Positions 1 through 30,433 of a stretch of DNA of 30,433 nucleotides are shown here, piece by piece. This stretch comes from a virus. A model generated the notes under the pieces. It worked only from the letters and a program-made list of their open reading frames with translations, was not told the origin of the DNA and ran no database searches. Both the position numbers and the translations under genes were made by a program. Within the stretch, counting starts at the first letter, position 1. Every line of letters begins with the position of its first letter. The stretch lies in the IMG/VR virus record IMGVR_UViG_3300003890_000011, positions 1 through 30,433 of that record. One strand, written 5' to 3'.

Positions 1-2
1 CT

Positions 3-914
3 TTTGGTGATCCAGTCTGTATTAGGGAAATACTACAACGTATGTACCCCATAACAAAGCTTCAAAGACCAGAAGACTTGACATACTCTCAAGATGCTGG
101 AGAACAAGAGCTAATTGAGCTTCTATGGCAGTACATATACGAAACTACCGAAACTATATATAAGCATGTCATCATCACTCCTGGATGCATACCTGCAGTA
201 AACGCTGCTATGAGAGTACTTACAAAGTACCTCAACACTAACTCAGTATCTATCCACCGAGATAGCTTCTACTACTATTCAAGTATGATAGAAAAGGCAA
301 ATCTACTTCCATTCTTTGAAATAGAACCTAACGCCATTGGTATTAGTGATAGTCCTAGTAATCCAGACGGTACTTATTGTAGCATCGCAGCTTCTAATAG
401 AAACATCTGGGATTCTGTATATTATAGCAAAGTCTTCATTAACGGCTTCCATATGCCTCCTAGCCACGTTATCAACTGCGGGTCTATCAGTAAGACCCTT
501 GGACTTACAGGGCTTAGAATAGGCTATATTGCGACAAATTGCGACATCCTAGCGCAGAAGTTACTAAATGAGGTCAAATACGAGTATTGCACTGTAAGTA
601 TGCTAGCTCAAAGGTATCTCATTGACATATTTAAGAATCTGGATATAGACCGCTTTTACTTGGCAGCTAAGGGATCAATTAACCATAACAGAGAAGAGCT
701 TCAAAAGCTTAGTTATTTAATGAATAAAGACGTTCCTGAAGATGGTATGTTCTATCCGGGTTTTTTGGATAAGAGTGCCAAATCTTTGTTTAACGCCGCT
801 ATGGTAGAGTTGACAGCACTACCCAGCGGTAGATCTCGTATAAGTTTGGGACAGAACAACGAACTTACTAGAGATATGGTAAAAGCAGTTCTGAGACTTG
901 ACGGTAAAATTTGA
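3..914 (+). CDS. Fold-type I PLP-dependent aminotransferase, 5'-truncated by window edge
   Basis: The reading frame is open to the left edge and the residues before the first ATG (position 42) read like aminotransferase N-terminus (GDP, then an IRE-ILQ helix), so the true start lies outside the window. Counting from the ATG at 42, an NPDGT segment (about residues 107-111) matches the family NPxG motif, SISKTLGLTGLRIGY carries the Schiff-base lysine (K151) and the GLRxGY motif, and a late SGRSRISLG may hold the carboxylate-binding arginine. The fold is HisC/aspartate-aminotransferase-like. The family transfers amino groups between amino and keto acids; the phage substrate is unknown. No other amino-acid biosynthesis gene is visible nearby. 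Roles in nucleotide or DNA-base modification or in host metabolism are conceivable but not shown. The family is a firm call and the reaction is not. Confidence 0.8.
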   Translation, partial: FGDPVCIREILQRMYPITKLQRPEDLTYSQDAGEQELIELLWQYIYETTETIYKHVIITPGCIPAVNAAMRVLTKYLNTNSVSIHRDSFYYYSSMIEKANLLPFFEIEPNAIGISDSPSNPDGTYCSIAASNRNIWDSVYYSKVFINGFHMPPSHVINCGSISKTLGLTGLRIGYIATNCDILAQKLLNEVKYEYCTVSMLAQRYLIDIFKNLDIDRFYLAAKGSINHNREELQKLSYLMNKDVPEDGMFYPGFLDKSAKSLFNAAMVELTALPSGRSRISLGQNNELTRDMVKAVLRLDGKI

Positions 915-939
915 CATTATTTTGGTACTATGTCATAAT
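911..939 (+). promoter_or_regulatory. Sigma70-like promoter
   Basis: TTGACA (911-916), a 17-base spacer and CATAAT (934-939). The -35 overlaps the TGA stop of the aminotransferase gene. Predicted transcription start is about 946, just ahead of a GGAAGGAG ribosome-binding site serving the ATG at 958. Likely drives the small genes and the ribonucleotide reductase that follow. Confidence 0.7.
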
Positions 940-957
940 ATTTTGGAAGGAGTTTTT

Positions 958-1197
958 ATGCCTAAAGCAACATTACAATTTAACTTAGACGATGAGTTTG
1001 AGAAAGACGCACATACTAGAGCTATTAAAGCTGATAAGGCTTATGGAGCTTTGTGGGACTTAATGAACTACTTCAGAGAAATCCGTAAGTATGGTGATAG
1101 ACCAGAAGCTGAATTGGCTATCTTTACTGAAGCAGAAGATCAATTCTATAAAGTACTTAGTGAATCAGGCATTGACTTATTTGAAGAATACAAATAA
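958..1197 (+). CDS. Conserved small phage protein, 79 aa
   Basis: Start placed at ATG 958 because GGAAGGAG lies just upstream; a longer frame from 898 would overlap the promoter. The protein is acidic and helical, with an ALWDLMNYFREIRKYG segment in the middle and an SGIDLFEEY end. It resembles a small protein family I associate with phage ribonucleotide reductase neighbourhoods (a recollection, not a search result). It has no catalytic motif, signal peptide or membrane segment. First gene after the 911 promoter, followed within two bases by a zinc-ribbon gene and then the reductase, so a nucleotide-metabolism or early role is inferred from position only. Confidence 0.7.
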   Translation: MPKATLQFNLDDEFEKDAHTRAIKADKAYGALWDLMNYFREIRKYGDRPEAELAIFTEAEDQFYKVLSESGIDLFEEYK

Positions 1198-1199
1198 GA

Positions 1200-1400
1200 A
1201 TGCAAAAAGTACAGTGTCCTTACTGTAAAAATCCAGTAGAATTTACTATTGAGCATGCTATGACTCATAATAAACTTTGTTGCATGAGTTGCAATAAAGC
1301 TTTTGATATTGCAGAGCTAAAACAGTATATTGATGAAAATAATATAGTAAGAGACATAGAAGACGAAAGTTTTAATTACACAGACGACGATGAATTTTAG
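1200..1400 (+). CDS. Small zinc-ribbon protein, 66 aa
   Basis: Two CxxC pairs (CPYC near residues 6-9 and CMSC near 28-31) form a probable four-cysteine zinc ribbon, followed by an acidic tail (DIEDES, TDDDEF). It begins two bases after the preceding stop and ends ten bases before the reductase start, so the three genes are almost certainly cotranscribed. Only a weak Shine-Dalgarno is visible, suggesting translational coupling. Function is unknown; zinc-ribbon proteins of this size can bind nucleic acid or partner proteins. Confidence 0.65.
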   Translation: MQKVQCPYCKNPVEFTIEHAMTHNKLCCMSCNKAFDIAELKQYIDENNIVRDIEDESFNYTDDDEF

Positions 1401-1409
1401 GAGGGTAGG

Positions 1410-3329
1410 ATGACGTACATTGAAATTAAAACTCCGTGGGGACCTTTAGGTTACGTTGTATATAAAAGAACTTATGCTAGAAGACTAAAAGAAGATGACG
1501 CAAATTCACCAACAGAAGAATATTTTCAAACTGTAGAACGCATTGTAAAAGCATGTAATAAACAATTGAAAGTTGGATTTACTCCAGAAGAAGAAAAAGA
1601 AGTTAACGACATTCTCCTAAGTCTAAAGGGAACAGTTGCTGGAAGATTTTTTTGGCAGTTAGGAACTAAGACTGTAGATACTCTAGGATTACTTAGTTTA
1701 CAAAACTGCGCATTTACTGTAGTAGATCATCCAATTCGCCCATTTACATGGACAATGGACGCTTTAATGCTTGGGAGCGGAGTAGGATACAATATACAGA
1801 GAGAATATGTATATAAGTTACCTAAAGTACAAAAGAAAAAAATTAAAATTGAAAGAGTTGATACAAAAGATGCAGACTTTATTGTTCCCGATTCTCGCCA
1901 AGGATGGACTAAGCTTTTAGGAAAGGTACTTAAGTCTTATTTCTATTCCGGAGAAGGTTTTACATACTCTACAGTCTGTATTAGAGGCAAGGGTACTCCT
2001 ATTAAAGGATTCGGAGGTTTAGCTTCCGGACCTGAAGACTTAGTTCAAGGAATGACTAACATCTGTAAAGTACTAGACGCTAGAAGGGGAAAAACAGTAA
2101 GACCTATAGATTGTTTGGACGTAATGAATATTATTGGTTCTATAGTCGTTGCCGGAAATGTAAGACGAAGTGCTCAAATTGCTATTGGCGACTTTGATGA
2201 TCTAGAGTTTCTTAATGCAAAGAATTGGGGACAAGGAAATATTCCTAATTGGAGAGCAATGAGTAATAATTCTGTAGTATGTAATGATATAACAAAATTA
2301 CCTCCTCAGTTTTGGGAAGGATATTTTGGTAATGGGGAACCGTACGGACTTATTAATTTAAAGTTAGCTCAATCCTGTGGAAGAACTGGAGAGACTCAAT
2401 ACCCAGATCCTGAAGTGCTAGGATTCAATCCTTGTGCGGAGCAATCGCTAGCTCCTTATGAAACTTGCTGTTTAGCAGAGATACATTTACAAAATATAGA
2501 ATCTAAAGAAGAACTTTTAAAGGTCGCAAAGTATCTATATAGAATTAATAAGCATAGTTTATCTTTACCTTGTCATCATACAGAAACTGAAGAGATAGTT
2601 CATAAAAACATGAGAATGGGAATAGGAGTAACTGGTTATTTAATGGCAAGTGATGAGCAAAGAAGTTGGCTCCCGGAGATATATGCAGAACTAAGAAAGT
2701 TTGATAAAGAATATTCAAAGGCTAATAACTTCCCTGAGAGCATTAAACTTACTACAATTAAACCTAGTGGAACATTGAGTCTACTAAGTGGGGCAACTTC
2801 AGGAGCACATCCTGGATATAGTCATTACTTTATTAGAAGGGTTAGAATGGCTTCTAACATACCTCTTGTAGAAATCTGCAGAACCAATGGTTATCCTGTA
2901 GAATATGAGAAGAACTTTGATGGCAGTGAGAATCGAAATACAGTAGTAGTTTCGTTTCCTTGTTCTTTCCCTGAACATACTAAAGTTGCTAAAGATATGA
3001 CTGCGATTGATCAATTAGAAGTAGTAAAGAGACTACAAACTGAATGGTCTGATAATGCAGTTTCAGTCACTATTTATTACAAAAAAGAAGAATTAGAAAG
3101 CATTAAGGAGTGGTTAAAAAATAACTATAACACTAATCTTAAAACGGTTTCTTTCTTATTGCATAGCGAACATGGATTTGCTCAAGCACCTTTAGAAGAA
3201 ATAACAAAAGAACAATTTGAAGAATTAAGTAAAAAAGTATTGCCAATATCTGGAATGTCTGCTATCATTGAAGATAGTGTATCTTCTGATACTCTTGGTT
3301 GCGAAACTGGTGTGTGTCCCATAAAATAA
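1410..3329 (+). CDS. nrdJ: Class II (adenosylcobalamin-dependent) ribonucleoside-triphosphate reductase
   Basis: Makes deoxyribonucleotides using adenosylcobalamin as radical source. Visible signatures: LQNCAFT with a cysteine at residue 100, LMLGSGVGYN, GNVRRSAQIAIGD, NPCAEQSL (C342 and E344, the thiyl-radical region), a second redox cysteine candidate at C353/C354, and a C-terminal CETGVC (C631, C636) with the CX4C spacing of the swinging redox pair of monomeric class II enzymes. At 639 residues it is about 100 shorter than the Lactobacillus enzyme, but all catalytic parts are present. A strong AGGAGGG lies at 1400-1406. No R2-type subunit or NrdG activase is nearby, as expected for class II. 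The phage depends on host cobalamin. No intein is seen, although phage reductases often carry one. Confidence 0.93.
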   Translation: MTYIEIKTPWGPLGYVVYKRTYARRLKEDDANSPTEEYFQTVERIVKACNKQLKVGFTPEEEKEVNDILLSLKGTVAGRFFWQLGTKTVDTLGLLSLQNCAFTVVDHPIRPFTWTMDALMLGSGVGYNIQREYVYKLPKVQKKKIKIERVDTKDADFIVPDSRQGWTKLLGKVLKSYFYSGEGFTYSTVCIRGKGTPIKGFGGLASGPEDLVQGMTNICKVLDARRGKTVRPIDCLDVMNIIGSIVVAGNVRRSAQIAIGDFDDLEFLNAKNWGQGNIPNWRAMSNNSVVCNDITKLPPQFWEGYFGNGEPYGLINLKLAQSCGRTGETQYPDPEVLGFNPCAEQSLAPYETCCLAEIHLQNIESKEELLKVAKYLYRINKHSLSLPCHHTETEEIVHKNMRMGIGVTGYLMASDEQRSWLPEIYAELRKFDKEYSKANNFPESIKLTTIKPSGTLSLLSGATSGAHPGYSHYFIRRVRMASNIPLVEICRTNGYPVEYEKNFDGSENRNTVVVSFPCSFPEHTKVAKDMTAIDQLEVVKRLQTEWSDNAVSVTIYYKKEELESIKEWLKNNYNTNLKTVSFLLHSEHGFAQAPLEEITKEQFEELSKKVLPISGMSAIIEDSVSSDTLGCETGVCPIK

Positions 3330-3338
3330 GGATAAACT

Positions 3339-3515
3339 ATGAAATACTTACTATTACTTGTCCTACTATCTTCCTGCTCTCTGCTAGATCGCAAACCTCC
3401 ATTCACTCCGTATGCTAATCGCTTTAACGAGTGTGTGCAGTCTTATCTTGTTATGGACGTAAAGCCAGAACAGGCAGTAACTATTTGTCAGGCAGCTCTT
3501 GGTAAGCGAGAATAG
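3339..3515 (+). CDS. Small lipoprotein, 58 aa
   Basis: A short gene with a GGA ribosome-binding site. It encodes a classic lipoprotein signal: lysine, hydrophobic leucine run, then LSSC as lipobox with Cys13 as the lipidated residue. The mature part is about 46 residues with two further cysteines (about C32 and C50) that could form a disulfide. It lies between the reductase and an M15 peptidase, followed by coiled-coil membrane proteins, so an outer-membrane spanin (o-spanin) role is possible; the mature part is not strongly proline-rich, so this is a guess. The lipobox itself is clear. Confidence 0.75.
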   Translation: MKYLLLLVLLSSCSLLDRKPPFTPYANRFNECVQSYLVMDVKPEQAVTICQAALGKRE

Positions 3516-3520
3516 CTTAT

Positions 3521-3961
3521 ATGATTACTCTAAAAGACTACCTAACAGCTTCTGGAGATTACCCAGCTAGGGAAAAGTCTTCGGAGCTTACTCCTGAAAT
3601 TGTAAGTAATGCTAACAAGCTACTAGAGAAAGTCAATGCTTTGCTTGCTGATCTTGGTATTACTAAAGTAAAAGTATCTTCAGGATTTCGCCCTTTATCA
3701 GTAAATACTACTGTAAAGAACGCCGCAAAGAAGTCACACCATACTACATGCAACGCTATTGACATTGTGGACGATAGCAAGCAGTCTCTTTCTTTAAAAT
3801 TGCTTAAAGATGCAGATGATAATAAACAAAATAGCTTATTAGCTAAGCATGGACTGTATATGGAACATCCTCAGCATACTATAGGTAAAAACACAAATTG
3901 GACCCATTTGCAACAAATTCCTCCGGGTTCCAAAAGCTTAGTATTTAAACTTAAATCATAA
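3521..3961 (+). CDS. M15-family D,D/L,D-peptidase (endolysin-type)
   Basis: Zinc peptidase expected to cut peptide cross-links of peptidoglycan. VSSGFRPLSVN (residues 52-62) is the RxxxxN-type substrate-side motif. SHHTTCNAID (72-81) fits SxHxxxxAxD with H74 and D81 as zinc ligands, with Cys replacing the common Gly. WTHLQ (127-131) gives the third ligand H129. No signal peptide, so export would need a holin or another route. At 146 residues it is a single catalytic domain. Neighbours are a lipoprotein and small membrane proteins, consistent with a lysis cluster. A second lytic enzyme, GH24, lies among the minus-strand virion genes. Confidence 0.88.
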   Translation: MITLKDYLTASGDYPAREKSSELTPEIVSNANKLLEKVNALLADLGITKVKVSSGFRPLSVNTTVKNAAKKSHHTTCNAIDIVDDSKQSLSLKLLKDADDNKQNSLLAKHGLYMEHPQHTIGKNTNWTHLQQIPPGSKSLVFKLKS

Positions 3962-3970
3962 GGAGTCAAT

Positions 3971-4189
3971 ATGAGATCAGCACTAGTTTATTTTTTTCAA
4001 GACATTAAAGAAAGTGTATACAAAGTATATACAGCATGTAGATTTTTACTATCAGACGCGCTATACTATACTAAGCAATTCTTTGTAAAAGAAGAAAAGT
4101 ATATTATTTTGGAACCTAAAATATTTCCTTTAGCTCAGCCAAAGAAGAATCGTAAAAAAGCAAGTAAAAAGAAAAAGGCAAAGAAATAA
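3971..4189 (+). CDS. Small protein with lysine-rich tail, 72 aa
   Basis: Start supported by AAGGAG upstream. The first half is aromatic and amphipathic (VYFFQDIKESVYKVYTACRF); the last 17 residues are almost entirely lysine with some alanine and serine. No confident transmembrane helix. It could associate with membrane or nucleic acid through the basic tail. The stop codon overlaps the next start (TAATG), indicating translational coupling to the membrane protein downstream. I do not recognise the family. Confidence 0.6.
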   Translation: MRSALVYFFQDIKESVYKVYTACRFLLSDALYYTKQFFVKEEKYIILEPKIFPLAQPKKNRKKASKKKKAKK

Positions 4190-4446
4190 TGGAAAAATTA
4201 AAAAGCATATTTACTGGTATATTCGCAGTCTTAGTAGGAGCAGTTACTTTGTTTCTACTATTCTTCAGGAAGAAGCCTGAGCAAGGATATAGTAATCCTC
4301 TAGGCGATAAACTAGACAAACAAGCTGAGTCATTGAAAAATGAGATTGCTAAGCTTGGAGAGGATAGAAAAAAGCCTTTAGAAGATAAGAGTCTGGAAGA
4401 TGAAATTAAATATTGGGAACAACAGAACAAGGATAAGTTACAATGA
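4189..4446 (+). CDS. Single-TM coiled-coil protein (holin- or i-spanin-like)
   Basis: 85 residues: an N-terminal hydrophobic segment (about residues 7-26, TGIFAVLVGAVTLFLLFF), an RKK stop, then a charged heptad-rich region predicted to form a coiled coil. This is the layout of inner-membrane spanin subunits and of some small holins. It overlaps both neighbours by one to four bases (TAATG before, ATGA after) and lies within the putative lysis cluster that starts with the lipoprotein and M15 peptidase. Topology is ambiguous because both flanks of the TM are basic. The exact role is not shown. Confidence 0.6.
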   Translation: MEKLKSIFTGIFAVLVGAVTLFLLFFRKKPEQGYSNPLGDKLDKQAESLKNEIAKLGEDRKKPLEDKSLEDEIKYWEQQNKDKLQ

Positions 4447-4808
4447 AACTTCTATTGTTATTAACATTTTTGTTAAGTTCTATAAATATTTCTTTTGCAG
4501 AAATGACCGCTCTTAATAAAGGCGATACTGCTCCGTATCAGGGCGTATTAATAGACTCTGAGCAGATGAAAGAATTTCGCAAGATTAATGAAGACAAGAA
4601 AAGTCTAGAGCTTGAGAATCTTAAACTCAAGGATCTGAGCCTTATAAATGACCAAAGGATTGAACTTTACAAAACGGAAGTAAAGCAGGTCAGGGAAGAC
4701 CTTTCTCGTTCTGAGAAGAAAGCGTTTTGGCAATCTGCTGGAACGTTTGTTCTAGGAGTACTAGTAACAGGATTTGCAGCTAAGGTAGCTATAGAGGCTA
4801 CTAGATAA
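4443..4808 (+). CDS. Exported coiled-coil protein with C-terminal TM (spanin-like topology)
   Basis: 121 residues with a cleavable signal peptide (hydrophobic to about residue 18, likely cut after SFA19), an APYQGVLI segment, a long charged coiled coil (about 35-92), and a C-terminal hydrophobic helix (about 95-117). The mature protein would span the periplasm and be anchored by its C-terminus. The GDxAPYxGVL motif followed by a coiled coil and TM recurs in phage and prophage lysis neighbourhoods of Gram-negative bacteria as I remember them. Overlaps the previous gene by four bases. A spanin or other envelope function is inferred. Confidence 0.6.
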   Translation: MKLLLLLTFLLSSINISFAEMTALNKGDTAPYQGVLIDSEQMKEFRKINEDKKSLELENLKLKDLSLINDQRIELYKTEVKQVREDLSRSEKKAFWQSAGTFVLGVLVTGFAAKVAIEATR

Positions 4809-4817
4809 GGAGTATTT

Positions 4818-5192
4818 ATGAGTTCTAAGACAAGACATAATAAAAAACGTCAAGTGAAAGAGTTACATGTCATTATGGATAATGATAAAAAACTATCAGC
4901 TATACTTGCACATCCATGCGTACAGTGGTGGATAGACAAAAACGAACTAAGTACTGGCGTGTTTTATAGCGTCAGTATGCTTATAAACGAGGGACTAATT
5001 CTAGACATATATCCTAACGACATGGGATATACTGTAGACTGCCATGTAAGGACTAATAAATCCTCTTTGCAACAATTTGATACGTTTGAAACATTACGAA
5101 AGTTTATTATTGACAGATTTAATGAAAGTAGGGTATGCTTTACAGAGCTACCTAACTTCGGATATAAGAACGGAAAATTAATATGCTTATAA
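4818..5192 (+). CDS. Hypothetical protein, 124 aa
   Basis: Good AAGGAG site nine bases before the ATG. The N-terminus is strongly basic (TRHNKKRQVK); the remainder is mixed alpha/beta without a recognisable motif, signal or membrane segment. Its 3' end overlaps the following nuclease-like gene by ten bases, suggesting coupled translation. I do not recognise the family. Confidence 0.6.
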   Translation: MSSKTRHNKKRQVKELHVIMDNDKKLSAILAHPCVQWWIDKNELSTGVFYSVSMLINEGLILDIYPNDMGYTVDCHVRTNKSSLQQFDTFETLRKFIIDRFNESRVCFTELPNFGYKNGKLICL

Positions 5193-5725
5193 CAATTCCT
5201 GACGATATAATAAATAAGTGCTATAAGTTTGCTGGAGCTTATGACCAGACTACGGACTATGCTAGTAGAGGTCAAAAAAGCCCCACTAAAAGAGTCGAAG
5301 ATGCTATAACAGGAAAGATGGCAGAGTTTGCTGTATATGAGTTTTTAAAGTCTAAGTTTAAAGTTGTTAGCAAACCTTGTCTAAGAGTTTATAACTGGGG
5401 GGACAAGACATATAGTCCGGATTTAATAGCAGACGGAATAAAGATACAAGTAAAAGCTCAAGACTTACAATCTATACACCTTTGGGAAATGAGCTGGGTA
5501 ATGGAAGAGAGATCTATAAACAAACATTATGATCAGGTGTTTGTATTATGTGTTAGAATAGACTTTAATAAAATAATGATAGTATCCGTGGTGCCATTTA
5601 AGGAATTATTAAAAATTAGGAGTAAGCCTAAGAAAGACAATTTACATACAAAAATAGCTTTTTATTATAAAGACCTGCTTACCTCAAAGTTGAACGAGCA
5701 GAGCGAACATTTACTATGGGAGTAA
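5183..5725 (+). CDS. Putative PD-(D/E)XK-superfamily nuclease
   Basis: 180 residues. GKMAEFAVYEFL (about 44-55) resembles the helix carrying the N-terminal acidic residue of PD-(D/E)XK folds. SPDLIADGIKIQVKAQ (about 78-93) gives PD, then an IQVK strand, i.e. a PD-x(n)-QxK variant like some type II restriction enzymes in which Gln replaces the usual acidic residue. No methyltransferase partner is visible, so a classical restriction system is unlikely. It could be a phage repair or resolvase nuclease, a host-DNA degradation enzyme, or a free-standing homing enzyme. The superfamily call rests on motif geometry only. Confidence 0.5.
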   Translation: MLITIPDDIINKCYKFAGAYDQTTDYASRGQKSPTKRVEDAITGKMAEFAVYEFLKSKFKVVSKPCLRVYNWGDKTYSPDLIADGIKIQVKAQDLQSIHLWEMSWVMEERSINKHYDQVFVLCVRIDFNKIMIVSVVPFKELLKIRSKPKKDNLHTKIAFYYKDLLTSKLNEQSEHLLWE

Positions 5726-5728
5726 TTT

Positions 5729-5938
5729 ATGACACTAGAACAAATTGAGTACTACACAAAACTTTTTAACCTCTTACTTAAGGATAGAGCCAATGTCTTA
5801 AGTGAAACTGAACAAAACGATCTAGGATACATCATTGCGACTTTAGGATTTAAGGGAGATTCTCCTAGAGCATATCACGCAATAAAAGATCTTTCTTATG
5901 ATTTAAATTCTGGAAAATTAACTAGCATATTTTTGTAA
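5729..5938 (+). CDS. Hypothetical protein, 69 aa
   Basis: Small, helical protein with a GGGAG ribosome-binding site in the end of the preceding gene. No motif, signal peptide or TM segment. It follows the nuclease-like gene by three bases and precedes a strongly initiated gene at 5957. Function unknown. Confidence 0.55.
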   Translation: MTLEQIEYYTKLFNLLLKDRANVLSETEQNDLGYIIATLGFKGDSPRAYHAIKDLSYDLNSGKLTSIFL

Positions 5939-5956
5939 TTAAAGGGGGAGGATTAT

Positions 5957-6283
5957 ATGAAATCAAAAACTTATCAAATTAATGAAACTCATGTTACAAA
6001 AGTGTTGAATGAAAATTCGAATGTTATGATACAAAATCATTCAAATAAATCTCTATATTTTTCAATTAATACAAAACTGTCATATTTAAAAGGATTTAGA
6101 CTATGTGCAGGAGCTTTTGCAGAATTTAATATTAAAGCAAAAGATGTAGTCATTTTTACAGGCGATAATATTTGTGCAACAATAGCAATTGTTGTATTTA
6201 ACAGTAATAAACAAGGAGGTTCTATGCCAGGATGCGGATCAAAAGGTAAAAGCAAAGGTAAAGGTAAGAATAAAGATAAATAA
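5957..6283 (+). CDS. Small beta-rich protein with Gly/Lys-rich tail, 108 aa
   Basis: A very strong GGGGGAGG site lies six bases upstream, suggesting high expression. Residues 1-85 read as beta strands (NVMIQNHSNKSLYFSIN, AFAEFNIKAKDVVIF), a pattern reminiscent of small virion or particle-surface domains. The last 19 residues switch abruptly to a GS/GK-rich basic tail. Exactly at that switch there is an AAGGAGG followed by an in-frame ATG (6224), so the tail may also be made separately. I do not recognise the family. Confidence 0.6.
   Translation: MKSKTYQINETHVTKVLNENSNVMIQNHSNKSLYFSINTKLSYLKGFRLCAGAFAEFNIKAKDVVIFTGDNICATIAIVVFNSNKQGGSMPGCGSKGKSKGKGKNKDK
6224..6283 (+). CDS. Possible nested small basic peptide from internal start (19 aa)
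   Basis: AAGGAGG at 6213-6219 precedes an in-frame ATG at 6224, inside the 5957 gene. The product would be the 19-residue glycine/lysine-rich tail starting MPGCGSKGK. Small basic GK-rich peptides of this type are often separate phage genes. The perfect Shine-Dalgarno may be real or may arise from the codons for Lys-Gln-Gly-Gly. Ribosome profiling or N-terminal peptides would decide. Confidence 0.3.
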   Translation: MPGCGSKGKSKGKGKNKDK

Positions 6284-6289
6284 TTTTAC

Positions 6290-6318
6290 TAGATAATTCT
6301 TACACACTGTGCTAGAAT
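6290..6318 (+). promoter_or_regulatory. Extended -10 promoter
   Basis: TGC-TAGAAT (6310-6318) is an extended -10; 17 bases upstream TAGATA (6290-6295) matches the -35 consensus at four of six positions. The start would fall near 6325, leaving a leader of about 12 bases that is essentially the ribosome-binding site of the 6337 lipoprotein gene. Confidence 0.55.
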
Positions 6319-6336
6319 AGCTAGAAAGGAGAGTGT

Positions 6337-6822
6337 ATGAAATACCTCTTGTTTCTGGCTTTTTTATTTTCTTGTGGACACGCTCCATTACCTAATCTAG
6401 TTACTTCACAAAATCCTATATATGTAGATCCTGAGGTTATCCCCTATCTCGAAAGATTTGATCTATATGCTAACAATCTAGGAGTAAAGCCTAATTACTC
6501 TAACCTTACTGTTTATAGAACAGATGAGAATCCTTCAGGAAACCAATTAGCAGTATGTACTACGTCCAATACTGGAATTAAACAAATCACCATATACAAT
6601 TACTTCTGGGACACAGCTTCGGACGTAGCCAGAGAGATAGTAGCATTTCATGAACTTTTACATTGTTCATTAAAACAGTCTCATAGAGACAATTCTGTAA
6701 TGCAAGCCAATATGCTTCCAGAAGGAATGTATTTATACTACTATAGTTACTACATTAAAGAAATGTTCGGTCAAATAGAATCTTCTACAGTATTCACATT
6801 TGAACTTTATTTGACAAAATAA
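6337..6822 (+). CDS. Lipoprotein zinc-metalloprotease-like protein (HExxH), paralogue 1
   Basis: 161 residues. A lipoprotein signal ends in LFSC (Cys13 as lipidated residue), so the mature protein would be membrane-anchored outside the cytoplasm. HELLHCSLKQSH carries HExxH plus a third His seven residues on and a Cys directly after the motif; a following NSVMQ resembles the Met-turn region. These are features of HExxHC-type secreted metallopeptidases. A second Cys (AVCTTSN) could pair with the active-site-adjacent one. The next gene is a clear paralogue sharing PI(Y/F)VDPE, the Cys-SN motif, HExLHC...H, S(V/I)M and a (Y/F)IKExFG block. Function in a phage is unknown; envelope remodelling or superinfection exclusion are possibilities. 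Confidence 0.75.
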   Translation: MKYLLFLAFLFSCGHAPLPNLVTSQNPIYVDPEVIPYLERFDLYANNLGVKPNYSNLTVYRTDENPSGNQLAVCTTSNTGIKQITIYNYFWDTASDVAREIVAFHELLHCSLKQSHRDNSVMQANMLPEGMYLYYYSYYIKEMFGQIESSTVFTFELYLTK

Positions 6823-6839
6823 TTGACACTTGGTACAAT
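6811..6839 (+). promoter_or_regulatory. Consensus promoter, likely leaderless transcript
   Basis: Perfect TTGACA (6811-6816), 17-base spacer and TACAAT (6834-6839). The -35 lies in the last codons of the preceding gene. Only six bases separate the -10 from the ATG at 6846, so transcription would begin at or next to the start codon; no Shine-Dalgarno is present. Confidence 0.75.
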
Positions 6840-6845
6840 GTACTG

Positions 6846-7484
6846 ATGAGTATCATCAAACTTATTCGATACATTATGTCCTTTTCTTTCTCGATAAGAG
6901 TCTGCCTATGGACTTTTATTATATCTTCTATTCTCATTCATTACGACTTTGATGGTAATCTTTACAACTATATTGGTACAAATAAACCTATATTCGTAGA
7001 TCCTGAGCTAGTTCCTTTTTATGAACGATTCAAAGAATTTGAAAGAATCTCTGGAAAGGAAGTTTCCCATAAGCATATCTTCATGGTAATATCCGATGGA
7101 TTTACTAAAGACGATGATACTGCGGCTTATTGTGGGGTAAGTAACCACTTCAATCGCTTTATTGTTGTCAATAGAAAATACTTCTCCCAAGCATCTAACG
7201 CTTCAAAAGAAATACTATTCTTCCATGAAGCACTACACTGTCTCTACTACAGAGAGCACAAAGCATATTCTATAATGGAATCCAGAGTATTATTTGACGA
7301 TCTTTACAAAAGAAACTACGACTACTTTATCAAGGAAGCTTTCGGTATAGAATCCACTGTACTGAAGTTTCAGTATAAACCTTATCCTAATGAGGATAAA
7401 CAAACCAAGGATGTGTCTGATGTTAAAAAACCTATTTCTTTTACTGATATTATTCCTAATTTCAGTATTCCTGACTCAGAGTAA
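6846..7484 (+). CDS. Membrane-anchored HExxH metalloprotease-like protein, paralogue 2
   Basis: 212 residues with an N-terminal signal anchor (about residues 14-34, SFSIRVCLWTFIISSILI) rather than a lipobox. The body aligns with the preceding gene: PIFVDPE near residue 48, a Cys-SN segment, FHEALHCLYYREH (HExxHC plus third His), SIMES, and a YFIKEAFG block. A C-terminal extension of about 40 residues is unique to this copy. Start at 6846 fits a promoter six bases upstream and has no Shine-Dalgarno; an internal Met at 6876 also lacks one. Tandem duplication with different membrane attachment (lipid versus helix) suggests divergence in location or target. The 3' end overlaps the next protease gene by 65 bases. 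Confidence 0.7.
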   Translation: MSIIKLIRYIMSFSFSIRVCLWTFIISSILIHYDFDGNLYNYIGTNKPIFVDPELVPFYERFKEFERISGKEVSHKHIFMVISDGFTKDDDTAAYCGVSNHFNRFIVVNRKYFSQASNASKEILFFHEALHCLYYREHKAYSIMESRVLFDDLYKRNYDYFIKEAFGIESTVLKFQYKPYPNEDKQTKDVSDVKKPISFTDIIPNFSIPDSE

Positions 7485-8226
7485 TGCCAAGACTTCTGTT
7501 ATTATTCTAAGCGATGCGACCACTGTTGTATTGCGAGGTCCAGTAATGCCAGGTAATGTAAACGAAGCTTCTATTAAGATTCTAGAGCTTCACCGAACTC
7601 TCCCAAAGAACAAAGCTATTATTCTATATCTCGACACTCCTGGTGGTTCTATTGCTGCAGGTAATCAGTTAATCGAACTAGTGGAAGGTCTTCCTCGTAA
7701 AGTCGTTACAGTTACCTCATTTGCAGCTTCTATGGGGTACCAAATCGTTCAGGCATTCCATACTAGGTATATCCTAGAAAGCGGAGTACTAATGAGTCAC
7801 AGAGCTTCTATTGGTGGACTATCTGGTCAAGTTCCAGGAGAAGCTAATAGTCGTTTAAAGTGGATTTCTGAGACTGTAGAGGAAATGGAAAAGAAAACCT
7901 CTAAGCGTCTTAACATGTCTTTAAAAGACTACAAGGAAGCCATTAGAGATGAGTTGTGGTTGACTGGTAATATTGCTGTGTCTACTAGACATGCGGACAA
8001 AGTAGTCAAGGCTCGTTGTGATAAGTCTCTAGAAGGTACCGTAGAGTCAAGTGTAAATACTATGTTTGGTCCAGTAACTGTAGAAATGCATAAATGTCCT
8101 CTTATCTCTGGTCCTGTCAAAATTAAAATGGATGACTTTATTCGTTCTAATCCTTTTATTTACAGACGTGTAAAAGAAGAATTAGATGGATATTTTTCAC
8201 GATCTAAAGGTTTGTGGTTGTATTAA
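7420..8226 (+). CDS. Exported ClpP/SppA-like serine protease
   Basis: ATG 7420 chosen because AAGGA lies about eight bases upstream; two in-frame ATGs (7390, 7411) are less well served. A signal peptide (hydrophobic residues 5-20, likely cut after SNA23) directs the protein outside the cytoplasm. Clp/crotonase-fold features: LDTPGGSIAAGN (71-82), AASMGY with nucleophile Ser104, MSHRAS with His127, and STRHADKVV with Asp193 as candidate acid. Cys200 and Cys226 might pair in an oxidising compartment. It resembles SppA/NfeD-type or periplasmic ClpP-like proteases. It follows two exported metalloprotease-like genes, making a cluster of three. A cytosolic ClpP paralogue lies at 22795. Confidence 0.8.
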   Translation: MLKNLFLLLILFLISVFLTQSNAKTSVIILSDATTVVLRGPVMPGNVNEASIKILELHRTLPKNKAIILYLDTPGGSIAAGNQLIELVEGLPRKVVTVTSFAASMGYQIVQAFHTRYILESGVLMSHRASIGGLSGQVPGEANSRLKWISETVEEMEKKTSKRLNMSLKDYKEAIRDELWLTGNIAVSTRHADKVVKARCDKSLEGTVESSVNTMFGPVTVEMHKCPLISGPVKIKMDDFIRSNPFIYRRVKEELDGYFSRSKGLWLY

Positions 8227-8246
8227 TTCCCCTCATGTGCTACAAT
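8218..8246 (+). promoter_or_regulatory. Extended -10 promoter
   Basis: TGC-TACAAT (8238-8246) is an extended -10; TTGTAT (8218-8223) is a weak -35 at 17-base spacing. Predicted start is about 8253, directly on the AGGAGGG ribosome-binding site of the gene at 8267. Confidence 0.5.
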
Positions 8247-8267
8247 CTTCTCAGGAGGGTTGTAGCA
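8238..8267 (+). promoter_or_regulatory. Inverted repeat spanning -10, ribosome-binding site and start codon
   Basis: TGCTACAA (8238-8245) and TTGTAGCA (8260-8267) are perfect 8-base arms with a 14-base loop that holds AGGAGGG (8253-8259). The left arm overlaps the -10 element and the right arm ends on the A of the start codon. It could be an operator or an RNA hairpin in read-through transcripts. Confidence 0.55.
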
Positions 8268-8554
8268 TGTCTAACAATATTCAAGAAATTTTCAATAGAT
8301 TTGCAAGAGAACGAGAAAACGGTACTACATGGAAAGTATTTGCTCATTTCCACACAGAAGAAGAATTAGCATTTATCAAAAAGTTCTTTCCTAAGACATA
8401 CATTAAGTCTGAAGGGAAAATAGACTATTCTAAGATTACTCCAGAAAAATATCCTAAGCTATACATTCCTTACTTAAAGTCTGAGATAAAAGATTATCAA
8501 AATACACTAAGTACTTTGTATAGTAAGTTAACTGACGCAATTAATGATATATAG
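8267..8554 (+). CDS. Hypothetical protein, 95 aa
   Basis: Start set at ATG 8267 by the AGGAGGG seven bases upstream. A helical, charged protein: FNRFARERENGTTWKVFAHF near the start, and a C-terminal region (LKSEIKDYQNTLSTLYSKL) likely coiled coil. No signal peptide or catalytic motif. Its start region is embedded in an inverted repeat overlapping its own promoter, so it may be individually regulated. Family not recognised. Confidence 0.6.
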   Translation: MSNNIQEIFNRFARERENGTTWKVFAHFHTEEELAFIKKFFPKTYIKSEGKIDYSKITPEKYPKLYIPYLKSEIKDYQNTLSTLYSKLTDAINDI

Positions 8555-8563
8555 GAGCTTAAT

Positions 8564-9052
8564 ATGTCTTATAAGTTTAATATTGGCGATATTATCACTG
8601 ATTCCAGTACGTGGGGTTTATATTTAATTCGTTATGTTATGTATGATAGTATATACGGATTTATGTATCTTGTACGGGAAATAAAAGGAACAGGACACAC
8701 TCTTTTAAGTAGTATGGATGTAGATATGATGTCGACTCTTTTCATGTCGTCCCCCAAAGTCTACACTGTACCTCTTACCCAACAAGAAATAGACGAAATC
8801 ATAGAAAGCTATAATAATTCTATTCCTGGAGTTATATCTCAGAATACTGCTGTAGGATCTCCATCAAATATTTCGTTTGAATACGACGACGAAGACACTT
8901 TGATAATTGGAGATGGATGGCATGAATACGAAAAAGAGTTTCAATATAATGTTGCTCCTCCAGCCTGTAAACATAAATGGAAGAAATATGTCGGACTATC
9001 GCAGTCGTTTGAGTACTGCGAGATATGCGATAAAAAGAAGGATGAAGTATGA
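8564..9052 (+). CDS. Hypothetical protein with C-terminal zinc-knuckle motif
   Basis: 162 residues. The N-terminal part begins FNIGDIIT and then YLIRYVMYDSIYGFMY, a beta-barrel/KOW-like opening common in small phage proteins. The C-terminus has CKHKW followed about 17 residues later by YCEIC, a CxH...CxxC zinc-binding pattern that recurs in short phage proteins as I recall. A linker between them is acidic. TAGGAG provides a ribosome-binding site. Stop overlaps the next ATG (ATGA). Possibly binds nucleic acid; function unknown. Confidence 0.6.
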   Translation: MSYKFNIGDIITDSSTWGLYLIRYVMYDSIYGFMYLVREIKGTGHTLLSSMDVDMMSTLFMSSPKVYTVPLTQQEIDEIIESYNNSIPGVISQNTAVGSPSNISFEYDDEDTLIIGDGWHEYEKEFQYNVAPPACKHKWKKYVGLSQSFEYCEICDKKKDEV

Positions 9053-9270
9053 TACTTGCAGCTCTGACATTAATATGTCTTCCTACTAAGATGATTAACA
9101 CCTCCGGACATGACTGGAACATAGAAGATACAAAGGTTCTACGAAGGGCACAGCATGTCTGTTCTAGAGATCCTCGCTATGCTTCAGATACTCCTTGTGT
9201 TGGTATGTTTCATAAGAAAGAAGAAAGAGGGTACCTAGTGCTTTGTACATACAAAAGAGAAGCAAAATGA
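9049..9270 (+). CDS. Small secreted cysteine-containing protein
   Basis: 73 residues starting with a short hydrophobic segment (ILAALTLICLP) that could act as a weak signal sequence, followed by a region with three cysteines (HVCSRDP, TPCVGMF, VLCTYK). The C...PC...KKE...C pattern recurs in small uncharacterised phage proteins as I remember them. Translationally coupled to both neighbours by ATGA overlaps. Likely exported if the N-terminus is a signal; no function assigned. Confidence 0.55.
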   Translation: MILAALTLICLPTKMINTSGHDWNIEDTKVLRRAQHVCSRDPRYASDTPCVGMFHKKEERGYLVLCTYKREAK

Positions 9271-9500
9271 GCTTTCATAACTTTTACATACTAAATAATA
9301 AAGTTAGTATAATGTTGATGAATATCATCTATACTGAAGGTATTAGAACTGGAATATGCACTAAGAACATTACTATATACTTAAATGGAAGGAAGCTTAT
9401 CTCAACTCCATTCCTAATTACAGGATACCAACGATCTACAGCTTTAGAAATACAAAAAACATATGAGAAACTTAAAGCTTATTTAAAGGATGAGAAATGA
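9267..9500 (+). CDS. Hypothetical protein, 77 aa
   Basis: Start placed at ATG 9267, which overlaps the previous stop (ATGA); an upstream ATG at 9243 would overlap more and has no better site. A mixed alpha/beta small protein with a C-terminal helix (STALEIQKTYEKLKAYL). No motif recognised. Ends with another ATGA joint to the HNH gene. Confidence 0.5.
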   Translation: MSFHNFYILNNKVSIMLMNIIYTEGIRTGICTKNITIYLNGRKLISTPFLITGYQRSTALEIQKTYEKLKAYLKDEK

Positions 9501-10012
9501 CGGAAGAATGGAAAGAATTTTACCCTGGTTATTTAGTTTCCAATTTAGGACAAATCAGAAAGCTTGCTTTAAAAAAGAAGAATGTTGAAACTACTAAGAC
9601 TGGTACGAAGCGTGTAGAAACCGCAAGGTACTTATCTTTAATGATTAAGAAAAACTGGTACTATGTCCATAAGATCGTAGCTGCTGCTTTTGTTCCTAAT
9701 CCTAATCCAGCCTTATTCACCGACATAAAGCATTTGAATGGTGATTTAACGGACAATAGAGCAGAAAACCTAGCTTGGGTACATCCAGCAATGATTGAGA
9801 AATACCGTCAAAAAGAAGGCAGTAAAAACTGGTCTACTGGTAAAAACTATAAAGTTCGAGTAAAATACGAAGTACTTATTGGAAACGCTTCTATAGGTAT
9901 GAAGAACCTGGGACTTTTCAATACTAGAGCTGATGCACTAAGGTCTATAGCTCATTGGGAAAAACTTAACGGTAAAGCTGATAGGACTAATAATGACAAG
10001 ACTATCTCATAG
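9497..10012 (+). CDS. NUMOD4-HNH homing-type endonuclease
   Basis: 171 residues. EEWKEFYPGYLVSNLGQIRKL (residues 3-23 region) is a NUMOD4 DNA-binding motif. VHKIVAAAFVPNP, then KHLNGDLTDNRAENLAWV, is the HNH nuclease core with His, Asn and the NLxW signature. The C-terminal half has no domain I recognise, though a helix with ALRSIAHWEK could assist DNA binding. Overlaps its neighbours by 4 and 20 bases. As a free-standing gene next to a recombination nuclease it is probably a mobile endonuclease; it could instead act in phage DNA processing. Confidence 0.85.
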   Translation: MTEEWKEFYPGYLVSNLGQIRKLALKKKNVETTKTGTKRVETARYLSLMIKKNWYYVHKIVAAAFVPNPNPALFTDIKHLNGDLTDNRAENLAWVHPAMIEKYRQKEGSKNWSTGKNYKVRVKYEVLIGNASIGMKNLGLFNTRADALRSIAHWEKLNGKADRTNNDKTIS

Positions 10013-10937
10013 TGCTAAGGACAAAATCTCTACTTGCGGTGCTTTATACAAATACTGGTACGTAGATAAGATTCGTCCCATTGCTACAAGCTCTGCCCTA
10101 TTCTACGGTAAAGCCCTGGACGAGGCTTTTACTGCACTATTAGAGACTAAGCTAGATCCTAAGCCTCCCATTATCAATGACCCCTTTGAAACGTTTTTAA
10201 AGCATTTTAAAACTGTGGAGATTAATGGAGAACAAGTATCTGTGCTAGATACCCGATGCCAGTACTTTAAAAGCGATTTAGACCCTGATTTGACCGATTC
10301 TCCCGAAGAGGCTATGGATTTACTGGAACGGTATAAAATTCTTAAAAACGACGATTTAAAGCGTTTTAACGAGCTATGTGTTCAGTCTCTTACAAACAAG
10401 GCTAGAATCCTTATACAAGGATACTACGACCAGGTATTACCCCTGATTGAAAGAGTATATAGCCTACAGGAAGAAGTTAACCTTAAGAACGATGAAGGGG
10501 ATGAGATTATAGGGTTTATTGACTTCATCTGCTCATTTAAAGATGAACCTGGTGTACAGTATGTAGTGGACAATAAAACTGCCAGTAAGAACTACAAGGA
10601 AGATTCTGTCAGAACTTCTGAACAACTTGCAACATACTGCGACTACAAGCTAATTGACAAAGCTGCCTATATTGTACTAAACAAGACTCTTCGTAAGAAA
10701 GAACCTAGAGTAACTGCACAAATAGTGCGAGATACGATACCGAATGAAATGTTTAACAAAGTATTTGACATATATGAAAAATCTCTTTATACTATCAGGA
10801 AAGAGGAATATTATCGGAATTATGCATCCGGATGTTTCTTTTTTGGTAAAAAATGTGATTATTACGAATATTGTCGATCAAATGGTGAAGATCTAACTGG
10901 TCTTACTATAATTAAAAAAGGAGATACTAATGGCTAG
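9993..10937 (+). CDS. RecB/Cas4-type PD-(D/E)XK exonuclease with predicted Fe-S cluster
   Basis: 314 residues. FYGKALDEAF (about 37-46) corresponds to the first RecB-family motif. GFIDF (D177) and VVDNKTA (D193, K195) form the PD-(D/E)XK active site. SEQLATY (209-215) is the QxxxY motif. One Cys near the N-terminus (C15) plus C281, C288 and C294 (CX6CX5C) match the four-cysteine 4Fe-4S site of AddB/Cas4-type nucleases. In phages such nucleases pair with single-strand annealing proteins; here an ERF-type protein follows 1.4 kb downstream. Likely processes double-strand ends during recombination-dependent replication. No Cas1/Cas2 or CRISPR array is present, so a CRISPR role is not implied. Confidence 0.85.
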   Translation: MTRLSHSAKDKISTCGALYKYWYVDKIRPIATSSALFYGKALDEAFTALLETKLDPKPPIINDPFETFLKHFKTVEINGEQVSVLDTRCQYFKSDLDPDLTDSPEEAMDLLERYKILKNDDLKRFNELCVQSLTNKARILIQGYYDQVLPLIERVYSLQEEVNLKNDEGDEIIGFIDFICSFKDEPGVQYVVDNKTASKNYKEDSVRTSEQLATYCDYKLIDKAAYIVLNKTLRKKEPRVTAQIVRDTIPNEMFNKVFDIYEKSLYTIRKEEYYRNYASGCFFFGKKCDYYEYCRSNGEDLTGLTIIKKGDTNG

Positions 10938-11259
10938 TCCAGAATCAATGAAGAAGGAAGAACTTGTAGACAAAGTTCGCACTCTAACTCAAGAGCTTAA
11001 GCGATTGCTTAATGAGAACGAAGATCTTAAAGCTATTGCGGAAAATAGTACTCAGTCTAAGGAATCACTAAACTTTGATAGTTTAGGTGTAGTACTTAAA
11101 ATGAATGACTTTAAGAACTTTGACGTAATACTACTTAAGTATGATTCAAAAGCTCAACAAGGTATCTTGGAAGAGAAGGTTAACTATCCTACAAGACATC
11201 AAGCAGAATTTAAAGCTAAAGAATTTTTCCATACAAAAGTCTTAAAAGGAGGACTATAA
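10930..11259 (+). CDS. Hypothetical protein with N-terminal coiled coil, 109 aa
   Basis: Good AAAGGAG site. Residues 8-40 form a leucine/glutamate-rich heptad pattern (coiled coil); the rest contains beta segments (GVVLKMNDF, FDVILLKYD) and ends near a helix. Overlaps the nuclease gene by eight bases and the next gene by one base. Lies in the recombination block between the nuclease and ERF genes, so a role there is possible. Not recognised. Confidence 0.6.
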   Translation: MASPESMKKEELVDKVRTLTQELKRLLNENEDLKAIAENSTQSKESLNFDSLGVVLKMNDFKNFDVILLKYDSKAQQGILEEKVNYPTRHQAEFKAKEFFHTKVLKGGL

Positions 11260-11522
11260 TGAAACTAAGTAAAATTGATTTGAAATTTAAAGACCTTATT
11301 CGTGCATTACCCGCTAGTTCGAGGTATGATCTTACTCCAGTAATTCAACGTCTTGACGATGTTACTTTAGGATGTCAGATGAAAATTGAATTGTTGGGTA
11401 CTGATGCAGAAGGTAGGACATTTACTGAGAAGAAAGTAACGGTACTTGCTCAAGGTAAGAATGCTATTGAAGCTCAGTACAATGCACTTAAACTAGCGCT
11501 TGTACAATTACAATTAATCTAA
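11259..11522 (+). CDS. Hypothetical protein, 87 aa
   Basis: Start in a TAATG overlap with the previous stop, with AAAGGAGG upstream. Compact alpha/beta protein with a VTVLAQGKNAIEAQYNALKL helix near its end, reminiscent of small single-domain phage proteins paired with recombination genes. No catalytic motif or signal. Function unknown. Confidence 0.6.
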   Translation: MKLSKIDLKFKDLIRALPASSRYDLTPVIQRLDDVTLGCQMKIELLGTDAEGRTFTEKKVTVLAQGKNAIEAQYNALKLALVQLQLI

Positions 11523-11524
11523 TT

Positions 11525-12358
11525 ATGACAAAATACCAAAAATGGTACGATGAGTTAATTGCTAGGGCTAAAGAAAGAAATTACTTTAGTCCTAATTACA
11601 AAATAGGAATTCATCGTTGTTCTTTTCCTGTAGAAACTCATCATATTGTCCCTAGATCTATGGGAGGAAGCGATGAAGAATCTAACCTGGCAGTATTAAC
11701 TTTAAAAGAACATTATATTGCTCATTATTTATTGACTAAAATTTACAAAGAAAATGATAAAGTAATAGAAGCTTTTTTTATTATGTGCAATAGATCTGGA
11801 AGATCATCAAATACTTATACCGAACTTCGAACAAAGTTTTATAAACTAAGTTCTTTGCGAAGTAAAGAGTATTTTAGTAAACCTGAAAATATTGAAAAAT
11901 TTAGACAAATAGGTTTGGATTTGGCTAAGAATCCTGACTACATAAAAAAAGTTAGTGAGGGTGTTAGAAAAGCCTATGCTACTACCGATCTTAAAGATAA
12001 AATATCTAAAGCGTCTAAAGGGTTTTGGAATAATCCTGAGTATGTAAAAAAACAAATGGATTCTAAGTGGACTCATCGAACGGATGAATACAGAAAAAAA
12101 TCTTCAGAAAGAATGAAAATTTATAGTAGTCTTCCTGAAACTAAAAAAAGAAGATCTGAACAGTATAAAACTAGTAATTTTAATAGAAGTAGAAAAGTTA
12201 TTGACCTAAATACAAATGAAGTATATAATAGTGCTATGGACCTATCTCTAAAATTAGGTTTAAAGTATGTTACTGTAAAACGAAGACTATACAAAAATCC
12301 ACATAAATATGGTTATATGTGGTTAGACGAATACAAAAACGGAGGAACAAATGGGTAG
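11525..12358 (+). CDS. HNH homing endonuclease with NUMOD3/NUMOD1-like DNA-binding repeats
   Basis: 277 residues. The HNH core is near the N-terminus: ETHHIVPRSMGGS, NLAVLTLKEHYIAH (about 38-68). The middle is lysine-rich with repeated short helices ending in (S/A)xG or NPxY blocks, such as ISKASKGFWNNPEYVKK, typical of NUMOD3. The C-terminus (KVIDLNTNEVYNSAMDLS, then TVKRRLYKNPHKYGYMWL) resembles NUMOD1 helix-turn-helix. No Shine-Dalgarno precedes its ATG. Its 3' end carries GGAGG, which serves the ERF gene starting inside its last codons, so the insertion is stitched seamlessly into the operon. Probably a mobile intruder between the 11259 and ERF genes. Confidence 0.9.
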   Translation: MTKYQKWYDELIARAKERNYFSPNYKIGIHRCSFPVETHHIVPRSMGGSDEESNLAVLTLKEHYIAHYLLTKIYKENDKVIEAFFIMCNRSGRSSNTYTELRTKFYKLSSLRSKEYFSKPENIEKFRQIGLDLAKNPDYIKKVSEGVRKAYATTDLKDKISKASKGFWNNPEYVKKQMDSKWTHRTDEYRKKSSERMKIYSSLPETKKRRSEQYKTSNFNRSRKVIDLNTNEVYNSAMDLSLKLGLKYVTVKRRLYKNPHKYGYMWLDEYKNGGTNG

Positions 12359-12971
12359 TTTAATTTTTAAAAAAATGTCTGAAGTAATGAGGGACATTGG
12401 GTTTGTTGGTAAGGATCAAAAAAACCAAGCTCAAGGATTTAAGTTTAGAGGTATTGATCAATTTGTCAATACTCTTTATCCTGCTTTGGTTAAACATGGA
12501 GTATTTATGGCTCCTAGGTGTGTTAAAGAAGTTAGTGAAATCAAAGATGTAGTTAGGAGTTCTGGAAAAGCTGGAGTAGATAAATATGTAACTATTCTAA
12601 TGGAGTACGACTTTTTTGCAGAGGATGGTAGCAAAGTTACAATTGGACCTATTCCTGCAGAAGGTTTAGACTCTGGAGACAAAGCTACTAACAAAGCTCT
12701 TTCTGCAGCTTTAAAGTATGCATTAATACAAACATTCAGCATACCTACTGCAGACATGGCAGAAGCAGATTCGGAATCTCCAGAATTGGCAGTGGCTTCT
12801 CCTAAGTCATCAACGACTACCTCGACGCCTAAGGTAACTGCGCCTACTACAACAGAAAACGCTACTGCTACAGTAAACGGAAAGTCTACAGATTTTTCAA
12901 ATAGAGCACGACAATTAAGGAGGACTAATGGAGCAGAACAATCTACTTCAGACAGAAACGAAAGTTTCTAA
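12351..12971 (+). CDS. ERF-family single-strand annealing protein
   Basis: 206 residues. KFRGIDQFVNTLYPALVKHGVFMAP (about 28-52, the family's early YxY/GxD-like block) and GLDSGDKATNKALSAALKYAL with QTFSIPT (about 104-132) are the conserved ERF core. The tail from about 145 is low-complexity Ser/Thr/Pro and ends in a basic stretch. ERF proteins anneal complementary single strands in RecA-independent recombination, commonly paired with an exonuclease, here the RecB-like nuclease upstream. Ribosome-binding site GGAGG is within the preceding HNH gene. The last 44 bases overlap the next gene. Confidence 0.9.
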   Translation: MGSLIFKKMSEVMRDIGFVGKDQKNQAQGFKFRGIDQFVNTLYPALVKHGVFMAPRCVKEVSEIKDVVRSSGKAGVDKYVTILMEYDFFAEDGSKVTIGPIPAEGLDSGDKATNKALSAALKYALIQTFSIPTADMAEADSESPELAVASPKSSTTTSTPKVTAPTTTENATATVNGKSTDFSNRARQLRRTNGAEQSTSDRNESF

Positions 12972-13287
12972 AAAAGAAGAAATCAATTTCGATGAACTTC
13001 CTTTAGAAGCTAAGGTAGGTACTTTAGCTCAAGAGATGGACATTGAACTTCAGAACTTTGAACGACTGCTTCCTAGACTTTCTAAGAAACAATTAGAAAG
13101 AGTACTACGAAGAGTTGTTAGCTATCCAATGACTATGGTGAAGCCGTCTAATGACGAAGCTGAACGTGTAGTTGGCGGTATTGGTGTAAAGATTGAGCAT
13201 TTAAAAATATTAACTATCAAGTACGCAGATGAACTTGATAAACTTCAAAAGGAGCAAAACGATGGAAAAGAAACCGTACAAGCGTAA
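12928..13287 (+). CDS. Hypothetical helical protein, 119 aa
   Basis: Starts 44 bases inside the ERF gene after a strong AGGAGG. Acidic/helical with a repeat-like RLLPRLSKKQLERVLRRVV region (about 46-64) and a final coiled-coil-like segment. No recognised domain. Its position between ERF and a conserved small protein suggests a recombination or replication accessory. Uncertain. Confidence 0.6.
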   Translation: MEQNNLLQTETKVSKKEEINFDELPLEAKVGTLAQEMDIELQNFERLLPRLSKKQLERVLRRVVSYPMTMVKPSNDEAERVVGGIGVKIEHLKILTIKYADELDKLQKEQNDGKETVQA

Positions 13288-13534
13288 AGAGTATGTAACT
13301 CTAGGATCAGTCATGGTAGGTAAGGATGGAAGTTCTTACATTTCTGTGAGCAAGGATGTTCAAATTACTATTAACGGTAAAACGTTTAGTGGTAAGTACA
13401 TTAGCTTGCAATCCCCTGCTGATAAATTCAAACGTATGGCAGATAAAGGGACTATTACTCAGGACGAGGCTGCCGAAAAGATTGCCAAAATCCCTGAGTA
13501 CGTAAAGAAAGAAGTTGTTGCAGTTTTAGAGTAA
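13262..13534 (+). CDS. Conserved small phage protein, 90 aa
   Basis: Start at ATG 13262 with AAGGAG at 13248-13253; a longer frame from 13229 lacks a site. Begins with a basic KPYKRKEYVTLG segment, then beta-rich SSYISVSKDVQITINGKTF, then DKFKRMADKGTITQDEAAEKI helix. This layout recurs in phage early regions as I recall. Overlaps the previous gene by 26 bases and is the last gene before the regulatory gap at 13535. Confidence 0.6.
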   Translation: MEKKPYKRKEYVTLGSVMVGKDGSSYISVSKDVQITINGKTFSGKYISLQSPADKFKRMADKGTITQDEAAEKIAKIPEYVKKEVVAVLE

Positions 13535-13635
13535 AGTGTAGTATACTATTTTGCGTATAGTAATGTGCTATACGCATTTTAGTATATGAAGTATATTTTA
13601 GTATACTTGGGGGATCAATGAAGGAGGGTAAGGTA
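13535..13635 (+). promoter_or_regulatory. AT-rich repeat/hairpin region, candidate operator or replication origin
   Basis: About 100 bases without a gene. Contents: perfect palindrome TAGTATACTA (13539-13548); hairpin TGCGTATAG-taatgtg-CTATACGCA (13552-13576); four AGTATA copies at 13540, 13581, 13590 and 13600, three of them in about ten-base phasing; palindrome AGTATACT (13600-13607). An extended -10-like TGC-TATACG (13566-13574) sits in the hairpin. It immediately precedes the primase-helicase gene, so initiator or repressor binding is a reasonable guess. Confidence 0.55.
13552..13576 (+). terminator. Hairpin, weak candidate intrinsic terminator
   Basis: Perfect nine-base arms with a seven-base loop, followed by only TTTT before AGTATA. 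It could end the recombination operon, but the short T-run and modest GC make an operator or origin element equally likely. Confidence 0.3.
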
Positions 13636-15621
13636 ATGTACGTTAGATTATGCGAAAGTTTAAATAATGTCGGCAAATTAGTTCCAGTCAATGAAGTTCA
13701 TAAATATATTACAGACGTAAATAAAGATTACTACACATCTATATTTCAATATAATGAGTCCCAAAAAACTCAAGCTGAAGAAAGCATTGAAGTTCAAAAA
13801 GATGGGAAAACTATTAATAGACTTAAAGGTGTCTCTGGCATTAGAGATGTCATCACTAATAAGTTAGTATTTGACTTTGACTCAGATAAGTTAAAAGACG
13901 CTCAAAGAGATACACTAGAGCTTTTAAATCGACTAGAGGATAAAGGCGTAAACGTAGATACTGAAGTCAATATTTGCTTTAGTGGATCTAAAGGGTTTTC
14001 TGTAGAATTAAATACTACTGAAACCTTCAACCCTAATCAATTTAAAAACATCGTACATAATTTGGCACTAGATTTAAAGACATTTGATCCTAAGATTATT
14101 GATCCCAGTAGAATCTTTAGACTACCCTTTACTAAGCATCCCAAGACTGGTTTATATAAAACTCCTATATCTAAAGAAGAACTTTCTATTTTAAGTATTG
14201 ATGAGATTAAACTCCTTGCTAAACAAAAACCTGAAGTAAACGTTGAGTATCTTTCATATACCACAACACTTCCTAGAGAGATTAAGGATCTTAGAAATGT
14301 ATCGGTAGAAAAGCAATTCCCGGTAGTATTAAGCAATGAAACAATTGCTGAATTAGATTTAGTTAACAAACCATCATGGCTTTCAAATTGGAAATACGCC
14401 CTTTCTAGAGGATTCTTTAAGGAAGGCACTAGAAGCTACGCTTTGACTATTCTAGGGGCTACATGTAGAAATCAAAGTATGTCTAAGACTCAAGCATACT
14501 ACTTCTTAAAAGCTGCCGCTGATGAACAAGTACAGAGATTTGGTGGATCTAAGTTTGAGAAGAATGAGATTTGGAATAATATTGTAGAAGTTGTGTATGG
14601 AGGAAACTGGCAAGGAGGCTCTTGGTCTGAAGACAATTTTCCCATTGATTTAAAAAACTTCTTAATAAGTCATAACATACCTAGAGAAGGTAATAATAAC
14701 AATCTTGAAATGGTTGAAACTATTGATGAAGGATTTGACGAGTTTTTAAACTACGCTAAAGATATTGACAAAAATACCATGAAGTTTGGTATACCTTCTT
14801 TAGATAAAGTATTAAAAATAAGAAAAGGACATTTGATCGGATTACTCGCCCCACCTTCAATAGGAAAAACTTCATTTGCCGTAACATTAGCTAATAATAC
14901 CAGCAAAGAAGGTAATCTAGTATATTTTGCTTCTTATGATATGTATAAAAACAACGTATATCAAAAGTTGATTCAAAGACATACAGGATTAAGTGAAGAA
15001 GATATTTATAAAGTATTTACCACTCAGAACACTGAGCGAATTGAACAGTTTAGAAATATTCTTGCTACAGAATATAGGAATGTAGTATTTTGTTTTAAGT
15101 CCGGTCAGACTATTGAACAACTTAAGCAATCTATTAAAGAAGTTGAAAAACAAAGATCACAAAAGGTAGACTTAGTCATTGTCGATTATCTAGAGTTAGT
15201 AATTACTGATAAGAGCGATCCTACTGCCGCGTCTGCAGCAGCCGCTCAAGGTCTAAGAGAAGTTGCTAATGAAGGTCGAGTTGTTTTGAAACTTTTGCAA
15301 CCAAACAAGCTAAGTAATAAACCTAACCAGCCTATGACTAGTGCTACGGCAGCAAAGGGCAGCGGTTCCATACAACAAGCCGCGACTGCAATTATTACAT
15401 TGCATAGACCTGGATTCCATTCTAGATTACCGAACGAAGATAAATTTATAGGTCTTGATTGTGTAAAAAATAGAAATGGAGCTTTATTCTCTTTAGATTT
15501 TTATTGGGATGGTAAAACACAGACTTTTAGTGAAATTGATGATGTAGGTCGTATTAAACTAGAGAATGTTAAAAAAATGATAAGAGAATTAGAGAATGAA
15601 GATAAAGAGGATGAGTGGTAA
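13636..15621 (+). CDS. AEP-type primase fused to DnaB-like replicative helicase
   Basis: AAGGAGGG at 13621-13628 selects ATG 13636; the upstream ATG 13618 sits before that site. 661 residues. The N-terminal third resembles archaeo-eukaryotic primases: VFDFDSD (D80, D82 as metal ligands), FSGSKGF (about 115-121), and RIFRLPFTKHPKTGL (159-173). A PriCT-like helical region (GFFKEGTRSYALTILG, about 259-274) follows. The C-terminal half is a RecA/DnaB-type ATPase: LAPPSIGKTSF Walker A (K411), VDLVIVDYLELV Walker B (D517), and a Lys/Gln-rich loop. Unwinds and primes DNA at the fork. No separate DnaG-type primase is seen. The next gene overlaps its stop by one base. Confidence 0.87.
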   Translation: MYVRLCESLNNVGKLVPVNEVHKYITDVNKDYYTSIFQYNESQKTQAEESIEVQKDGKTINRLKGVSGIRDVITNKLVFDFDSDKLKDAQRDTLELLNRLEDKGVNVDTEVNICFSGSKGFSVELNTTETFNPNQFKNIVHNLALDLKTFDPKIIDPSRIFRLPFTKHPKTGLYKTPISKEELSILSIDEIKLLAKQKPEVNVEYLSYTTTLPREIKDLRNVSVEKQFPVVLSNETIAELDLVNKPSWLSNWKYALSRGFFKEGTRSYALTILGATCRNQSMSKTQAYYFLKAAADEQVQRFGGSKFEKNEIWNNIVEVVYGGNWQGGSWSEDNFPIDLKNFLISHNIPREGNNNNLEMVETIDEGFDEFLNYAKDIDKNTMKFGIPSLDKVLKIRKGHLIGLLAPPSIGKTSFAVTLANNTSKEGNLVYFASYDMYKNNVYQKLIQRHTGLSEEDIYKVFTTQNTERIEQFRNILATEYRNVVFCFKSGQTIEQLKQSIKEVEKQRSQKVDLVIVDYLELVITDKSDPTAASAAAAQGLREVANEGRVVLKLLQPNKLSNKPNQPMTSATAAKGSGSIQQAATAIITLHRPGFHSRLPNEDKFIGLDCVKNRNGALFSLDFYWDGKTQTFSEIDDVGRIKLENVKKMIRELENEDKEDEW

Positions 15622-16361
15622 TGAAATTTACTAGAAAATTTAAAAAAGATTTAACAGGACTAACTTTTGGTAAACTTAAGGTTGTAGAATACTCTCACAG
15701 AAAAAATGACTTAGTTTACTGGAAGTGTTCTTGTGAATGTGGTGGAAGTAAAGAAGTTCCGACTTTTAAACTTACAGGAAGTCGAGTTCGTAGTTGTGGT
15801 TGTTTATTAAAAACTCACTATAATGATATAACTGGTAAAAAATTAAACAGACTTACTGCTATAAAATATCACAGTAAAAATAGCGCCAACAATAGAATAT
15901 GGATTTTTAAATGTGATTGCGGGAAAGAGTTTAAAGCTGAATATAGTGATTTTGTACGGGAAAAAGTAAAAAGTTGCGGATGTTTGACTATAATTTCTGC
16001 AAAATCTCCCAAAAGTAAGTATAGTAGACCTGTTAATGAAAAATATAACGAATATAAATTTAGAGCTAAGAAAAATGGTATAAAATTTGATTTATCTAAA
16101 GATGAGTTTTTGAGTATTATAAAAAGTAACTGTAATTATTGCGGAGAATCTCCTTCGCAATGTAAATTTGACAGAACTAGAAATTTTACGGAAATGTTAA
16201 ACGGTATTGACAAAGTAGATAACGACTCAGGATACATCATGGAAAATTGCGTTCCTTGTTGTACAGTTTGTAATCTTGCTAAAAGGAATATGGGAGTTGA
16301 CGTATTTCTAGATTGGATCTCTAGAGTTTCCGATAATCTAAGAACTAAGGGGTTAATTTAA
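15621..16361 (+). CDS. HNH homing-type endonuclease with two zinc-finger repeats
   Basis: ATG 15621 overlaps the preceding stop (TAATG); a GTG at 15615 is a weaker alternative. The N-terminal half has two related zinc-finger repeats, each with CxC, about 25 residues, then SCGCL (first with CSCECGG, second with CDCG). The C-terminal part carries CNYCG and NGIDKVDNDSGY, NCVPCCTVCNLAKRNM, an HNH-type nuclease with the GxDRxDN-like core and cysteine pairs. Composition is visibly more A/T-rich than the helicase. Sits between primase-helicase and polymerase genes, typical of mobile endonucleases in replication loci. Confidence 0.85.
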   Translation: MKFTRKFKKDLTGLTFGKLKVVEYSHRKNDLVYWKCSCECGGSKEVPTFKLTGSRVRSCGCLLKTHYNDITGKKLNRLTAIKYHSKNSANNRIWIFKCDCGKEFKAEYSDFVREKVKSCGCLTIISAKSPKSKYSRPVNEKYNEYKFRAKKNGIKFDLSKDEFLSIIKSNCNYCGESPSQCKFDRTRNFTEMLNGIDKVDNDSGYIMENCVPCCTVCNLAKRNMGVDVFLDWISRVSDNLRTKGLI

Positions 16362-16648
16362 TGGACGAATTATTTGTATCGGAGTCGGATAGCGTCTATA
16401 CCGTTATACAAAAAGAAATTGAAATAGTTAAGCAAGAATGTTCTCGACTAGATAATGATGCCATGGTGGATGAATGCTACAACATCTCGTTAAGATTTCA
16501 CCATTTTGAAGTAATTAACATAGTTAACGAATACTTTAAGATTGGCTACATTAGTCCCGAACAAAGGCTCCGACTTGACTCTTTCTATGTTTTAGTGCAT
16601 ACTGAATTATGTTGGGGGGATGATGGAAAGATTCTACATATTAGATGA
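16361..16648 (+). CDS. Hypothetical protein, 95 aa
   Basis: Start in a TAATG overlap with the HNH stop. Acidic, helical protein (KEIEIVKQECSRLDND, LRFHHFEVINIVNEYF); no motif recognised. Its last 29 bases overlap the polymerase start. May be a polymerase or helicase accessory by position, but nothing in the sequence shows this. Confidence 0.55.
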   Translation: MDELFVSESDSVYTVIQKEIEIVKQECSRLDNDAMVDECYNISLRFHHFEVINIVNEYFKIGYISPEQRLRLDSFYVLVHTELCWGDDGKILHIR

Positions 16649-18320
16649 TGAAAACCTCAAGTCTATGCGGGACTATCTTTCTACAGTAAAATATACTGTA
16701 AAAGAAGACCTTATTTTAACAGATGAATTCGAGTTCGAGCTAGACAAAAAGTATGTTTCTCTCCTCACTACTTTGAAGTCTAGTTCGGAATATTCTGACC
16801 CTCTTATATATGGAAAGGACTCCACATTAGGGGTTACAGCCATAGAAATCATGGACGACGAACTATGGCTTTTTAAACGCGACGGGACTATAGAGAAACG
16901 TCCTCATTACTTCTGGGTAATGTCTACTAGACCATTAGACTCTCATTTCGAGAGACTTGACGGAAATCAGCACTACAAGTACATTCGTTACTTCACCACT
17001 AAAAACGCATACTACGCCTTTCTAAAGCACGCCGAAAATCGTAAGTATGACGTATTCACTATTTACAATTCCAAAGAAGCTGCAATGGTACTAAACGGTA
17101 TTACCTCGTATAAGGGTATGACTTTGGACGATCTAGGCATACTAGCATTCGATATAGAAAGTGCCGGATTGACTCAGGATAGTAAGTCAAATGTATTTCT
17201 AATTACTAACGTCTTTAAAAAGAACGGTGTAATTACCGAGAAGCACTTCAGATTAGATAGGTTTGAAAATACTGGTGCAATGATTGATGAATGGTGCAAT
17301 TGGGTGCAATCTGTAAATCCTGACATTATTACCGGACATAACATAAACGGATATGACTTACCTTATCTCCATCATGTTGCTAAGCTCTATGGCACCACTC
17401 TTAAGCTTGGTAAGGACATTAGTGAACCTTTCTTTAGTACAAAGGAATCTCAGTATAGAGTGGATGGTACTCAGAGCTGGACATATAAAAGAATTGGTAT
17501 TTTTGGAAGACAGATTATAGACGGTATGTTTCTAGCTGTTAAGTACGATATTGGTAGAAAGTACTCAAGTTGGGGACTAAAGCAGATTGCTCAAGCTGAG
17601 GGACTTGTAAAGGAAGATCGGCAATTCTACGATGCTTCATTAATTGCTAAGAATTGGAAAGATCCAATAGAGAGAGAAAAGATTGTGCAATACGGTCTTG
17701 ATGATGCAATGGATTCTTTGAAGCTTTTTGAGTTGATGATCCCTGCATATTTCTATTCGTCTATGTCTATACCTAAACCATTCCAATCTATTATTGAAGG
17801 AGCTAGCGGTAGCTGGATTAACTCGATATTGATTAGAGGATACCTTCAAGAAGATCACAGCATACCCAAGGCTACTGAACTAACTGCTCACGTAGAAGGT
17901 GGGATTAGTTTTGCAGTCCCTGGCGTTTATAGAAACCTTTTTAAGGTAGATTTAAAAAGTGCATATCCTTCTCAGATTTTGAGGTTCCAATTATCGGACA
18001 AACATAAAGATCCAAAAAGTTACTTTTATAAATTAGTCAAGTTTTTTACTGAGCAACGTTTTGAAATGAAACGTTTAGGAAAAGAAACTGGACTAAGGCT
18101 ATACCAGGATCGTGACGCAGCGAATAAAATATTTATTAACAGTGCCTATGGAGCTTGTAATACTCCAGGATTAAACTTTAATTCTCCCGAAATTGCTGCT
18201 ATAATAACACTTGAGACTAGAAAAGTTATCGACCTAGCGTTGATATGGGCTAGTGGGAAAAATAAAGAATATTGGATTAGTGAATTTAAAAAGAAAACAG
18301 GAAGAGATGAAAATGACTAG
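16620..18320 (+). CDS. DNA polymerase family B, N-terminal piece (exonuclease plus palm motifs A and B)
   Basis: 566 residues. 3'-5' exonuclease: ExoI AFDIES (D178, E180), ExoII ITGHNINGYDLPYL (D246), ExoIII YGLDDAMDS (Y358, D361 or D362). Palm: FKVDLKSAYPS motif A (D444) and NKIFINSAYGA motif B (K503, N507, Y510). It stops after a KKTGRDEND tail, before motif C, which is in the separate ORF at 18842. Removing 18315-18850 would rejoin both parts in one frame. Start: two adjacent ATGs at 16620 and 16623 follow a GGGGGG run; either may be used. Together with the C-terminal piece this is the phage replicative polymerase with proofreading. No protein-priming TPR region was evident. Confidence 0.92.
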   Translation: MMERFYILDDENLKSMRDYLSTVKYTVKEDLILTDEFEFELDKKYVSLLTTLKSSSEYSDPLIYGKDSTLGVTAIEIMDDELWLFKRDGTIEKRPHYFWVMSTRPLDSHFERLDGNQHYKYIRYFTTKNAYYAFLKHAENRKYDVFTIYNSKEAAMVLNGITSYKGMTLDDLGILAFDIESAGLTQDSKSNVFLITNVFKKNGVITEKHFRLDRFENTGAMIDEWCNWVQSVNPDIITGHNINGYDLPYLHHVAKLYGTTLKLGKDISEPFFSTKESQYRVDGTQSWTYKRIGIFGRQIIDGMFLAVKYDIGRKYSSWGLKQIAQAEGLVKEDRQFYDASLIAKNWKDPIEREKIVQYGLDDAMDSLKLFELMIPAYFYSSMSIPKPFQSIIEGASGSWINSILIRGYLQEDHSIPKATELTAHVEGGISFAVPGVYRNLFKVDLKSAYPSQILRFQLSDKHKDPKSYFYKLVKFFTEQRFEMKRLGKETGLRLYQDRDAANKIFINSAYGACNTPGLNFNSPEIAAIITLETRKVIDLALIWASGKNKEYWISEFKKKTGRDEND

Positions 18321-18855
18321 AGGTAGAAAAACTGTAGAATGTTCTAGATGTAAAAAAACTAAATTGCATTTTGGACTTGGTATGTGTAGCGCTTGTTTAC
18401 GTAGAACTAAACGAGAAACAAAACCTGAATTTTATTTAGGAACGTGCTATTCAGAAATGACTAGAAGAGTAACTCGCTTTGATCCAAAAAGACCTAGATA
18501 CTTTGGAAAAGAAATATGTAGAAAAGAAGAATTTATTAATAGGTTTTTACATGATGAGGAATTCCTAAGACTATTTAAGGGGTGGCAGGATTCTGGATTT
18601 AAACGTAGGTTTTCTCCATCTATAGATCGAGTAGATAACGACAAAGACTATACTATTGATAATATGATGTTTATTATACATCATGAAAATTCTAAAAAAG
18701 ACAATGGTAAAAAAATAAAATTAATTAAAGATAACGAAGTATTAATTTTTAATACCCATACAGAAGGTGCTAAATTTTTAAAAGTAAGTCCTAATGATTT
18801 TTCAAAATATAAAAGATTAAAACAATGTAAAGGATGGAACTTTGAAGAATTATAA
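18313..18855 (+). CDS. HNH homing endonuclease splitting the DNA polymerase gene
   Basis: ATG 18313 chosen with AGGAAGAG upstream; ATG 18307 is an alternative. About 180 residues. N-terminal zinc finger CSRCKK, then CSACLRR. HNH core SPSIDRVDNDKDYTIDNM followed by FIIHHENSKKDN. The C-terminal part (TEGAKFLKVSPNDFSKYKR) could be DNA-binding. Its first codons lie inside the end of polymerase piece 1, and its last ones overlap polymerase piece 2, so it fills the interruption with almost no spare sequence. It probably cuts an uninterrupted copy of the polymerase gene, then spreads by repair. A/T-rich relative to the polymerase. Contrary explanation: an intron, judged unlikely because there is no room for a ribozyme core. 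Confidence 0.88.
   Translation: MTRGRKTVECSRCKKTKLHFGLGMCSACLRRTKRETKPEFYLGTCYSEMTRRVTRFDPKRPRYFGKEICRKEEFINRFLHDEEFLRLFKGWQDSGFKRRFSPSIDRVDNDKDYTIDNMMFIIHHENSKKDNGKKIKLIKDNEVLIFNTHTEGAKFLKVSPNDFSKYKRLKQCKGWNFEEL
18315..18850 (+). mobile_element. Inferred insertion interrupting polB (HNH gene)
   Basis: Joining base 18314 to 18851 restores a continuous polymerase frame reading ...GRDEN-YNFIIGPVDTDS. The 536 bases removed coincide with the HNH gene. Exact ends are inferred; a one- or two-codon shift is possible. No terminal repeats are evident. Confidence 0.5.
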
Positions 18856-19606
18856 TTTTATTATTGGTCCCGTAGATACCGATTCCGTTTCTTTCTGTAA
18901 AGCAGATCAAAGTCCTTTTTCTGAAGAGGAATTAAAGTCTCTTTTAAAAGAATTAAATGATATTAGTCCGGAATTCATGGTATGGGAAGATGACGGGTAT
19001 TATGAAGCTTGTTTGTCAATAAAGGCTAAGAATTACGTATTAAAAACCAAAAATGGAGAAAAGAAATATAAAGGTTCTGCATTTAAAGACCAAAAGAAAG
19101 AACCTGCACTAAAGGAACTTATGTTTGAAATAGTGGATTGTATGTTAGACGGTACAAGCTCTCTCACAGAGGTATACCACCGCTACATTCAAGAAGCTAT
19201 GAACATTGAAGATATCTCTAGATGGGCAATTAAGAAGAGTATTACCAAAAAGCTACTTACAGGTACTCGCAAAAACGAGACTAAAGTAATGGATGCCATA
19301 GACGGTGACTCAGTTCAGGAAGGGGACAAAGTGTATCTTTACTGGAATATTGAGGGTGAGGTTCAGGATGTCGCCAAAGGCGAGCCAGTATTCTACAAGG
19401 ATGGTAGACCTAAAATGATACCAAATAGGATATTAAAGAAGATCGATGAGTTTGACGGAAACTACGATCACCTCCATTATGTCAAAAGAGTATACGATAC
19501 CGTATCCATCCTAAAGACCGTATTTGACATGGAAGAGATTCCCAAGTATCATAGTTCTAAGTCAGCTCATTTGCTTGAGCAGTTTAAAGGGGAAAGTAAT
19601 GTCTAA
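18842..19606 (+). CDS. DNA polymerase family B, C-terminal piece (motif C, thumb)
   Basis: 254 residues, starting at TTG 18842. No ATG lies between the HNH gene and motif C, and AAAGGA at 18829-18834, inside the HNH gene, is correctly spaced for the TTG. GPVDTDSVSF near residues 10-18 supplies catalytic Asp12/Asp14 (motif C), KKYKGSAFKDQKKEP is the KxKG-like region, and the remainder is thumb domain. Alone it lacks motifs A and B; it must assemble with the 16620 piece to be active. Overlaps the next gene by eight bases. Confidence 0.88.
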   Translation: MKNYNFIIGPVDTDSVSFCKADQSPFSEEELKSLLKELNDISPEFMVWEDDGYYEACLSIKAKNYVLKTKNGEKKYKGSAFKDQKKEPALKELMFEIVDCMLDGTSSLTEVYHRYIQEAMNIEDISRWAIKKSITKKLLTGTRKNETKVMDAIDGDSVQEGDKVYLYWNIEGEVQDVAKGEPVFYKDGRPKMIPNRILKKIDEFDGNYDHLHYVKRVYDTVSILKTVFDMEEIPKYHSSKSAHLLEQFKGESNV

Positions 19607-19949
19607 TTTAGTTGATTTTAGTTCATTAAAGCAACGTCAAGAAGAGCTAAAGAAAAAAGTTATTCTAGTAGAATTTAAGAAAAGAAATAACACCGAACTA
19701 GACAAAGAAATGTACATAGAACATAGTTCAGGTACTAATAATCTCAAACTAATGGTCCAAAACAATAGACTACTAACTGGTCCTGTAAACCTAGAAGAAG
19801 ATGCATATGCTGGTGGATATAACATTGCCATTAACGGTAAGAGTATGTTCCTAGACTTTGCTGAATCGCTAGATCTCTATGTACTTTTAAACTCTTTGTT
19901 TTCTAAGACTGATGGAATAAAGAGCGTAACTACTTTACTAGAGGAATAA
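19599..19949 (+). CDS. Hypothetical protein, 116 aa
   Basis: ATG 19599 follows AAAGGGGAAAG; an earlier frame from 19524 overlaps the polymerase and lacks a site. Starts with a charged helix (LKQRQEELKKKVILVEFKK), then beta-rich segments such as GGYNIAINGKSMFLDF. No motif recognised. Overlaps the polymerase stop by 8 bases and shares TAATG with the next gene. Confidence 0.6.
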   Translation: MSNLVDFSSLKQRQEELKKKVILVEFKKRNNTELDKEMYIEHSSGTNNLKLMVQNNRLLTGPVNLEEDAYAGGYNIAINGKSMFLDFAESLDLYVLLNSLFSKTDGIKSVTTLLEE

Positions 19950-20050
19950 TGGAAGTCATACATTTAGCCATACTATTAACCATTGAAGTAAGTGCAATAG
20001 TTTTTTTAATCTACGGAATTTCTAGATTAATTAATTTTTTACTTAAATAA
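19949..20050 (+). CDS. 33-residue single-TM membrane protein
   Basis: A very short gene in a TAATG overlap with the previous stop. The product is almost all one hydrophobic helix (residues 5-25, HLAILLTIEVSAIVFLIYGI) with a short polar end and a C-terminal lysine. GAGG lies upstream. Small membrane peptides of this size occur in phages as holin regulators or host-takeover factors; function is unknown here. Confidence 0.5.
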   Translation: MEVIHLAILLTIEVSAIVFLIYGISRLINFLLK

Positions 20051-20056
20051 GGATTT

Positions 20057-20245
20057 ATGGACTTAACCAGTTTACTAACAGCTTACTACAATGCAGTATA
20101 TACTAAGAATAAGTTTTCCCAAAGTATTATTTATACTCGATTGATACTCATGGGACATACAGAAAAAGAAATTATGGTTCTTCTTAAAAAACAATTTAAG
20201 AGTGCTATTATAATAAAGAAAGCTAAAAAGAAGAAAAGAAAATGA
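20057..20245 (+). CDS. Small protein with basic tail, 62 aa
   Basis: AAGGA site before the ATG. Residues 1-45 are helical (SLLTAYYNAVYTKNKF, EKEIMVLLKKQF); the last 14 are mostly lysine. Possibly a nucleic-acid- or membrane-associated small protein. Ends in an ATGA overlap with the next gene. Not recognised. Confidence 0.5.
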   Translation: MDLTSLLTAYYNAVYTKNKFSQSIIYTRLILMGHTEKEIMVLLKKQFKSAIIIKKAKKKKRK

Positions 20246-20508
20246 GAATAGTGCTTTATAATCAACATACTGCAAATTCTTTTATTCAAGCTAGATTGCA
20301 TCTTCCTTTTATTTTTCTCAATAAGACTGTAGGATGGTTTGAAAGATCTACTCTTATTAGTGGTATAAAAGCGCCTACGTCTTTTTTAATAGAGCATACC
20401 GAATACCTTAAGATAAGAGATAATGATAGTAAAGTAGAATGTTTAGAGATAAAAGTAATACTGTTAGGTTTTGGATTTAGTTTACATTTTAGGAGAGAAA
20501 ATGGTTAA
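20242..20508 (+). CDS. Hypothetical protein, 88 aa
   Basis: ATGA overlap with the preceding stop. Beta-rich sequence with several Phe/Leu segments (LHLPFIFLNKTVGWFE, IKVILLGFGFSLHF). No motif, signal or TM clearly present. The last bases contain AGGAGAG, the ribosome-binding site of the following phosphoesterase. Family unknown. Confidence 0.5.
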   Translation: MRIVLYNQHTANSFIQARLHLPFIFLNKTVGWFERSTLISGIKAPTSFLIEHTEYLKIRDNDSKVECLEIKVILLGFGFSLHFRRENG

Positions 20509-22780
20509 GAAATACGTATATACTAGTTACATACCAGGATCTTCCATTAACGAAGATTTCCTTCGAATATTAGAAAACTATTGTGCCTTAAACAATGCCG
20601 AACTTAAAGTAGTTCTTACAGCCGCTCCTAATAGGCAGGATCAGGGACTTGTTTTAAGTCGTCTAATTCCCTATGTTATTCAATCTGACTGTAAGATAAA
20701 CGACAACTTATTCTTTGTTGACTTAAGAGCTAATGCTTCTTCTATGGACCCCCTCAGTGGCACGGATGCTATTGCCAATGCTAAGGGTAGCCTTGTTTTG
20801 GCTGCCCCCAAGCATCGGTTTAAATCAGTTGCTAGGAGCTTAAAACACAACAAATCTCCTAGAGGTATCTGGTGTACAGGTACTATCTCAGAACCTTACT
20901 ATAAGCCCAATAAAGCCGGTTTAAAGGCTGATGGAATGCACAAGCTTGGGGCACTTGTTATAACCGTCGTAAATGATGATATTTTCCACATTAGACAGCT
21001 ATCCTATGGCGAACATGGCGTATATGACATGAACGCTCTATACACCAAAAATAAGCGTCTAAAGGTTAATCCTGAAGGTCTTGTACTGGGGGATCTACAT
21101 CCTCCCTTTGTCAACAACGACGTACTAAAGAAGACTCAGTTCCTTATGTCTAAACTAAACCCTAAAAATGTGGTATACCATGACATATTTGATGCTGCTA
21201 GTATCTCTCATCATGTTGAAGGTAAATTTATTACAAAAGTTAATGTTTTTAACTTTCTACCTTCTCTTCAGGAAGAGGTATCTTTGACAGCTAGAGTTAT
21301 GAGTTCTTTAGTAAACTGGCTGCCAGAAGCTGAGCACTTTGTAGTAAAATCCAATCATGACGAACATTTGGATCGGTACTTGGACGAAGGTAGATATCTA
21401 AAGGACTATCAGAATAAAAAGTTAGCTATAGAGCTAGCTGAGGCTAAACTGTCCGGAAAAGATGTAGTAGAGTACTCTTTAAAAAAGGATAATCCTGATT
21501 TAGAGCAAATAAATTTTTTACAGAGAAACAATACATTAACCATAGCTGGAATAGAGTGTTCTAATCATGGAGATTATGGTGCAAACGGTGGAAAGGGGTC
21601 GTCAGTTCAACATGGACTATCTTTTAGTGGTAAAGTAGTTACGGGACATTGTTTAAGCGAAAATCATTCGGTAAACGTAAAGGGAAAGGGATTTATTCCA
21701 ATAAGAGAAGTTACTTTAAACGATTATGTTTTAAGTTATGATTATACAACTAAAACAAATGAATGGACTAAAGTTCAAGAAAAAATATATGTCCCTCAAT
21801 ACTCAGGCACAATGGTAGAGATTGGATATAATGGAATTTATAAACAAGATGTTAGTTTAAATCATCATTTTTCATTATTAGATGGTTCATATATTTCATT
21901 AACAGATTTGGTTAGTACTCGAGGGGCGGGAGAAATTCCTTTAGTTGCAGAATCCAAAACCTATAATAAATCTATTGGTGAAATTGAGGAGCTTATTGTA
22001 AGATTAAAAATTGCCATAGCTGCAGATGGAAACATAGATAATACTAACATTAGATTTCACTTAAAAAAACCTAGAAAAATAGAAAGACTTAAATCGTTTC
22101 TTAATAAATTAAAAATTCCTTACAGTGAGAATTTATCAAAAACAGGATCTACTAAAATTCTTTTAAAGAAAACGGATAGTTTTTTAAGTCAAGAATTATA
22201 TAATGAATTAAAGACCGATAAGACTTTAAATTATTCTTTATTGACTGCCAATATGGATGTTAAAAATATAGTTTTACATGAATGTACTTTATGGGATGGA
22301 TCATTGTTGACTAAAGGGGCGCGACAATTTTGTACATCAAAAAAACACGAAGCTGAGATTATTTGTTCATTAGCTAATGAAATGGGATATAGATCTTCGC
22401 TTATTTCAAAAAAAGATGGAGGATTTGTTGTTACATTTAATATTGCAAGAAAAATTCCTTCTCAGCTAAAAAACTACGGAAAAGATTCTATAAAATTTAA
22501 TGTAGTTCCTAGACACGTAGAGAATATTGAGCTATTTTGTTTAAAGACTGCTTATCATAATTTCTGGGTACGGAACGAAGAAACTGGACAAGTTTCATTA
22601 ACAGGAAATTCCCATACCCCAGAAATTGGAATATATGGGAACTATATATGTGGTACTATGACTGACTTAAGTCTGCCATACACTAACGACTCTGGTACTT
22701 CAGGGTGGCTAAACACTCATACTATTATCTATCCAGATGGTAACAGAACTCATATCCATTTGATTGATACTAAAAAATAA
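20501..22780 (+). CDS. Calcineurin-like metallophosphoesterase interrupted by an intein
   Basis: ATG 20501 chosen for AGGAGAG at 20491-20497. The 759-residue precursor would yield a 439-residue host protein after splicing. Metallophosphoesterase motifs: GLVLGDLHPPF (D-x-H), a YHDIFD segment (second metal region), KSNHDEHLD (NHD/E), SNHGDYG, and VTGH joined to SHTPEIG across the intein (GHxH). The N-terminal roughly 170 residues form a separate domain I do not recognise. The catalytic motif is split between its first and second His, so only spliced protein should be active. It might be a nuclease/phosphatase for host or phage DNA metabolism; relation to T5 A1-type phosphoesterases is a guess. 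Confidence 0.87.
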   Translation: MVKKYVYTSYIPGSSINEDFLRILENYCALNNAELKVVLTAAPNRQDQGLVLSRLIPYVIQSDCKINDNLFFVDLRANASSMDPLSGTDAIANAKGSLVLAAPKHRFKSVARSLKHNKSPRGIWCTGTISEPYYKPNKAGLKADGMHKLGALVITVVNDDIFHIRQLSYGEHGVYDMNALYTKNKRLKVNPEGLVLGDLHPPFVNNDVLKKTQFLMSKLNPKNVVYHDIFDAASISHHVEGKFITKVNVFNFLPSLQEEVSLTARVMSSLVNWLPEAEHFVVKSNHDEHLDRYLDEGRYLKDYQNKKLAIELAEAKLSGKDVVEYSLKKDNPDLEQINFLQRNNTLTIAGIECSNHGDYGANGGKGSSVQHGLSFSGKVVTGHCLSENHSVNVKGKGFIPIREVTLNDYVLSYDYTTKTNEWTKVQEKIYVPQYSGTMVEIGYNGIYKQDVSLNHHFSLLDGSYISLTDLVSTRGAGEIPLVAESKTYNKSIGEIEELIVRLKIAIAADGNIDNTNIRFHLKKPRKIERLKSFLNKLKIPYSENLSKTGSTKILLKKTDSFLSQELYNELKTDKTLNYSLLTANMDVKNIVLHECTLWDGSLLTKGARQFCTSKKHEAEIICSLANEMGYRSSLISKKDGGFVVTFNIARKIPSQLKNYGKDSIKFNVVPRHVENIELFCLKTAYHNFWVRNEETGQVSLTGNSHTPEIGIYGNYICGTMTDLSLPYTNDSGTSGWLNTHTIIYPDGNRTHIHLIDTKK
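21650..22609 (+). mobile_element. Intein with LAGLIDADG (DOD) endonuclease, 320 aa
   Basis: In-frame insertion at residues 384-703 of the precursor. It begins with Cys (CLSENHSVNVK, an intein N-terminal Hint block), ends with LTGN, and the next extein residue is Ser (+1 nucleophile). The penultimate residue is Gly, not the common His, which is known in some inteins. YHNFWVR supplies a block F-like His. Two LAGLIDADG-type motifs appear: LKIAIAADGN and ECTLWDGS, each with its acidic residue. The flanking host sequence joins as VTGH-SHTPEIG. Confidence 0.9.
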
Positions 22781-22788
22781 GGTATAAT
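22760..22788 (+). promoter_or_regulatory. Promoter, likely leaderless transcript for clpP
   Basis: TTGATT (22760-22765), a 17-base spacer and consensus TATAAT (22783-22788). Six bases later is the ATG at 22795, so the transcript would start at the codon. A weak AAGG at 22779-22782 is upstream of the predicted start and could serve only read-through transcripts. Confidence 0.75.
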
Positions 22789-22794
22789 AATTTT

Positions 22795-23370
22795 ATGTCT
22801 AGACGTAACCCAGAAAATATTCAGACATTCCACATAAGCCACTTGTACACACCGACAAGAACTATTCTTATGTATGGAGATGTTGACATAGACATGTTTG
22901 AAAATGTTGCCAAGAATTTATTAATTTTAGATTCTACAGAAGGTACCATAACTATCTATTTAAATTCTGGTGGAGGAGATCTGACAGAAGCAATGGCAAT
23001 ATACGACATGATTAGTAATTGCAAAAACTATGTAAGAATTATCGTAGTTGGTCAGGCTTCTAGCGCTGCTAGTATTATTCTTCAGGCTGCTGACGAGAGA
23101 CTAATGACTGAAAACTCTTACGTAATGATACATGCTGGAGAAGAAGGCACTGAAGGACATCCTGAAATTAAAAAACGTTGGGATGCTAAGCTTCTTAAAG
23201 ACAATCAGTGGATGGAAGATTTGTACCTAGAAAAGATTAAAAATAAGAAGCCTAAATTTCCTAGATCTAAACTTGCAGAAATGTTAAAGTTTGATACAAT
23301 ACTAGAAGCTAAAGAATCAGTAGAAATGGGGTTAGCAGATGGATTATTTACAGATACGGATCGGGGATAG
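22795..23370 (+). CDS. clpP: ClpP-type serine protease, cytosolic
   Basis: 191 residues without a signal peptide. LNSGGGDLTEAMAIYD is the family's oxyanion-region motif. GQASSAASI supplies Ser90 at the position of the ClpP nucleophile, YVMIHAG supplies His113, and SVEMGLAD supplies Asp182 as candidate acid, so the triad appears intact. Length is typical of ClpP. No Clp ATPase is visible, so it may use host ClpX/ClpA or act on a specific protein such as a prohead or host regulator. It overlaps dUTPase by 32 bases and is probably cotranscribed with it. The exported paralogue at 7420 differs strongly. Confidence 0.88.
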   Translation: MSRRNPENIQTFHISHLYTPTRTILMYGDVDIDMFENVAKNLLILDSTEGTITIYLNSGGGDLTEAMAIYDMISNCKNYVRIIVVGQASSAASIILQAADERLMTENSYVMIHAGEEGTEGHPEIKKRWDAKLLKDNQWMEDLYLEKIKNKKPKFPRSKLAEMLKFDTILEAKESVEMGLADGLFTDTDRG

Positions 23371-23992
23371 TGTTATCATTGAAGATTGTCGTCATATCCA
23401 TAATGAGCTTCATGAGGGAGCTGGTGGAAGAATCGTTGGAGAAGCTGATGATAATGGTGAATATCTAGTTGACTTCTGGTCAACTCGCAAACGAATACCT
23501 CCTTCTAAATTCAAACAACTGTTACCTAAACAAGAGGTTACACAACCTACTATAGAGGTAGATAATAGTCTCTATGTAAAGTTTAAAAGACTTTCACCTT
23601 CCGCAGTACTTCCCAAGTATTCTAGAGAAGGAGACTGTGGTATGGATCTTACAGCAGTTTCATCTTACATTGATGAATTTGGTAATTATTGCTATGATAC
23701 TCAACTTGCTGTAGCTATTCCTAAAGGATATGTCGGATTGCTATATCCTAGAAGTTCATTAAGCAAGTACGGTTTAATACTGACCAATCACGTTGGGGTC
23801 GTGGATTGCAATTTTCGAGGGTCCATGGTCTTTAAATTTAGAGCATCTTCTCCAAATCCTAAAGTATTTGCTGTTGGAGAAAGAATTGGACAATTACTTA
23901 TAATGCCTTGTCCTAATATTTCTGTAGAAGAAACCGATGAGTTAGATGATACTAGTAGGGGGTCTCATGGATGGGGATCAAGCGGGGCGTAA
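23339..23992 (+). CDS. dut: dUTPase with N-terminal extension
   Basis: 217 residues. Motifs of trimeric dUTPases in order: EGDCGMDLTA (about 97-106), YPRSSL (136-141), GVVDCNFRG (153-161, with catalytic Asp156), VGERIGQL (179-186), and RGSHGWGSSG (207-216). Motif V has Trp where Phe or Tyr is usual. The first 70 residues (IGDSVIIEDC, GRIVGEADDNGEYLVDF) look like a KOW/SH3-like domain not found in standard dUTPases. Start ATG 23339 lies inside clpP with a GGGG site. Lowers dUTP and supplies dUMP for thymidylate synthesis. Confidence 0.9.
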   Translation: MDYLQIRIGDSVIIEDCRHIHNELHEGAGGRIVGEADDNGEYLVDFWSTRKRIPPSKFKQLLPKQEVTQPTIEVDNSLYVKFKRLSPSAVLPKYSREGDCGMDLTAVSSYIDEFGNYCYDTQLAVAIPKGYVGLLYPRSSLSKYGLILTNHVGVVDCNFRGSMVFKFRASSPNPKVFAVGERIGQLLIMPCPNISVEETDELDDTSRGSHGWGSSGA

Positions 23993-24408
23993 TGTCTTAC
24001 GAAATAGATAAAAAGACCAAGGGAAAGATCATTAATGCCTTACGTAGGCTAACCTATTCCTATCCTCCTAGAAACGAAGTTAAACGTCTTAGAAAGGTCG
24101 ATAAATCGCTTTATTCTTGCGAACTATGCCACAGGTACTGCTATGAAGGAAAAAGCAATAAAACGTACATAGAATACGCTCATAAGTATCCTGATAGAGA
24201 AATAGTAATGGAGAAGCCTCAAATCGACCATACTTTACCGGTAGTGCCTATAGAGAAGGGATGGAACTGGAATTGGGACGATATAATAAACAACATGTTC
24301 TGTAATATTAAAGGACTAAAGTGTTTATGCTCTAAATGTCATCAAGCTAAAACTGCAGAAGAACAAACACAAAGAGCCGAACTTAGAAGACAATCCAAAA
24401 TTGACTAA
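23992..24408 (+). CDS. HNH-family nuclease protein
   Basis: ATG 23992 in a TAATG overlap with the dUTPase stop; an upstream ATG at 23971 also exists. About 138 residues: CELCHRYC near residue 43, QIDHTLPVVP (about 78-87), then a CLCSKCHQAKT segment (about 112-122). This CxxC...DHxxPV...CxxCHxxKT arrangement is the HNH type often encoded close to phage packaging genes. It may assist packaging, act as a mobile nuclease, or process DNA. No large terminase is recognisable nearby in the window. Confidence 0.78.
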   Translation: MSYEIDKKTKGKIINALRRLTYSYPPRNEVKRLRKVDKSLYSCELCHRYCYEGKSNKTYIEYAHKYPDREIVMEKPQIDHTLPVVPIEKGWNWNWDDIINNMFCNIKGLKCLCSKCHQAKTAEEQTQRAELRRQSKID

Positions 24409-24429
24409 ACTTTAAACATCTGTTAAAAT
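24401..24429 (+). promoter_or_regulatory. Promoter, likely leaderless transcript
   Basis: TTGACT (24401-24406), 17-base spacer and TAAAAT (24424-24429). The -35 overlaps the HNH stop codon. The ATG at 24436 is six bases from the -10 and has no Shine-Dalgarno, matching two other promoters here. Confidence 0.7.
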
Positions 24430-24435
24430 TATACT

Positions 24436-24891
24436 ATGGGAAATGACCAATTAAAAGAGCTATTAGATTTACTTGAAAAGACTGAAGAGAAGAAGCTTCT
24501 TGACGTCAATGAAGTAAAACGCGGACAAACTAACTATACGGTAAAAGCTTTTATAAAGCAATTCAATATACGTGCTGGACTAAAGAGAGTACCGAATTAT
24601 CTGGTGTTCTTTTATTACATAAATAAACTTAATGCTGCTAGATCTGACAAATTAAACAAATACTCTTTTTTTAGAGAATTCTCTAAGTTCTTTCCTAAAG
24701 CTAGGATAGGGTCACAAAGGTACTACTTATTGGATGAGGGGTCCTTTGATCTTAGTAGAGAATCTAAAAGAGAAGCTAAGGTATTTGACGCTAATTACAG
24801 AATTAGAAGTATTGCTTATCGAAAATCAAGGAAGAAGAATAAAAATGAAAAAAGCAAAGAAAGTCAGGAAAAAGAAAACCCTTCGGAATAG
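24436..24891 (+). CDS. Hypothetical protein with basic tail, 151 aa
   Basis: Preceded only by the 24401 promoter. Residues 1-25 are helical and charged. A central region (AFIKQFNIRAGLKRVPNYLVFFYYINKLN) may be helix-turn-helix-like, and the last 25 residues are K/E/S-rich, probably disordered. DNA binding is plausible but unproven. Overlaps the next gene by 47 bases. I do not recognise the family. Confidence 0.6.
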   Translation: MGNDQLKELLDLLEKTEEKKLLDVNEVKRGQTNYTVKAFIKQFNIRAGLKRVPNYLVFFYYINKLNAARSDKLNKYSFFREFSKFFPKARIGSQRYYLLDEGSFDLSRESKREAKVFDANYRIRSIAYRKSRKKNKNEKSKESQEKENPSE

Positions 24892-25339
24892 TTCTCGCTA
24901 TCCTGAACTAAACCCACGTTTAAATCTAAAAGGTCGCCAAGACTACATGGATACTTCATACGTCAATGGCGTCAAAGATAAAGAGGGTAATACCGTTATT
25001 AGAGGACTGAACGAAGGTGAAAAGAAGTTTCTATCTCAATTTTATAAAGAGTGGTTAAATGCCGATTCTAGGAATCCAGAGCTATATACAGACGAAGATG
25101 AGTGGAGGGCTATATTCAATGAAAATAATTCCCGAAATAGATGTCTTTTAAATCATGCAAAGAAGTTAGGTAATCTCTGTAGATTCGACGCTAAGAAAGG
25201 CGATAGAAAGTTTGTAAAGGAATTGGGAGAATACGATCTAGAACTAATGACTTTAGAGCATTCAGAATTGAATGATACTACAAGCGAAGATAAGCTAGAT
25301 AATGTAATTAAGAATGCTATTAAGAAATTAAAAAAGTAG
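24845..25339 (+). CDS. Conserved phage protein, 164 aa
   Basis: ATG 24845 is supported by AAGGAAG ten bases upstream; a longer frame from 24734 overlaps the previous gene more. N-terminus strongly basic (KKAKKVRKKK), then SSRYPELNPRLNLKGRQDYMD and YVNGVKDKEGN, then FYKEWLNA and a NENNSRNRCLL motif. I associate this SRYP...NLKxRxDYxD...NNxRNRC pattern with a conserved protein next to packaging genes of large phages; its role is unknown. Its stop overlaps the minus-strand gene by 12 bases. Confidence 0.65.
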   Translation: MKKAKKVRKKKTLRNSSRYPELNPRLNLKGRQDYMDTSYVNGVKDKEGNTVIRGLNEGEKKFLSQFYKEWLNADSRNPELYTDEDEWRAIFNENNSRNRCLLNHAKKLGNLCRFDAKKGDRKFVKELGEYDLELMTLEHSELNDTTSEDKLDNVIKNAIKKLKK

Positions 25340-25597
25340 TTGTTTTATAGCTAGTACAACGCCTACTACTACTGATAACACACCTAAAGCTTTTAAAGCT
25401 CCGTGCATATAAAATACGTGCTTTTCTACAGGACGCATTTCTTCTCTAAGTAGTTCTAGTCTTTCTTCAAGAAGATTACTTCTTTTAATGTGTTCAGCTA
25501 GGGATACTTCTTGTTTGGCTAATGTAATTGCCATGTCATTTAAAGAAGAGTCAATGCTATCAATCTTATCCATAATTCTTCCAAGTTTTTCTTCCAT
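25328..25597 (-). CDS. Coiled-coil plus C-terminal TM protein (holin/XhlA-like)
   Basis: Start at 25597 with GAGGGAG (25604-25610 on the complement) six bases away; a TTG two codons earlier is a weaker choice. 89 residues: a coiled coil (LNDMAITLAKQEVSLAEHIKRSNLLEERLELL), then a hydrophobic C-terminal helix (about 65-85, ALKALGVLSVVVGVVLAI). Similar layout to XhlA/holin-type proteins, placed next to the GH24 enzyme. It might act in lysis or as virion-associated membrane protein. It is the downstream end of the minus-strand operon. Confidence 0.6.
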   Translation of the reverse strand: MEEKLGRIMDKIDSIDSSLNDMAITLAKQEVSLAEHIKRSNLLEERLELLREEMRPVEKHVFYMHGALKALGVLSVVVGVVLAIKQLLF

Positions 25598-25615
25598 AAT
25601 CAACTCCCTCTTGTT

Positions 25616-26287
25616 TTAATTCTTGTAGATATATCTCTTTACTTTAGGAAACTTTAGTCTCTCTGCCACTTCTTTTGCTCTTTGTGGAGTTTGCTTAGCC
25701 CATAGTGAATCTAAAGCTTCGTCGTATGCTCTGTCGTAATCGCCGTATTTTAATGAATTAAGCATATTCTCGAACTTGCTTACTCCAGTTCTACCCATTT
25801 GGAATACCATTTCAGTTAAGGCTTCTTGTTGTTGTTGAGATAAATCAGCTATACCTTTTTGGCGAATAAGGTCTAAAGCATCTTGTTTTGCTTTATTGAT
25901 GTTAGCTTCAAGCATTTGATCAGCTTCTTGATCAGTAATACCCTTAGTTGTAATCTTTTGTACTACTTCAGGAGCGTATTTACCTTTAAGTAATTTGTCT
26001 CCCCAAGCTACTGTAGGTGCTCCGCCTTCGGGAGAAGCATGAGGCATCCATAGTCCTGTCTTAGGATCATATCCCTCTTTAAAAGGGTTTTCGTATTGTT
26101 TTATTCTGTCTTTTAAACTAAGATTCTCACCAGAAGGTTTAGATGCTGGAACGGGATATTGAGGTACCTGGGGTTCTACAGGTTGCACAGGCTGTGCTTC
26201 AGAAGATGTTTCTCTATCTAGTCTCCGATCTACAGAAACTTTATCTTCAACACCTAGCATTTTTATAAGATCTTGAAGTCTATTCAT
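25616..26287 (-). CDS. GH24 (T4-type) lysozyme with N-terminal extension
   Basis: ATG 26287 chosen; overlaps the upstream gene by 8 bases. 223 residues. About 55 residues of N-terminal extension including a Pro/Gln/Val-rich linker, then the muramidase: Glu66 in KQYENP as candidate catalytic acid, GAPTVAWGD (Thr92), and a MVFQMGRTGVSKFENML plus AKQTPQRAKEVAERL end that parallels T4 lysozyme closely. The T4 Asp20 counterpart is not obvious; here the loop reads HASPEGG. No signal peptide. Encoded with virion proteins, it is likely a structural lysin used at entry, rather than only a lysis enzyme. Confidence 0.85.
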   Translation of the reverse strand: MNRLQDLIKMLGVEDKVSVDRRLDRETSSEAQPVQPVEPQVPQYPVPASKPSGENLSLKDRIKQYENPFKEGYDPKTGLWMPHASPEGGAPTVAWGDKLLKGKYAPEVVQKITTKGITDQEADQMLEANINKAKQDALDLIRQKGIADLSQQQQEALTEMVFQMGRTGVSKFENMLNSLKYGDYDRAYDEALDSLWAKQTPQRAKEVAERLKFPKVKRYIYKN

Positions 26288-27701
26288 TTTCAATCTTCTT
26301 CATTACTTCTCTAAATGCTGGTTGTTGCAATAAACCAAATATTATACTTTTTCTAGTACGTTCTGGCTTATCAGCTACATTTCTAAGTACTTCGGCGTAA
26401 CTCTCAGCACCTGGCATACTAAGCATCTTCTCAGATACTTGTAGTAATTGGTCAGGTTGATAGTCTAGTTTGCCTTTTAAAGCATCTACTACTTGTACTT
26501 TTTCTTCAACAGGCATTCTACGCACTTGTTGATTCAATTCGAATTCTTTTTGTATCTTAGCTCTTTCTAGAGGATCAGTAGGCATGTCTGAATTAGCGAG
26601 TGAACCAAAAGCTATTTCTGCAGGATTAATACCTTCAATAAAGCCTTTACCCGCTTCTTCAGCACCTTTTCCTTCTTCGGCAGCAAGCGCTCCTCCTGCA
26701 GCTCCTAATAGTCCTCCAATAGCAGCTCCGACAACAGGGATACCTTTTGCAGCTTTTGCTGCAGTCTTTAATGTTCCTCTTCCTGTAGTATCAATAAAGG
26801 CGGATTTTAATCCTGATAATATGCTATCAGCTTTAGCAGCGTCTTTTCCTGCTTCTCTAGCAATGCCTGGTTGTATTTTAGAAAGATCGCTAAATTTTTT
26901 GTTTATTTCTTTTAATTTTGCTAAATCTGCTTTTCCTGTTTCAGGGACTTCTGCTATTAATTTTTCAATAGCTTCTCTAGTAACTACGTTGCCCTTTTGA
27001 GCCATAGAAGCTTTATCTGTGCTTCCTACTAAAGACTTACCTTCTTTATAAGCAAGATCTCCATATTTCTTTTTTAGTTCTTGAAGTCCCTCTATACCTA
27101 GACCTTTAATTTTTAATTCTGGAGCGGTAGGTGAATATACATTTTCAAGATCTTTTACTGCTTGTCTATAAGCAATCATTTCAGATCTATCTACGCTAAG
27201 AGACGGGGCAGCTTTCTTTTTAAATTGTTCAAGAAGGTCTGTTAGTTGAACTTTTTTAGATTCTGGAGCAACTGACTCATATAGAGATGCTTGTTCTTTA
27301 CCTAAATATCCTAGTCTTTTGGTAATTTCATCTTTTTGATCTTCAGCATCGGATAAAGCTTTAAACAGATCGGTATCTACAGCCATTTTAGCAAGGCGTC
27401 TTTTTTCAACATCGCCAAGCTCTTCACTGATTTGTTTTCCAAATCCCATATTAGCTGCAATAGCATCCAATGCTACTTTCTCTAAAGGTTCAGCAATTAC
27501 TTTACCTGCTGAATATCCAGCACCAGCGCCAATTCCTGTACCAGCGGATGCTTTAAGAGATTCAACGACTTCATCTTTTGGTTCTGATTGAAATGACATG
27601 GCAGGAGCAACCATTGGAATGTTTTCCTCAGGAGCAAATCCTAAGTCAGACAACTCTTGTTCTTCAGTAAATCCTAATTCTTGAAGGTCTTTATCTGACA
27701 T
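26280..27701 (-). CDS. Probable internal/ejection virion protein with glycine-zipper helices
   Basis: 473 residues. N-terminal repeat of an ELGF motif (LQELGFTEEQELSDLGF). Two glycine-rich helices suited to membrane insertion or oligomerisation: GTGIGAGAGYSAGK near 55-68, and GIPVVGAAIGGLLGAAGGAL near 325. Between them long charged coiled-coil regions; the C-terminus is helical. No enzyme motif. Sits between GH24 and another large coiled-coil protein, as do ejection proteins that form a trans-envelope conduit in short-tailed phages. GGAG lies ahead of the ATG. The call is from layout and composition only. Confidence 0.6.
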   Translation of the reverse strand: MSDKDLQELGFTEEQELSDLGFAPEENIPMVAPAMSFQSEPKDEVVESLKASAGTGIGAGAGYSAGKVIAEPLEKVALDAIAANMGFGKQISEELGDVEKRRLAKMAVDTDLFKALSDAEDQKDEITKRLGYLGKEQASLYESVAPESKKVQLTDLLEQFKKKAAPSLSVDRSEMIAYRQAVKDLENVYSPTAPELKIKGLGIEGLQELKKKYGDLAYKEGKSLVGSTDKASMAQKGNVVTREAIEKLIAEVPETGKADLAKLKEINKKFSDLSKIQPGIAREAGKDAAKADSILSGLKSAFIDTTGRGTLKTAAKAAKGIPVVGAAIGGLLGAAGGALAAEEGKGAEEAGKGFIEGINPAEIAFGSLANSDMPTDPLERAKIQKEFELNQQVRRMPVEEKVQVVDALKGKLDYQPDQLLQVSEKMLSMPGAESYAEVLRNVADKPERTRKSIIFGLLQQPAFREVMKKIENE

Positions 27702-27703
27702 AT

Positions 27704-29125
27704 TTACTCCGCTACCGTACCAAGTTTTTTATCAAGAAACTTTTGTAAATTAGCTCTAGGAATAGACCCAATTTTACCGTCGTTTGTACGAACTCGTACT
27801 TTGTTGCTATCCTGACCGGGTTGATACTTTTGTTTTAGTTCACCTAAAGACTCTCTTTTAACAAATTTTTCAACATCTCTACCGCTTTTAGAAATATCAT
27901 CTAAAACTCTTACTCTAGAATTTTCAACTTCATCTTTAAAGTTTGCAAGTTTAGCAGCAAATTGTTCATCACTATCAGTTTCTTGGGGAAGTTGTAATTC
28001 TAAACGTTTCATTTCGGGTTCGGCAATTGCTGTTCCGGAAATGGACTTACCGTACTGAGACAAAATTACTCTCAATTGAGCAGCTAAAGCAGTCTTATTA
28101 CCATCTGCTTCACCTATAAATCGTTTAACAGATTCAATTCTACCTTTAATAGGACCTGTAGAGAAGGTTTTCATTCCTTCAATCTTATCTAAACTATCTA
28201 GAGTAGTATTCATTCCACTAATTCTATCCACTTGTTTTTCACTTAATTCATTTTTTTCTACTTTTTGCCAATCAAATTTATCTTTATTTAATTCTAAAGA
28301 TTTATTTCTAATTTCTAGATTTTCAGCTTGACGAAAATTCTTACCTTCTTCTTTCATTTTTTCAATATTTAATTGAGCTTCTTGCGCTTCAGTTAAAGTT
28401 TTTTTACCAATTAATTGATCTTTAACTATATTACCATCAGAATCGTATGTAATCATTTTAGTTTCGCCACCTAGGTTGACGATTTCAGTACGGTTGCCTA
28501 ATGCTCTGTTGGTTCTCATAGCATTTAAAAGCTCTCTGTAAGAATCAATTTCTGATTGTCCTTTTAATTGAGCTTCTTTTAGATAACCAAAGTCAATAGG
28601 CTTAAAGTCTAATGGTATAGGACCTGACATTACATTTCCACCGGCAAACCCTGAGTATGTTACCGCCTTTCCTAGTGATTCTCCAAGAGATTGAATTAGA
28701 GCTGCTTTTCTATCTTTTTCAGCAGCTTCACTAATATCTTTTCCATATTGCTGTCTGGCTTGACGATATTGATCTAGTATTTGTTGTAGTTTAGTTTCTT
28801 TATCTTCAGGCTTCTCACTTGGTGGAGTAGCCATGGTCATATTTTGAATTTCTTCTTGATTTTTTGCAATATCCGGACTAACAGTTAAATTGTCATTAAT
28901 GAAATTTGGTTGATTCATCTCAGGTTGTTGAACTTCCATAACTTGAGGAGCTTCTATAACAGGTTCCTCAATTACAGGAGCTGGTTCCATTTCTTCAATG
29001 GGTCTCCCAATAAAACCTAATCCTTGATCGTCAAGGGTAGTTTCTCTCGGAACATTACCAGACATATCTCTAAACTGCTGTAAAGTATTTAGTAAATTTT
29101 GGTAATCGTTTAGTTTATTAGCCAT
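27704..29125 (-). CDS. Probable internal virion/coiled-coil protein, 473 aa
   Basis: AAGG precedes the start. N-terminal part is Pro/Glu/Val-rich (about 50-75), followed by coiled coils (DKETKLQQILDQYRQARQQYG and the ELNKDKFDWQKVEKNELSEK region) and a mixed domain. GGNVMSGPIPLDF near 160-172 is a possible turn-rich linker. No motif for enzymatic activity. It is the same length as the next protein, without obvious sequence similarity. Probably part of the virion ejection apparatus by position. Confidence 0.55.
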   Translation of the reverse strand: MANKLNDYQNLLNTLQQFRDMSGNVPRETTLDDQGLGFIGRPIEEMEPAPVIEEPVIEAPQVMEVQQPEMNQPNFINDNLTVSPDIAKNQEEIQNMTMATPPSEKPEDKETKLQQILDQYRQARQQYGKDISEAAEKDRKAALIQSLGESLGKAVTYSGFAGGNVMSGPIPLDFKPIDFGYLKEAQLKGQSEIDSYRELLNAMRTNRALGNRTEIVNLGGETKMITYDSDGNIVKDQLIGKKTLTEAQEAQLNIEKMKEEGKNFRQAENLEIRNKSLELNKDKFDWQKVEKNELSEKQVDRISGMNTTLDSLDKIEGMKTFSTGPIKGRIESVKRFIGEADGNKTALAAQLRVILSQYGKSISGTAIAEPEMKRLELQLPQETDSDEQFAAKLANFKDEVENSRVRVLDDISKSGRDVEKFVKRESLGELKQKYQPGQDSNKVRVRTNDGKIGSIPRANLQKFLDKKLGTVAE

Positions 29126-29128
29126 ATA

Positions 29129-29524
29129 TTACCTTTTATTAATCATGTCCATAAGAGCTTGTCTACGAGCTTTAGCATATTCAGGACCTTGAATAGATTG
29201 CTCTAGGTTGCCTAAATTCATTTGTCTAGGACGCATAGCCTCTGCAGATTTAGACATAGATCTACCAATTCCTTCTAGTGCAGATAGTCCAGCTTGAGCC
29301 ATTCCATTATCACTTTTACGATCATTAACTTCTTCAGTAAGATCCGCAACTTCTTGAGTATTTTGAACATTCATTTTATCGGTATCCTGTCCTAACACTG
29401 GAGCATTCTGAGATACTTTATTCCAGTCAATATTAGCAATATCTTTATTTGCTTGTTGAAGCTCTTGCTTATCAAGATCCTGTTGCATACCAAATTTTCT
29501 TTTGATGTCTGACCAGAAAGCCAT
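29129..29524 (-). CDS. Hypothetical virion-region protein, 131 aa
   Basis: Starts MAFWSDIKRKFG, an amphipathic helix, then acidic/Gln-rich helices and a short Met/Asn/Arg-rich end. AAGG precedes the ATG. Tightly linked (2-4 bases) to genes on both sides, hence cotranscribed with the ejection-like proteins. Family not recognised. Confidence 0.55.
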   Translation of the reverse strand: MAFWSDIKRKFGMQQDLDKQELQQANKDIANIDWNKVSQNAPVLGQDTDKMNVQNTQEVADLTEEVNDRKSDNGMAQAGLSALEGIGRSMSKSAEAMRPRQMNLGNLEQSIQGPEYAKARRQALMDMINKR

Positions 29525-29526
29525 AG

Positions 29527-30433
29527 TTAAGCCTTTTTACTTTTCTTTTCAAGTTTTTCTACTCTATCCATAAGATCTTTAGCAGCGGCTAATGCAGATG
29601 TGGCAACTTGACCAACATCAACGCTCTTAGTTCCTTCACTATCATTAGCTACCATATCTTTACCAGCTTCAGACTTTTCTAAATCCTGAGCCATGATACC
29701 AAGTCTTCTACCTTCACCATGTTTTTCTTGATTTTTATATTTGTACATGTATGGTTCTAATTTAGAAAGCAATTTATTTAGTTCTCCTTTAATTTCTTTA
29801 GGAGAAGCATTTTTTATATCTTTTTTAACTTCTTTGTCAGAAGCTTTCATTCCTGCAGCAGCCAAAGTTGCTCCTCCTGAAATTAAACTTCCCATAGTAG
29901 CTTGATTAGCTGCAGCTTGTGCTTGGGCTTGTCCAGCAAACATTTGAGCCATATTACTACTAGCCTGAGATAATCCACCAGCTTTACGCATTTCATTTTC
30001 AAATTGTTGTTGCTGTAAATTCTTATTGAACATTTGTTCTTGATTGCGTAATGCAGAGCCTTGCTCCGAAATCCTTTGTCTCTGTCCTAGGTTCTGACCC
30101 GCTACATTTTGTCTATTAGCAGCATTGAATTGATTAATAACATCTTGAGCAGACTTTACTTGTGATTGTCTACCAAACTGTTGTTGTTCCATTTGTCCAG
30201 CAGCTTGTGCAGCTTGAGCTAAAGCGTTTTGTTTAGCTTGTATAGATGCTTGTGCCATTTGTGCAGATTGCTGTTGAGCAGCTAAAGCACTTGCTTGTTG
30301 AGCTTGTAATTGTGCAGCGAGACTAGTACCAGAATCTGCCATGCCTCTTTGTTGCATACCAGCTTGAATATTAGCAAGATCAGACTTTTGTTCTGCACCC
30401 GATTTATCCATAAACTGACGGAAGATAATTCTA
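29527..30433 (-). CDS. Gln/Ala-rich virion protein with S74-type C-terminal chaperone domain, 5'-truncated
   Basis: The frame stays open to the window edge on the minus strand and no Shine-Dalgarno precedes the Met at 30411, so the start is likely outside. From that Met, residues 20-180 are strongly Gln/Ala/Met-rich helices, like phage injection-type proteins. Residues 190-294 match an intramolecular chaperone/S74 domain: SDKEVKKDI (S191, K196), YMYKYK, GIMAQDLEKS, VDVGQVA, and a final coiled coil. Ser to Lys spacing of five equals that of the endosialidase autocleavage pair. Usually this domain ends tail spikes or fibres, so its host protein is unexpected. Confidence 0.78.
   Translation of the reverse strand, partial: RIIFRQFMDKSGAEQKSDLANIQAGMQQRGMADSGTSLAAQLQAQQASALAAQQQSAQMAQASIQAKQNALAQAAQAAGQMEQQQFGRQSQVKSAQDVINQFNAANRQNVAGQNLGQRQRISEQGSALRNQEQMFNKNLQQQQFENEMRKAGGLSQASSNMAQMFAGQAQAQAAANQATMGSLISGGATLAAAGMKASDKEVKKDIKNASPKEIKGELNKLLSKLEPYMYKYKNQEKHGEGRRLGIMAQDLEKSEAGKDMVANDSEGTKSVDVGQVATSALAAAKDLMDRVEKLEKKSKKA

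Follow-up and report, generated by a model that had tools for sequence, protein, structure and literature searches.

Family B DNA polymerases (PolB) and other phage replicases that are encoded in two pieces include: (i) the gp43A/gp43B split PolB of phages 25 and 44RR, of which the phage 25 pieces co-purify and are polymerase-active, with either an untranslated spacer or a Seg-type endonuclease gene between the two genes, depending on the phage (PMC2988022), (ii) the PolB of Pseudomonas phage MIJ3, which occupies two ORFs with an HNH ORF between them and carries intein halves (PMC6892783), (iii) the PolB of Methanothermobacter thermautotrophicus, which is composed of two polypeptides (PMC7776575), and (iv) the split DNA polymerase of the OM43 phage MEP401 type, in which most group members have a small ORF of no recognised function between the parts (PMC10580990). 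For gp43A/gp43B, a review notes the same uncertainty over the order of split and insertion that is met at the locus described here (PMC2988022).

A further two-piece PolB is found in the window, a 30,433-nt stretch of the IMG/VR virus record IMGVR_UViG_3300003890_000011 (Table 1). The polymerase is encoded as two ORFs, pol-N and pol-C, which flank an HNH ORF in yet another frame. The ORFs are as the original prediction had described them, with Exo I-III and motifs A and B in one, motif C in another and the HNH gene in a third frame, and the family B motifs Exo I-III, A, B and C follow one another in order across the two polymerase ORFs. The pol-N piece matches DNA_pol_B_exo1 (2e-14) and PHROG DNA polymerase (3e-35), and pol-C alone matches no family. 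A joint profile, made of the joined window protein and two uninterrupted relatives, matches pol-N at 3e-273 and pol-C at 4e-112 in a genome search and no other gene; both pieces are also detected by a profile made of intact relatives only. Joining 18314 to 18851, the rejoining that had been claimed from the letters, indeed yields a single frame of 816 aa that can be aligned with intact relatives over the full length. The join carries 19 extra residues compared to the short-loop intact polymerases. These residues are not HNH sequence, as an extension at this position is common to split and intact long-loop relatives; a reading of them as an element-derived tail of the HNH insert was dropped, L087 (a split relative) and the intact long-loop relatives also being extended there. 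The pol-N tail also contains the stretch AGGAAGAG, upstream of the HNH start codon. The stop codon of pol-N (18318-18320) follows closely on the HNH start codon, and 11 nt ahead of the HNH stop codon lies the beginning of the pol-C TTG, with AAGGATG upstream. This stop/start layout of pol-N, HNH and pol-C appears suited to coupled translation, which would be the presumed mechanism.

Table 1. Features of the split PolB locus (positions are those of the window).
Feature	Position	Strand	Remarks
pol-N, N-terminal PolB piece	16620..18320	+	frame 3, 566 aa; family and profile matches
Exo I (DIE)	17151..17159	+	invariant columns D178-E180
Exo II (N241 to D246)	17340..17357	+	invariant columns
Exo III (Y358 to D362)	17691..17705	+	invariant columns
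Putative conversion tract, L087-like	17893..19111	+	edges approximate; unlike sister L096
Motif A (DLKSAYPS)	17949..17972	+	alignment with relatives, in pol-N
Motif B (KIFINSAYG)	18126..18152	+	alignment with relatives, in pol-N
pol-N C-terminal tail KEYWISEFKKKTGRDEND	18264..18317	+	missing in short-loop intact polymerases; resembles tail of split L087
HNH endonuclease ORF	18307..18855	+	ATG 18307 or 18313; about 180 aa; frame 1; PHROG matches
Insert, 536-bp	18315..18850	+	as set by the in-frame join
Shine-Dalgarno-like AAGGATG	18830..18836	+	sequence; upstream of the pol-C TTG start
pol-C, C-terminal PolB piece	18842..19606	+	frame 2, TTG start 18842, 254 aa
Motif C (DTDS)	18875..18886	+	in pol-C; retained in 17/17 split genes

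Relatives of the window polymerase are recovered by profile searches, which return 61 loci from IMG/VR together with three close MAG contigs (with the labels Bacteroidia, Bacteroidales and Flavobacteriaceae); with duplicates removed, 57 distinct polymerases remain, that of the window counted in. Direct protein scans with each window piece return no relatives, the chosen peptides being too specific, and no phage record matches pol-C by tblastn. Split genes account for 17 of the 57 polymerases and intact genes for 40 (13 long-loop and 27 short-loop). The comparison with uninterrupted relatives that the original prediction had proposed places the split site at positions 491-499 of the 715-position profile, and all 17 splits fall there. 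Single breaks at other positions are limited to two (L089 and L112); these frame breaks are treated as likely sequence errors and the genes counted as intact, L088 being intact across the L089 break. Chance is excluded, as 17 of 57 genes break at the same profile position compared to two single breaks elsewhere. The same arrangement recurs in four assemblies for L134 and in two for L137. At the level of sequence, the comparison establishes the loop between motifs B and C as a recurrent splitting and insertion site in this phage clade. Among the individual relatives, intact L102 (4959-7442) has a loop at the split site that is far longer than in any other, and the polymerase ORF of L143 (4986-7754; 922 aa) has a C-terminal extension of ~200 aa past the profile.

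The gaps of the 17 split genes hold an HNH gene in three cases (of two types), a GIY-YIG gene in two, small ORFs of no recognised function in five and nothing in seven. The HNH ORF of the window matches PHROG endonuclease VII and HNH families (5e-7), with no Pfam HNH model above cut-off. In L154, a homologue (34% identity, E 8e-27) occupies the same site, and the pol-N pieces of L154 and the window are 46% identical; the C-terminus of the L154 HNH matches the NUMOD-like domain of I-HmuI below cut-off. The third HNH, in L091, is of the other type. The GIY-YIG genes, above the Pfam cut-off, reside in the gaps of L108 and L156, while the gaps of L107, L113, L131, L141 and L150 contain small ORFs without a known nuclease domain. 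In L141, ~1 kb (6530-7544) with three ORFs, one with DUF6939 and none a recognised nuclease, separates pol-N from pol-C. The empty splits are those of L087, L096, L104, L123, L134, L137 and L155, in which the pieces overlap or lie at most 32 nt apart. In each split gene, the likely pol-C start sits just ahead of the motif C strand. No close relatives of the window HNH are found in IMG/VR, none is found elsewhere in nine related records (by a search without a positive control), and no allele pair differing solely by the window HNH is found among the relatives. The HNH is one of several occupants and, thus, need not have made the cut. The original prediction had cast the HNH gene as the maker of the split, and the comparison does not establish this part: seven of the 17 split genes have no endonuclease, including L087, whose palm segment is the closest found to that of the window, and in others the point is occupied by GIY-YIG genes or by ORFs unrelated to them. 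Either the split predates the endonuclease, or it may be retained once an endonuclease is lost.

The surrounding region of the window is rich in candidate HNH/homing elements. Two more HNH or homing endonuclease genes are located at 15615-16361 and 11525-12358 (PHROG 3e-33 and 2e-41), one directly after a helicase gene, and two ORFs (9497-10012 and 23971-24408) are HNH-like by eye without NCBIfam support. A T5 A1-like DNA transfer protein gene (20501-22780) has an in-frame, intein-like insertion of ~300 aa, around which some homologues align in two pieces; no NCBIfam intein model matches the insertion. Other genes of the window include an adenosylcobalamin-dependent ribonucleoside-triphosphate reductase above the NCBIfam cut-off (1410-3329) and two separate ClpP-like protease genes, both below curated cut-offs (7390-8226 and 22795-23370).

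Several mechanisms could in principle restore a single chain from the two pieces. A self-splicing intron (group I or of another class) bearing the HNH gene would join the exons as RNA, and HNH genes are frequent in phage introns, those of DNA polymerase genes among them. Such an intron is nonetheless extremely unlikely at this locus: the 536-bp insert is taken up by the HNH ORF, with no space outside it for the conserved RNA core of a group I intron, no Rfam family reaches threshold in the window, no intron family is matched around the site even at E 10, and the pieces have their own start and stop codons. Seven splits at the same point also lack intervening sequence worth splicing; the pieces of these pairs overlap or lie within 32 nt of each other and, thus, no intron is involved in them. 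Weak Rfam matches in the vicinity of the site, of which the best has E 0.046 and a score well short of the gathering threshold, are attributed to chance. Least probable of all is a fractured gene in which split intein halves trans-splice the pieces and the HNH is a free-standing homing gene. Such an arrangement is reported for Pseudomonas phage MIJ3, whose PolB is interrupted by an HNH gene (PMC6892783). In the window, only ~18 residues follow the conserved part of pol-N and few precede that of pol-C, too few to accommodate intein blocks, and no such blocks are visible at the inner ends. Ribosomal frameshifting or bypassing that fuses the pieces is very unlikely. The pieces overlap in several relatives with frames one base apart, which speaks for it, yet the frame relation differs among the six overlapping pairs (one direction in five, the other in one), no common slip site is seen by eye, a start codon recurs at a fixed place, and the gaps, which reach about 1 kb, could not be crossed by this means.

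Two adjacent ORFs of the window together make up one polymerase, and most likely the two coupled polypeptides would fold into a single enzyme. That a single catalytic centre has to be rebuilt from two polypeptides is supported by the placement of motifs A and B versus C in separate ORFs, by the lack of room for an intron or intein, by the retention of motifs in related split genes and by the lack of a second polymerase in the record. An active polymerase elsewhere in the genome had been named as the rival to this claim; profile searches of the 81,833-bp record find no second PolB or PolA, pol-N and pol-C being the sole polymerase matches, and the record is possibly incomplete, such that another polymerase may lie beyond it. 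That the split gene is a dead remnant, with replication carried out by another enzyme of the phage genome or by a host polymerase, is unlikely. The possible incompleteness of the record and the existence of host polymerases leave some room for this explanation; against it, all motifs are retained in the window and DTDS in each of the 17 split genes, split alleles are widespread, and split relatives have dN/dS values under 1. For the pair L107 and L108, with the swapped tract described below left aside, dN/dS is 0.079/0.413 (about 0.19) for pol-N and 0.018/0.056 (about 0.31) for pol-C, the latter from few changes.

The fold was assessed on a model of the intact relative L144, which stands in for the window pieces. 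The L144 model has a PolB fold (mean pLDDT 89.2), with archaeal PolB enzymes as the best PDB matches (E 2e-29). The cut region corresponds to a coil between a helix (525-561) and a strand (595-599), and this coil has the lowest block confidence of the model (pLDDT about 58). A cut in the coil leaves secondary structure intact and, thus, makes re-assembly plausible. The cut had been placed inside the palm domain, which is correct by sequence order but needs qualification, as the cut falls in a length-variable coil in the least confident part of the L144 model.

Segments around the site have evidently been swapped between otherwise distinct polymerases, that of the window included. About 200 codons around the window site group with L087, which is split without an endonuclease, while the remaining gene groups with L096. 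The window gene shows 50-82% identity to L096 as far as ~110 codons upstream of the site, 35-49% in the stretch that reaches from ~70 codons upstream to 90 codons downstream, and 72-75% at its distal end, whereas identity to L087 is 62-75% around the site and 25-55% further out; on the two sides of the insert, the tract is 69% and 68% identical to L087 in DNA. The tree away from the site pairs the window with L096 (99, a starred branch), and the tree near the site pairs it with L087 (80) inside a group with L144, L100 and L109 (87). AU tests reject the window with L096 near the site (p=5.6e-7) and the window with L087 away from it (p=1.6e-5), p-values that are somewhat optimistic because the clades were named after the identity profile was seen. 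A similar case is that of L107 and L108, with flanks that are 93-98% identical in DNA and about 836 and 1138 nt at the site that do not align. Near the site, rejection of the L107 and L108 clade is only marginal (p=0.048), and the L104 group withstands the test (p=0.34); thus, not every swap case is proven. The clade contains intact and empty-split relatives together with conflicting trees around the site, and the tracts of the window and of L107/L108 are the footprint that would be expected of homing with co-conversion. An incongruent tract also fits any recombination centred at the site.

The tree of the whole gene requires 12 changes of the split state, at least nine of them forced by starred branches, compared to a mean of 14.8 with shuffled labels (32 of 500 shuffles are as low); the split state clusters only weakly on this tree. 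The tree near the site needs 9 changes, with no shuffle as low, and the tree away from the site needs 13 (86 of 500 shuffles as low). For 14 of the 17 split genes, the closest relative in a 50-column stretch at the site is itself split, compared to 3 to 10 elsewhere. This pattern fits a split transferred along with its flanks, and convergence beside a new start codon could contribute to the clustering near the site. As to the order of events, the split may have preceded invasion, or an endonuclease may have made the split and then been lost. An explanation that agrees on the two-polypeptide enzyme and concerns only the history and its driver is that the split came first, by a frameshift or new start codon in a long loop, with genes landing later in a harmless gap and the swaps being ordinary homologous recombination. 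The seven empty splits and the ORFs other than endonucleases in five gaps speak for this course of events, as does the start of the window HNH, which coincides, position for position, with that of pol-C in L087. Homing, instead, predicts what is seen in endonucleases of two classes at a single point and in conversion-like tracts with their centre there, and the split-first history, while possible, is doubtful.

The preferred account joins a two-polypeptide PolB, a recurrent splitting and insertion loop and homing with co-conversion, and is given a probability of roughly 0.7 as a whole; the TTG as the start codon of pol-C in the window counts against it. According to this account, pol-N and pol-C would be translated as two polypeptides from one operon, serially via the stop/start overlap, and would then re-assemble into one active site, with pol-N supplying the exonuclease and motifs A and B and pol-C supplying motif C and the thumb. 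The cut lies in the loop that follows the helix of motif B and precedes the strand of motif C. The free-standing endonuclease would most likely cut alleles that lack it and be copied into them together with its flanks and, with these, the split; the endonuclease may later be lost and the split retained. A broader proposal, to which even odds are given, is that the motif B-C loop is a standing homing hub, in which split alleles spread by endonuclease-driven conversion, the endonucleases change over time and the two-subunit polymerase outlasts each of them, such that a selfish element repeatedly makes a one-piece replicase two-subunit.

Free-standing endonucleases are known to divide enzymes in individual cases. 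This clade provides a whole series for one site, with uninterrupted genes, splits with nothing in the gap, splits that hold HNH, GIY-YIG or other cargo, and swapped tracts. Such a series makes it testable whether a homing element creates and spreads a two-subunit enzyme or settles in an existing gap. The pieces also offer natural positions at which to divide a replicative polymerase between motifs B and C.

The split PolB of the window shares features with several known systems. The literature searched, mostly outside subscription papers, describes no polymerase clade in which a single site takes so many states. The split polymerase of the OM43 phage MEP401 type is of family A, with an intron suggested by its authors, whereas that of the window is of family B. 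The MIJ3 polymerase has intein halves, while none are visible in the window pieces. The split PolB of M. thermautotrophicus is likewise a two-polypeptide family B enzyme, but is cellular. Its small subunit carries motif C, which would place the cut near that of the window; to our knowledge, it is not reported as a homing site. In the nrdA-a/nrdA-b genes of phage Aeh1, the free-standing HNH gene mobE divides an essential enzyme into two working polypeptides without an intron, and the HNH of the window is likewise without an intron; the enzyme differs, and in the window clade the HNH is one of several occupants. The T4-like Aeromonas phages 44RR2.8t and 25 also encode a phage PolB in two adjacent genes. 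In 44RR, 43A ends after motif A and 43B has motifs B and C; the cut is thus between motifs A and B and the site differs from that of the window, where the cut is between B and C. The window polymerase also belongs to another phage clade, one with several endonuclease types and many empty cases. Split phage polymerases are already known from the T4-like phages 44RR and 25, and the case of the window differs from that of 44RR in the site of the split.
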